NCBI GenBank assembly: GCA_001600175.1
Contig: BCJC01000005.1
Span: forward strand, 414,471 to 478,470
Origin: Erythrobasidium yunnanense
Taxonomy: Eukaryota > Basidiomycota > Cystobasidiomycetes > Erythrobasidiales > Erythrobasidiaceae
DNA: 64,000 nucleotides
Reading direction: 5' to 3'
A model generated the notes under the pieces. That model was not told the origin of the DNA, searched no databases, and saw only the letters and a list, made by a program, of their open reading frames with translations. Shown here piece after piece: positions 1 through 64,000 of this stretch. Numbering within the stretch: position 1 is the first letter of the stretch; each line of letters starts with the position of its first letter. The translations under genes were made by a program, and so were the position numbers.

Positions 1-1937
1 AGGCTCTCCGCAAGAAGTATGAGCGCAAGCAGGTAGCTGTCACAGCTACAACAGGAGTAGCAGCAAACAACATTGGAGGGGGCACCATACATTCGGCAAG
101 TCGACTCCATACGCCTACGCCAAATGCTTTCCGGCTAAGGTTGCTCTCTCAGTGGGCAAAGATCGGTCTAGGCAAGGAGGATGTGGACAAGCTATATGGC
201 AAGCTATCTAAACAGGCTAAGAGTTCTGATTCTACATGGGGAGGATGTAAAGTCCTCATTCTGGATGAAAGTGAGCATTATCATTGCACGGCAAACAACG
301 ACCTCCTGAAGCTGAATGCACCCTATCGACAGTTTCGATGCTTGACGGAAAACTTTTCGATGTATGTGCCCTATTTTTCCCATATGTTCTTCAGGGCTGA
401 AAAGTTCGCTCAGAAACTGGAAATTCTAGCCCGAAGGTTGAGGGACAATCCTGAGCCTTTCGGAGGCATTCAACTAGGTAAAGTAGTATATAATATTGCG
501 GATCCTCGATTTGAGGCTTACAATATCGATGCAGTCCTCGTTGGGGATTTCCTGCAATTACCGCCGGTACCCGATTTCCAGGCGGCCACAGAAGGTCTGC
601 AGAAGTCCGTCGTACAGTTTGCCTTCCAATCAGAAAGATGGGACAAATGCAATCTCCAAGTAGTGTCTTTGACGAAGTAAGTAATCACGCAACACGTAGA
701 GAGGCGATTCTTGCCTGACTCATGGAAACACTAGGGTATTCCGACAGAGAGACCAAGCATTTGTGAAGATTCTGAACGAGGTTCGAGTCGGAAAAATGTC
801 CCCGGATACTGTTCGAGCGCTGTGCCAACATCAGCAACCCGTAAATTATCAGGACGGCGTACAAGCTGTCAGTATCTATCCGAAAAAAGATAGAGTGAAG
901 GGAGAAAACGACAGCAGATTACGAGCTCTGCGAACGGCGTCTCACAGCTTCCTGGCAAAGGACGAATCGGGATGGGATGGTCAGGAACACTTCAGACCGT
1001 TCTTCACCGACAAAGAGAAGCTCCGTGACTTCCTCGAGCAGGTGAGCAGCGCACGTCTTTGTTAACCCTTTGGCTGAGCTAGCTTTGTTGTCCCAGCACA
1101 CCCCGGCTACTTTCAAGCTAGAGCTCAAAATCGGTGCTCAGGTTATGCTCGTGAAGGTAGGCCTCCTCAATCCACATTGACTCCGGAAAGCCTGACATGA
1201 AATCTTTTACAATGAAAGAATCTCCAAAACGGACTGGTCAATGGCAGCTGTGGTATTGTCAAAGGCTTCCTGACAAGAGAAGATGTAGCAGAAAGAGCGG
1301 AGGGGGACGAACCAATTGAAGTCGCTCAGCCTATTCTGAGCGAGAGAGAAAGACTAAGAATTGGCCTAAGGCCACACGAGCATTACGAAAGTCCTGTTCC
1401 AGACGGCAGCTGGCCCTTCGTCGAATTTAAAAATGGGAAACGTGCTCTTCTCGAGCCTTTGGACTTCGCCGCTCAAAACTGCCAAGGTGTATATGAAGGC
1501 ATCCGTAGTCAGGTCCCTCTAACCCTGGCTTGGGCGTAGGATGACACATCTATTGACGGGCTATAATAGAATGCTAAAGTAAACCCATTCTTCGCAGCAT
1601 TTCGATCCACAAGTCCCAAGGTCAGACCCTAGAAAGAGTACGAATCGCTGTGGCCGATTCGTTCGCCGAAGGCATGGCATACGTTGCCTTATCGAGAGCA
1701 ACAAGTCTGGTGGGTATCCTGAGAGTGCATGCTACGAAGAGCGATAGCCTAATGTATTCTGAAATTGCAGGATGCAGTCGAGATCATCGATTTCAATCCG
1801 TTGAAGTGAGTCTACCAGCTCCTCAATATACCAAAACTTGGCTTATCATTAGCCTACACAGAGTCAAGGCCTTTAAGATAGTCTTAAACTGGATGAAGAA
1901 GCAAGAGGAGCTGGTCAAGCAAGAAGAAATGGATTAA
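1..1937 (+). CDS. PIF1: PIF1-family 5'-3' DNA helicase, 5' partial
   Basis: Superfamily 1B helicase, known in fungi for unwinding G-quadruplexes and forked DNA in nucleus and mitochondria. The window opens inside the gene just after the Walker A region (VAVTATTGVAANNIGG). Spliced reading gives the Walker B segment LILDEISMLDGKLFDKLEIL, then VLVGDFLQLPPVPD, LTKVFRQRDQAF, a QNGLVNGSCGIV block and the C-terminal SIHKSQGQTLERV and AYVALSRATSLDAVEI motifs. Exons read by eye are 1-95, 153-270, 333-361, 414-477, 535-676, 735-1041, 1097-1156, 1219 onward, with more to the stop at 1935-1937. The intron at 96-152 has a GC donor (GCAAGT). All motifs join without a frame break, so the gene looks functional. 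A Helitron helicase is less likely because of the many introns and the lack of any Rep sequence, but the 5' part is not visible. Confidence 0.9.
96..152 (+). other. GC-AG intron in the PIF1 gene
   Basis: Donor GCAAGT and acceptor CTCTCAG, 57 bases. Only this splice joins GGGTIHS to WAKIGLGKED, as PIF1 helicases require. Confidence 0.7.
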
Positions 1938-2030
1938 TAGGACTTCGATGCTCACTCGTAGACTTACTAAATCACCACAAGGAATGACACTCCAACTAAA
2001 CACAGAAACTGTATCTCAACGAAAACCCCT

Positions 2031-3371
2031 CTAGCTGTCTCGATTTGTGCCGGTACTCAAATCCTTCCAATTGCGAAAGTCCTTGAGAATCGCTTCGTGA
2101 GATTGTATCACTAGCGCATGCCCGTCGTCCTTAAAACAACTGATCTCAGCCTCGTTCTCCTGCTAATCGACCTACCAAGCAAGACCCACTCCGAGAGCAA
2201 ACCGCATTGGCAGCTCCTTCTGCTTGACGAGCTCGATAATGCGCAGTACTCCTTTACGTGTATCTCCAGGCTCGTTCCCAGATAGGGTGTCGAACATCTT
2301 GATCCAGTCATGAGCGCTGTCATACCCCTCAATCCTGTTTGCAGCGACTTTGAGGTTGCCAGCCGAGCCAACGGCAGTCGCGAAGGCTCCAGGCTGAATG
2401 TCGAATGACATCAGCTATACTTCAAAGAAAGTGCACTGACAGCTTGCCTGTATGGACACGCATCGGATTCCGAATGGCTTTAGTTCCCGGCTCCAGGTAT
2501 CGCTAATGCCTAAGAAGGCTGTTAGCACGCTTAAATAATCTTTCAGAGTGTACTCACTATCGAGAGCAGCCTTGGAAGCGCAATATATTCCAGCTCCAGG
2601 ATCTACTGTAGCCTTCAGCTCTGATATCGTCGTTCGTCAGGTGCAAACGCACTGTTCAGGACGCCGCCCTAATATAAATACTTGATTAGTACATGTTGTT
2701 ATCATGAGCTATCCAACTCACCATCGAGCTTATATTGACTATGGTCCCATCTCTCTGCTTTCGAAAGTATGGCAGGAAAGCCGTTGTCAGGTTGATAACT
2801 ACATCGACATCAGTATGATCCTCATAAGCTGCATAAACATTGCCGACATACCGCCAAAGAAGTTTGTTGCGAATTGAGCAACGTTCTCATCGTGTCTTCA
2901 ATCAGACACCTCAGCTATGCGCGGCTAGGAATATAGAGGGAAATGTCGATGTACGCGTTCTCCTCGAGTGCACCAGCTTGACAATAGCCTGCGTTCGATA
3001 CGAGGACCTTGGAAGAGCAGCCCATCGGGGTCAGCATTTCTTGCATTAACAGACAACGCCAGAACAGGCAGGTTCTCGTACATCGACTTGTCCGCTGTTC
3101 ATAACAATCTCAGTAACATGCAACACTCGAGCCATACTTCCCGGACTCACTAGATTTCGACAGCCTGGCGGGCGAACTCGACGAGCTTTTCTGGACTGGC
3201 AGTCACATCCAACTCGAGAACCGCCGCGCCAGCTTGTTCAAGATTTCGAATAGAGCTGAGCTTGCGAGCTGTCGCTATTACTCGGTAGTTCTGCTTGAGC
3301 AGAGCCTGCACGAGCGCACGCCCAAAGCCGGTGCTGCAACCGGACACCAGCCAGATCTGTCCGACGGTCAT
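2031..3371 (-). CDS. Short-chain dehydrogenase/reductase (classical SDR)
   Basis: NAD(P)-dependent oxidoreductase with a Rossmann fold. From the start at 3371 the protein opens WLVSGCSTGFGRALVQALL, the glycine-rich nucleotide-binding turn. Later exons carry NLTTAFLPYFRKQRDGTIVNISSM and the catalytic YxxxK in GIYCASKAALDS, then a QPGAFATAVGS segment typical of the family. The last intron joins RFALG to DDGHALVIQSHEAILKDFRNW, which moves the end to a TAG at 2031-2033. Its start faces the MFS pump gene across a 238-base promoter holding a GTGGGG site, so it is probably co-regulated with the aromatic cluster. The substrate is not readable. It could oxidise or reduce a ring-cleavage or side-chain intermediate. 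Internal exon borders are approximate. Confidence 0.8.
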
Positions 3372-3609
3372 ACCGCAGTGGGCTGAGAAGTCGTTCGGTG
3401 ATTGAAGAGACGTCCTTTCTTCTGCTCAAGTCGTCCAGAAGTGCCATCCTTATTGATACTCCGCTTTCTTGGGGAAGCAGAGCGGAGACGCTGGCCCCAC
3501 AAGCATTTGTTCCAGCAGGCCAAGTTCCCTCAGCTCCCTCTCCGTCTACCTCGTCTCTACACGGTACACCAGTTCATCCTCTTCCTTGTTCCTCTATAGA
3601 CTCTTCAAT
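3372..3609. promoter_or_regulatory. Divergent promoter SDR / MFS pump with GTGGGG site
   Basis: This 238-base gap separates two divergent start codons. CCCCAC at 3495-3500 is GTGGGG on the minus strand, in the context GTGGGGCCAGC. Three other promoters of the cluster have the same hexamer. No clear TATA box was seen. Confidence 0.5.
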
Positions 3610-5779
3610 ATGTCTGCACCCCTTGAGAAGGAGCACAGCGCAAGCCCTGGAGACGTCGACGATAAGCACACCGAGGCCCAAGCGGAACATAGTACTCCAC
3701 GCGACCTTGTCTACGAAGGTGTCGATGAAGAGCCCGAATTTACGGCTCGTACTTGGATTGCGCTGGCTTCCCTGTTCATATTGAACCTAGTCCAAGTTAG
3801 CGGCCTTTCTTCTCTTAATATCAACGTCCGATCTTACTCCCGAGTTGCTGCAGGTCATCGCGTTAACAGGCCCGCCTGCTATCGTGAGCGCATGTTACTT
3901 ATGCAGACGGCAAAGTATGCTAATCCACACACAGCTATCGTACATCGGCGAAGATCTCAAGAACCCAGGTGCCCAGACCTGGGTCCCCAATGCACTCTCC
4001 CTCGTCCAGGCCGTTGGTGGGCCTGTAATCGCATTCGCTTCCGACACTTTCCAAGCCCGCAAGATCTTCCTTGTCGGACTATGCAGCGTGTCCTTCATCG
4101 GCGCAGCAATTGCTCCTGGCTCCAGCAACATTTACCGCGTGATCGTTGCTCAGATCCTGATTGGAGCAGGGTTCGCAGCTGTCCCACTCGCGTACTGTAT
4201 TCCATCAGAGGTGGGCCTCGTACTATACCTTGACTGAGAGCAGCTGCTTACTGTCTAATTGCAGATCGTCCCGCGTCGGTGGAGACCACTCGCACAATCC
4301 CTTATTAACATCGCTGCCGCCATCGGTGCAGGGCTATCGCCGATGTAAGATTGATGGCACTACACTGAAGACTCAGCTGATTAGAGGACTCAGCGTGTGC
4401 GGCGCACTTACCAAGCGCAATGTTCATACTGGCTGGCGCAACTTCTATGTAAGCGCATACTCAACTAGATGACACTTCATACTGACGATATCTCATCTAC
4501 AGTGGTTCCAGATGGCTCTTTGGGGCTTCTGTGTCGTCGGCATCGTTATCGGCTATAAGCCGCCCAAGCGCACGTCACACTTGGAAGGCTTGACGCTAGG
4601 TCAAAAGATTCAGCGACTTGATCTTCCTGGAATGTTCATTCTTGCCGCTGGGCTCACCCTCCTCCTGACCGGTTTGAGTCTCGGTGGGGCCTGGACGAGC
4701 CCGAAAGTTCTGGGTACGCTGGTCTCTGGTATCGTTGGCTTGATCTGCTTTGGACTGTACCAATGGAAAGGAACAAGTACCGATATCCTCCATCATCATC
4801 TCTTCAAGGGTGGGCCAACTTTCCCGATCTGCATCGCCCTCATCTTCATAGAGGTAAGGCGTCACTCAGATGAGCGATCAAATCTCATACTAATGGTACG
4901 TACACAGGGAATTCTATTATTCAGTATAATTGTCTTCTACCCGGCTTTGTGAGTCACTTGAGTCGCTTTTTAGGAATATGTACTGACCGCCTGTACAGAA
5001 CCACGGCCCTGTACGAAACGGACCCTCTGCTCAGCAGCGCTAGGACATCACCATTCTGGATATGCGCTGGTCTGAGTACCATCGCCTACGGCGTATGGTC
5101 TTCAAAAGCCAAGACAATCAAGGCCCCCATGGCTGTCGGCTTCCTGCTATTCACTTGTGGCATAGGCAAGCTTTGCTCTTCGATGAGCTACTGTATTCTA
5201 TCTGACCAGATCTTAGCTGGATTGGCTGCCATCCGACCTGACACTTCGACTATGGCGATTGCTATGCAAGGCTTAGCTGGTCTTGGTTTTGGAGGACCCC
5301 TCATCCTGATCATCACGGGCGTTCAGCTATCGACCCCTCATCATCTTATTGCGACCGGAACAGCCGTCGTGACGAGTACCAGAGCTGTAGCGGCCTCTAC
5401 CTTTACTGCCATCTATGCGGCGGCGCTGAACGACAGACTGGCTATCAAGATACCGAGCTACGTTGCTAGCGCAGCTGTTGGAGCAGGTCTTCCCGAGTCT
5501 TCGCTTCCGGCCTTCGTGCCAGCGATCGCGGGCAACATGCCAGACCAGCTAGCTGGCATTCCAGGCGCGACGGGCGAGGTCATTCAGGCCGCTGTTGCTG
5601 GTCTGATGCGCGCCCTAGCGGATTCTTTTCGCATCATCTTCATCATTGCTGCGCCCTTTGGTGCACTTGGTATTGCGATGTGCTACTTCATTGGTGACCT
5701 TTCAGATAAAATGGATTATCAAGTTGATGCTCCTGTCGAAGAGCTGCACGCTCGGCGTCACGCGGACAGAGATGTCTAG
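3610..5779 (+). CDS. MFS transporter, TRI12/siderophore-type efflux family
   Basis: Plasma-membrane major facilitator with the TRI12-like architecture of about 14 membrane segments. A hydrophilic N-terminus (MSAPLEKEHS) is followed by the first segment in WIALASLFILNLVQ. The family signature TWVPNALSLVQAVGGPVIAFASDTFQARK is present, then AVPLAYCIPSE, and toward the end GLGFGGPLILIITGVQLSTPHHLIATGTAV. The C-terminus DAPVEELHARRH is also typical. The gene has several short introns. One at 5166-5216 has a GC donor and is stop-free, so naive translation would add 17 residues after TCGI. In cluster context it probably exports a phenolic substrate or toxic intermediate. It is divergent from the SDR gene and lies upstream of the cluster regulator. 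Confidence 0.88.
5166..5216 (+). other. Stop-free GC-AG intron in the MFS gene
   Basis: Donor GCAAGC, acceptor TCTTAG, 51 bases (3n, no stop). Removing it gives CGIAGLAAIRPDTS, matching the family, while retention inserts GKLCSSMSYC and following residues. Confidence 0.6.
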
Positions 5780-5980
5780 AGAACCGGTAATGTAGTTCGC
5801 AATTACGCTTCTTGCGGAATGAAGCTGGGGTCCCAGTTAGAGGAGGAGAAATGAGTAGTTATGTCAGGTTGCTTTTGTTGTCTGTTGGCTGTATGGGTGT
5901 ACGATAATCTTCTTTACAACCTTGTGGTCTCGAAACAAAACCGCCTCTTCTGCCCCAGCCGATCCCACTCTAATGGCATT

Positions 5981-8485
5981 ATGTCTGTCGCTGAGGCTGG
6001 CGTTCAGCTGAACATTGCACCTCCCTCTGCGAGTACTTCCTCATCGCTGGCCAAAGGAGCTGGCCACGTCTGCCCTACCTGCGGGCGACGATTTGGCAAA
6101 GCGAACCATCTCACCAGACATCTCGCTACGCACCTGGACTATCGACCGTACAGCTGTACGAGATGCAGTAAAGCTTTTGCTCGTACGGATGCGCTGCAAC
6201 GCCATGAACGCAAGGTGCACGCAGTTCAGAACCAGAAACCGGGAAAGGCGCAACATCCTGTGGTTGAAGAAACAGCAGAACAAACCCCCGACACACCGCA
6301 AGAAGGCTCTTCGAGCGCATCAGTATCGTCGATGCCTGCTGTCTTAGAATTCTCGCAGCAGCCTGAAGCGCTGCTAGGGCTCGGAAGTGAGACGCCGAAC
6401 GAGAATTCCCTCGCCAGATTCCTGGATACTTTGCCTGGAACATGGGACAATGCAGACCTCAATGTTGATAACTTTGTCAACTCATGGCTACAAGAGGGCG
6501 GGCCAACGACTGGAGAGAATGCGCTTGCTCTAGCCTTTTCAACGCACGCGACACCTAGCAACGACGACTTCAGCTTCTTCAACACCGGACAGTATTCTTC
6601 ATTCTTCGATGCCAATGTCGCTCTTCCTCCGACGCCTGCGCTTACAATGCCAGTGCATCCGGCTCCTCTGCCTACCCAAACGCCCGTATTTCAACCATCA
6701 CCTTCAGTGCAGCCAATTGCAAATCTAGATATAGATACATGGCAAACGGATACTCAGAAGGAGGATGGCGCAGGAATAGACGGCGAAGGCCAGTTGATCA
6801 CTTCCCCCGACCAAGTCATGGACAGCTTGAAGATGGAAGAGCGCGAAGAGACAGCAGCCATCGATCGCCGCATCATTCCTTCAATGACATTCCTAGACAC
6901 ATGCGTGCATCTTTACTTCCGCGACTTCCATCCCTCCTTCCCTATTCTACATAAAGCAACGTTCAGTCGCCACACGGCGACTCCGCTTCTCCTCCTCAGT
7001 ATCTGTTCTATCGGGGCGATGTTCATTGGAACGCAGGCTGCGCGTGAGAAAGGGCTATGGATCTATGCAAAACTTCACTATGTAATCGTGTTCGGTGTAG
7101 GTGAAGTCATCTATCTTCGACGGCAAAAACTGATTAGGAATGGAATACAGCGCGACAAGAAGATGTCGACTCAGAAAGCTCGTATATCTGTCACTCTGAG
7201 CGGGTTTCTCGGACAATGCTTCAGTTTTCTCTATGGCAAGCCAAAACAGATGTTCACTGCAGAAGGCTTCCATGGATGTCTCATTACGTTCGCAAGGAGG
7301 ACAGGGCTATGCAATCTCGCTAAGACGAATACTATTCCCTTGCACGACCTAGCAAGCTTGGACAGTACCTCCCTGGAGGTTTACTGGCGTATATGGGCAG
7401 AGACTGAAAGTCTCAAGAGGTGAGTAATCTTTCTGATGGAATGCCGACTTCTTCTGATGCATGGCCTGTCTTCCCTCCTTTGCAGAGTCTGCTTCGGGTT
7501 GACCATGCATGCTGCGGAGTCAACTGCCTATTCTTCGATGCCCAGAAGTCTTCCGTCCCAGTTCAAAGAGGACGATGGCTTCAGTGACAGGCTCTTCTGC
7601 GCCGAGGACGCGAATACCTGGCGTGATATGATTCTGCAGTATCGGCAGAGAAGGGAAGACATCTATCCAAGTGCATTCTGTGCAAGCACATTGCTAGCTC
7701 AGAAGAGCGTCAACATATGTCAGCTTCGGGAACTGGCGGCGACGGAACCTTCGATAAGCGGAGTGCTCTCTCATCTCCCCACTTTCTACGAAGAGATGCT
7801 TCAGATGGCCCACAGGCATGGGATCTTGGCGCCGAACTCTGCCCTCAGCGAGTCTGGTGTCGCCAAAGTTCGGATCCTATGGCACTACTGCTGCATAGCA
7901 AAACTCACTGCCCTAGACAATATGGAGCGTTTAATCGGTCGCAAAGGGACACCCAGCTCGGACACGATCCAACAATTCCGACGATGGACAAGCACGCCAG
8001 AAGCTCGACTGGCTGTCTTGCATGCTGGACATCTGCTGAAGGAGGCGAACAACACTAAAGATCTCGCTTTCCTGGTACCTAGGTATGCGCCGCTGTCCAC
8101 GAACAATCTATTTACTGATACCTTGTGGTAGGGCGATCTTTCAAGCCGTGCTCCTCCTCTACTGCTTCCTTACGCACGAACAGCAAGCTGTTCAAAGTAT
8201 CATCAAGCTGGGACCTATCTCCGACTGGATGAAGGTGGCCAGATGTGCAGCAGCTGGCGGTTCTATTCCAATGCTAGACGGAGATGGCGACGCAGTCTAT
8301 CAGAATTATGTCCGCAACGGGCAGGCTGGACTCTCGCTCGAAGGCTTCCTTGACGGCAAAGATAGACAAATGGACTTGATCAGGTGAGCCATCAACATCT
8401 CTAGTACTGTTATAGTCAATACTGACCCAGCGGACACAGCCTTCTATCGACATCTACACGACTCCTGCGCCGATGCACTCCCTGA
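5981..8485 (+). CDS. C2H2 zinc-finger regulator with fungal transcription factor region
   Basis: Probable pathway-specific transcription factor. Two classical C2H2 fingers lie near the N-terminus: CPTCGRRFGKANHLTRHLATH, then CTRCSKAFARTDALQRHERKVH. A low-complexity acidic/proline region follows, then a fungal_trans-like helical region from about FLDTCVHLYFRDFHPSFPILHKATF through SFLYGKPKQMF and VYWRIWAETESLKR. The ATG at 5981 sits just before the fingers. An in-frame ATG at 5861 would add a hydrophobic leader and is less likely. Introns begin near 7420, near 8080 and near 8382. The end is uncertain: the obvious last splice stops near 8485, while another frame reads AFYRHLHDSCADALPEAW and runs to about 8700. 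Finger contact residues (KANHLTR and RTDALQR) predict 5'-GTGGGG-3', which is present in four cluster promoters. Confidence 0.85.
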
Positions 8486-8743
8486 GGCGTGGGATCAGCA
8501 CTGGCTTCTATTCTGGCCAACCTCATCACCTAATATTCGATCTTTGACAAAAATAAAACGACCAAAATGTAGCCATACCAGTACAGCCATCTCGGCGATA
8601 TCTTTCTTTCAACCCTTCCCTACTAAACAATCTGTAGCGTGTCGTCTCGGACGGGTTGTCCGAGGTGACATCGCACGTCAGCTATTCGAGTCTTGAACAT
8701 GTAGTCAGTGCTGGCAGCCTTGCAAAAACAAGGAGGGATATAT

Positions 8744-8803
8744 GTATTCAGTGATGGGCAGTTGTATTCAGTGATGGGCAGTTGTATTCAGTGATGGGCA
8801 ATT
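8744..8803 (+). repeat. Tandem repeat, 3 copies of a 20-base unit
   Basis: GTATTCAGTGATGGGCAGTT is repeated at 8744, 8764 and 8784. The copies are identical except for one base near the end of the third. Confidence 0.95.
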
Positions 8804-9372
8804 CGGCGAGGTTACAGCTGGGATAGCCGCGGTAGATGTGTTATTCCAACATGCCGTTGTTTGAGAGTCTGCAAGGTCAATTATGCTAGCTTTCAAGTTG
8901 GTTCACTTGGTGCCCATTGCTCCTGCTATTGCCTTCAGCCTCAATGCTCAAAGTCGCAACCACAGCATGAATGCATCCCTTCGCAATGCCTGCGTCTATC
9001 TACGCTCAAACAGCGCGCTCGAATGCCAGCTTCTAAGCCTCCAAGCCAAACTGATTTCGCTGAGGTTCAACGGGTCATGGTCGGCTTCCCGCTACGGCTC
9101 AAGCAGGAGTTGCATATAGGCTAGCTTTGGTTGCCTCTGCGATAAGGTAGCCAGCGCTTGGCCAGGAAGGCCTTCTGCGGCTGCAGTCGGCCTCAAAAGT
9201 GTCAAGCTCGAAAGCCATCGACCTGCGAAGCACTGCTCAGAACTGGCCACATGGGATGTACCGGCTAGACGTAGACAGACTAACGATCTTAACGCATGTC
9301 CAGGCATTTGTTTGGTAATGCGAGTGTCTTAGGGTTACCTCCCTCTCCTCTGAAAGCGCGACGCCTTTCGCT

Positions 9373-9378
9373 CCCCAC
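9373..9378 (-). promoter_or_regulatory. GTGGGG site upstream of acetoacetyl-CoA synthetase
   Basis: CCCCAC on the plus strand, read as GTGGGG on the minus strand. It is the same hexamer as in the three divergent cluster promoters. Confidence 0.4.
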
Positions 9379-9469
9379 GCACCCACAATCTCTCTTGCTT
9401 GAAGGCCTTCTTGATCCTTGTCGAGTTGTCGAGCAGCCGGTACTATCAAACACCTAGCACCTAGTATCT

Positions 9470-12066
9470 ATGAAGCCATACTGGTCGCCCTCGCCAAAGG
9501 ACCTCGAAGAATCACAGATCACCAGGTTCCGGCGCTTTGCGAACAATCGCCATGGCTTGGATCTGCGAGACTACTGGGACCTCTGGAAATGGAGCGTCGG
9601 CACGCCTGAAGATATGAACGACTTCTGGACGGCTGTGTGGGATTCCACGCAAATTTTAGGGGAGAAAGGCACCTCTCCAGTATGTCTCGAGAGAGCACGA
9701 CATACGTATGATTTACTGAAAGCTTCGTTGTTCAAGTTATTCAATGCAAAACTTCCAATGCATGAAACACACAAGTTCTTCAACCCTACGACGCGAGTGA
9801 ATTGGGCCGAAAACATCCTTCTTGGACACCCTATGGCGCGTCGAAAAGACCGTGTCGCAATCTATGCTTGTAATGAAGCAAACCCAGCTATCGAATCACG
9901 CTCTGCCAGAGTCGCAGATATGCTCATTCGCACGCTTACTTGGGACGAGCTTTACCTCGAAGTCGCAAAAGCTCAAAGAGGACTCATTGAGCTCGGCATC
10001 AAGCCCGGCGATAGAGTAGCTGCCATTACATCTAACAATGCTGGTGAGTTGTGTGTTCCGTCCCCTCATTTCGTTTACTAAAGTTAGGGCTACAGAGGCG
10101 ATAATCATGCTGCTCGCGACATCCGCCTTAGGTGGTGTATGGAGTTCTGTTTCTCCGGAGCTGGGTGCAGCTGCCATTCTGGACCGCTTCGATCAAGTAT
10201 GTTTGTATCGGAGAAGGCCCACACAGCAAGCTGAACTTTCCGTGATTTCCAGCTCAGGCCGAAGATCATGCTTAGCGTAGACAAGTACCGCGCTGCAGGA
10301 CGCGTATGCGATGTCACGGATAACTTACAGGCTTTGATACCGAAACTCAAAACCGTGGAAGCGATAGTAATGGTCGGACAACTCAACAAGAGCCGACACT
10401 GTGACACTCCACCCTCCTTTCAAGGTGTCAAAGTGCTACAATGGACGGACCTTGTCAGAAAGCCAGCAGAATCTGCAACGTTCAGGCGTGGGCCCGCCAA
10501 CGCACCGTTGTGGGTACTCTTCTCTAGCGGCACAAGTACGGTTCACACGACATGGTTTTTATACGCCGTACTGACGATGCCGTGCTAGCCGGCAAGCCCA
10601 AAGCCATTATACATTCTCATCTGGGCATGCTTCTGGCGATCAAGACAGCTGCTCCCTTACACGGCAACTTGCAGGTCGGTGATGTGCAGCTACAGCTCAG
10701 CACTTGGTCTTGGATGATGGCAAATCACATGACAAACCATTTGAGCTGTGGGATCACGCTCGTCCTGTACGATGGCAGCTTCCTTTTTCCTCGACAGGAC
10801 ACAATGTTTGACCTGGTAGAAGCTTTCAAGTCAGTCATTCGACATGTACGAGGACAGAACGCTTACAGAAGCTTTTGCGCAGAGTTACCTACTTCTCGCT
10901 GTCGCCCAGATATCTGCAGCTTCTAGCTCAAGCAGGCATGAAGCCGAACGTCACGCACAATCTCAGCTCTCTCAAGTCAATCTATAGCGCTGGCTCGCCT
11001 CTGACAGAAGATATGTACGCATACGTGAAGAAGCACATCAAGTTCCTGTTCATTAATAACGGATCAGGCGAGTCAATCTGGAGTAGCGATAAGTACATGG
11101 CCCTGAAGCAAATATACCTACAGGAGGGACGGATGTCTGCGCAGGACTCGTGGGCGCCTGTCCGACGCTTCCGATCTATCCTGGCGTTATACAAGTGCCA
11201 TTTTTAGGATGCGCAGTAGCAGCATTCGACGACGATGGAAATAAGGTAGACGTTGGCGAAGGAGAGCTGGTGATAACAAAGCCTATGCCTATGATGCCGC
11301 TCGGTTTCTTAGGCGATCCAGACCGAAGTCGTTTGCGAGATACCTACTTCAACCACTATCGGGACAAGACTATATGGTATCATGCCGATCATAGTACGTT
11401 CCCCTTAATGCACGACTAGAGATGGAAGCTTACGCCTGCTCCTGTAGTTGCCATCGATGAGAGGGGAGGTATTACCATGAAGGGCCGTAGCGACGGAGTA
11501 CTAAACCCACAAGGAGTAAGGTTCGGAAGCGCCGAGATCTACGCAATCGTCGATACTATGAGAGAGGAGTAAGTCTGCGGATAATCAGGATCTCACGGCT
11601 AGCTGATGGGTCCTCCCGCAGCGTCGATGATTGTATCGCTGTCGGGCAGAAGATCGCTGGCGATGAAAGAGTGTAGGCCTTTTCGTTCTCTTTAGCCATC
11701 CTCGGCTGACTAGATATATGTATCAGTGTGCTGTTCGTCAAGCCAGCGGACAATAAGGCGCTGTCGAGCGAGCTCGTCAACAAGATCAAGCACGCAATAA
11801 CGACGAATCTCTCGCGGAGACACGTCCCAGCGGTATTCATCGAATGTTCTGGTGGGTAGGCTGTCTTGCTAGCTACGGCTTTCACTGACAGAATATCTGT
11901 AGATATTCCGTACACTACGAATGGCAAACGTGTGGAAGTGGCTGTCAAGAAGTTGATCAATGGACAGCCGATCGAGAAGATCAATAGCAGTGGGATGGCC
12001 AATCCTGAGAGCTTGAAGTTTTTTATCAACCATCCCGACTTGCACATGTCGAAAGCGAAGCTATAG
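9470..12066 (+). CDS. AACS: Acetoacetyl-CoA synthetase (acetoacetate-CoA ligase)
   Basis: ANL-superfamily ligase that converts acetoacetate, ATP and CoA to acetoacetyl-CoA in the cytosol. Visible landmarks in order: N-terminal ACAS-like region [52 protein letters not shown], the AMP-binding loop [15 protein letters not shown] (spliced), [38 protein letters not shown] (spliced), [14 protein letters not shown], and the C-terminal [19 protein letters not shown] with its conserved lysine. At least eight short introns interrupt it. The one at 11068-11123 has a GC donor; without it the gene appears to hit a stop. Position inside the aromatic cluster and a shared GTGGGG site suggest it salvages acetoacetate released by ring cleavage, which is an inference. 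It could also serve general ketone or leucine metabolism. Confidence 0.92.
11068..11123 (+). other. GC-AG intron in acetoacetyl-CoA synthetase
   Basis: Donor GCGAGT and acceptor CTACAG, 56 bases. The join restores [12 protein letters not shown], the family's conserved segment. Confidence 0.8.
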
Positions 12067-12195
12067 CCGACTTGTGTATCCTACTGAGATATAGTACAGT
12101 CGCATTTCTCACGGTGATATGTATGAGCACCGTTGTGCATTATCGTACTACAACACCCTAGTACACTAAACACTACACGCCTGCTATGAGATTGA

Positions 12196-14115
12196 CTAGA
12201 GAGCACCCAGCTCTCGACCCAGCTCCTTCACTAGGTTTGAAGCCTCGGTACTCGCACAATGCCCGAACACATAGAAGTCCGGCCGGATCAAGACCGCCTG
12301 GCCGACTTGCATCTCTTCCGCAAACCAGCTAGCGTATTCTCCAGTCAAGTCTTGTTCAGCTGTCATCGAGATGCATTTGCCTTGCAGCTTGTTGACGAAG
12401 AAGTCGCGAGCCTCTGCATTCAAAGACGCCTCGCTGAAGTCTGGCTGCATCGATAAAAGTATCCAGCCATGCCCGAAGACTTCGTCAAAGAGAGCACCCT
12501 TCGAGTCGTTCTTGCCTGCAACGATGCGTTGCAGCGAAAGCCGTCCTGCTGCGGGCTGAGAGGTGAGGGTGCCCGGTCGGCCCAAAGGAGGATCGTAACC
12601 ATTTGCAGGTGCTGAGCATGGAATCAGCTCGCTGTAATTGAGATATAGACAAAGGACGTACGATCGTCTCGGAGAGCCTTGTGAATTTGTAGAGCTTTGA
12701 CAGGGTCTGTCTCACAAATGACTTCGCCTAGTCGGATGCAGTGTTTCTGGAGAACAGCTTGAGCAAGAGTAGACCTAAAGCTTAGTAGTCAGACTCACAG
12801 TCAACTTGCGGACATGATCGAGCCTTTCGTTCTGATAGCTGGCTAACAGCTTCTCGTTCTTGGCCAGACCCTTCAGCAGCAGAGGAAGCCGCCAGCCTAG
12901 AGCTGCTGCATCGCGAAAGCCGGAGTTCAAGCCTTGACCGATGAATGGAGGCATCAAGTGGAGAGCATCACCCGCTGAAATGTACATATGCGTTAGACGC
13001 AGGGATACGAGGGAACCGTGAACAAACTTACCTAGAATTACGCGTCCTTTGTAGAACTCGTTAGCCCAGCGTGCTTGGAAGGTATACAGTACTTTCCGCT
13101 CGATATAGCAATTATCTGGTGTGAAACCCCACTCTTTGAGCATCGCCCAAGCTTGGTCTTCCGCCAGAATAGCCTCCTTCTCTTCATTGGGTAGTCTCAT
13201 GAACTCAAATCGCTTACGACCTCTTCCACCGAATACGCACGTCGTAGGACGCTTTGGATCGCAGATCTGAGCACAGCCGACCTTCCTGACTTTAGGCGGC
13301 ACGTAACCATTCTTGACAATCTGCATACATAGTAGGCCCTCAGATGAAGGTTCTCCGGGGTAAGTGTGAATGCATACCAGATCCAGGATGAGCCAGTCGT
13401 TCTGAAAGTTCAGATCGGTGTATGTGATCTCGGATAGGCTGCGGACCTTCGAGTTGGCCCCGTCGCACCCAATAACGTAGGATGTCCGTATATCCAGTGG
13501 CTCCCCTTGCGCTTCTTCACATCCTTTGCCTTTGAAGGGTATGAATCTGGCAAGGACTGAGTCTGAACTCTGTTCGAGCTCCTGCAGGGCTATTACAGAC
13601 ATATGATCAGCTAGCTTAGAACGGAGGAGCTGATCCAACGCACCGAAACCGCGAATCAGGGGAATTCCTCGATTGAGGACGGTCTTCTCCAGCAGGCCTT
13701 CCAGCTCAGGCTGGGAGAAGCCCATAGCGAAAGGGTATCCAGATCGACTAGGCAGCTCCCAGAATAGATCCACAATGACTGCCCGAAAGCATCAAGTCGC
13801 GTCAGAATCGGCATTCAAGCGTAAGACAGACAAGGAATACTACTCACGTTTCAGATCTGCATCGCGCCAGACAAAGTTGGTTCCATCTTGTCCACCTTTG
13901 CCAACGATTGTTTCGAGGACCTCGTCTACTAGTTGCGAAAGTCCGACAGACCCCATCAAGCGTCGAGACTCGTGATCGAATGCGACGGCTCGCGGAAGAG
14001 GATACAGTGCCTTCTGTCGCTCTACGATAGCAACATCGACACCATTGCGCTGAAGGAGGAGCGCCAGGAATAGGCCGACAGGTCCAGCTCCGACCACGAC
14101 AACTTGATGGTCCAT
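12196..14115 (-). CDS. FAD-dependent aromatic hydroxylase (MhpA/phenol hydroxylase-like)
   Basis: Class A flavoprotein monooxygenase expected to hydroxylate a phenolic ring using NAD(P)H and O2. The start at 14115 gives VVVVGAGPVGLFLALLLQRNG (GxGxxG dinucleotide fold) followed by VAIVERQ. Further on are SYVIGCDGANSKVR (the DG motif) and GDALHLMPPFIGQGLNSGFRDA (the second FAD motif, GD). The C-terminus (GWILLSMQPDF to FYVFGHCASTEASNLVKELG) resembles the thioredoxin-like tail of MhpA and phenol hydroxylases. It is about 550-600 residues, the usual size, with several introns and no frame break seen. It is divergently transcribed from the extradiol dioxygenase across 209 bases, an arrangement that fits consecutive reactions: hydroxylation to an ortho-diol or triol, then ring cleavage. 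The exact substrate is unknown. Confidence 0.88.
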
Positions 14116-14324
14116 GCTCTGGTGCGCTAGAGGACAAATGAGATGGATACCAGCAAGCCCTCGCAGTGCAGTGAGCACCAATCCACCTCCAAGGAAGAGA
14201 GAAGTGGGGCTGGCCTGCCCGGGCTCCTAAAGCCGAAGGCCTGGCTTCCGTCTATGCTGAACCTCCGTACGCTGCTCCTCTCTTCGGTTCTCTTCGTTCA
14301 TCCAAGTACTAAAGGGAAATCAAG
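14116..14324. promoter_or_regulatory. Divergent promoter hydroxylase / dioxygenase with GTGGGG site
   Basis: 209 bases between two start codons. GTGGGG lies at 14204-14209 on the plus strand, in the context GTGGGGCTGGC. Confidence 0.5.
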
Positions 14325-15554
14325 ATGGGCGGCTCCATTCGACTCGTCAAGCTGGCGCATATGCGTTATCGTCATGCCGACATTGAAGGCCACGAACGAT
14401 TCCTCATCGACTTTGGGCTTGAGCGTGTGCACACTGAAGGCAAGAAACGATGGTACGCTGGCACTGGGCCTGATCCGTATGTCTACGTTGCGGAAGAGGT
14501 GAGACCGTCCGACGTCGACCGGCATCTCGAAAGTGCCGAATGTACTGATGCCAGATTCGCCAGGGCGACACCAGCGAGTTTCTAGGAGGTAGCTTCCTCG
14601 TAGAAAGCAAGGCCGACCTCGAGAAAGCAGCTGCGACTATCCCGGGAGCTTCAGCAGTTGGCGAATTGGATGGCCCAGCTGGCGGCTTCATCGTTACTTT
14701 CAAGGACCCAGACAACATTCCATGCAACCTCGTCTGGGGTTTGGGTGCTAAACCTCCCAAGGCTGAGACTGTCCCTACTATGAACTTCCCGGTTGAGAAG
14801 CCCCGAAAGGGCGAGTTCAGAAGGTCAGCTTCCGTCCCAAGCAGCTCCACAGACCTTCATACTGATGCATAATGAGCGTTCAGATTCGAGCAGAAGCCAT
14901 CGCCGGTCTTCAAGCTGGGACACTATGGCTTGTTGATCAGCGACTTCAAGCGCACCTTCGACTTTTTCAGCCAGCACTTCAACCTTAAGGCAACAGACAT
15001 CCTCACTGCTCCCGATGACTCTCACGTCGCTGCTTTCATGCATATCGATCGCGAGGAAGAGTGGGTTGACCATCATACCTTCTTTTTCTCGGCAAATACC
15101 AAGCGCTTCGGCCCTCATCACTGCTCATTCGAGGTGGACAATCCAGATATTCAAGCTATTGGCCACGATGTGAGCGATAATGTTTGCTAGGCCTAGGACT
15201 ATACTGATCGTAAAATTTACAGTGGCTCAAGAGCAAAGGCTATAAGCCTTCGTGGGGAGTCGGCAGGCACATCCTTGGCTCTCAAGTCTTTGACTACTGG
15301 TATATGCCAGATGGCTTCATGATCGAGCACTATTCAGACGGTGAGTGGGGATTACAGAGACGCTCTACAATACGCTCATGCCTGTCTAGGCGATCTGGTT
15401 AACTGCCATAACGATACATCGTACCTCCCCGCTTCAGACGAAGCTTTGGCTATATGGGGGCCAGCAGTCCGTAAGTGTACATGTTCCTCCCTATTTCGCT
15501 CGGCAGGCTAATGCGTGGGTGCTTGGGTGCTTAGCTGAAGGCTTTATGGACTAA
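14325..15554 (+). CDS. Extradiol ring-cleavage dioxygenase, VOC (glyoxalase) superfamily
   Basis: Predicted Fe(II)-dependent meta-cleavage enzyme like catechol 2,3-dioxygenase; fungal relatives are sometimes labelled trihydroxytoluene oxygenases. It has two VOC modules. The N-terminal one starts VKLAHMRYRHADIEGHERFL and includes GGFIVTFKDPDNIPCNLVW. The C-terminal one starts FKLGHYGLLISDFKRTFDFF. Candidate metal ligands are the His in GPHHCSFEVDN, the His in GRHILGSQVFDYW and the Glu in GFMIEHYSDGD, matching the His-His-Glu triad of the family. It is about 340 residues over six or so exons with all frames joining. The last intron leaves a tiny exon encoding EGFMD. Extradiol cleavage is much less common in fungi than intradiol cleavage. 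It pairs with the FAD hydroxylase across a shared promoter. Confidence 0.88.
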
Positions 15555-15919
15555 GACTGTGGGGCTCGACGGCCAATAGGGAACAGGAGGGTGGTTCTAT
15601 ATACTTAGTGATGGTGCTGTAATTGAGTGATAGTGCTGTTCTTGATATAAGAGGTTTCCCGTACACCTTGAATGCAAAGTGAAGATAAACAGACTTGGTC
15701 TTTGCGTCAAATGAAGTCTTTGTCTTTGCGTCAAGTGAACCACCCTCCGTCAGAACTGACGAGAGCATTTCAGGAAACGACCAATATCAGGCCTTTCAGA
15801 CTAAATACTTGATCCACTATCGTGACTTTGACATATACACCGCAGACTAAGATTCAAGTTCATCGTATACCAAAACTTTACTGCTCACTGCCAGCAAGTT
15901 ACTTCCTCTTCTTGACGGT
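15555..15919. other. Convergent intergenic region with inverted repeat
   Basis: This 365-base gap lies between two convergent genes. It contains a 12-base inverted repeat (15586-15597 and 15737-15748) and a short direct repeat of GTCTTTGCGTCAARTGAA at 15698 and 15722. There is no open frame with family resemblance. Confidence 0.6.
15586..15748. repeat. 163-base segment with perfect 12-base terminal inverted repeats
   Basis: GGAGGGTGGTTC at the left end and its exact complement GAACCACCCTCC at the right end. No target-site duplication is visible in the flanks, so a MITE origin is only a possibility. It could equally be part of a bidirectional terminator. Confidence 0.4.
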
Positions 15920-17886
15920 TCAATGCTTCCATCTGAACGCGGGATGCTTCCAGTCCAAATCCTGCACCTCTTTGGTACTCAAGCCTTGGAGCTCGGCCGC
16001 AACATCTCGCTGTGCTCTTTTCTTGTTGTCAGCGATTTGCCAAACCAGAAGGACCGAGCCGACCGCGCTGATAGTGATGGCTGAAGCGAGATTAAGCCCG
16101 TTTCCAATGCTGTGAAGAAGCGTCAAGTGAGTGAAGGTGAACGCGACAGAGCTATTGCCGAACTCACTGGAAGCCTGGTCCATCTTTGGGCAGGTATGTC
16201 CAAGTGGAGACGAGCGCGCCGACACTTCCCATCATGACGTTCATTCCGATACCGGCACTGCGTGCAGTATCTGACAGGACGTTTACTGCAACGCAAGCAT
16301 TGCACAGGGCGCCATATGAGAAGGCGCCTGCAGTCAGAACGAAAAGACCGCCATATCTGATTCTAGCTTGAGTAGGGTTCGTTGCCAGGAACATGATATA
16401 GCCAACAGCTACAGGAAGACCAAGAGCGATGATGAACAGCATCCTTCGGTCGAGCTTCCAGCTGGACCAGCAGATAATAAGCACGCCGGCTGCACCTACG
16501 ATGTATGGAGGCTGGGAAGGCTTCAGCCGAGCTCGAGCAGATGCTTAAGCCAGACTTACCACAGTGAGTAGCTGTTGGCGAACAACTGTAGCGGTAGGGA
16601 AGATGGTTCTGACGATGGTAGGAGCAAAAAAGGCGATGCCAGCAGCGGTGATATTGTTGAGCAGGAAGATGAAGCCGATAGTGAGCGTCTGCGAGCAAGC
16701 TGTGAGTGTCGGAACAGTGTGCAAAGCAGGATGCCGCGCTTACATTTGGGCTGAGAATGCCACGCTTAATCTTAGGTACGTCCATCTTGTCGAGAACTTC
16801 GGTGGAGCCGACATTTTCAGACTTGACTCTAGCGATAGCGATGGCTTTCTCCTCCGCTGTGAGCCAGCGTGCAGTTTCAGGTCGGTCCGTGAGAATGAAG
16901 TATGCGATTATGCCAATGACAGTGGTGATAATGCCTTCAATCAAGAAGATCATCTCCCAGGTTCGCACAGAGCCGATGCTTCTGATTCTCAAGATACCAC
17001 TGGTGGGCATGCATCAGATCAGACTGGTCTTGTACCAGTAAGTGGAAGCTTACCTGGCTAGCAAGCCACCGAATGCGCCTGCCAAAGGCGCTGTCACGAC
17101 TATTGTGGTAGTAGTCAGTCACAACTCAAGACCGTCTCGGTAACAGAGACAACATACTGTAAAGAGACAGTCGGAAAGCCAACTCGGCCTTTCTGTACCA
17201 TCTTGAGAGATAGTATGCAATGCCTGGGAGAAGGCCTGGTAATCGCAGTCAGCACTAGCTAGTCAAAGTCGAAAGACTGTACCTACCCGCTTCGAAAATA
17301 CCTAACAGGAAGCGCACGGCATTGGCTTCTGCCTTGTTCTTCACGAAAGCGAACGCGATCGTGAGAATGCCGAAGCAGATGGTACAGAAGGGTAGCCATT
17401 TGCCTGGACCGAAGTACTTGCAAGCGATATTGGAGGGGATCTCAAACAGGATGTACGATATGTAAAAGATGGATAGAAGGGCGTTGTAGTCGTATCCCTT
17501 AAGCTGCATATACCGACATATCAGCAAAGGTCTTTCACACGGACAATAGCACGCCTACACCCAGATCCTTCTCGATCCCAGCGAGTCGTGCGTTCCCGAT
17601 GTTCGTGCGGTCAATGACTGTTCGTGTTTGACATCAGTCGAGGGCTCGGCTTTAAGAGCCACAGGGTTTGCTAACAGCAAAACAGGTACAGTGCTGCCAC
17701 AATAGGCACGATATTGAAGTCTATCTTGCGTCTGATGCGTGCTTCGACAGCTGGGTCGAAGTGCGTGAGGGTCTGGCCATACTGGTCGGTCGCAGCTTGG
17801 CCTCGCTTCGAGTAGTCTGTGACACCACCGTCTTCGAGATGTGCAATGTCTGTCTTCTCGACTGGTTCAGGCGAGTAGGATGCCAT
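15920..17886 (-). CDS. MFS anion:cation symporter (Dal5/allantoate permease-like)
   Basis: Plasma-membrane transporter of the ACS subfamily, known in fungi for uptake of organic anions such as allantoate, nicotinate and aromatic acids. The N-terminus DPAVEARIRRKIDFNIVPIVAALYLFC is the typical entry into segment 1. Further exons carry YNALLSIFYISYILFEIPSNIACKYFGPGKWLPFCTICFGI, the family's segment 2-3 signature, then RFLLGIFEAG. After the central loop come YIMFLATNPTQARIRYGGLFVLTAGAF and NVLSDTARSAGIGMNVMMGSVGALVSTW. The cytosolic tail ends KEVQDLDWKHPAFRWKH. There are about nine exons. It is divergent from the decarboxylase gene, so it is the likely uptake system for the cluster's acid substrate. 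Confidence 0.88.
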
Positions 17887-18178
17887 GACCGAGTGTTCCT
17901 GTCAAGATGGCCTTAGAAGAAGAGGTACGCCGTGGATCCCAGAGCGATGCCGACAGAACCGCCTTGCTGGGTGTATAGGCCCCACTCTCTCCTCATTGTC
18001 CTTGGCCGTTTTCTGCTTGGGGTGAGGGAAGATAGAGTGCGGAGATTGGCCTTACTGTTCAGCCGGAGAAGTGGGAATCCGTGAGCGGAGGAGGAGACGG
18101 CCTGAGCAGAGTTAATGCGAGTGTAGTGGTCCATCATCTAGAGACAGGCTTGATGGCAGCCATCCATTCAAGCGAATC
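17887..18178. promoter_or_regulatory. Divergent promoter symporter / decarboxylase with GTGGGG site
   Basis: This 292-base gap lies between divergent start codons. CCCCAC at 17980-17985 is GTGGGG on the minus strand, in the context GTGGGGCCTAT. Confidence 0.5.
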
Positions 18179-19444
18179 ATGTTTCCAGATCGCATAGACG
18201 TCCATTCGCACTTCCTGCCCGACTTCTATCGAGATGCATTGCACGAGAATGGTCACGGAAATCCAGATGGCATGCCTGCAGTTCCAGTCAGTCAATGGAG
18301 GATCAGTAGCATAAGAACGAAAGCTGAGATTTGGGTCGACGGCTCTCGCGATAGGAATGGTCTGTCGAAGCGCATCTGGAGGTCAAAGCGGCTGTAGGCA
18401 TCAAGAAGTCGTATCTCAGCATCAGCAGGTGAAGCTCGATAGCTTGAAGATATCGTCAGAGCAGGGGAGACTGATTGTTTGGCCTATTTTCGACAGTCCT
18501 GGAACACATCTCGTTCAGGGGAATCACGACAGCGCACGCAAGCTCGCGCGACGATGCAACGAACATGCTGCGAAAGTCAAGGCGCAGTATCCCGACAAGT
18601 TTGGCTACTGGGCTTCGCTTCCGCTGCCTGATGTCGAAGGCAGCTTGGAGGAGCTGGCTTACGCGTTCGACCATCTGAACGCTGACGGTAATATGGATCT
18701 TCATCTCCTGAGAATCACTGTGCTGAAACAGGTATGGCTTGTCCTCAGGCATCGTTCTCGAAACCAACGCTCATGGCGTATATCTCGGGTCAGCGCTGGA
18801 TCCTGTGTTCAACGAGCTCAACAAGCGTAAAGCTATCGTCTTTCTCCATCCTACCACTCCCTGCATGATGCATCAAGGCAAGAGCCAGAAGATCGCGCCG
18901 CTTTCCCAGTATCCAGCTCCGATGATGGAGTTTCTGTTCGACACGTACGTACAGTCTAGACACACGCTGAGATGCGTCAGATGCTAAGGAAGAGCTTTAT
19001 TACAGGTCTCGAGCTGTCATCAACATGTTCTTGTCCGGCGTAATCACCCGCTGTCCCAATATCACCTTCATTATCCCACATTGTGGAGGTACTCTGGCAC
19101 CTCTCATTGACCGCGTAGCAGCCTTTGCTAGTCTGGTCCCTGGAGCAGGCATCGATCCTTCCATTAACGCTGCCTTCATATATGACAGGCTGAAGAAGCA
19201 GTTCTTCTTCGACATGGCTGGCATTTCATGGCCCAATCAAGCGAAGATGCTGGCACCTTACGTTGGAACAGACCAACTGCTGTACGGAAGTGACTATCCT
19301 TTCACATCTGCCAAAGCAGTAGTTATGTTAGCCAAGGTGATGGATAAGGGAATGGAGGAGCATTGGCCAGACGAGGAGATCAGGCGAGATGTCTACGTGC
19401 GCAATGCCGAGCGTCTGTTGTTGAGAGCAGCAGCTAAGCAGTAA
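18179..19444 (+). CDS. Amidohydrolase-2 family decarboxylase (ACMSD / 6-methylsalicylate decarboxylase-like)
   Basis: Metal-dependent non-oxidative decarboxylase family acting on hydroxybenzoates (gamma-resorcylate, 6-methylsalicylate, orsellinate and similar). The start gives RIDVHSHFLPDFYRDAL with the HxH metal-binding motif. Spliced exons read GMPAVPEWSVEAHLEVKAAVGIKKSYLSISSPGTHLV, FGYWASLPLPDVEGSLEELAYAFD, IVFLHPTTPCM, the metal-binding/catalytic His in TFIIPHCGGTLAPLIDR, and the conserved Asp in LLYGSDYPFTSAKAV. It is about 350 residues with four introns and no frame break. It shares its promoter with an organic-anion symporter, consistent with uptake followed by decarboxylation as first steps of the pathway. 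Hydrolase activity on another ring substrate cannot be excluded. Confidence 0.87.
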
Positions 19445-19713
19445 TAGCGCTTCAGCTAAACTTGCCCCGCGAAAGGATGTCATGTGGGTGTGGACTGCCC
19501 AGGCTGTTCTGGATTGGTGGTGATACGTACCAGGACAATGTCAGCAACCTCCGGTAGTGCGCTGTACACGTCTGTCAGCTTGCGGATTGTCAATAGACTG
19601 TACAGAACGCGATTGTTGCTAATAATACGAGTAGGAAGGCTACAAGAGTGTAGAGCTACAGTACGCTGACTTTGACTTTCCTGACGAGCTAAGGATATAT
19701 GCCGTCGTGTAGG

Positions 19714-20685
19714 TCAGGCTATAACACACTCTTCGTTGCCTCGATTTTCCAGCTGAGCATCGGAATAGTAGCCGACCTTGATCTTGCCATGACCAGTTCT
19801 CAACTCGCACACGTCTTTGCCTCTACTTGCTGTAGTAGCTGTTTGCGCTGTCGGCATGATCCTGTATCTCAGGACTTGCGAGCTTGTGCTTCTATCGTCC
19901 GAAGATTGGAGAATGCTCTTTGCGCGCAGATCGTCTGTCATTTGCAGTTCGTTGTGAGCACTGCTGCAGGTCAAGATTCCGCTGAAGTCTTTGGGAAGTC
20001 CCATTGATATGTCGTTGTGTCCTGTCGAGCAGCCCGGCATTGTCAGCCCGACCCGCTTGCACAACACACATCACCTGTTACGCACCCGAGCAGTCGACTG
20101 TGATGTGAAGAGGTATATCCAACCTAGGCCTCTCCGGCACTGAGAAGACCGCACTTCCAAAATGCAACTCTGCACGAATGTACAGGGGTCTTCGCAGCTC
20201 GAATGAGCTCGGCAAGTCTTTGACGAACCAGATGTTGCTGATTAGCTTGGCGTGCGTTGCGGAAAGTCTGATGTCGGCGGGAGGAGGAGGTTGTGATTCT
20301 GGAAGACAGACGGAATACCAAGACCGAGGCTGAGGTAGTTCTTCTTCCTCCTGGAGCTGGCTCTCAAGCTCAGAGATGTCGACGAGGAAGTCTTCTTTGA
20401 GATCTTGCATCCGCTTCGTAAATACACTGCGGTATGACATGCTCCCAAATTAGCACAGGACCTGCAGGAACATCACAGAGCCATTCACAGAGGCGCCAGG
20501 GCACGCTGAGCATTAGGAGGAGGTTGATGTGCTGAAGCTTCATCGCTGACTTCGCTGTGTACTGGTGCGCGATCCTCTAACGACATTGATGGTCGGGCCG
20601 GACCATAGACGCTGTCCGCAGCTGAGGAGGTTGATGGTAGGGGAGCGTAGGCATCATAGCTTGGAGGTGCATCAGTGCCCTTCAT
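19714..20685 (-). CDS. Hypothetical protein with proline-rich N-terminus
   Basis: Three exons join cleanly: 20685-20489, 20426-20086 and 20021-19714, coding 281 residues. The N-terminus is low-complexity (MKGTDAPPSYDAYAPLPS) with PPxY-like spacing. The middle has VFTKRMQDLKEDFLVDISELESQLQEEEEL, likely helical and acidic. The C-terminal part (IWFVKDLPSSFELRRPLYIRAELHFGSAVFSV, then GLPKDFSGILTCSS and RGDVCELRTGHGKIKVGYY-like sequence) looks like a beta-rich domain with a repeated TxHGxIxV pattern, seen in some uncharacterised fungal adhesin-like domains. I do not recognise the family with confidence. It lies convergent to the decarboxylase, lacks a GTGGGG site nearby, and is probably outside the aromatic cluster. 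Confidence 0.6.
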
Positions 20686-21332
20686 TGTCGCTGACTATCG
20701 AGTTCGTGCAAGAAAGAGGTATACGAGGCGATGTCAGAGGCGTAGGCTCGCCGGCCGAATACCGAGCAAGGGCGTGAGGTCGTTGAAGCACTTCGTTATT
20801 CAGTCAGCTTCGTCTGGTCGTGAAGCGATGCGTCGAGAGGTGCAGAAGTATCGGAGCTGTATTGACCTCGAAACGCGCAGGACATCTAAGAAGCTGAGAT
20901 ACTCGCACTGCAAGCGTGTTACCCTCTACACTCTGAACGTGAGACAGAAGCACGAAGGTAGAACATAGATAGTAAGCGAATGGAAAGGAGCTAAGAACTG
21001 CTGATGTATGATATGGAGAAAACGAACGAATGTGGGCTAAAGCGGTACTGACGACCTGTTTTGATGGTGCTGATGTTTGCATGTGAATGAAATGAGTGTG
21101 AACGTTGAATGCGTGTATGAGGGATAAGTTTGGCTATATTGTTCTGGACCTCCGAGTCTAGCGGAGGAAGTATGCGTGTGTGAATAGTAGTAGATGGTCT
21201 ATATGATCTTCTTCATTTCTTCTTCTTCTCTCTTGAGGTGTTGGTAGACTGCCATCTATGTGTTCTATGTGTCGCGACTATGGAGCATAGCAAGAAGGGT
21301 CTTCGTTATGTCGTCCGTCTCTTCAGTCGTCA
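20686..21332. other. Intergenic region, nothing recognised
   Basis: About 650 bases between two minus-strand genes, holding the promoter of the hypothetical gene and the 3' region of the flavin oxidase. No convincing frame, repeat or RNA was seen. Confidence 0.5.
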
Positions 21333-23542
21333 TTATAGTCTGAATCCACCCGTGAGGCGCATAATGTTCTTCGGGTCCACTTGTTTCCTGTACTGCCTCA
21401 ACTCCTGCGTCTTTCCCAAATAAAGCTTCTCGACAGGCGTATCCTTGAGCGCATAATTCGGATAATAAGGACATTCCGCCAGGTCTTGTCCATCTTCGAT
21501 AGATGCTTGATAGAGCATGTCGTGAATCTCTTTAGCGACGTTGTGCCAGTACGCATCTTGGGAAGCGAAGAGCCATTCGAGGTTGATGGCGGTGGGGAAG
21601 CAGTCATTGGACGGGCCGTGTGGGTAGGCTTCATGCCCCTTGGTGTGCTTGAACGTGTTGGGCGTGAAGGGCTGATAGCATCACTGCTCAGTATGGCTGT
21701 CAGGAATCAAGACTGAAAACATACCTCAGGCGTGACCGCTACAAGAACACCAGAGTGCAGCAGTGCTTCTTTGCCCCAGAACTGTCATCATAATTCTACT
21801 TCAGCCAACCTGTCTTCACTCGCAAAGTACGAGAAGCCCACCTGAGTCTGATTGACAGCCTGCTTCAAGAACTTCTCCGAATATCTCCTCGTCGGGATAG
21901 TATGGAAGAGTCCTCTGAGGCCCGTAACGTCGTTTGCAGGCGTCGTGTCCAAGAAATCGAGATAGCTGCGCTTCTTTACGGAGTTTGCAGAGGGTAGAGC
22001 ATCGATGAAGTCTTGGAAGACATTGGCGCTTTGAGAAGGATGAGAGTGGTCTAGTGACACTGGGCCATCGTTCGTGCATGTCTCGTTCGAAGAAGCCGTG
22101 CAAGAAGCCAAAGCATCTGAAGCCGGTGGTAAAGAAGGGACCGCGACCGGAGAGGGTGCATCGTAGAAGACCTGCAGGTTCATCGACAGCGAACCAAGGA
22201 TGGATGCATAAGAAGGTAAAATAGCTGCTCTGTTGTCCAACTTGGTGGAGAAGGAAGCGACGGCTCTCGAGCCTGCGTCCAGTTTATCAGATGAGAAATG
22301 ATACATCCCTCCATAGACTTGGGAAGATAGTGGATAAGTCTTCATTTTGATGCTCGTGATGATGCCGAACTGCAGATACTGTTTAGTTGGAAATCACGGG
22401 TGTAGGAAGATAGTAAGACTGACATTGTTAATAGTGCCTTTGAGTGCGCCGAAGAGCTTCGGATCCGAGCAGTCCGTGACGTTGATGACCGTAGCGTTAG
22501 GCAAGACGAGCGTATACTGCAGGACCGAATCAACCGCCAAGCCGTATCTGCCAAACACAAGCTCAGCCCTTGCACATCCTTGGGTAAAGAGGGTGGACGT
22601 ACTGGTTCGACATCCAGCTATAGCCTCCTCCGCCAGCTATGAAGCCGCCTACACCGACGCCGGGCACGCGGCCGCCCAGAACAGTTCGATTGAGAGGTGC
22701 TAAAGCTTTATAGACGCGTTCCCAATATTGTCCGGGCTGCTCACGACTTGTAAGCTATCGGTGGTGCTGACAGTCTGAAGACGGGTCTCGACTCACTCCA
22801 ATCTCTACGCTCTCATGATCAGGTGCGATGTGTATCCTACGAACATGATGCGCCGCATCAGCACTATATATGTAACGAGGGAGTGGGACAGAGTTGCGGC
22901 ATACTGATTGAAATTGTCCATTGAGATATGCAACCCGGACGTCGAGCTGAACCCTGCATTTCCAGCATGTCCTCCAGACTTGATAGCAAATGGAATATCG
23001 TGCTCCGCGACCCATTTGAGCTACATACGAGCATCATAGTTAGCAAGTTGTGGATTGGAAAGAGATGACGCTTGTGCTAACGATTTCTGCTAGATCTTCT
23101 GCGCAAGCTGGTTGTACGACGCCTACAAATAAGCAAGGTCAGTGGTGCTTGTGTGGAGGATGTATAATGCGCGCACATGTTGGATATTGAGTGCTTGAAG
23201 ATAGATAATGCTCGATAGCTTGTTGACCTTTCGACGACACTGCAACGTTCATCAGCTGCTGCCCACTTCCTCTTCCGTCAAATGCTTACGAGGCGACAAG
23301 ACATTCGCAGCTATCGACAGGTTCTGATCCACAAAATTCCTACATGTCTTCTCATTCAGTCTGAAACCGCCGTTATTCCTAGGTTGAAGGGCGTGCGGTT
23401 GTGTATGTGCAGATGTAGTCAGTCTTTTCAAAAGGATGGACGTGCCGTATGGAATGATGGTGCTTCGTGTATATAATTGAGGAGATAAGTGAGTAGTGAG
23501 AAAGGACGCCGCGTAGGCGATGGCGGGGAGTGGGCTAAGCAT
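21333..23542 (-). CDS. FAD-linked oxidase, berberine bridge enzyme family
   Basis: Secreted or vesicular flavin oxidoreductase with an FAD_binding_4 (PCMH) domain and a C-terminal BBE domain. From 23542 the protein opens MLSPLPAIAYAASFL, possibly a signal peptide, then ECRRNFV-like sequence (KTCRNFVDQNLSIAAN). A middle exon reads GVGVGGFIAGGGYSWMSNQYGLAVDSVLQYTLVLPNATVINV, the FAD-binding signature, followed by FGALKGTINN and MKTYPLSSQVYGGMYHFS. The end, CPYYPNYALKDTPVEKLYLGKTQELRQYRKQVDPKNIMRLTGGF, is the BBE motif with the terminal NxxxxxGGF. About eight exons. Such enzymes oxidise sugars, alcohols or secondary metabolites; the substrate cannot be read. No GTGGGG site was found upstream, so I do not place it in the aromatic cluster. 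Confidence 0.85.
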
Positions 23543-24199
23543 ATTATCAGGACTACTGATACTTGTGTGATAGATAGAGATAGATGGATAATTGAGAGAA
23601 TAAGGAGGACAGAATAGAAATGGACAGCTCAAAAGAGGAAGAAGGGAGGAAGGAGAAGAAGATGGAAAGAAGACAAGAGAGCGAAAGGAGGCAGCCGAGG
23701 GAAGAAAACTCATTTCCATCGGCAGTGTTTGCTTGAAGGTCACTCTCGATCCTCAATGCCCTTTGGCAGCCACGCGAGAACCGTTGGGAAACTGTTGCCA
23801 GGGGTAAATGAACAGGAAGACGTGACAGCGTTGTCAGGGCGGAGCTATTCTGAGGTGAATAGAGATGAAATGAGATGATGTGGAATGGAGTGTCTCGGAG
23901 TGTTTGGCCGCTGTTGTTTCAGGATCCGAGACAACGGTTCCAGTTCCTGTCGCGATACCCGCGTTTACCGGGTAGTCAGGGATCAACCAATCACATCACC
24001 TCCAGGTCCAACATTTTATTTTCTACATCTTATCTCACTTTCATCTCATCTCGCAGTCTCCTCGCTTCTTGTCTTCCTCCCAAACATTGCATCCCCCATC
24101 TCACGCTCAGAACGGCAGTGAAGGCTTTGACGCAGCCCTCGCAGCAGCTCTTGCCTTCACACAACAAACATCAGCACGCCTTCTCCACCTCATCCCAAC
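23543..24199. promoter_or_regulatory. Upstream region of flavin oxidase with purine/pyrimidine tract
   Basis: No gene was recognised. Around 23570-23705 the plus strand is strongly purine-rich (GAGGAAGAAGGGAGGAAGGAG), that is CT-rich on the coding strand upstream of the oxidase start, as in many fungal promoters. Confidence 0.45.
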
Positions 24200-24883
24200 T
24201 TATATCGAACTCACCTTCGTATACTCCGCTATCCTCGCAGGCATGCCCTTAATCTTCTCCTCTCGTTCAGCACGCACGCTCTCCGCTTCTCTCTCCCATT
24301 TATGGCCTTTGAAAACTATACTCCTTCCTTTATACGGTCCGCTCTGCATCGCTTGGCGCATCTTCGCATTCCCGCTTGCAGGTATTTTTACTGGACTGCT
24401 TGCTGCACTGACAGAGCGACTGCTGCTGGCATCTTTGAGTTTGTGTAGGCGAGAAGTAGATGCGCTGTCTTTCTGCTGTTGTCGGATCGAGGTAGACGCT
24501 TTGGGTGATCCGGGAGGAAGGGTAAACGAAGTGGAAGTAGATGTAGATGTAGATGTAGATGTAGATGTAGATGCCTCATCCTGCACCCTCTCCCACGCTC
24601 TATGGAGCATCTTCTGTCTCCTCAAGCTGTATAGAGGCTTTACGAGCCGTCCAGCCTGATTCTTCGAGCTCAGGAAAGGATTGTTGGAGTTTGACCATGA
24701 TAGAACAGGCGAAGAAGAGGTAGATGAGGATGGAACGATGCTGGTGCTCCATTGTGATTGTTGTGGTTGTTGTTGCTGCTTCTTCGTTGCTCTTATCCCT
24801 GCTCTTCCCACTCTTGCGACTTCTCTTGCCATGAATCGCTTCAACAGCTGCTGCGATGAGGCGAGCGACGTCGATGCTGCCAT
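24200..24883 (-). CDS. MRPL25: Mitochondrial large-subunit ribosomal protein mL59
   Basis: Fungal-specific component of the mitochondrial 54S subunit. The frame is open to 25048, but the ATG at 24883 gives a basic N-terminus (MAASTSLASSQQLLKRFMAREVARVGRAG) suited to import. Conserved parts are NPFLSSKNQAGRLVKPLYSLRRQKMLHRAWE and the C-terminal KGRSIVFKGHKWEREAESVRAEREEKIKGMPARIAEY. Between them lies a Ser/Thr insert encoded by a hexanucleotide repeat (24538-24573), probably variable in length between strains. Single exon, 227 residues. It is divergent from the ULS1-like gene across about 410 bases. Confidence 0.8.
   Translation of the reverse strand: MAASTSLASSQQLLKRFMAREVARVGRAGIRATKKQQQQPQQSQWSTSIVPSSSTSSSPVLSWSNSNNPFLSSKNQAGRLVKPLYSLRRQKMLHRAWERVQDEASTSTSTSTSTSTSTSFTLPPGSPKASTSIRQQQKDSASTSRLHKLKDASSSRSVSAASSPVKIPASGNAKMRQAMQSGPYKGRSIVFKGHKWEREAESVRAEREEKIKGMPARIAEYTKVSSI
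24538..24573 (+). repeat. Coding hexanucleotide microsatellite (GTAGAT)n
   Basis: Six head-to-tail GTAGAT units, read on the minus strand as alternating Ser-Thr inside mL59. Confidence 0.9.
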
Positions 24884-25292
24884 ACTGAAGATGACTAGTA
24901 TTGATGTGTCTGAAGAGTAGCTGCGTAGGATCTGTCGACTATCTGCAATCGTTTGTGTCAGAGTCAAACGCTGGCAAATGGACAGGTCTGAAAGATCAAG
25001 CAAGTTTGCGTTAAAGCTGAGCCGCAGTACGAGGTATCTACACATCATCTACGTGCTGAATACCAGTCCAACTTCCCAGCTTTTGACTCCCAATTCTCGG
25101 CGCCAAAACAACCCAGATTGAGGCCGTTTTGACACAACTTCTTTCGCTATGCTCGACGATATATCTAGATATCACTCTTATGTTTCTCTACCATCGTTGC
25201 ACCTCTTGCCCTGTTCCTCACTCAAATTGCATGCCTGTCAACGCGTCTTGTCCTTTCCCCTATTCCAGCTTGCTTGGAGACCCTACAAAACG
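24884..25292. promoter_or_regulatory. Divergent promoter mL59 / ULS1-like
   Basis: About 410 bases between divergent starts; no specific site recognised. Confidence 0.4.
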
Positions 25293-28200
25293 ATGGCAGC
25301 TCCAGCTGGAGGAGGGACAGCTCTTTCATTTGCAGAAGCAGCAACAGCACTACGCCCTCTCGCATTGACTACCCTAGAGAAGCAGAATGATCCAGTCAGT
25401 CCTCGTCACTTGTTTACGCGCTTTTTCCTCATGCTTTTTCTGATGCCTTTGATGTGGTGTGTGGATAGACGTATAATGTCCCTCAACACTACCTATATGA
25501 ACTGGCTGTCCATACACGCTACTGCCCGCTCGACACTAAGTTTGCAGTAGAACCCAGCATCCCTGGAACAGGCTGTACGCTCTCTCTTCACCTTCACCTT
25601 CTTCCCTCTTACCTTCTTCTTCCATGCTGATATAATGGTGTGATGCATAGACGGCACGGTCATATGCCTCGAAAATAACTGTTTCTTGGAAATCAAGCTG
25701 GAGCACTCAAGATGGACGACATCGGCTGATGGAGGCCTGTGTAGTGGAATAGGAAGTCTGGCGCCATACACTGTGCGTCATACATCCTAATGTGCAAAGG
25801 GAAAGAGAAGGAAAGCTGAGCAGAGCGTGTTGATTGTAAACAGGCACACGTACAGAACGCTTCGGAAACACATCGTGCAGCTAGAGATGCGAGAGTGAAA
25901 GCTCAGGTACGTCCTCTAATGCTACTATGCAGCATAATATCCTGACTTTCCCTGATTTTCGGGTTCTAAGCAAGCGGAGTACGCGCGTAATGGCGTACCG
26001 CACGGCGCGTTACAGCCCAGGCCGTATAGAAGTCTTGCAGGTCATCCTATTTTAGGAGAAGCCGTGGGCTTTCCCGTCAACAGATTACGTCCTTGTCCTT
26101 CAATGCCAAATGTCGCTCCGGACGGCTATCCCACCTATGGCGGGAAAGATGCACACCTGGCACGGGGCTTCAGGCGAGACGCAGAGGCTCCTACCGTAGG
26201 CGCTGCTCCTTCTTCTTCTTCTGCTGCGCAAGCAGGAACGCCAGCGGTGTCTACACCGCTTGCAAAGACGGGATCTGGACAATCCTTGATGGGAAATGAT
26301 ACTGGCGCCCAGGTTGATATCAAGCCTTTTCACGCCATGGCCGGCTACGATATAATCCCTGGACGCTCGGCTGTGGCTTCGTCGAGCGATATCAAGCCGA
26401 AACCAGGGATGATGCCTTCTTCTTTCGCATCGTCATCTTCTTCTCCTGGTCCTTCTACTCCTGCACTACACAACGGTCTACCTATAAACGGAAAACACGT
26501 ACTTCCCTCTCGTTTGTCACTCACGAACGGCGCAAGTGGAGGCGGGATCAAGCGCGCCTCTTCTTCCAACCCTCCCTCCTCAGCTTCTTCAGGCTCCTCC
26601 TCATCTTCCAAACGTCGAAAAGGCATGAATGGATCATCTATGCCCCTCTCGAGCTCGACGAATGATCCAGCGCGCGATGCAGAACTAGGTAGACTAGGCT
26701 ACGCACCTCCAAAACAGCACCCTTCACAAAGGAAGAAGAGGAAGTCGTCTGAAGGCGGAGATGGCGGGGATGGAGACGGTGGAGACAGTGATGGGAGCTC
26801 TGCGTCTGAAGGTGAACGACTAGCTCGAGAGCGGCGCGCAAAGAGGTATGAGAATAGAATGGATGGCCTAAATTCAGGAAGTGACCACGACCATGAGCAC
26901 GACAGCTACGACTCCGATGAAAGTGAGCAATGCAGAGCTTACAACTCAGATGAAAGTGATGGATATGGAGGGAGGAGGACTGCTGCGATGAATCATATTT
27001 CTGCAAACGGTGGAAGACCGGAGAGGAGGTTGAGAAGAGCTGGAGGAACGCCTGGAGCACCTGTCACTGCTGAGACTATTGAAGAATTCACAAGGAGGAG
27101 TCTGGCCGGTACGGGCTTTGAAAGTGAGTCTTCACGCATGACTTCCTCGTCCAACATCTTTCGCTGATTGTTGCATGTGAAATTCAAGATAATACCGACA
27201 TCGGCAAAGCAAGAGAAGCCCTCGGCCTACAGCACCCAGGCGATTTCATACCAGGAACAAATATCGATCCGTATCCCTATCAATGTGTAGGTATAAACTG
27301 GCTACTGAAGAAGGAGAAGGACGTAAAGGGAGGTTTGCTGGCGGATGAGATGGGATGTGAGTCATTCATACGTTGTTGGTTGGAGAGAGGGGAAAGAGAA
27401 GGCTGATTGGATGACGGGCAGTGGGTAAAACGTGTCAGATGATATCGCTCATGGCTCTCGCGCCGTCGAAAGATAGGAAGAGAAAGACAACTCTGGTCGT
27501 CGCGCCTGTAGCTTTGGTGAGTGAACTCGCCTGTGCAAATCGAGTGAGCCTACGAACTGACAATGTGAACCTTGCTCCAGCTTACACAATGGTACAGCTA
27601 ATCGCATTGAGTTGATAAGGAAGGATGAGCTGATTCCCGAAACCTCTGTCAACAGGAAGGAGGAAATTGAAGAGAAGACAGACGAAGGCACATATGAGGT
27701 CAGCCTCTTAGCTCACACAACGATGGGAGCAGATACTGAGTCGTCCGTCTCGATACCGTCTAGATCCTCATTTATCATGGTAAAGAAAAGAAAGGCATGG
27801 AGCCGAAAGAGATTCTGAGCTACGATATCGTCATCACGACATATGGAGTCATCTCTAGCGAATGGGTCAGTCCTTGCACAAAAATCTGTGATACTCCCGT
27901 ATCGAGAACTGATTAGACGCCCCGTCTCGTTCTCTCAGGTCGACGAGAACAAAGACAAATCCAGCAAGGAGTTCGGTCCGTTATTCGATTGTCGCTTCTA
28001 TCGCATTATCCTGGACGGTAAGTTGTCCTTCCCTCGAATAGTTGAGACTCGTTATGACCATGGCGAGCTGAACGCGATATTGCCTTTCATACTTCAGAGG
28101 CACAACTCATCCGAAACCAAAGTTCAAGATACAGTAAATCGAGTGCTGAGCTTGCTGGTCGATACAAGTGGTGCTTGACTGGCACCCCACTGGTCAACTC

Positions 28201-30846
28201 GCTCGATGATGCCTACCCGTATCTACGCTTTATCGGCATGCCACAGTGGCGACACCGGGATGGTCGGTCTTCAACCACTCTTCCTTGCTCGAACGAGTCT
28301 GAAGCAGCTCATTATCAACGACTGATATTACAGAGTTCTACCCGCATATCACGAAGATTGAAAAAAGAAACCCTAGTCTGGCATCAGACAGACTAGCAGC
28401 TTTGCTGCGAGGGGTCATGATCAGAAGAACCAAGAAGTGTCAATTTGACGGCAAACCCATCATCAGTCTGCCTACCAAACACAAAGAAGACATCGATATA
28501 ATCTTGTCTCCGGAGGAGAGAGACATCTATAATGCGTACGCGGCGTCCATTTGTTGCAGTCGCTTAAATACTGACGGCAATGGTGTTTCCTTGCTTGCTG
28601 CACAGGGTTGAAACTAACGCGCAAGTAAAGTTCAAGAAATACCTCAAAGCCGGCGAGGTGACCAAGAACTACACGAACATCCTGACGATGTTACTATGGC
28701 TAAGGATGTGCTGTGACCATCCTTCTCTCGCCTGCCAGAATGCAACGCCCTGGGAAGATGCGGGCGAAGCGGCGAAACGCACAGCGCAAGAATGCGATAG
28801 AGCTAGAATCATCAACACTGCGCCGTGGGTCGAGAAGGTCAAGAAGGACAGACTGGAGAAAGCTATCAAGGCGATCAAGGATGAGAAGGAGGTAGGGTCC
28901 TGCTTGTGGTCAGACCTGCGCGTTATGGCTGACGAATAAGCATCTGAACCAGGGCAAGGACATCGAAGGCGACGAGTGTCGTAAGTTTAAAGTCTATCCA
29001 ACGCAGAATCCGAATTACCCTTGCCAGAAGCTGACTTCTCCCATTCTTCAGCCGTATGTCGGGAACCCATCGGAGAGGGCAAGATCACGAAATGCTTCCA
29101 TATCTTCTGTCAAGACTGTCTTACCAATATCTTGACTTCTGCGCCTGCCGGGGACATGCTGGAAGACGACGACGCGTCCGTGCGACCCTGTCCATGCTGC
29201 AGAGCTCCCATTTCGGGTGTAAGTGCTATCTTGCCATTTGATGTAGATAGCATTACTGAAGACCGCTTTGGAATATAGGGCAACGTGTTTCCGCTGGCTG
29301 CTTTCGAACCTTCCGAAGATATTCTCGACTTGCATCGAGGCGTCAAGAAATCTCCGAAGACGAAGAAGGGCAAGAAGCCAGAACCCAGTCCAGGCAGCAA
29401 GAGCTTCGCTACTATCGTCGATATCTCGGACTCAGATGATGAGCTTCCAAGCCTGCCTTCTATCAAGAAGGAAACCAAGCCGATTGTCAAAGCAGAGAAG
29501 GAGAAGAAGCCAGTTATTGTCAAAGCTGAAGTCAAAGAGGAAGATGATGAGATTCAGATCATCCCATCGCCGAGTGCAACATTGCGAACGCCCGCTAAGA
29601 AAGCGCCCAAGATGTCAGACAAGAAGAAGGGAAAACGACCGGCTAAAGCGAGAAGAAAGAGGCAAGAATCAGATAGCAGTGATGGAATGTCAGACTTCAT
29701 CGTGGAGGACGACGAGGATCCATATGCCGACCGCCCAAGCAAGAAGAAGAACAAGGGCAAACAACGCGCTTCAAAATCCAAATCGCCCGCTGGGTCCGAA
29801 GCCGACGATACAGGCAGCGACAGTGACAGTGACGACGGGAAACCTTTCTCGCCCGCCAAGATGCGTCTCCCAACTACAATGACGAAATTCGTTCCTTCCG
29901 CGAAATTCGCTCGAATGATGAAACACGTCAAAGACCTCTTTTCCGACCCGCAGACTAGAAGCGACAAGATCATCATCATCAGTCAATGGACGAGTGCCCT
30001 GGATCTAGCGGGAGATTACCTGAGGAGCGAGCAGATCAGATTTGTGGAATTTGATGGAAGATTGAACTTGGAAGGCAAAGATGCCGCAGCGAGGGAGTTT
30101 AAGAAGAATAAAAAGACAAAGATCATGCTCCTCAGTTTGAAGGCTGGAGGTGTGGGCCTAAATTTGACTGTCGCAAACCATGTCATGTGAGTTCGCGCCC
30201 TCAGTTTCGAGAGAGGCAACGAAGCTGATAAGTGTGCTCTTTATAGCAATCTGGATCTTGCATACAATGTTAGCCGGCCCAGGGGTCTCAACTTGAACGC
30301 ATGCTGACTCTTCCTTTCCACAGACTGCTGTCGAAGACCAGGCGTTTGATCGATGCCATAGGTACGGGTTATCCCTCGAGCCTTTGTAATGAATGCTAAT
30401 GCTCGTCGCGCAGAATCGGGCAGATGAAAGAAGTTCATGTTCATCGCTACATCGTCAAGAACTCGGTCGAAGAGCGAATTCTTGCTCTCCAAGAACGCAA
30501 AGTAGGTCTCTCTTACCTCTTCCTGATCTCCCACTGACCGGTTGTTGTTCAGGACGCCCTCATCGATGGCGCTATTGGCGACAAGAGTATCGCACGCAGC
30601 GGACGGTTCTCCGTCGAGGATTTCGTCAACCTCTTCGGTCTTGGACGCCAACAGCCTGCAGAGCGAGTAGCTCCTGCTGTTCCGCTAATACAAGCTCGTC
30701 TTGCACGCATGCCAGCTCGTAATGCTGCTGCAGCTGCTGGAGGAGCGGAAGGTGCGGCGAATGGAGAGGGCAATAATGCCGTTGCTAATATCGCGAATGC
30801 TGCACTGGCTGGTCTGGGAGCGTTCAATGGAATCCAGAATCTATAG
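25293..30846 (+). CDS. ULS1: SNF2-family ATPase with internal RING finger, ULS1-like SUMO-targeted translocase
   Basis: Nuclear DNA translocase and probable ubiquitin ligase of the Rad5/Rad16/Uls1 group. The spliced N-terminus reads through small exons (TYNVPQHYLYELAVHTRYCPLD) into a long Ser-rich disordered region (26064-27130). Then come the helicase motifs: PYPYQCVGINWLLKKE, Walker A DEMGLGKTCQM, ALLTQWKEEIEEK, ILSYDIVITTYGVISSEW, motif II as DEAQ, WCLTGTPLVNSLDDAYPYLRF, LRGVMIRRTK. The RING domain (CPVC...CFHIFCQDCL...CPCC, about 29050-29215) sits between the two ATPase lobes. The second lobe has IIISQWTSALDLAGDYL, LLSLKAGGVGLNL, then DQAFDRCHRIGQMKEVHVHRYIVKNSVEERI. It has more than ten introns and every motif joins in frame. 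The acidic linker near 29400-29850 may hold SUMO-interacting stretches. Confidence 0.88.
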
Positions 30847-31519
30847 GCGATGAGTAGATGAGAGTTGGCAGGAGTAGATTCAGATGCTGAACAAAAAGGG
30901 TTAATTAGTGTTGGAAAATAAGTACAAAGCAGTCTCTTGGAGTATGTTGAGTACTGGACAGCAGTATAGCAGATGCCAAACCGTAACGTGCAAAGGAATA
31001 TACTGCTGCCTATAAGATAAAGTCGCTGATCTGGTACCAACGCTTTTGCTGGCCTTGACAGGCCATACTTCGCGTTTAGGACAGCTAACATTGTCGATAC
31101 AATGCCAGTACTGAATCCCTGTAGATCCAAGCTGATTTGACGCGCTTTTAGATGGGCAATCTGTCAGCCAAACATGTCCGCTTTTCTGCCCAAACAACCA
31201 AACAAATGGATACCGCTTTGCTGTGTTATATTCGTCGCATCTATATGGCCATGCTGTTGCTCTTCTATGTTGATGGTAGCTTGCATTCCTCGCTGATTTC
31301 GCCGACTTCTCTTTTTCACCTTGCCGAAGAGAGACGCGCTGCTTACCAAGGGCTTTCCTCGGACATAAGACTTGTCTTTACAGCAGTTCAACACTCTGGT
31401 AGAAGACATCCAATGCTGCATTAAGGACTGATAACACTATCTGGATCGCACGAAGACTCTAGACCTATTCTGTCCACACTCGTTTACACGGTCAAGCAAG
31501 CTTCGAAGTCCGTACGGCC
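30847..31519. other. Intergenic region, nothing recognised
   Basis: About 670 bases: 3' end of the ULS1-like gene and promoter of the flippase gene. Short frames on both strands show no family resemblance. Confidence 0.5.
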
Positions 31520-34500
31520 ATGCGCCTCTGTCCGCCGGGCGAGCAGTCGCAAGGCAGCAATAACCATCCAGATGCAGACAATGAAGATAATGCACTACCG
31601 CGACCGCACTTCCTGGACGTCCCAGGTGGATTGGGACCGCTGGACGACCCTGACCACCGTCTGCGCATAGTCCGGACGCCTACAGAATCGATACACGAAG
31701 CATCGCGCGAAGATGAACGTCGTAGGGTGGGCAAGAGGAAGCGGAGGGCGACCTTCAAACGATGGGGAACCACCAAGGGCAAGATGTCCCGAGGATTGAG
31801 CTTCAGCAGCAATAGCCCATCTAAGGACGGCAGACCTGGGACTGGGACATCATCGTTCATTGCACAAGGTATCAAACAAGTGGAGCAAGGATTGGGAGAG
31901 TTTGGGAATCAATTACAGCAGTCTCAGAACATCAATACCCGGACGGCAGACCAGGAGGAACAAGCGAAAGCAGAACAATTCCATGCGCCCACAGAGGATG
32001 CAAAAGCATCAGGAAAGACAGATGAGAAAGCAGCAGAGGGGAGAAGGCGCAGGAACGTCTATCTCAATGTAGAACCACCCATGGCGGAACTCGACAAGTT
32101 TGGACAACCACGTGAATATGCAAGAAACAAAGTTCGCACCAGCAAGTATACAATATGGACATTCATACCAAAGAACCTGGGAGAACAGTTCAGACGCGTC
32201 GCAAATCTATACTTCTTGGGCCTGGTCATCCTGCAGAGTATGTCTTGGCGCTCGCAAGACCAAAGAATGCTACTGACGCCTCTTTACGTATATAGTCTTC
32301 CCCATCTTTGGAGGAGCCTCGCCGGTCTTAGCGATGCTGCCCTTACTTGCGATTCTATGCATAACGGCCGTGAAGGACGGTGTGGAAGACTATCGACGAC
32401 AGCAGCTCGACGAAGCGGTCAACAACAGTGCTGTGACACGTTTAGGCGACTGGCGGAATGTCAACGTCCCACGCTATCGCAGAGGGTTCTTTGCGAAGCT
32501 CTTCGGCTTGAAAGGAGCCTCTTCAGCAGCCATAAACCGGTCTGCACAAGTCAGCAAAGGCGTTCGGAAACTACGTGCGACAGAGGGAGATTTCAACACA
32601 GACTTCTTGTACGAAGGCGGTGGACAGCAGAGCTCTATCGACCTGATACACTCGGATACGTCGCATGCGAACAATATGGGGGGACAGAACAGTAGCGCCA
32701 TGGACTCCAGCGATGCACTACCGTTATCTGTACCGATGGGCGGGAAGGAAGGAAGAAGTCGATCATATAGCGTCTCGCGCTCGTTGGCGACTTCGCATCG
32801 GACACTGCCGAAGACGGGAGTGGTGGATTATGATAGACAAGCTCCGGGAACTGCGAAATGGGAGAGAACGCTCTGGAAAAAGCTAGAAGTTGGCGATATT
32901 GTGCTACTTAGGGAGAACGATCAGGTCCCGGCGGATATCGTCGTTCTAAGCACGAGCGATGCGGATGGGCAATGCTTTGTCGAGACGAAGAACGTACGTA
33001 TTCCTTTCTTGAAGCCGGTGAGGAGCTCTAGCTGACTTCGTGAATCCAGCTCGATGGCGAGACCAATCTGAAACCGCGAAAAGCGCTCAAAGCTACTCTA
33101 GCTATCCAACACGAAGAAGATGTTGAGCATGCGCAATTCGTCATTGATTCAGAACCTCCCCATGCGAACTTATACAGCTACAACGGTGTCCTACACTACT
33201 CCTCAAAAGCAGACGGACCAGGTCGCGAGCATCCCGTAACTGAGGGCCGCCAACTCGGCCAAGCGAAAGAGCACAAGGACGCGATCACCATCAACGAGCT
33301 TCTCCTTCGCGGGTGTGCGATCCGGAATACGCAATGGATTATTGGGATAGTAGCATACACAGGCGAAGATACGAAGATCATGCTCAATCAAGGCGCGACG
33401 CCCTCGAAAAGAAGCAAGATCGAGAAAGAAACAAATTTTAACGTCATTGCCAACTTCGTAATCCTGGTGGGAATGTGCGCAGCGTGTGGAATTGCAAATG
33501 GCTTTTACCTGGCTAGTGGGAGCACATCTTCAGACTCGTATGAACTGGGATCAGCTCCTGCAGCGAACAATGTCCTCAATGCTGTAGTCACATTCGGGTG
33601 CGTCTGAAGGGCTGCAATCTGCATACCCTTGGCTAACTATTTCGTTTGTAGCGCCTGCCTTATCGTCTTCCAGAACATCGTTCCTATCTCACTGGTCATC
33701 ACTGTAGAACTGGTCAAGACGATTCAAGCTATCTTCATCTATCAAGACATCGAGATGTGGTACGAGCCTTTGGACCATCCTTGTGTGCCGAAAACATGGA
33801 ACATCTCGGACGACTTGGGTCAAATCGAATACATATTCTCAGATAAGACCGGCACGCTTACACAAAATGTAATGGAGTTCAAGAAGTGCAGTATCAATGG
33901 CGTACCGTATGGAGAAGGCATCACGGAAGCAATGATGGGTGCAGCGAAACGAGATGGAAAAGATACCTCTGCTTTCGATCCAGCTGCAGATGCAGCGTCC
34001 GTCGAGCGCTCCAAAGCGGACATGATACTTCGTATGAACCAGATGTTCAAGAACCGCTATCTACGAGAAGACAAGCTTACCTTCGTCGCTCCTAAAGCTA
34101 CTCAAGATCTCGGAGAACGAAATAGCAAACAGAGACAGAACATCATACAGTTCTTTCGGGCTCTGGCTATCTGTCATACAGTCCTAGGCGACCGCTTCGA
34201 CCCGGACAATCAGAACTTGATCGAGTACAAAGCCGAATCGCCAGATGAAGCTGCGCTGGTGGCTGCAGCTCGAGATATGGGATTTGTCTTTCTACAAAGA
34301 TCAAATTCGGAGATCGAGATAGAAGTGATGGGGCAGCCGGAACGATATCAGCCTTTACGCGTCCTAGAATTCAACTCGTCAAGAAAGCGAATGAGCGTGC
34401 TTGTGCGACAACCCGATGGAAGGATCTTGATGATCTGCAAAGGTGCAGATAGCGTCATCTACCAGCGCCTGACGAAGGACCACGATCCGGAATTGAAGGC

Positions 34501-36877
34501 AGCTACCAACAAAGACATGGAAGACTTCGCAAACGGCGGTCTGCGAACACTCTGTATTGCCTACAAATACGTCACGGAGGAGGAATTTGTCGCGTGGGCG
34601 AGCGTATACGATACGGCTTGTGCAGCAGTCACCGACAGAGAAGACGAGATTGAAAAGGCATGCGAATTTATCGAGCATGGTCTGACGATCTTGGGCGCGA
34701 CTGCGTTGGAGGATAAGCTACAAGTCGGAGTGCCTGATGCGATCGCTCAGCTTCACCGAGCAGGAATCAAGCTTTGGATCCTAACAGGCAAGTTGCATTC
34801 TGAAATTTCTTGCCGAGGCTCCAAGCTGACGACGTGTTATAGGCGACAAAGTGCAAACGGCTATCGAGATCGGCTTCAGCTGCAATCTTCTCACATCGGC
34901 AATGGACATCATGATCATCTCGTCCGAGACAGAAGAAGGTGCTCGGACACAGATCGAGAAAGGTCTCGACAAGATCAACAAGGCCAGAGCCAACCCCAGC
35001 ACTGCTCCAAAAGAGGGTTTCGCCGTCGTCATCGATGGCGAGACGTTACGTTTTGCATTGGATGCTGGCTTGAAACCTCTCTTCCTCGACTTTACGACTC
35101 AATGCAGTGCTGTCGTATGCTGCAGAGTCTCTCCCTCGCAGAAAGCACTGACTGTCAGACTGGTGCGTACTCTTCGCATTATAGCTGTTCTGAGCCATTC
35201 GCTGATTCCTCTTATAGGTAAAGGAGGGCAAGAACGCGATGACACTAGCTATTGGAGACGGTGCCAACGATGTGGCCATGATTCAAGAAGCGCATATCGG
35301 TGTCGGTATTGCCGGACTCGAAGGAGCCCAGGCTTCTATGTCTGCAGACTATGCGATCGGGCAATTCCGCTATCTGACCAAGCTTCTGCTCGTCCACGGC
35401 CGATGGTGCTATATCCGAGTTGCTCAAATGGTAAGAAGCGTGTCCGTCAAGCTATATGCCCTACTGACTGATAGTGGTGACCCTTAGCACGCCAACTTCT
35501 TCTACAAGAACATCGTCTGGGTGTTTGCCATGTTCTGGTATCAATTTTTCTGCAATTTCGACGGAGGCTATCTATTCGACTACAGCTTGGTCCTGCTCTA
35601 CAATCTGGCCTTCACTTCGCTTCCCGTCATTGTTCTCGGAGCATTCGATCAAGACATCAATGCGAAAGTGTCAATGGCCTATCCCGAGCTATATCGCCGT
35701 GGTATCAAGGGGCTCGAGTACTCAAGAAGCGTCTTCTGGATATACATGCTTGACGGGCTCTATCAGTCTGCAGTCTGCTTCTTCGTCCCTTTCTTACTAT
35801 ATCAAGATAACACGACTACCACGTCGAGCGGACACGACATGTCTGGACAAGTCGACTTTGGTACCACTGTCGCTGCTGGGGCGGTCCTCTGTGTCACGCT
35901 CTTCGTCGGTCTCAACACTGCAATGTGGACTGCGCTCATGCTGGGTGTACTGGCCTTGTCTGCCCTGCTCCTCTACGTAAGCACAGCTTTGAACTGCATC
36001 TTCATGAAACGTACTGATCCTTTCATCCATTTAGATCTGGGTCGCAATCTACTCAGCTTTCCCCTATTCATTCAACAACCTAGTCGCAATCCTCTATGGC
36101 ACAGTCGACTTCTGGGCTCTTGTCATTATCGTACAAGTGATAGCTATCGGGCCTCGCTTCCTCTACAAATACATCCAATCAAACTACTATCCTATCGACA
36201 ATAACATCATCCGCGAAGCAGCCTACATCACTTCTGCTCATCAGAATTTGGGAGACATGGAACATGGGCAACCGGAGAAATATGATAGTGATGTCAAAGA
36301 ACGCACAAAAACACCGCATCTCGACCTGCCTTCTATCTCGCAAAGCCCGATCATGTCAAGAGCGGCTTCTGCAGCAGGACAGCGGGGAACGCCGAGCCCT
36401 CACCCTCCTTCAGCTACCCCTCCCTCGAATGTCGAACTTAAAGAGCTACATCACCACTCTCAAGACCATCGACACGTTCCTTCTTTCCACTCTGCCCAGT
36501 CCCCATCCGCTTATCAGTCTGCACAGGCGGACGTCCTTGAAGAATTGGGAGACCAAGCTTTCGCGTCTCCTACGTCTCCAACTTCCCCACGCTCAAACGA
36601 TCAACTGCATCCCAATGATCAATTCAGCCCTCACTCTCGCTTCCCTTCAGGTTCAGGGTACAGCATGCACTCGCCTTCACCCTCGGATGTCAAATCTTTC
36701 CATTCGCCTATGCAGTCGCCAACAGCTTCTCCTGGCGGAAGAAGGAATAACAATATCTCTTCGTTCTCCTCTACGGATGCAATGAAGAGGGAAGGGTCGG
36801 TAGCGAGCTTCAGGACAGCTCAAAACGATCCATACTCAGAGGACGAAGATGATTTCGCGCAAGGATTCGCGCGGTAG
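31520..36877 (+). CDS. DNF1: P4-type ATPase, phospholipid flippase (DNF1/2-like)
   Basis: Integral membrane flippase that moves aminophospholipids and lysolipids to the cytosolic leaflet at plasma membrane and endosomes, normally with a Cdc50-family subunit. The long hydrophilic N-terminus is followed by [47 protein letters not shown] and [35 protein letters not shown]. The actuator motif is [16 protein letters not shown]. The phosphorylated Asp is in [11 protein letters not shown] (codon 33842-33844). Nucleotide-binding parts include [19 protein letters not shown] and [13 protein letters not shown], and the hinge is [27 protein letters not shown]. The last membrane segments end near 36150, followed by a Ser/Pro-rich cytosolic tail that is probably phosphoregulated. 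About eight introns; intact. The choice of DNF1/2 over Drs2 rests on the N-terminal and loop sequences. Confidence 0.9.
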
Positions 36878-37202
36878 TATGAGGTCACAATGCAGTATAG
36901 ACATGAAGTTTTCCCTTTTCGCATAATTTTCATTGATTAGTTGGCAAGACGGTCTCCGCGCCTCAATCCCGCCAATTACACACAGTCTTCCCTATGTTGT
37001 TCCTAATTGTACTTTCCCTCATCGTTGCAGTCTCAGTAGCAGACATAGAGGCAGTCTTCGTGTTCCGTTTCTCAGTGTATCCACCGTAGTTTTACTATAC
37101 CCTATTTGGCGGGAAGAAGATGCAAAACCTGAAATCACAAATACTGCAGCTACAAATACAACGACAATGCACTATGATAGACTGAAAGGGGGACAGGAAG
37201 CA
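36878..37202. other. Convergent intergenic region, nothing recognised
   Basis: About 325 bases of 3' flanking sequence between the flippase and Nnf1-like genes. Confidence 0.5.
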
Positions 37203-38071
37203 TCACAGCTTGTCTGCGTCCAAAAGAGGGATGATCGTGTCGGACAGTTCTTGAACCGCCTTCATATCGATGGACTCGAGGTTGCTATGCCCCTGTTGGT
37301 ACACAGAGGCTTAGCTGTGTTCTTCGCGTAGAAGGGTACTCCGGTACGTTCGCTCACCTGCTTTATCGAAGACAAGATCGCGTTTATCTCGCCTTCGAGA
37401 GCGTCCGCCTCAACTTGGGCAGCCAAGATCTTCTGTATCCGTGCTTCCGAGTCATCGGTAAGCTGGTGAAGAAGGCAAAGACATCAACTGACGCTCGTCA
37501 AGCGGGAAGTATCTGGCTTGAAATCACCTCTCCCTTGATCTGCTTTATAGCTTGGAGATTCGCCTGCAGCTTTGGTACCACTGCTGCTTGTATGGCCAGT
37601 ATAGGATCTGCGCCCTTCCTGCATACAGCTTTAGTGAAGGAATCGCGTCTCGGATGTCATGGGACTCACAGCCATGCGTCTTGCGGGACTTCTCTTCGGG
37701 CTCTTCTATTGCTAGCAGCTGCAAACACCTGGTCTGCTGCATTTGCGCGGTCTGTAAAGTGTGCGAGTTCGCTGTTTGTAAACAGGTCTTCCCAGGCAGC
37801 CTTTCGCGACAATAATATCAGCTTTCGAAGAGCGAGCCAGAGATAGCGAGCAAAAGCCGACAGCAAAGCCAGAATTGAGGTGATCCAGGGTTGATTCCTG
37901 CAGTTGCTTGATGAATGCGCCGTCTGTTTCGACGAAATCTGGGAATGACTGCTCTATCGACTGCAGCGTGATCCTGTCGGCAACTCGCTCGCTGGCTTTG
38001 CGTATCACTGTGCGAGCTCCATTGGCGCGTGTACTCGTCGGCGTCGTTGTTGCTGCATTGTTCCCTTGCAT
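37203..38071 (-). CDS. NNF1: Coiled-coil protein, candidate kinetochore subunit Nnf1
   Basis: Small multi-exon gene, about 220-240 residues. The first exon (from 38071) reads RTVIRKASERVADRITLQSIEQSFPDFVETDGAFIKQLQESTLDHL, resembling the helical head of Nnf1 with its SFP-type motif. Later exons give AAWEDLFTNSELAHFTDRANAADQ, then ADPILAIQAAVVPKLQANLQAIKQIKGE, and a final coiled coil HQLTDDSEARIQKILAAQVEADALEGEINAILSSIKQ ending LLDADKL. Nnf1 is part of the MIND/Mis12 complex that links centromeric chromatin to microtubule-binding proteins. The identification rests on overall layout and weak motif similarity; another coiled-coil protein remains possible. Exon borders are provisional, and one intron would be only about 40 bases. 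It is divergent from POP5. Confidence 0.5.
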
Positions 38072-38262
38072 GTTGTTTTGGATGCGCAAGTCGCAGGAAA
38101 ACAACGAGATAACAATGCAAAAGCAGCTAAAACAATCGCATAACGGTATTGCTACTTCTGCGTATGCATTTATCATCAAAGTCGTCGTTCTCTACGCGCT
38201 CGAAAGCTCTTTGTTTCGCCTGCTGCTCTTCTGCCTGCGTCTGACCGCGAGCTGATGCGACC
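38072..38262. promoter_or_regulatory. Divergent promoter Nnf1-like / POP5
   Basis: Only 191 bases separate the two start codons, so the genes must share regulatory sequence. No specific element recognised. Confidence 0.45.
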
Positions 38263-38980
38263 ATGGTCCGATTCAAGGTGAAGTAGCTGTCGCTGGATCC
38301 ATCGTAGCTTGATGATGTTACGAGCTTTGCTGATTCTATGCCCGCAGAATCGCTACCTCCTCGTCGAGCTCATCTTTGCCGACAATGCCAGCAAGCCCAG
38401 CATGACCGAAGGCCTCCTCCAGACTATCATCAGGGAATCGCTCGCTGCAAACTTTGGTGAAATAGGTTGGGCGAAAGTCGGCGGATCCCTGAGCAGTCAG
38501 TCTGAAGATGACAGAGAGATCTAAGCAACCATGGACTGACCGCAACTGTCGCTAGTCAAATACCTCTCCCAAGTCACTGGCCTGGCTATCGTTCGCACAT
38601 CAAGACCTACCCTCGATATCGTATGGGCCGCAATCACTTTCATCAGAGCGATCAAGGGCGTAGAGTGCTGTCCGAGGGTACTTCACGTAGGAGGTGAACT
38701 GAACTTCCCTTTCCCTTTCCCTTTTCCTTGTTGATGCATACTAATGCTGCGCGTGTCGCAGGGACCATCCGCAAAACCCAGCAGGCCGCAATCAGATACG
38801 ACAGGGAGCTCATTCTGGCTTCAGAAGTAGACACATCAGGTATGCAATGAATGATGTGACAGCCAGCGTGTTAGCAAAACGTATGTGATGCTGACCATCG
38901 TGTATCCAGGCGCTGTCTCGGAAAGCACGCAAAACGAGATCCTCAAGTCACAGATGGCGCTACAGGCTCTCGAAGCATGA
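38263..38980 (+). CDS. POP5: RNase P / RNase MRP protein subunit POP5
   Basis: Nuclear RNA-binding subunit needed for tRNA 5' processing and rRNA processing. A 15-base first exon encodes MVRFK and is spliced to NRYLLVELIFADNASKPSMTEGLLQTIIRESLAANFGEIGWAKVGGSLS. Later exons give KYLSQVTGLAIVRTSRPTLDIVWAAITFIRAIKGVECCPRVLHVGGTIRKTQQAAIRYDRELIL, the standard Pop5 pattern. About 170 residues, usual length, five exons. The intron before GTIRKT has a CCCTTT-repeat pyrimidine tract (38705-38727). Confidence 0.92.
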
Positions 38981-39021
38981 CCACCAATAGTAAAGCTACA
39001 TCGCTCCCTCCTTAACCTTCC

Positions 39022-40797
39022 ATGCCATTGGCTCCATACCAGATTTCAGACTTCGAACATGCTGCTCTTACCAGCGTCTTCCTCCCATCCTGGCTCAAGC
39101 GGCCAGCTGCTCATTCCTCGCTATCTGAGAGCGTATCAGCCTAGCGTGTCTCCGTGCTACGGCCATTCTCGCTTCTCAGTCTTCATCGGCTGGCATCCGG
39201 TGTCAGACGGTCAACCCAGAACACCGCCCTCCCGCCCATCAGAAGAAAAAGCTGGCCTCCCTACAAGATCTGTCTGCGGGACGACCCTCTCTTCTCTTAC
39301 CCTGCGCCCCTTCAAAATCCGAAGGGATCGCCATGCCGAGCGTCATGGACAGATATGCGGCTGTCATCTACATGTCTGTAGGAGCAGTAAGGGGATCTGA
39401 CCTACAATGTCCGTCGGATCCTGACCTGACTGAAGAGGTGCTCTGTCTCAACAGTGCCTGTTCGGTGTCACGGACATCTTTGTCAAGCTTCTAGTCGACA
39501 ATGCAGACCAACCGGCGGTGAGTGTCCTGATCGATATTCGAGCTGTCACTTCCGCTCAAATATGACTTTCCAGGCGTTCATCCTCCTTGCACGCATGATC
39601 CTAACAACATTGGCTTGCTTGATGTTCATGTATTATCGGAAGTTCGAGAACCTCCTCGCTGGGCCACCTGAAGTTCGCGGTCTTCTGGTCGTAGGCGGTC
39701 TCTTGAGTGCGTCTCTGCTAGCTTCGTGTTGCTGTCCAACTATCTTACTGAGCTCTGTGTGTATCATATAGGAGTCGTTGGCGTCGGAGCATTCTATAGC
39801 AGCTTACATTGGCTGTCCTTGGGAGAAGCGATCTCGTTGTGGTATCTAACGCCCCTCGTCAGTAAGTTGACTAATGCGCAAGATAATATCGTCTTCGGGT
39901 CTGACTGTGAACATCTCCTTGTCAGCCGGAGTGATATGCAGTCTTCTCCTGAAAGAGCCATTCACGCGCTTCGAGTGGACATGCGGCATCATCGCCCTCT
40001 GCGGAACGTTTTTGATCGCACAACCAGCCTTCCTATTCTCCTCGTCAGCCAGCGAGAACATCAAATATCCGCATCGCATGCACGGCGTGTTGCAGATGGC
40101 TCTCTCAGTACTGGCCGACAGCTTCAACAAGTACCTCACAAGACGCATCGGTGATAGGGCACATAGCGTACACGTCGTGTATTACTATGCTTGGGTATCA
40201 GCGGCCGCTCTACTTATTGTCGCTATCTTCTTTCCCGATACAAGACCTAATCTGGATACTTGGACTTGGACTTGCTCGATGTATACGTTGACGGTACGTT
40301 AGATCGAATCTCTTTGTTTCGTGCTGTCTGAACTTTGTGGACAGCTGGCGACATGCGGATCGGTCGCAACATACTTGCACACGAGAGGTATGCTTCTACA
40401 TCATGAGCTACACGTCAGCCCCCGCTCATGCAATGATATCCCTCTTCTCAGCTGTCCAGCTTGCAAAAGCCGGCCGGATCTCGCTCCTATTCTATGTTCA
40501 GGTACGCTTGAAGGGCGACAGATGATAATGCTATCTGGCATCTGACCAAGAGTACCATCACAGATGCCCTTGGTAATGACGTTGAGCTACGTCGTCTTTG
40601 GAGATGCTTTGAATGCGCTGGGCTGGACCGGCAGCTTGATCATAGTCGGCACCTCGCTTGCTGTGGCTTTCACAAAGGACGAAGACTCGCATCCGGCACA
40701 GCAGAATTATGTAAAGGCAGCAGGTGAGGATGAAGAAGAGGGAATCGTGATGCTAGAGGAGCCGAAATCTGCACAACCATTGGTGGCCGCTGAATAG
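39022..40797 (+). CDS. DMT-superfamily (EamA-like) transporter, copy 1
   Basis: Polytopic membrane protein of about ten helices, drug/metabolite transporter superfamily (SLC35G-like). The N-terminus is soluble and basic (MPLAPYQISDFEHAALTS). It enters the membrane at MDRYAAVIYMSVGACLFGVTDIFVKLLVDNADQPA. Conserved EamA parts: FYSSLHWLSLGEAISLWYLTPLV, LLLKEPFTRFEWTCGIIALCGTFLIAQPAFLF, and the last repeat MPLVMTLSYVVFGDALNALGWTGSLIIVGTSLAVAFTK. The C-terminal tail is acidic. About seven exons. It is clearly related to the transporter at 46.8 kb; the two flank the MoeA-MobA pair. The substrate cannot be read from sequence. A link to the molybdenum genes rests only on position. Confidence 0.82.
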
Positions 40798-41116
40798 GTA
40801 GCCACTATCATGGGGATGGTCAGGAAGACTTGGACATATATCAATACCTCAAGACTGCTTCGATTTCACCTTGTGCAATGCTGCCGTCGTCTTTGTCAGA
40901 TTCAAGAGGTGGTCGTTGCGGATCTGTTGTTTTTGGTCTTAGTAGTAAGCCTGAAGCCCTGTATTATACTCTTACTCGGAAGAAAGCTTTCACTTCTGCT
41001 AGCAACGCAATCAATTACATAATCAATACTTCACGTGTTCTGACGACGAAGATCTTCGAGCTTGACGGCTTCTTCTGTTCGCAGGTTTACTTCGCTCCCA
41101 TAGGCTCTCAGGCAGC
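40798..41116. other. Intergenic region, nothing recognised
   Basis: About 320 bases between the DMT transporter and MoeA, same strand. No MogA-like sequence is visible here that would extend MoeA upstream. Confidence 0.5.
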
Positions 41117-42569
41117 ATGGGATGCGGTGGTACAAGCTACGATGAAGCGCTATATATTCTGCACGAAGCGGCGGAGGTTGCAAGGCAAGCTCTGAGAATA
41201 GACGACCTGCCGTTACATACGACTTGCGGGCAAATCAATGCAGAAGATGTCTCTTCGACGAGATACCTCCCGCCTTTCGACAATAGTGCAATGGACGGCT
41301 TTGCGGTCTCATCAGAAGATACACTTTCAGCTTCTGAAGAAAGCCCTGTCCGGCTATCGATACTTGGCTCAATAGCGGCTGGTGATACTCCGCCTTCGTA
41401 TACTGGCCCAGAAGAGTATAAATGCTATCGTATAAATACTGGCGCGCCTTTTCCTGTTCCTTCTACCTCCCATCTTCCATCCCAGTTCGACGCGTGTGCA
41501 CGCATAGAGATTGTTCATTTCGTCGATGCGCATACTATAGAGCTGCGTGAGCCTGTGCGGAGTAACCAACATCGACGCTCAGCAGGTGAAGACTTCCAGC
41601 CGGGCATGGTTCTACTCAAGAAAGGTCAACGCATCTCGCCTGAAGATATAGCTGTCTTAGCATCCAATGGCGTCAGTCATCTCAAGATCGTTCAACAGCC
41701 ACGGATAGCTATCCTCACGACAGGGAAAGAGCTGAAAAGTCTGGAGGATCAGGATTCATCACCTGAAATTTCAGGAGGGGAGATCTTCAATAGTAACGGA
41801 TACTACCTGAGAGCTGCCCTGCAACAATGGGGGTATTCGAAGGTGACTCTTCTTGATCCCGTTGGAGATGATCCCAGGGTATTCCAAGATCGGATTCGGG
41901 AGGAGGTGCTGGAGGATTACGATGTGCTCATCACGACAGGTGGAGTCTCGAAGGGGGAGCATGATTATGTCAAGAGTGAGTGCGACTCGCTGGAGACAGG
42001 AGGACAACTGAGTTGATACTTCGTTCAATGCAGGCTCGCTAAAGCAGCTTGGAGCGAAAATTCAGTTTCATGGCATACGGATTAGACCAGGTCATCCTGT
42101 TCTCTTTGCGACTCTACCGAAGTCCACAACTGCCTCATCGAGCAGTAGTCAACGACACCTGTCAGTCTTCAGCTTGCCGGGAAATCCAGTCGCTGCAGCT
42201 GCATGCCTGCGGTTTGTTGCGATACCGTTCCTCAGGCAGCTAGCAGGGGTAGAACGGGAGAAGCCTCTTGTACGAGCTCGATTACGGATACCAAAGGCGA
42301 AGGGCAGACATATGCCATCGGTTGCATCTTGTCACGGGAACGTAACGAACGGCTCCTCTGTCGCTGTGACAGGCTCAACGTCCTTCCTACTAGCGCAATA
42401 TAGCATGTCTAGCGATTCAAAATCTGCCGAACTCGTAGTAGACCTTCTACCGAAAGGAAGCGGTATGCTCCGGCCTCTGGCTGCTGCAAATTGCTGGGCA
42501 TTCGTTCGGGAAGATCAAGCTCAAGAAGATGGTGAGCTTGTCGAATGTTGGCCATTGAGGCCGGCGTGA
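41117..42569 (+). CDS. moeA: Molybdopterin molybdenumtransferase, MoeA-type, stand-alone
   Basis: Inserts molybdate into adenylylated molybdopterin, the last general step of molybdenum cofactor synthesis. From 41117: YDEALYILHEAAEVARQ, LRIDDLPLHTTCGQINAEDV, the signature RYLPPFDNSAMDGFAV, IAAGDTPPSY, CYRINTGAPFPV, GEDFQPGMVLLKKGQRISPEDIAVLASNG, then PRIAILTTGKEL, FNSNGYYLRAAL and DYDVLITTGGVSKGEHDYVK in the MPT-binding domain. After one intron: FHGIRIRPGHPVLFATLP and SLPGNPVAAAACLRF, ending in the C-terminal domain with PLAAANCWAFV. Fungal CnxE is usually described as a MogA-MoeA fusion; here only the MoeA part is found, which is more bacteria-like. Convergent with MobA, 53 bases apart. Confidence 0.9.
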
Positions 42570-42622
42570 AAGCGGCAGAGTTTTCGTAGTATGCAGTATC
42601 GAAGTGCATGTTGTTGTAGTAG

Positions 42623-43510
42623 CTAGATGGTCAAGGAGCCCTGTGTTTCCGCGGCTTCTGGAGCAGATCCGAAGACGCGCTCCCACTCTTCAGGCGTGTC
42701 TGCGTCTTGAACCCACGCAGGATTGCTGGGTCGAACCAGGCCGTATCCTTCTGCTATCCCGCCGTTGGGCCTAATCTCCTTCCAGAGCTGCTTGGCAGTG
42801 AAGCAAGGTCCACTCTTGCCCTTTGCTGCATTCTCTTTCAATCGCTGTAGAGCTTTAGGTGTCCATACTGACATCAGGGGCTGAGCAGAATTCAGCTCAG
42901 AGCCTTTGTAGCCGGAATATATAGCAACGCACCTCAGGATTACCGTCCTCTGGATGAAGGAAGAGGGTTACTGGTTTGTTTTCCGCAGCCTCGTGGCCTT
43001 TGATGAGCTCTTCGAGGGCTTCTCGCCGAGCTTGTGGAAAGTCGACAGCTAGGATGACCAGTGTCCTGTCGGGATACTTTGCATGTACGGTGAGTATCCC
43101 AGTAGCAGGCCCGATATCACCTATGGTCTCTCTAGCATCCGGCAATGCATCGATGATGGCATGCTTCTGTGAATGTTCGAATGGAGGGAGCTTCATGCGT
43201 TCGAGCTGCGCTTCATCTCTGGCAGAGACAATGATACCTCCGTCCAGAATGCTTGCAGGTGGAAAGGCATGACGAAGAAGATGTTGGAATAGGGGCAGCT
43301 CAGCTTCTTGACCGGACTTGGTGCTGTCGAGCATGCGCAGGAAGGCTTTATCTTGCTTCACTGTACGCATAAGACTCGTTATGAGCCCTCGATAGACCAG
43401 AAGCAGGCGCATTCAATGCAGCTGAACTGACTTCGAGAAGATCGACCACCGCATAGGAGGAGCCCTGTATATCTAGGAGTATTGGAGGAAGTAGGAGAGG
43501 CAGACGACAT
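42623..43510 (-). CDS. mobA: MobA-like molybdenum cofactor guanylyltransferase
   Basis: Transfers GMP from GTP to Mo-molybdopterin to form MGD, the cofactor form used by DMSO reductase-family enzymes. The spliced N-terminus is YTGLLLCGGRSSRMKQDKAFLRML, the LxxGGxSxRMxxDK nucleotide-binding motif. An intron of about 70 bases falls exactly inside it. Then come a conserved GDIGPATGILTVHAKYPDRTLVILAVDFPQARREALEELI (the GPxxGI loop and the acidic metal site, here AVDFP in place of the usual ACDMP), and after a second intron PLMSVWTPKALQRLKENAAKG, matching the Pxx(G/V)xW/Y region. About 250 residues. The main alternative is another nucleotidyltransferase of the NTP_transf_3 group. Convergence with MoeA and a bis-MGD enzyme 5 kb away support MobA. 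MobA is generally described as absent from eukaryotes. Confidence 0.8.
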
Positions 43511-43871
43511 GACTGTGATGGTATGGCGGGGGTCAATGATCCGCGGTTCGACTTGAGTGAACGCGAACCGTCACGAAACAACGAGATAACAGAATCTTGA
43601 TCTTCGCGGTCAAAGCATTGCACTCTTGTTACTATGCTACTCTAAACGAAGTTGTTGATCTTGGAACTATTGTACAGAGTGGAAAAGGGATACAGCATTA
43701 CTTAACAAAATTAGGCGGGAGGGCAGTGTTCCTCTCTAGAAAGGCAGAGGGTGACAATCTATAAGAGGGAAAAGACAACCAAGAAGCGACTGATCAACGA
43801 CAAAACAAATAACAGTGCCCAAGCCCAGCCAGCCAAGCACGTAATCAGAGAGTATCCGTCATGCTTCCTCC
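43511..43871. other. Intergenic region, promoter of MobA-like gene
   Basis: About 360 bases between MobA and the 3' end of the next minus-strand gene. No clear regulatory element recognised. Confidence 0.4.
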
Positions 43872-46269
43872 TCAATGTATTTCGGTTCCATATCTTTGCG
43901 TAAGGCTCTTCCAGTCTGGCGACCAAGATCCGCCTGCGTCCGAAAGGGCCGTCAACCCCGCGAAACCATCGCTGGTGTTCGCTCTCCTAGTCTCCGCAGC
44001 TGGATCTTCTAGATGCGGAGGCAAGGAAGGGTAGTCTTCGTTATTTGCTGTGAACACAGCAGACGAGTTGGCTGAATATCGGAAAGGCGAACCTGCTGTT
44101 GATGGCCTTTGCGGAACGTTCGAGACTGGAGGCGGAGTGGGAGTAGCGGAAAGGCCAGATTGTACCAAGGTGTTTTGCATGCCGCGCTTATAGTGCTCGT
44201 ACCCAGAACCGACATTATGGCCGAATGGAGCATCGCCCTCATGACCGGAGTGTGGAGATATAGACGCTGGTAGCGATGTGCCTGGATCAAGCTGTGCGAT
44301 ATGCTCGCCCGCAGCATCCTCTTGTATCGATGGGAAAGCAGGCGACAGACTTGTGAGACTCGGCCTTCTAGCAGCCAAGTAGGACGCCGCTGCAGAAGGC
44401 GGGAATCCAGCGTTCATCGGTGACGTTCCATTCAAGTTGTTCGGCGGTGTCAAGCCCGTAATACCGAACGGATGATGCGGCACCTGATTTGGCGCGGTGG
44501 ATGGCCTTGCATACGAGTTGGGCGAGGGATAGTAGCCATGGTACTGTTGTAGACCTCCAAACATAGGGATCGGTGGCATCGGTCCTGTAGATGGCGGTGT
44601 GACCAGACTTGGCTGAGAGGCGTTTAGAGGTTTTGAGGCATCACTCGAAAGCTGATGCTTGATGACCGAAGAGGCCAGGGAAGGGAGCTGAGGAGCTGAT
44701 TGATTGTGCGAGCCAAGACCTCCTCCTGTACTCGGACGTCTTTCTGCATTGGCATTCTCCTGCTCGTCGCGGTTCGCTTGCGCCTCATATTCCTTCTTCT
44801 TCTGTCGCCACGCTTTGCGGACTTCTTTGAACTCTATGAACAATGAGTCGGATCTTAGTATATTGCATTCGGATGTATAAGCGGAAGCGGCCTCACCTGC
44901 TGGCAGCCTCTTGGGTCCATGTTTTTGCATGCTAACATGCGCATTGAGATGATTTAGGGTACCATATGCCTTGTTACACCCAGGATAGTTGCAGTCGTAC
45001 AGTCTCTCAATCTCTTCGAAGCGTCTTCTAGGTCGCTTCTTCGGCTGACCTGGTGTGGTGATGAAGTTCATGTCCTCGCCTGCTGTTCCAGGGCGCTGCT
45101 GCGATGCCGATCCTCCATTCTGGTACGTATGGCTATTCTGCATATGCTGATAGTCGTTCATTGCTGACTTGCTCCCGTGGAGATCTGAAGCGCCGACCGT
45201 GTTATAGAGGGACGGGTGGCCAATGGAGTATGCATCAGGATGCGCAGTCTGTGTAGAGTAATTCGAGTACATAGATATACCCGTATCCGGGCGCGTATTA
45301 TCACTGGTGCCTGGACGGTAGCGGTCCTCATATTCAGAAGTAGCCGTTCCAGGGCGCACAGAGTAAGAAGTGGAAGGGATAGGCGGAGGTTGATGTGAGA
45401 AGATATCCGAAGACCCAGAAGGTAAGTAGGAAGTAGGGTCTTCTGACAATGTCGGCAATTGCTGAAAGTGTCCGCTTCGCGATGCGGAATTTGGCCCGGC
45501 TCCAGCACCTTGCGAAGGCATGCCTGCCAGAGAAGCGAATTGACGATGTGGCATCCCGAATCCTGCTCCATTGTATGTAGCTGGTGAGAACATGCCGCCA
45601 TGAGCCATATGATGATACCAGCTTGGGTTATTCACACCCGAAGGCGCAGTCATAGGGCGGCTGCATACGAAAGCACATAATTGTTAGCACAACAATCGTG
45701 GTCTATCTGCCGAGCTTTACTCACGTATTTGAGACGTTGTAGGCCTGAAGAGCAGCTTGCGGAATTGGGTAAGTCGCAGAAGGGTAGGGATGGGAATGGC
45801 CGTTCGGAAGCGGATGCGATAGGTTCGCAGACGTAGAGTGACCACTGGAAGTGTGAGAGCCCGATGCTGGCCCAGCGGTATTAATATTGGAGAGACCCGG
45901 TGGTGACGGCAGTGTATAGCCCCAAAGGCCATTTGGCCCACCAGCAGAGCCGGGAGGATTGTATGAAGCTTGCTGTGCTGGTGCTTCTCTGGCAGTATAG
46001 TGCGCAGCCAGATCCAGCGAGGATGAAGGGTTGTGAGGCTGTCGCTTTGCCAGATCTGTCACCGAGCCCGGTCTTGGGTATTCGTAGGAAGAATCATACT
46101 GCGGCTGTTTTCCTGCTCTAACACTACTTTCTGCATCTTGCGAACCAGGACTGAGGCCTTTCCCTGGGTTGGCGGCTGCTCCTGCGGTTGCGGGCCTCGA
46201 GCCTGACATCGATAGGGCGCCCGGCGCAACGCTCGACGGCACCGAGTAGCTGAAGTCTCCCATGTTCAT
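43872..46269 (-). CDS. C2H2-type zinc-finger protein, single finger
   Basis: Probable nuclear regulator of about 750 residues, mostly disordered and rich in Ser, Pro, Tyr, Gly and Gln. It starts at 46269 (MNMGDFSYSVPSSVAPG); the first intron joins YNVSNT to RPMTAPSGVNNPSWYHH. The DNA-binding part is basic (KKRPRRRFEEIERLYDC) followed by one C2H2 finger with a long linker, YDCNYPGCNKAYGTLNHLNAHVSMQKHGPKR, and then EFKEVRKAWRQKKKEYEAQ, a basic helix. This finger plus EFKE-helix layout is widely conserved in fungi but its targets are not known to me. The intron at 44834-44896 is 63 bases and stop-free, so it is easily missed; removing it joins GPKRLPA to EFKEVRKAW. Divergent from the second DMT transporter. 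Confidence 0.75.
44834..44896 (-). other. Stop-free 63-base intron in the single-finger C2H2 gene
   Basis: Donor GTGAGG, acceptor TCATAG, 3n length with no stop. The residues it would encode break the conserved finger-to-helix spacing. Confidence 0.65.
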
Positions 46270-46788
46270 ATTGAAGTACGTCGCTACGTGTATTCAGCGA
46301 CGGTACTTGCGAGCTTTTCGTTCGTTTCCGGGAGCTTTATGACAGCCAGACGAGCCAGCAAGAACCAGCGAAAGCACCAAGGAGCAGAGCGTCGGGACAG
46401 CCGTCCAGGATGGGAACAAACAAAGAGTCGCAGTGCGCTGTGCTCCTGATGCCTTGCGCCTTGGTATAATGCGCAAATCACGAAACGGGCATGCGGGCGG
46501 CAGCGAGATGTGACGATGATGGTACGAGGTGAAGGAAGTTGCAATTAATGAAGAGAACTGGGCTGATGATTCTACAGCTACAAGGAAGACACCACGGGAT
46601 GGGTGTACGATGACGAAACCGCTGGCCCTTTTCTGCGTTTGACCGTCAAACGTCGGGCTACGGCTCTCCCGGAATCGACTTCGGAGCTTGCACATCTGAC
46701 ACTTCCCAACATGCTATATTGCTGAGGCTTGTGCAGCTACTAACCTCCCATCTTTGTCCTGTCTGGGTCTTCCACCACGCTGTCCGCT
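46270..46788. promoter_or_regulatory. Divergent promoter C2H2 factor / DMT transporter 2
   Basis: About 520 bases between divergent starts. Minus-strand frames here lack family resemblance. No specific element recognised. Confidence 0.4.
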
Positions 46789-48256
46789 ATGCAAGATCCG
46801 TCTAAAGACAGCCTGTATGCGAAATTCAGGATTCGTATGAGCGAGATCTATGAAGATTATACCCCTGCCATCATGATGTCTACCGGCTCCGTTAGTGGAG
46901 CTCTGCGACCTTAGAAAGCGAAGAGACTGACCTTGAGGGGGTTGGCGTACCTAGTGCGCGTTCGCAACTATGGATATGCAGGCCAAGTATCTAATCGATA
47001 TTCGAGGCGTACCGCCTGCACGTACGCCTACCACCTATGTTTTCTAGCGGAAGCAAGCTGATAATGATGTAGCGATCTTGTTCGCCCGGATGTCCGTTAC
47101 AGCCATCATTGCATACCTGTACATGAAGCATACCGGAATGGAAGACCCTTTCCTGGGTCCGAAAGGAGTACGAACATGGCTACTCGTCCGTGGCATCGTT
47201 GGCGGATTCGGCGTCTTCATGTTCTATAGCGGCTTGCATTGGCTGCAGCTGGGCGATGCTCTTTCAATCTGGTTCACCAGCCCTCTCATGGGTGCGTTCA
47301 GCCTTTGCACCTCGAGCAGTCACCCAGTCGCTAAGTCTCACTTGATGTAGTTGGCATACTGTCCGCTCTCTTCTTGGCAGAACCGTTTACACGATTCCAA
47401 TGGATATGCGCAGCCATCTCCATGTGTGGAGTATTACTTGTCACAGAGCCGCCTTTTCTGTTTGGCTCCGACAGTACCGACAAAGTCCTTCCGAACCAAG
47501 CTCTCGGATTTTTCTATGCTATAACTGCCACTATCACTGGCTCAATATCTTTCGTGGTCCTGCGGCATATAGGGAGCAAAGCACATCCGCTCTTCTCAGT
47601 ATCATATTTCGGATGGTATGTGACTATGTATATGCTTCATTGGTTTGATCAGCTGAGGAAATTCTATAGGTGCACTGCAGCAGTAATGCTCCCAGTCATC
47701 ATTCTGTCGCCTTCGCAAAGGCCAGATCTGTCGAGTCTCGATGCCGTAGCCCTATTGGCTCTAGCTGGGGTCAGCTTTATGGTGAGCAAATAGGTACCGT
47801 CCTCTAGGTATCGAGCTGACCATTCTCTCAGGGCTGGGCAGCTACATATCTGACTAACAGAGGTGAGTCGCCGGTGTTCTAAAACTCTTTGCCCCCTGCT
47901 GACGGCAGCGATATTGCAGCCGTACAATCGGCGAAAGCGGGTCGCACTACCCTGCTTGTGTACACCCAAGTCAGTTCTTTTCAGTATAGAGTCGGTGTGT
48001 AGAGACTACTGATGAATCCTGATCCCTCAAGATACCGCTTGTGGTGCTTTATGGCTACTTCGTCTTCGGCGACGTGATGGACTTCTTCAGTATAGCTGGC
48101 TGCTTCGTGATAGTAGGGTCTGCCGTAGCCGTCACGCTGAAGAAGGAGAAAGAGGTGGGGACGAAAGAAGGACCTGAATATACCGCTTTATCGGACCGCA
48201 TCAGCAACGATGTGGAAGCGACGGGAGACGAAAGATCCAGCATAGACAATGCTTAG
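46789..48256 (+). CDS. DMT-superfamily (EamA-like) transporter, copy 2
   Basis: Paralogue of the transporter at 39.0 kb. A short soluble N-terminus (MQDPSKDSLYAKFRIRMSEIYEDYTPAIMMSTG) leads into small exons encoding CAFATMDMQAKYLI. Conserved segments: FARMSVTAIIAYLYMKHTG, VRGIVGGFGVFMFYSGLHWLQLGDALSIWFTSPLM, LFLAEPFTRFQWICAAISMCGVLLVTEPPFLFG, GFFYAITATITGSISFVVLRHIG, and IPLVVLYGYFVFGDVMDFFSIAGCFVIVGSAVAVTLKK. Matching motifs (FYSxLHWLxLGxAxSxW, EPFTRFxW) show common origin with copy 1 but substantial divergence. It ends convergently with the molybdopterin oxidoreductase. The substrate is not readable. Confidence 0.8.
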
Positions 48257-48604
48257 GCGGTAGCGTTTACCACAGCGCATTTGGTTGTTGGCTTGTAGCA
48301 TTTTTCTTTTCAAAGTATACGACTCTCTATAAAATACAGACCGCTGTCCCAACTTATTTATATGCCGTATCGAGACTTCCGTGTCTACCCGGACTGCAAT
48401 TTGACGTGCTTCGTTCCTTCGCTTACAGATCGCCGGATGCTTCGAGAGCAGGCACGATAAGCAGCTATTGCAGGCAAAGCATGTCAGTTGTATCCGCTTC
48501 CAACCAAAAAGATATGCATACCTGAGGTCCTCTGACTTTGATTCTAGAAGCGCCGACGAGAGAGATGTCTCAGCTCTATTCCCTGCCCCATAATGAGAAA
48601 TGCT
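48257..48604. other. Convergent intergenic region, nothing recognised
   Basis: About 350 bases between the stops of DMT transporter 2 and the molybdopterin oxidoreductase. Confidence 0.5.
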
Positions 48605-51600
48605 TACTGTGCTTCGATCCAAGCTTGGATCCTCGCATACTGATCATCAGCGTACTGCACGGCGTTCCCGAAAGCCGTATCATGTAGGGCTTTTCCAGCG
48701 GCCGTAAGAGGTGTCATGTATGATCGGACGGCACAGATCAGGATACTCATGCCTTGAAGATCCATCATGATGCTCATGACGTTTGTCTGATCTTTCCGGT
48801 GCGCAGGGAAGAGTGCTTGTCGGATGTGGACCTGATGAAGCTCGCCATTTTAGCTGGCAATAAGGGACGCGATAAGCGGAATGAACTTTACCATGTGTTT
48901 AGTCAGGGCTTTCTCTTCATTGTCACCATATGTATTAACGAAGCCGAGCATGTGTTTTCGAGCGTCTACCGTTCATGTCAGTACGTAGCCTCGTAGAACT
49001 GAACGCGGAGAGCATACCTTCTTCTAGCTGCAGCAGGACGCCGCTTCCAGTTGAGATCTCGTACTCTGTCGTGGATTTATGCTTGTTCATCATCGTAGTC
49101 GTTACGTCTCTGAAAGTATCGACTGAAGCGTTCCAAAGGCCAATGAAGTCTTCCATGTGTCGCTTTCGACCTTCCTTCTCGATGGCTCTCAGATGAGCAC
49201 CTTCAGCTCGCTCGACTGCTCGTCCGATAGCTTGCGTCTGCTTTTCGTGGATGTGCACCTCGCCTTGAGCGCACTTCTCGATCTTGACTGCACCACCCTT
49301 GAAGTACGGCTGTTTGCTGATGGGGTCCTGTGATAGCATACTTTTAGTATCAAGCTGCCTGACATACGGACTGTGTTCGCATACCCATCCAGATCGTGTA
49401 AGCTCGTTCGCCGCTTGCGAACGACCGTTGATTTCCGCCGCATCCCAAGTACCGAAGTGAAAGGGAACTGCATACATCATCAGTCGACTCTTCCTTCAGA
49501 AACTGATTCTCCGAGTTGACCACTCACTAAAGATCTGTCCGACCTCGATATTGCCGATGTTTGCGGGTAGCTGTACTTCTCCGTGTCTAGATTTGACGAC
49601 GACATGTTCTCCATCTTTGATGTCCATTCTTTTAGCGTCCTCTTCGTTAATTTGGATCCAGCATTCAGGCATGGCGTCGTGGAGCTTCTGTACTCGACCC
49701 GTCTTGGTTCTAGTATGCCAGTCTATAGAAGGATGCAAGATCAGTGGACGGCCATTGAGGTGAAGGGCGGCAATACGCACGATGAACACGTCGGCCAGTC
49801 GAGAGCGCGAAGGGGTACTCCTCATTCGGCATCTCATCAGAAGCTCGGAAGTGAGCGGCTTTCAAGATAGCTTTTCCATTAGGGTTGAGCTTCTTGTATT
49901 GAGGAAGGGAAAGAGCTGTGCCAGTCTCTAAGTCCGAAGTCCATGTTTGGCACTGTGAGCGTATACAAGCTTGATTCAGCTGACTATTTGTGTAGGGTGG
50001 GTCGAATAGCAACTTACGATGTCTTCCTTGGTCGAGAAGACTCCGCCGGTGTATAGACGCTCTGTGCCCTTTGGACTAGTCAACTCATTACAGGGCCATT
50101 GGATGCCATTTGCGCCGCGAAGCTTAGGATAGCTCAAGCTAGTAAAGTCCAGTATCAGCATGCTTCTATCCTCAGAAATCTCCTGTCTGCTTTGTGGAAA
50201 CCCACCCTGAATAATCACAAAGCGTATTTTCGCTCATCTTCCTCCAGACCTCAAAAGCCTCTTCAGAAGTTTTCCAATGCACCAGTGGTTTCCCATCTTT
50301 GTCAACAAACTCCATGCGCGTAGCGTAGTCTACCCAGATATCGAGGTCGCTCTTCGCTTCTCCGGGTGGATCGATGGCTTTTCCGGAGAGATGGACGGTA
50401 CGGTCGACATTTGTGTAGCAGCCATCTTTCTCGCCCCATCTGCAGATCACCGTTATGATTAGGTATGTTCCGCACGCTCGAGAGAAAAAGACGCTCACCC
50501 AGCTGCTGGCAGCACGACATCCGCAAGTGCGGTCGTCTCGTTACTGGACACAAACGGAATTAGCCATTTCTCTCTTCGACAGAGAATCAAGACTTACGGA
50601 AAGATATCCTGCGCTACGACAAACATGTTCGGCTGAGTCAAGATACCTCTAATCCTCTCGAGCTGGGGTAGGGAAACAGCAGGGTTTGTACCCGAGATCC
50701 AGAGCATTTCGATACTTCCATCTTGCATGTAGTTGAGCAGGTCATTGATGTTTGTAGGCTGGGCGTGGTGCGGTAGTTTGTCGACATCGATATTCCATGC
50801 TTTGGCGAGCTGCGTTTGTCCAAGCAGGTATACTCATTAGCAAGGGATTCTCTCAATGTAAGAGCGAAGTGTGCGTACTGATCTCATATGGTCCATATTC
50901 TGGAAATTCCTGAATGCTGGATATTCGCCATCGCAGCCCGTTTCTCTATTATTCTGTGCCGTCGGCTGTCCATTCATTTGCAGTACTCCCGCGCCGGGTT
51001 TTCCAATCATTCCTCTTATCAGATTGATATTATTGATCGCACACGCAGATGCTGTAGCTTGGTTCGACTGGTAGATGCCCTGCAGGGCAGTAGATACGAG
51101 TCTCTTGCATGTTCCGAGTATCTCAGCGGCCGCTTCGAGCTCAGTAGGTAAGACGCCTGAGATCTCTTCTACGTAGTCGGGGGTGTATTTGTCAACTACC
51201 GCTTTCAAATTCTCGAATTCGATAACGCTAGCGTCGATGAAAGATTGGTCGTACCACCCATTCTTGATGATCAACCGTTGGAGACCATTCAGGACGGCTA
51301 AGTTCGTGCCGATGCGCGGTTTCAGGTGAATAGTCGCTTCTTTGCCTACGCTGGTCGTGCGTGGGTCCATTACGACGAGTTTAGGTGCATCTTTGTGCTT
51401 GAGTCGATCGAGCATGCGAGCCCAGAGAACCGTTCCAGTAGCACCTGTTGCGAGTATTAGCTAACAGCAATGGCGATCGCGTGTGAAGAGCTTGCCTGGG
51501 TTGTGTCCAGCGATGAAGAGACAGTCGCACATGTCGATATCTGCATAACTTCCAGGCTGTCCATCTGCTCCAAACGATTCTCTCATAGAAGCAGCGGCCG

Positions 51601-52293
51601 TAGCTGTACAGAGTCTGGTATTTCCATCCATATGAAGCGTTCCGAGACCTGCAAGTATACCCACATCAGTATTCTTTCCACCTGTCTCATTGATGAGTTG
51701 GGCTCACCGGCTTTCCCGACCACTGCTAGCGTTAGGTATTCTTCGAGGAAGAGCTGGCCAGAGGTATAGAATGCAATACCGTGTGCTGTCAGGCGTTTCT
51801 GTACGTCTTTTGTCTGAGCAACGATGAGTGACATCGCTTCTTCCCATGTTGCGCGCTCCAGTTCTCCCGTTTCTTTATTTCGAATTTGCTAGATCCGCAC
51901 GAATCAGATTACAGTAACGAGATAGTCAGGGAAGAAAAGAAAGCTTACAGGGTATAGCAGCCTGTCCTTCGATGCCATAGACTGCCAGGCGTACATTCCT
52001 TTCGGGCCCAATCTTCCTTTATTGACACGATCGTGTTCTCTTCCTCGTACACCGACGACTGCGTTTACAAAACCACACATCAGCTTGATCCTCTTCCCCT
52101 GACACCATATGCAATAAGTGGAAACGCACTCTTGCCATCTTTGACACCGATATCGACACCGCATCCTATTGAGCAGGATATGCAAGCTGATGATACCCAT
52201 TTGTCGGGCGTATCTACGAGCTGCTCATCTACCCTCGAAGGCCAGGCGCCCGAGCCGGTATAAGGCGTTCTTTCTCCCCATAAATCGTTGCAG
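48605..52293 (-). CDS. Molybdopterin (bis-MGD) oxidoreductase, DMSO reductase family, nitrate reductase/formate dehydrogenase-like
   Basis: Large catalytic molybdoenzyme, over 900 residues across roughly fourteen exons. In order: LWGERTPYTGSGAWPSRVDEQL; a cysteine cluster SACISCSIGCGVDIGVKDGK; RVNKGRLGPKGMYAWQ; WEEAMSLIV; GIAFYTSGQLFLEEYLTLAVVGKAG; MDGNTRLCTATAAASMRESFG, whose Cys aligns with the molybdenum ligand of nitrate reductases; CDCLFIAGHNP; APKLVVMDPRTTSVGKEATIHL; INLIRGMIGKPGAGVLQMNGQPTAQNNRETG; FVVAQDIFPNETTALADVVLPAAG joined to WGEKDGCYTNVDRTVHLSG, a classic family signature; and the C-terminal Molydop_binding domain VVVKSRHGEVQLPANI to FHFGTWDAAEINGRSQAANELTRSGWDPISKQPYFKGGAVKIEK. 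A helical tail of unknown role follows. The fourth Fe-S cysteine is Gly (GRLGPKG). The 5' exon with the start codon is not resolved. Electron donor and substrate are unknown; nitrate reduction or formate oxidation are the leading options. Confidence 0.88.
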
Positions 52294-52935
52294 CTGGAAC
52301 GTCACACACAAGGGAGATGGAAGGAAGGGTAGGAAGGAAGCAAAGTGAGGGTATATCAGTATGAAAGCTTCAATATAACGTGTGCCATGGAGAGCTTCTT
52401 GAAGACCTCTTCTATATATAGCGGAGAGTTGTCTTGACTGACGCATTTCTCGACTCTTTGTACGATGGCCCTATCTCTGACGGGTTGACGCGATGGACGG
52501 GAGCTCCTTTGGGCATCGTAGTAGAACTCTGGAATGACCTTGGAATTGTCAGAAGCGAAAGCTGCCAGCGAATGAGAGCGCATGCGATAGGCCGGTTTCG
52601 TCGATCAGGTCAGCCATGAGCAAGGGATCTGCGAGGCACCAAGGTGTAACAGCAGAGTGAAGTGTCGTGCTTTGGCGGCGGTACAAGAAGCAGTTCAGAG
52701 CATTTAATTGCAATGTCTTTGTGCAGCTTTGAAGAATCAGTTGGCGCAATCTCGATGCAGAAGAAAGAAAAGGCGAAAGGAAAGCTCCTAGACGGGAAGA
52801 AATGCATTACCGCAAAGCAACAAGCAGTACATATTCCCAGTCCAGTGCACTGGTCTATCCTCCTGCATTCCTCGTTGTCTCGCTAGCTCTGCGATTCTCT
52901 CCCTCCAGCTGGTCAGGCTACGGTGAGAAGACCGT
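52294..52935. other. Upstream region of the oxidoreductase and 3' region of ubiquitin-S31
   Basis: About 640 bases. On the minus strand a TATATATA box lies at 52413-52420, about 120 bases before the first certain codon of the oxidoreductase. The missing first exon is probably here; an ATG at 52369 follows the TATA box but its downstream frame does not join by an obvious splice. Confidence 0.45.
52413..52420 (-). promoter_or_regulatory. Candidate TATA box of the molybdopterin oxidoreductase
   Basis: TATATATA within GCTATATATAGAAG on the minus strand, upstream of the coding start region. Confidence 0.4.
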
Positions 52936-53702
52936 CTATGCCTTAGGAGGCTTGGTGCCAGCCTCAAACTTGTAGGTGAGACCGCATTTACCGCAGTACT
53001 GTCTGTCCGAGTGCCATGCCATAAAGACACCAGCTCCGCAAGTCTCTGCTGGGCATTCTCTCCTTAGACGCTTGATCTTGCCGTCGCTGTCTACCTTGTA
53101 GTACTTGAGGATGCTCATCTTGACCTGTTAATCCACACAACGAGAATTCAATCAGCATCGTACCTCCTGTGAGGGGAGAGAGAGAGTGTTGAAGTTATGC
53201 CGCACCTTCTTTCGCTTGTGCTTAATCTTCTTGGGTGTAGTGTATGTCTTCTTCTTTCTCTTCTTGGCACCACCTCGCAGACGGAGTACCAAGTGTAAGG
53301 TAGACTCCTTCTGGATGTTGTAGTCGGAGAGGGTTCGTCCATCCTCGAGCTGTTTGCCAGCGAAGATGAGACGCTGTTGGTCGGGTGGGATGCTGCGGAA
53401 CCACATTCTGTTTACTATTCTGTCCATATATGATGCTGGTTGTGTCCTGCTCACCCCTCCTTGTCCTGGATCTTGCTCTTTACGGCATCGATGGTGTCGG
53501 ACGACTCAACCTCCTGCAAACCAGCGGGGATTCATTCAGCATGTTGTAACATCTTGAACAGAGTGTACAGGCGCAGCATACGAGGGTGATGGTCTTGCCC
53601 GTGAGGGTCTTTACGAAGCTGCATAATCATCGACAAATCTGATCAGAATTCCTTGGTTCTTTCGCTGGTGGCCATGATGTTGAATGCTGCCCACATCTGC
53701 AT
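52936..53702 (-). CDS. UBI3: Ubiquitin-40S ribosomal protein S31 (S27a) fusion
   Basis: Precursor cleaved after Gly-Gly to give ubiquitin and small-subunit protein eS31. The first exon is only eight bases, ATGCAGAT at 53702-53695, spliced to C TTC GTA AAG ACC to give [16 protein letters not shown] second intron follows TITL. The next exon reads [20 protein letters not shown], and another gives [41 protein letters not shown] followed by [21 protein letters not shown]. The last exon encodes [51 protein letters not shown], with the four zinc-binding cysteines. The protein is normal in length. It is divergent from RPL37. Confidence 0.95.
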
Positions 53703-53982
53703 GATGGATCCTCTCTAACGATAGATTATCGCTTCCTTGAGTGGGTTGCAGAACAGAGTTGAGAGTCTGTCCTTCTCCTCCCCCTCCAAGAATTCCTTCC
53801 AAAATTCTTCAAGTTTCTTTTCCGCGCGCAAAGGGGCAAGTTTGAGGAGCAGGGACTTGGGTTTAGAAGGAACACCAGTCAACAAAGGTGAGCAGCCATT
53901 CTACGACGATATATACAAGATACGGAATCCATTCTGACAGCTCGACACTCGTCTTGTTTCTGCGCTTTTCCAGCTATCCGCC
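53703..53982. promoter_or_regulatory. Bidirectional ribosomal protein promoter (UBI3 / RPL37)
   Basis: 280 bases between start codons of two ribosomal protein genes. It has pyrimidine tracts on the plus strand (CCTTCTCCTCCCCCTCC near 53770 and CTTCAAGTTTCTTTTCC near 53805) and a TATATA at 53911-53916. Confidence 0.5.
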
Positions 53983-54478
53983 ATGACCAAGGGAACGGTG
54001 AGCAGCGACATGCATGGATTGAAGGGAGATATAGCATGCTGATTTGGTGCATTGATGTCCACAGCAAGCACGCGGAAAGTGCCAGACAAAGACGCACACT
54101 CTGGTAGATCTGGCTTCCATCCTGCAAGAACGCACGTCGAGATACAGCAAAAGCTAACTACGATGTACCGCGCAGTGCCGTCGATGCGGGAAGCGATCAT
54201 TCCACAAGCAACACAAGACATGTGCCGCATGCGGATACCCTGCTGCAAAACTACGCTCGTACGAATGGGGCCAGAAGGCTAAGCGCAGAAAGACGACTGG
54301 AACTGGAAAAATGAGCTACCTGAAGGTGCATAGACGACGCCCAACACAATCAAGATGATACGAGTATGCTAATGTGAACAATGTGCGCCCGCAGCACGTC
54401 TCGAGACGATTCAAGAACGGCTTCAGAGAGGGAACAACTGCTACCCGCAAAACAAAGTCGACCACCTCGGACGCATAG
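53983..54478 (+). CDS. RPL37: 60S ribosomal protein L37 (eL37)
   Basis: Zinc-finger protein of the large subunit. Exon 1 encodes MTKGT. The following exons give [13 protein letters not shown], then [50 protein letters not shown] with the CxxC...CxxC zinc site, and [27 protein letters not shown]. Three introns, 90 residues or so, usual length. The second-exon sequence is somewhat unusual for the family (QARGKCQ where SxGKRHN-like sequence is common), but the splice frames agree. Confidence 0.93.
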
Positions 54479-54781
54479 ACGATGCATCAGTCAGGCCTTG
54501 TCTTGTTGGAAAGAGAGGAGCGAGCTATTCTATGAGTGGGCAGAGATGCGATATGCTGTCAGGCTCGGCAGTGGAAGATGGAACTATTGCAAATTTGCGA
54601 AGAGATCAGCTAGCAGAAGAAATGGTATCATCAGCATGTGAAGGAGAGAGAGAGAAATGCTGCCCGAATCGTCAATCTTGTTACGCTACCCTTTCTTTAT
54701 CCTTTTCCATCCTCGAAAAATGCAGCAATCGCATCGCTGCTTTGTCACACTTTTACTTCTTTCTTTTCAGACTGACTTTGA

Positions 54782-55845
54782 ATGAGTCTGAACGATCCCA
54801 ACAAGCTTGCACGACGCCTATCCCGCGTAAAGCATATCGTCCTCGTTCTTTCAGGCAAAGGCGGCGTTGGCAAGAGCAGCATCAGCGTCCAGCTTGCCCT
54901 CTCCCTGCTCGCAGCGTCATCGACACAAAATGATGATGGATGTAAACCTACGAGGATTGGATTGCTCGATGTCGACCTTACGGGACCGTCTATACCGCGT
55001 ATGCTAGGGCTGGATGGAGCAGCCGTGCATCAGTCAGAAGACGGATGGGTGCCCGTCTATCTGCCATTACAACAGCAACAAGAAACATCTTCTACGACTG
55101 AGACGAGGAAGAACAACGATGAATTCAAAGTCATGTCGATAGGCTTTCTGCTCAAAGACTCAAGACAAGCTGTCATCTGGAGAGGGCCGAAGAAGTCGGC
55201 TATGATCAGGCAATTTCTAGCGGATGTCAGATGGGGCGATCTAGATTGGCTTGTGATAGATACTCCTCCAGGTACGTTACTCTCTTCCTTCGTTCACTCG
55301 CTCAAAAAGCTGAGATGTGTGATTGTTTAGGCACCTCCGACGAGCATATCTCATTACTAGAGAATCTGCTCCCCGCCATTCAATCCACCGGTACATCCAC
55401 GACCTTACACTCCATCCTCGTCACCACACCGCAAGCCGTCTCCTTATCCGACGTATCCAAAGAGCTCTCTTTCACGCGTCGTACAGGCTTACCCGTCCTA
55501 GGGTTAATCGAGAATATGTCAGGCTATATCTGTCCACACTGTGATGTGATACACAACATCTTCGGCAAAGGAGGCGGAGAGGAATTCTGTCGCTTAGAAT
55601 CAGAGAAAGCTATACGCGAGGGGAAACCGAAGAACGAGCAATTGAGGTTTCTGGGGAGGGTGCCGGTGGATAGTGAGTTTGTGAAAGTCGTAGATGGGCC
55701 GGAAAGTGGGATTGGGTTGTTGGAGAGATATAAGAAGACGGCCAGCTCCAAGATACTGCAGGAGATTTGTAGGACCGTGGTGGACCTCGTGGAAAGCCCG
55801 GAGCAAGAGGAAGCACCGAGTATAGAGGGTATCAAGATAGAGTAG
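54782..55845 (+). CDS. CFD1: Cytosolic Fe-S cluster assembly factor CFD1 (NUBP2)
   Basis: P-loop scaffold ATPase that, with NBP35, builds [4Fe-4S] clusters for cytosolic and nuclear proteins. The start at 54782 gives [31 protein letters not shown], the deviant Walker A with signature lysine. Then [67 protein letters not shown] (across the single intron near 55272-55330), [13 protein letters not shown], and the cluster-binding CxxC in [24 protein letters not shown]. About 330 residues, intact. The last 25 bases of its coding region resemble a segment upstream of the second F-box paralogue (57462-57486). Confidence 0.93.
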
Positions 55846-55922
55846 ATGTGCGAGATGTGAAGGTGTTGTTGCTACACTTTGACGAGAAATCGCATTTTCA
55901 TGCTTTGCTTCCGGACGACACG

Positions 55923-57204
55923 ATGGAAGGTCACGATGCAGCAAGAAACGTTACATCTCCCCCGAAGAAGTCTATGCCAGTCCTTCCTGAAGAAATCATC
56001 TACGAAATACTGTCTCATTGCACCGGATCCTTCTGGACTCAGAAGCGCCTTGCGGCCTTGTGTCTGGTTCAGAAAGGAGCGTGGCTCAGCGTGAGTTATG
56101 GTTCTCACCCTACTACGTATAGAGTATATCATTCTCATGGGACCGCGTCATCAGGCTGCGAGACGAGCGCTTTATCGAAAACTCACCCTTGGAAACGACT
56201 GGCGACAAGAGCGACTCTTACCATGTCTTTCTCTCAATCGAGACAATGCTTCCTTGGTACATAAGATCCATATGTCTGGTGATATTTACGTGCCCGACGT
56301 AGTCGCGGCCCTCCAGTGTCTTCCAGCTGTTAAAAAGGTCACTCTCATAAGTCTCAATCTTCCCCTGGATACTCAGCAAGATTTCTGCCAGGCCGTGGCT
56401 GCGCCTGCTCTGACAGCATTGTCGCTGCTTCATGTCCCGCATGACCTAGCGACTCAGATCCTCAAATTGGCGGCTCCGCAGCTGCGTCATGTTCATATTT
56501 GGAGCGTACGTCTCGATCTCTCAAGTGGATGGGAGCAAGACGATCAGTGGGACTTTGCTCGTCTTGAGCACCTCGAGCTCATCCTTCGAGAGGACTTTGG
56601 TTCTGCGGCTTTTCGACAATTGGTAGAAAGGCCTAGCAGTAGATTGAAGCACCTCAGACTACAGCACACAGGGACATACCCTTCTGCGTCACCCAGCACG
56701 ACGCGCTGGCATAAGTGCCACTTCGACAACCTGCACACCCTCCACCTCACGGGCCGTCAATTGAGCGTTATTGAGCGCCTCTTGATGCAATGCGTGAATG
56801 GCAAACTCCTGCATCTGTCAATAAATCATTACGACGAGCAATTCCTGACCGGCCCTCCTTATGTAGGCGGGAGCTCAGCCGCAGCGTTGCAGCTTCCGGA
56901 AGACAGAGCTAGATCTCTCTCCTTGCTTTCATCCTTTCCAAAATCCGTGCAGCATCTCGAGATCTTCGGCAGCCTCCCCTCAAGCTTGATATCCGGCCTT
57001 GCCGACCGCATAAGGCATGACCTAGGTTGGCTCCCGCAGCTGCAAAGGTTGCCTCGAATACGCAGCGTTCATTACGACTACGTCAGTGATCAACTGGACG
57101 CGTGGAAGAAGTCCCTTCTGGAGGGAGCGCAACGCCGAGGACTGCGATACAGCAGAGAGGAAGATGCTACATTCTTCGAGGTTCGCACAGCTGTTTCATC
57201 TTGA
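55923..57204 (+). CDS. F-box-like leucine-rich protein, tandem copy 1
   Basis: Begins 77 bases after CFD1. Exon 1 holds an F-box-like helix set: MPVLPEEIIYEILSHCTGSFWTQKRLAALCLVQKGAWLS. One intron joins this to AARRALYRKLTLGNDWRQERLLPCLSLNRDNASLVHKIHM and a long leucine-rich body with repeats such as KKVTLISLNLPLDTQQDFCQAV, ALTALSLLHVPHDLATQILKLAAPQLRHVHIW and RLEHLELIL. The start may be 55923 or the later ATG at 55974, which matches the starts of copies 2 and 3. Likely role is substrate recognition in an SCF ubiquitin ligase, by family analogy only. About 400 residues. Confidence 0.72.
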
Positions 57205-57461
57205 GATATTCTTCACTTTCATACTCGCGGCTGCGACTCCCGTCTACGCCAGACAATGGCATAGTCTCAAGGTCCGGGAGGAGCTACGGGTGATTCGATC
57301 TGTTCACATTCGCTGTACCAAACTATCAGAGAGGTTAGAAAATACGCTCGTCGTGTCTGTTGCTTCTTAGAAGCTAGGGAGATTCTCGGAGTACAATGAT
57401 ACTTTTCGCAAGAGACATGCGGGAGTGTAGATGCTGTGGCGTCAATACAGGAGAGGCTGGT

Positions 57462-57486
57462 TGTAGAGGGTATAAGGACAGAGTAG
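57462..57486 (+). repeat. Relic of the CFD1 3' end upstream of F-box copy 2
   Basis: TGTAGAGGGTATAAGGACAG and the following AGTAG match the end of CFD1 (TATAGAGGGTATCAAGATAG then AGTAG) with few changes. The following 5' leader sequences of copies 1 and 2 also match (CTTTGCTTCCGGACRACRCGATG). Confidence 0.6.
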
Positions 57487-57560
57487 AAGAGTGCTTTAGG
57501 CAGTTTTTCCTTTATTTCAGGGCGAAGTTGCATTTCACTTCTTTGCTTCCGGACAACGCG

Positions 57561-58882
57561 ATGACTGTCCTTAACCCAGAAAACACAGACAATAATCTCA
57601 ACAAACTACAAAGAAACATGCCTAAACTCCCTGAAGACATCCTCTGCGAGATTTTGAGTCACTGTACTCACTCTGGAGGCTACGGCTGGACCTACAAGGA
57701 GCTTGCCGCTCTATGCCTGGTTGACAAGGGAGTCTGGCTGGAGGTGTGTCGTGTCTTCATATCTCACGTAAGATCGACGAGTAATAGCAGCTGAATCCTT
57801 GCGGTCATCGTCCAGCGTGCGCGTCGAGCACTGTATTCGGAACTGGTCTTTTTCCGCAGGCGACAGATCGACCGTCTTCTCAATTGTCTTTCGCTCAGAC
57901 CGTCCAACCGTGCTCTAATACGGCGTGTCGAATGCGAAGGTGGCGCCCCTGCCTCCCCTAGCTTGGTCACCCTCGTGCGTTTGCTGCCTTCCTTGCAGGA
58001 TCTCGACTTGGTCGGTGTCGAGTGTGACTACCTACAGATTGGACACGGTAGGCAGCTAGGCCAGGCTATTGCAAGCCATAGCCTCAGAGCTTTGTCGCTT
58101 CAGTGGTTTCAGGAAGAAGGTCAAGGATTCGTACGCGAAGTACTGAAGATCGCCGCTCCTCATCTTCAGTCTTTGACGATAAACCATGTCGCTCGGACGG
58201 CTGGGACGATGACCGAGAATGGAACTTCATGCACCTGAAGGACCTCGACCTGGAGTGTTCGCAAATGCCATCAGCGGAAGCCTTGCATCAGCTGGTGGCA
58301 AGGAATAGTCGGCAACTTGAATATCTTCGGATTTCATATGGCGATGTGGACCTGGAAGTCGATAATGAGGCACACCACCGAGGGGCCTGGCAAAATTGCT
58401 ATTTTGACAATCTCAAAACATTACGTCTCGAATCCTTTCACATATCAATAGTACAGTCCCTACTCCAGACATGCTCCAATGATCGTCTCGAATCTTTGGT
58501 TATGATTGGGCTGAGGCGAGTCTGGGAGGAAGATAACCCGAACGGACCTGACAGCACTCGAGCCTGGGAATTAGACGACGAAGCGGATGTGCCCCTCTAT
58601 CTCACATTTTTTCGGGGTCTCCCGAAATCCCTCGCATACTTAGCCATCGTTTACGCGCGTGCTCCAAGCATACTGTCTCCGCTGTCCCAACTGTTAACAC
58701 AAGGCACAAAGTGGCTGCCACATCTAGAGGGTTTACCTGAAGTCTCTGTATGCGCACGCCATCCTGGAGCAGACAAGCGAGAAGACTTGAAGAAGATCGC
58801 TCTACAAGGCGCCTCCGTCAGAGGCCTGCAATTTACGCAATTGCAGGAGGACTGGTTCTTTCACTCGAGAGTACTCGAATAA
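57561..58882 (+). pseudogene. F-box-like leucine-rich protein, tandem copy 2, frameshifted
   Basis: Exon 1 reads MPKLPEDILCEILSHCTHSGGYGWTYKELAALCLVDKGVWLE, then an intron, then from 57816 RARRALYSELVFFRRRQIDRLLNCLSLRPSN and a leucine-rich stretch to AAPHLQSLTINHVA. Near 58185-58205 the reading frame changes: the continuing homology (SDGWDDDREWNFMHLKDLDLE) is in another frame. Copies 1 and 3 have about two more residues at this point (SSGWEQDDQW and SEGWEQDEDW), so a small deletion is the likely cause. No GT-AG pair there would rescue the frame. The downstream part stays open to 58882, so the damage may be recent, or a sequencing error. A truncated protein of about 200 residues may still be made. 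Confidence 0.65.
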
Positions 58883-59260
58883 AGTGGCCGAAGTACCGCG
58901 AACATACGTTTAAATGTATGTGCACGTCCTTTCAGGTCAGGAGGGAGCTCTGCTATGATGTACATATCGGGAACGGAGAAGATACTGGACTTCAAGGATG
59001 GCTATGCCAGATTGATTCTCTAGATGGTGCGGCTAGGAGATACTAAGTCTGTGAATCGCCTGGCGCGAGGCGACAGTCCGCAAGTAGCGGGTATTCAATC
59101 GCTATTCTAAAGTAGTAGACTAGTATCAGGTTCTCGCTGTGATCAGATGTTTCGAGTATGGAAAGCTTCGCCCAAGTCTTGTGCCTTCGTCCATGGCTCC
59201 ACTCGATACGGAGCTCCGAGAACCTTGAATCAGGTAGTCAGCAAGGGCGCATAACAAGCC

Positions 59261-60493
59261 ATGCCTGACCTCCCTGAAGACATCATCTGCGAAATCTTGA
59301 GGCATTGCCGGGGCCTCGACTGGAGCTACAAGCATCTTGCCAGGATCTGTCTTGTACAGCGAGGCGCTTGGCTAGACGTATGCACAATTCAGCATCTTCA
59401 TTGCTTGCAAGCTGAGTGTCAGTTGCAGCACGCCCGGCGAGCTCTTTATCGGGAGCTCCGGCTCGACTATCGCCATGAAGTCGACCGCCTGATCAGCTGT
59501 CTTTCCTTACGTCCAGAGAATGGCTCTCTCGTCCAGCACATCGTAGTCAATGGCGATGCCGCGCACGTCCCCAATACTATCACCTTTCTCCAATCCTTAT
59601 CAGGCGTTCAGCGAGTAACTTTCTTCGACTTCGAGCTCTTCCCTGGTACAGAACAGCAGAAGAATCTATGTCAGTCACTTGTAGGACCAAGCCTGGCGCA
59701 TCTGTCGTTGCAGATTCTTCCCAACGACTTCGTGACGGAAGTCATAAAGGCTGCGGCACCCTATCTTTACAGTCTAAGGGTATACAGGGCAGCACTGAGT
59801 GTATCAGAAGGATGGGAGCAGGATGAAGACTGGCATTTTCCGCACCTCGACAGCTTGGAACTCGATTATACAGGCGATATATCGGCGGAGACTTTCAGAC
59901 AGCTAGTTGTCAGGCCCAGCAGGAGACTCAGAAAGCTGCAGCTGACTTACGAATGCTCAAAATACGCTCTGACCTACGAAGAAACGCCTTGGCTACAATG
60001 CTCCTTCGAGAATCTGGAAAGCTTGCAACTTCAGCATTTCCACATGGACGTGGTCCAATGCATTTTGCAGCAATGTACGAACAACACACTTCGACAATTC
60101 ACTTTGACTGCCCTCGAGGCAGGCTTAGTCATAGATAGCGGCTTTCAGAGTTTAAGCACTTCTCCGCCTTCATATCTATCCCAAGGCGAGGAAGGAGACG
60201 ATCTAGCCTGCTTATCCTTCCTTTCCAATCTTCCGCCGTCTCTGCAGTATCTGCAAATACTCAAGTCCCACACGCCTGGACTCCTATCCCCCCTCTCATA
60301 TCTCCTCGCTCAAAGGCCGAATTGGCTTCCATGCTTAAAGCGATTACCTAGGATTACCGTTGCTAAGTGCAACACAAACGAAGACATCAGGCAATATCTC
60401 AAGCAGGCCGCCCTTGAAGCAGGTTCAGCGCGGAACTTGTATGCAACGGAGAGGGATCAGCAAAGCTTCTTCGGAGTGTCACAGGGGCATTAA
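59261..60493 (+). CDS. F-box-like leucine-rich protein, tandem copy 3
   Basis: MPDLPEDIICEILRHCRGLDWSYKHLARICLVQRGAWLD forms the F-box-like part. The frame is open throughout, but the intron seen in copies 1 and 2 is present too: 59378-59428, 51 bases, GTATGC to TTGCAG, stop-free. Removing it joins GAWLD to HARRALYRELRLDYRHEVDRLISCLSLRPENGSLV. The leucine-rich body includes VQRVTFFDFELFPGT, LAHLSLQILPNDFVTEVIKAAAPYLYSLRVY and HLDSLELDYTGDISAETFRQLV. About 390 residues after splicing. Appears intact. The array suggests a lineage-specific expansion of an SCF-like recognition protein; the target is unknown. Confidence 0.75.
   Translation: MPDLPEDIICEILRHCRGLDWSYKHLARICLVQRGAWLDVCTIQHLHCLQAECQLQHARRALYRELRLDYRHEVDRLISCLSLRPENGSLVQHIVVNGDAAHVPNTITFLQSLSGVQRVTFFDFELFPGTEQQKNLCQSLVGPSLAHLSLQILPNDFVTEVIKAAAPYLYSLRVYRAALSVSEGWEQDEDWHFPHLDSLELDYTGDISAETFRQLVVRPSRRLRKLQLTYECSKYALTYEETPWLQCSFENLESLQLQHFHMDVVQCILQQCTNNTLRQFTLTALEAGLVIDSGFQSLSTSPPSYLSQGEEGDDLACLSFLSNLPPSLQYLQILKSHTPGLLSPLSYLLAQRPNWLPCLKRLPRITVAKCNTNEDIRQYLKQAALEAGSARNLYATERDQQSFFGVSQGH
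59378..59428 (+). other. Stop-free 51-base intron in F-box copy 3
   Basis: Same position as the introns of copies 1 and 2; acceptor TTGCAG. Confidence 0.7.
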
Positions 60494-60873
60494 AAGGCAA
60501 CGTCTTGACAAGATGTCGAGTCACCAAATGTTACTCCATTCCTTCCATCGCGAAAGACAAAAGAAAGAAAGAAAGAAAGCGAGCGAATGACACAAGAAAT
60601 CTAGATAATGCCGCTGCCACAAGGAAGGCTATTCCTTCCGACCTATTCACACTGTATCTATAAACAAATCAAGCCCTACTTTAGCCTATGAACATGCTCT
60701 TGTAACCCTTCTTCCGACATCACGCCCAGACGTCCAAGTACCGTAACGTGATGTTCCATCGTCATTCTGTGTAGCGTTATCCAATCATAAAGCATCGTCA
60801 TTTCTCCCGTAAGATGCCTTGTCAAGCGTCCTTTCTCCTCTCGAGCCAAGCCTTGCTGCTCCTCACGAGTGCT
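60494..60873. other. Convergent intergenic region with AAAG microsatellite
   Basis: 380 bases; holds a short (AAAG)n run at 60560-60579 and nothing else recognised. Confidence 0.6.
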
Positions 60874-62908
60874 CTAGCATGGCAGTCCACCAGCGTAGAC
60901 GGCATTGCGTACCCTAGCCTCGATATGCACAGTGCTCGCCGGCAAGCTCTTGCTGTATTTCCTAACTTTTCTTCCTCCAGTAGGAGGGACCCAGTATTTT
61001 TCTGCCCTGACTTCCATGCTTCTGATAACGAACTCAGTTGCGATAGCTTTCTTCCTCGAGCTCAAGACGGGTGATGACGATGGAGAAGCTGATTTCGATT
61101 TTGGTTTCTTGGATGATTTCGGTTTGGGTGATGACGTCTCTTTGCGGACGGATAGAGGTAGAATGTCGACAAATGGATCTTCGCCGTTGATAGATGCATC
61201 GAAATGCAGATGCACAGCGTTTGAAGAGGTAGAGACGGCAGCTTTGGCTTCTACCAGAGTGATCGAGGCGGAAGCAGGCTGCGGAATGATGGTAGTCCAG
61301 TTACTGGAAGAGATGAGAGCATCGATGTCATTAAGATCGAATGGATCCACTTCGCTGCGGAGCTTGCTCTCGCAGTATGAAACGATGGGCTCTTCTGCCG
61401 ATTCTGGGCTGGGCCAGTCCGTGACTCTAGTCGATGGGTTTAGGACATTGGGAAGTGATGAAGATCGAGGTCGCATCGTACCATCGATGAGCGAGGCTCG
61501 AGGTGTCGAAGGTAGAGGAGGCAGAGCCTTGTTTGCGAACTCGAGTCTTTCCAACTCCTTCTGTGCTCTGGCTGCGATCCTTCTCCTCAGAGCCAGGGGA
61601 GCCAACAATAAGCTTGTCGACAAGACAGGTCTCTCCTCAAAGTCAATTGTACCATCATACATCTGCAGAGAAGCGTTCTCCAACCACTGCTCTTCCGCTG
61701 AGAGCTTTGGTGATGGGTCGGAAGGGGCCTTGGGAGAGGAGTGTTGGGAGAATAAGGCAGAGAAGGCGGCTTGTGCTGCTTTGTCGGACTTGGCAATACG
61801 CTCGCTGACGAGAGCTTGCGATGATGCGCGCACCATCGGAGCAGGGTACGCTTTCTCCGTAATGAGAGCTGAAGGGAGGAGGGCTTTGGTAGCTGGTTTG
61901 GTCTCGGTCGAAATAGTAGTGGATTGCTCTTCCAAGCTTTTGAACGCGTCCATCCAGCTTTCTTGTCTAGTATGAGCCTCACTACCAAAGCTGAGTACAT
62001 CTTCTACCCGAGGTGAAGTAGCAGCAGCCACCATAAGCGAGAGCTTATCCGAATCGTCATCCTCGACTTCGGGATCGATATACATGCCAAGCTTAGGTGA
62101 CCATTCGTCGTCGATGTCCTCGTCATGCTCTTCCTCCTCCTGCAGAGACTGTAGCTTGACAGAAGCTACAGATGGAGTCCGGGAAGGAGGGCTGCAGAAG
62201 GTTGCTATGGTTTGATCTTCGAAGAGTGAAGCGGGTTGCTGTCCATTGTGGACAGAGAGGCGAGTGAGAGGGATGCCTCTGACCAATGGCTCTCGTTTGC
62301 GAGGTGCAGGCGAAGGTGAGGGAGGGGAAGTCCGCTTGGAAGCCTTGACTGCGTTGACAGGAGTGACTGGGAATGCGTACTGATCCAGAGTAGCGATCTG
62401 AGGAGGTGTCTTGAAGGTTGGGAATGGGAAAGCTGAGCCAGCTGGATCTTTGAAAGGATCTTCTTGAACCGGCGTGATAGGCGAGTAGGTCGACTTAGGT
62501 GATGAAGTGCTTGAATAGGGAGAGTATGCAGATGGTGTAGTAGGCATCGACAGTGGAGAGCATGGTGAAGTGCATTCCGAGAGTAGAGGGCTTGGGAATG
62601 CAGAGCCAGGTCCATCGGGACTGTTGTAGTATCTATCCCACTCCATAGCGCCAGTGCAGCCGAAGTCACTGCTTGAACTGATGGTGCGGGAACGTGTCTT
62701 GAAGGCTCTTGTCAGCGAGACGTTGATGCGCGAAGAAGATGAGGGAGAGCCGAGCGTCCTTGCCAGAGGATGGTCGGAGGGCTGGAAGCAAGCAGGATAT
62801 TAGCAGACTGTTGCAGGCAGTAGAGACTATACGTACATCAGACTTTGAGCGAGGTTTTGTTGTGCATGCTGCCGCAACCGTTGAGACCAAATTGCGGAGA
62901 GCAGGCAT
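60874..62908 (-). CDS. Serine/proline-rich hypothetical protein
   Basis: Two exons, about 650 residues. Exon 1 from 62908 encodes MPALRNLVSTVAAACTTKPRSKSD and joins to PSDHPLARTLGSPSSSSRINVSLTRAFKTRSRTISSSSDFGCTGAMEWDRYYNSPDG. Most of the protein is low-complexity (Ser, Pro, Thr, acidic patches such as EEEEHDEDIDDEW). Two parts look more constrained: NASLQMYDGTIDFEERPVLSTSLLLAPLALRRRIAARAQKELERLE, probably helical, and the C-terminal KKAIATEFVIRSMEVRAEKYWVPPTGGRKVRKYSKSLPASTVHIEARVRNAVY. I do not recognise a family. Opposite-strand frames of up to 356 codons are shadows of its biased composition. Confidence 0.65.
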
Positions 62909-63626
62909 GTCGATCTTGTGCCTTGTTGAAGTGATGAAAGAGTAGAGGTGATGGTATACCTGTTGATGTGTTATTGAAGACTCGTCTTGATGAGTGTCCA
63001 GCAGGAGTAGCGAGATGAGACTGGAGAGATGGGAGCAGGCGGATGAACGAGGAAAGAGAGGTAGGCCTCCGCAGTAGGCTCTTTTTATACACGAGCAGAG
63101 CCAAAGAATGCAGCATCTTTTCAGACTGAGAATGCCAGATCCTCAAGACCTCGAGTACGCAGGAGGTGAAGCACGAAGAATGTTGGGCGCCCCTGTGTCC
63201 CATCGAGGGGCGCCCTTACATTTCAGTCGCAGTATGCAGGATCTTTCAGTACGCAGAATATGGATCAACGTGAATTATGGGAGGAACAGGACGTGAAATA
63301 TGCAGAGTCCGCCGAACCTTGCGAAGAAGCAGGGGAAGAGGAACGGCCAGACATCGTCGAGGCATCGCTTCTCGCACTCCTTCATACTCGAGATACTGCG
63401 TTCTAGTTGCGAATCATCGTTCATCTTCGTTCAGGCATTTCGTACTTGCGTATGTAGCAGCAAAGTCGGTCTTTTCAAGCAGCGAGCGACGCATTCGCAA
63501 TATTATTCAGTGTCAGTATATCAGCTTTAGCGTCTCGTGCGAACGTCTTGCTCTTTCTTGCGAACGAGTTGTCCACTTCCAAGCAGCGCGCTCGTTGCTT
63601 CTTGACCATCACGATACTCAAGCAAG
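62909..63626. promoter_or_regulatory. Divergent intergenic region before ARPC3 with palindrome
   Basis: About 720 bases between divergent genes. Contains a perfect 10-base inverted repeat (63185-63215). Short frames here lack family resemblance. Confidence 0.5.
63185..63215. repeat. Inverted repeat GGGCGCCCCT / AGGGGCGCCC
   Basis: Perfect 10-base arms at 63185-63194 and 63206-63215 with an 11-base spacer. Could form a GC-rich hairpin or be a protein-binding dyad. Confidence 0.85.
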
Positions 63627-64000
63627 ATGCCAGTGAGCAGGAATATCGCAGATTATACGTCTAACGAGAATGCTGCTGACGCTGTCCCGCCAGGCTTATC
63701 ACTCTGCGTACAACGATGACCCGCAGTACGGCGTCGTTGGCAACATGGCCCTCCTGCCTATACGAACCAGAGTTCGCGGTCCAGCACCTACGCCTGGTGT
63801 GCTACACTGCTCCTGAGATGTCAAGAAATGAAGCTGATGCTTTTGTCCCGGCTCCCAGAGGACCCCGCTCAAGCAGATATCATTGACGAGTCGCTCAACC
63901 TGTTTCGCGCAAACTCGCTCTTCCGCAACTTTGAGATCAAAGGAGCAGCAGATAGGACGCTCATCTACTTGATCCTGTTCATCTCGGACTGCCTGAATAA
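63627..64000 (+). CDS. ARC18: Actin-related protein 2/3 complex subunit 3 (ARPC3), 3' partial
   Basis: Subunit of the Arp2/3 actin-nucleating complex at cortical patches. A six-base first exon (ATGCCA, 63627-63632) splices to 63694-63796, AYHSAYNDDPQYGVVGNMALLPIRTRVRGPAPTP, then to 63859 onward, EDPAQADIIDESLNLFRANSLFRNFEIKGAADRTLIYLILFISDCLN, which runs off the window. All match the ARPC3 family closely. The tiny first exon is needed to supply the start Met. Confidence 0.93.

What the first reader, a model, noticed from the sequence alone, without database searches (positions are those of the whole stretch)
48605..52293. A bis-MGD molybdoenzyme gene with fungal introns
The spliced protein carries hallmark segments of the DMSO reductase family (CxxCxxxC cluster, TRLCTATAA with a likely molybdenum-ligating Cys, GVLQMNGQPTAQNN, DVVLPAAGWGEK, C-terminal Molydop_binding domain). 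Known eukaryotic molybdenum enzymes use the simple Mo-MPT cofactor, and eukaryotic relatives of this family are essentially limited to the degenerate complex I 75 kDa subunit. About a dozen short spliceable introns argue against contamination. This looks like a horizontally acquired, domesticated nitrate reductase or formate dehydrogenase-like enzyme.
Basis: partly seen in the sequence, partly recalled or inferred. Interest (0 to 1): 0.92.

Follow-up and report, generated by a model that had tools for sequence, protein, structure and literature searches.

The report
Fungal bis-MGD molybdoenzyme with its own MobA
A fungal chromosome carries an intron-rich gene for a molybdenum enzyme of a type usually described as exclusively prokaryotic, and within a few kilobases lie genes resembling those that attach the guanine nucleotides and the molybdenum of its special cofactor, which suggests that some fungi make a cofactor thought to be absent from eukaryotes.

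Summary
Window 52516-48423 (-) encodes a 993-aa DMSO-reductase-family protein in 18 exons (single copy). It is not complex I. It is not peculiar to this fungus: 76 of the 120 listed best matches are from named fungi, labelled 'nitrate reductase' or, more often, 'hypothetical protein'. Every fungal row sampled falls in one clade within a prokaryotic family.

Five kb away is a three-exon MobA-like gene (43510-42623), tail to tail with a stand-alone MoeA gene (41117-42569). MobA adds the guanine nucleotide of bis-MGD. A 2022 paper states that MobAB lacks fungal counterparts and that dinucleotide Moco is unknown in eukaryotes. This looks like a eukaryotic bis-MGD locus.

Substrate is open: the Mo-ligating Cys and an NR-type Arg are kept, but Thr replaces Met and Gly replaces the fourth cluster Cys, and no listed NR or FDH equivalog cut-off is met. 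No transcript, activity or structure was tested. The MobA match is divergent, and no MobA match carried a fungal name.

The parts
48423..52516 (-). DMSO-reductase-family molybdoenzyme gene, 18 exons, 993 aa: N-terminal FeS domain, Mo-bisMGD-type core, Molydop_binding domain, C-terminal extension of about 190 aa
   Evidence: single copy in G000
52130..52293 (-). exon 2, holds the three-Cys cluster motif C62-x2-C65-x3-C69
   Evidence: C at these sites in 177, 177 and 178 of 192 family rows
51949..52058 (-). exon 3, holds Gly97 where the outgroups have the fourth cluster Cys (GRLGPKG)
   Evidence: Gly in 184 of 192 family rows, Cys in 4 of 4 outgroup rows
51496..51648 (-). exon 5, holds presumed Mo ligand Cys190 followed by Thr191 (TRLCTATAA)
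   Evidence: C and T in 191 of 192 family rows, gap in the other
50879..51444 (-). exon 6, holds GQPTAQNNR with Arg394
   Evidence: R in 192 of 192 family rows
49528..49722 (-). exon 12, main part of the molybdopterin-dinucleotide-binding domain
   Evidence: PF01568 50.9 bits on window 49496-49861; whole protein 94.6 bits
48423..49327 (-). exons 14-18: end of the dinucleotide-binding domain, then the C-terminal extension, which is a separate small gene downstream of the enzyme gene in many bacteria
42623..43510 (-). mobA-like gene, 3 exons, 254 aa (molybdenum cofactor guanylyltransferase)
   Evidence: PF12804 54.6 bits (cut-off 27); NCBIfam MobA families, all under their cut-offs
41117..42569 (+). 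moeA gene, 2 exons, 464 aa, stand-alone (molybdotransferase)
   Evidence: PF03453, PF00994, PF03454 all above cut-off
46789..48256 (+). EamA-like transporter gene between the mobA-like and enzyme genes; extent approximate, exons not modelled; membership of the locus uncertain
   Evidence: PF00892 29.1 bits (cut-off 28.2) on 47335-47793; extent read
43875..46293 (-). gene with one C2H2-type zinc finger by eye (CNYPGCNKAYGTLNHLNAHVSMQKH); candidate regulator; membership uncertain
   Evidence: read; no Pfam match for 43872-45683

Best explanation
This is a eukaryotic bis-MGD locus. The fungus makes Mo-MPT by the normal route (MoaC and a fused Cnx1-type MogA-MoeA protein are present). A dedicated stand-alone MoeA then loads molybdenum, and a MobA homologue adds GMP to give (bis-)MGD. 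The cofactor goes into the 993-aa DMSO-reductase-family enzyme, whose Mo is held by Cys190 and whose N-terminal cluster has three Cys ligands. The enzyme most likely works in the cytosol as a reductase of an oxyanion or N-oxide, nitrate being the first candidate, taking electrons from a separate carrier. Shown by sequence: genes, splice model, domains, linkage, one clade of the sampled fungal enzymes. Inferred: cofactor form, cluster type, localisation, electron donor, activity. Substrate nitrate: about 0.4 on its own. The confidence given is for the cofactor and enzyme part.
For: 18-exon gene, open throughout, with all three family domains above cut-off. 76 of 77 named-fungus rows (query included) read Cys-Thr-Arg at sites 190, 191, 394; one row has a gap. 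Fungi in one clade: 39 rows (26 of named fungi, query included, and 13 unnamed) at SH-aLRT 100; 17 rows (13 named or query, 4 unnamed) at 100 with a mixture model. The better of two MobA-like signals in G000 is in this window, 4.9 kb from the enzyme gene; the other is a UDP-sugar pyrophosphorylase by eye. The spliced MobA model scores PF12804 54.6 bits, and 8 of its 9 NCBIfam matches are MobA or MobA-fusion families; the only solved structure found is a MobA (weak, E 0.29 and 0.058). MoeA is tail to tail with it, 53 bases apart, while G000 has a separate fused Cnx1-type gene and MoaC. By my arithmetic, made after the fact, chance placement of either gene within about 12 kb of the enzyme gene in 20.9 Mb is near 1e-3 each. 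One bacterial relative of 80 loci (L016) has a MoeA gene (35% identical), with MoaA-, MoaC- and MoaE-like genes by eye, beside its copy. Six of 13 aligned MobA relatives break at the same exon border.
Against: No transcript, protein, cofactor or activity data. The MobA exons miss the default threshold in the genome search (E 0.0021 and 21.9 bits, under the 27-bit cut-off), TIGR02665 found nothing at E 10 and the motif pattern found nothing; the spliced protein is far below the TIGR02665 cut-off (30 against 151.85), though that cut-off is passed in only 1 of 14 control genomes. Of 25 and 47 MobA matches none bears a fungal name; the one organism name shown is a bacterium. So co-occurrence with the enzyme across fungi is not shown. 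G000 has no FdhD match. Two unrelated-looking genes lie between mobA and the enzyme gene. In bacteria mobA is not a usual neighbour: one weak hit in 80 loci, not used. Canonical eukaryotic nitrate reductases seem to be present (b5 and FAD parts by eye), so an assimilatory role is not needed.
Confidence: 0.75

Rival explanations
1. The enzyme is a real bis-MGD enzyme but not a nitrate reductase: it reduces or oxidises another small molecule (another oxyanion, an N-oxide, formate).
For: Own clade: among the 40 listed of 1208 plasmid records, members are 43-56% identical to it and the next hits, NasC-type and others, 30-34%. Thr after the Mo-ligating Cys in 191 of 192 rows, Met in 3 of 3 NR-like outgroups. 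Fails the listed NR equivalog cut-offs. In the five plasmid loci of the family read (L093-L097; that gene table is incomplete) no nirBD is annotated, while the two NasC-type outgroups L098 and L100 sit beside nirB. NirB-like hits in only 3 of 80 loci, 28% identity.
Against: GQPxA..R with the Arg of the NR-like outgroups; best solved relative is periplasmic nitrate reductase. HPP membrane genes in 10 of 70 loci and SLAC1 genes in 7 of 70, one representative of each tested with Pfam, are anion transporters by recall.
Confidence: 0.45
2. The enzyme binds a nucleotide-free cofactor (bis-Mo-MPT or Mo-MPT), and the MobA-like protein serves something else.
For: A bis-Mo-MPT protein, E. coli YdhV, exists (abstract of PMC9103625); the MobA match is divergent.
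Against: Linkage of the MobA-like and MoeA genes to the only such enzyme gene in the genome; an intact Molydop_binding domain; GMP was needed for cofactor insertion into a family member, TorA (abstract).
Confidence: 0.1
3. Linkage of mobA and moeA to the enzyme gene is coincidence.
For: Two other genes lie between; only one genome could be read.
Against: Tail-to-tail mobA-moeA pair and both within 12 kb in a 20.9-Mb genome.
Confidence: 0.05
4. It is a complex I 75-kDa subunit or a degenerate, cofactor-free relative.
For: Weak matches to 75-kDa subunits (best E 9e-11).
Against: NuoG 110.8 bits against cut-off 470; E 1e-114 to NapA; separate, stronger Molybdopterin-domain hit at G000:C3:1562190 taken as the complex I gene; Mo-ligand Cys kept in 191 of 192 rows.
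Confidence: 0.02
5. Bacterial contamination or a chimeric assembly.
For: Bacterial-looking protein.
Against: 17 introns, 13 with in-frame stops; position inside a 2.03-Mb contig; flanked by a ubiquitin-ribosomal fusion gene (by eye) and an iron-transfer NTPase gene; fungal clade.
Confidence: 0.01

Closest known systems
Bacterial family annotated 'nitrate reductase' / 'molybdopterin oxidoreductase family protein', e.g. Halomonas sp. KO116 WP_035556002.1 and the loci L013-L092
   Same: Same domains, 45-57% identity in the best segment of the 80 loci kept, same Cys-Thr; Gly97 in most; long forms (19 of 70 loci) have the same C-terminal extension
   Different: No introns; in 31 of 70 loci with a called gene the C-terminal part is a separate small gene directly downstream, and in 20 it was not found
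Periplasmic nitrate reductase NapA, Desulfovibrio type (2jim)
   Same: Best solved relative, aligned over residues 53-788, E 1.2e-114; Cys Mo ligand and matching Arg region
   Different: Fourth cluster Cys present, Cys-Met at the active site; query below the NapA equivalog cut-offs
Assimilatory nitrate reductase NasC/NarB
   Same: Core domains and GQPxA..R motif
   Different: About 32-33% identity for the two NasC-type outgroups L098 and L100; Cys-Met; 383 of 1100 bits
Arsenite oxidase AioA
   Same: Also a family member with three Cys ligands and a non-Cys fourth position (3Fe-4S cluster; recalled)
   Different: Weak match, 164.6 of 359.05 bits; Mo not held by Cys there (recalled)
Bacterial MobA and MoeA
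   Same: Pfam domains above cut-off; MobA-type GGRSSRM..DK and DADTPEEW motifs (motif recalled)
   Different: MobA is divergent (30 bits to TIGR02665); MoeA 29-33% identical to the 15 listed of 187 plasmid matches and 29% to the fungus's own Cnx1-type domain

Membership tests
DMSO reductase family | Fe4S4, Molybdopterin and Molydop_binding domains | tested here: met
   54.4, 170 and 94.6 bits, all above cut-off
DMSO reductase family | amino-acid Mo ligand (Cys in the NR/FDH branch) | tested here: met
   Cys190, conserved in 191 of 192 rows; ligation itself inferred
DMSO reductase family | bis-MGD cofactor bound | not testable with these tools
   only indirect: linked mobA-like and moeA genes
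NasC/NarB/NapA nitrate reductases | equivalog score cut-off | tested here: not met
   NasC 383.4 of 1100, NapA 339.6 of 904; bacterial members of this family were not scored
NasC/NarB/NapA nitrate reductases | four-Cys cluster and Cys-Met active site | tested here: not met
   three Cys, fourth is Gly in 184 of 192 rows; Thr191 in 191 of 192
NasC/NarB/NapA nitrate reductases | nitrate reduction | not testable with these tools
   no assay
Formate dehydrogenase | equivalog score cut-off | tested here: not met
   TIGR01591 488.5 of 666.25
Formate dehydrogenase | FdhD sulfurtransferase in the genome | tested here: not met
   PF02634: no match in G000, match in 8 of 14 control genomes; introns may hide a gene
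Complex I NuoG/NDUFS1 | NuoG score cut-off | tested here: not met
   110.8 of 470.05 bits
MobA guanylyltransferase | MobA-like NTP transferase domain | tested here: met
   PF12804 54.6 bits, cut-off 27, spliced model
MobA guanylyltransferase | TIGR02665 MobA equivalog cut-off | tested here: not met
   30 of 151.85 bits; cut-off passed in only 1 of 14 control genomes
MobA guanylyltransferase | GMP transfer to molybdopterin | not testable with these tools
   no assay
MoeA molybdotransferase | MoeA_N, MoCF_biosynth and MoeA_C domains | tested here: met
   120.3, 95.9 and 31.6 bits, all above cut-off

The most novel reading that the evidence does not exclude
Fungi anciently acquired a complete bis-MGD system: a bacterial DMSO-reductase-family enzyme together with a guanylyltransferase and a second molybdotransferase. 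They have kept it across phyla as a second, dinucleotide branch of Moco biosynthesis beside Cnx1/gephyrin, giving eukaryotes a further molybdoenzyme family, possibly with an unusual three-cysteine FeS cluster and a new substrate.
Probability: 0.5. Interest if true: 0.93.

Novelty: new variant of a known kind. Interest (0 to 1): 0.86.

Why it matters
[quoted passage not shown] A survey of almost 5900 organisms looked for eukaryotic molybdoproteins with human SO, XO and mARC queries (passage in PMC6147048) and so, as I read it, could not see this enzyme. A fungal mobA-moeA-enzyme locus would overturn these statements, add a Moco branch to fungal biochemistry, and make a widespread fungal protein, often labelled 'nitrate reductase', testable in genetically tractable fungi.

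Tried and rejected
Complex I origin and contamination were considered and rejected. 'Unique to this fungus' was rejected. Absence of MobA was my first reading after (default threshold, motif pattern and TIGR02665 all empty); the relaxed search showed a place below the cut-off, and the spliced model then scored above it. The pattern failed because the gene has RMK instead of RMG and an intron inside the motif. Donor lineage: not resolved; in the mixture tree the fungal clade joins a polytomy with several prokaryotic lineages. Neighbour clusters in bacteria gave no clear substrate: the small C-terminal gene in 31 of 70 loci, HPP 10, alcohol dehydrogenase 9, ABC ATPase (by eye) 8, SLAC1 7. The MobA profile hit in L060 lies in a poorly called ORF of a GC-rich locus and was not used. 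Searches found no convincing named family for the small subunit: Pfam none, NCBIfam and PDB only weak matches (E 0.03). Ten of the 80 fetched prokaryotic loci gave no called enzyme ORF, probably because an overlapping longer ORF was kept, and were left out of neighbour counts. The 80 loci are the best of at least 579, so they lean towards close relatives. The trees use 50 and 23 of the 120 listed proteins and 35 and 24 of the loci. No MobA tree and no tree with NuoG rows was built.

Papers: ten full-text searches; none of the papers listed has a title or abstract start that reports a fungal bis-MGD enzyme or fungal MobA. Two lists were cut: 20 of 573 shown and 20 of 10,072. The library holds only open-licence PMC papers. 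Seen: PMC9370521 passages; PMC9103625 abstract and passages; PMC6147048 passages; PMC7816997 abstract and section 15; PMC6650914 passages; PMC4633490, PMC10609526 and PMC2040219 only as search listings with the start of the abstract.
Full report
The gene. Guided by homologues I extended the model to 18 exons, 52516-48423, 993 aa. Thirteen of 17 introns contain an in-frame stop and 9 of 17 have a length that is not a multiple of three; 16 are GT-AG and one is GC-AG. A search of the whole assembly finds this gene once: all 12 matching pieces lie in it. The other Molybdopterin-domain gene, on contig C3, scores far better to that profile and I take it as the complex I subunit. Pfam finds the three domains of the DMSO reductase family above cut-off. 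Against solved structures the best match is periplasmic nitrate reductase (E 1.2e-114, residues 53-788); 75-kDa complex I subunits come in only at 9e-11.

Who else has it. The search scored 8000 candidates, 7507 of which match; the best 120 are listed, and 76 of these are from named fungi: mostly Ascomycota, several Basidiomycota (Crassisporium, Filobasidium, Naganishia, Rhodotorula and relatives) and one chytrid (Rhizophlyctis). More are called hypothetical protein than nitrate reductase. Prokaryotic members, the best 80 of at least 579, are 45-57% identical in the best segment and come from many phyla, one archaeal bin included. In a tree of 90 rows the 26 rows of named fungi (query included) fall in one clade of 39 rows, the other 13 unnamed (SH-aLRT 100). 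A mixture-model tree of 50 rows puts the 17 rows that I labelled fungi (4 of them unnamed) in one clade at 100. Inside it, Saitoella branches next to Pezizomycotina, and the basidiomycetes group together (96), less clearly (89, without Crassisporium). The simplest reading is one old acquisition and vertical descent with losses. The donor is not resolved.

Active site. In an alignment of 192 family rows (query, 120 proteins, 70 prokaryotic loci, one Staphylococcus plasmid protein), Cys190 and Thr191 are kept in 191 (one gap) and Arg394 in 192. The three cluster Cys are kept in 177, 177 and 178 rows, but the fourth position is Gly in 184; all four outgroup rows have Cys there, and the three NR-like outgroups have Met after the Mo-ligating Cys. 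Among 77 named-fungus rows (query included) 71 read Cys-Cys-Cys-Gly; the other six have gaps or changes, some of which look like gene-model faults. Nine of 71 prokaryotic rows, all from genera of Actinomycetota by their record titles, have lost the cluster Cys (S/A-H-D, fourth site D or G). So this is a distinct branch, nearer to nitrate reductases than to formate dehydrogenases in its Arg motif, but a member of neither by score. A three-Cys cluster suggests 3Fe-4S as in arsenite oxidase (recalled), not shown.

C-terminal part. Fungi and long bacterial forms carry an extension of about 190 residues that has no Pfam match in the query. Of 70 loci with a called enzyme gene, 19 are of the long form, 31 have a separate gene of about 152 aa, median 37 bases downstream, and in 20 neither was found. 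This fits a fused small subunit. Its fold could not be predicted because the machine stayed busy.

Cofactor genes in the same window. Searching the assembly for MobA at default thresholds gave nothing. With the threshold relaxed, PF12804 gave two places, and the better one (E 0.0021, under the curated cut-off) is at window 42966-43241; the other is a UDP-sugar pyrophosphorylase by eye. PF00994 gave exons at window 41708-42236. Reading the region shows a three-exon gene, 43510-42623, and, 53 bases away tail to tail, a two-exon gene, 41117-42569. The spliced proteins are MobA-like (PF12804 54.6 bits; 8 of 9 NCBIfam matches are MobA or MobA fusions, all under their equivalog cut-offs) and a complete MoeA (three domains above cut-off). 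The fungus also has a fused Cnx1-type gene on the same contig 1.07 Mb away and MoaC, so this MoeA is an extra, stand-alone copy, 29% identical to the Cnx1 domain. The closer MobA relatives come from unnamed metagenome contigs; six of the 13 aligned (P0121, P0125-P0128, P0131) lose similarity at the same exon border, and P0121 and P0158, both on a contig of 23,959 bases, are the two halves. I take them as eukaryotic genes cut by introns; organisms are not named.

Interpretation. The enzyme type that needs bis-MGD, the transferase that makes MGD and a second molybdotransferase lie within 11.4 kb in a 20.9-Mb genome. In one bacterium of the 80 loci, L016, the enzyme gene also lies beside a MoeA gene (35% identical to the fungal one), with MoaA-, MoaC-, MoaE- and molybdate-transporter-like genes recognised by eye. 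The best explanation is a working eukaryotic bis-MGD locus. Against it stand the missing experiments, the divergence of MobA, the two other genes inside the locus, and the lack of fungal names among the MobA matches. The substrate is open: the name nitrate reductase in databases rests, as far as I can see, on homology; HPP and SLAC1 neighbours (10 and 7 of 70 loci) hint at anion transport; but nitrite reductase genes are not annotated in the five plasmid loci of the family that I read, whereas they are next to the two NasC-type outgroups. The fungus seems to have canonical nitrate reductases too (partly by eye).

What is known. [quoted passage not shown] Tiedemann et al. 2022 say that eukaryotes produce only SO and XO family enzymes. 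Peng et al. 2018 used human SO, XO and mARC queries for eukaryotes. The ten searches of the open-licence library listed no paper on this fungal enzyme (limits told in Tried and rejected). The sequences themselves are public, so the novelty is the recognition of the system and the linked cofactor genes, not the existence of the protein.

Noticed in passing
L050, L052, L055, L061, L063, L066, L068, L078, L081: Nine actinobacterial members replaced the cluster Cys by S/A-H-D (fourth site D or G) while keeping the Mo-ligand Cys; the FeS cluster may be lost or the site reused for another metal.
   Followed up: partly
downstream of the enzyme gene in 31 of 70 loci, e.g. L067:6202-6657: A conserved protein of about 152 aa with no Pfam match for the one tested (H28, E31, D33 nearly invariant in 25 aligned), fused to the enzyme in long forms and fungi; likely an undescribed small subunit.
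   Followed up: partly
L016:4922-13353: Deltaproteobacterial locus where the enzyme gene and an HPP gene sit beside a moeA gene and apparent moaA, moaC, moaE and molybdate-transporter-like genes (last four by eye).
   Followed up: partly
window 54782-55327: An iron-transfer P-loop NTPase (PF10609, Cfd1/Nbp35-like by eye) starts about 2.3 kb from the enzyme gene; a cytosolic FeS assembly factor near an FeS enzyme may be chance.
   Followed up: no
window 39672-40797 and 46789-48256: Two genes that look like EamA-type transporters (Pfam supports the second only), partly similar (49% over 35 aa), lie on either side of the moeA-mobA pair.
   Followed up: no
window 51495-51445: Intron 5 of the enzyme gene is of the GC-AG type.
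   Followed up: no
G000 C7:1721199, C2:2735713 (L110, L112): Two apparent canonical eukaryotic nitrate reductase genes, the first near a siroheme-synthase-like gene (by eye; PF00174, ORFs).
   Followed up: partly
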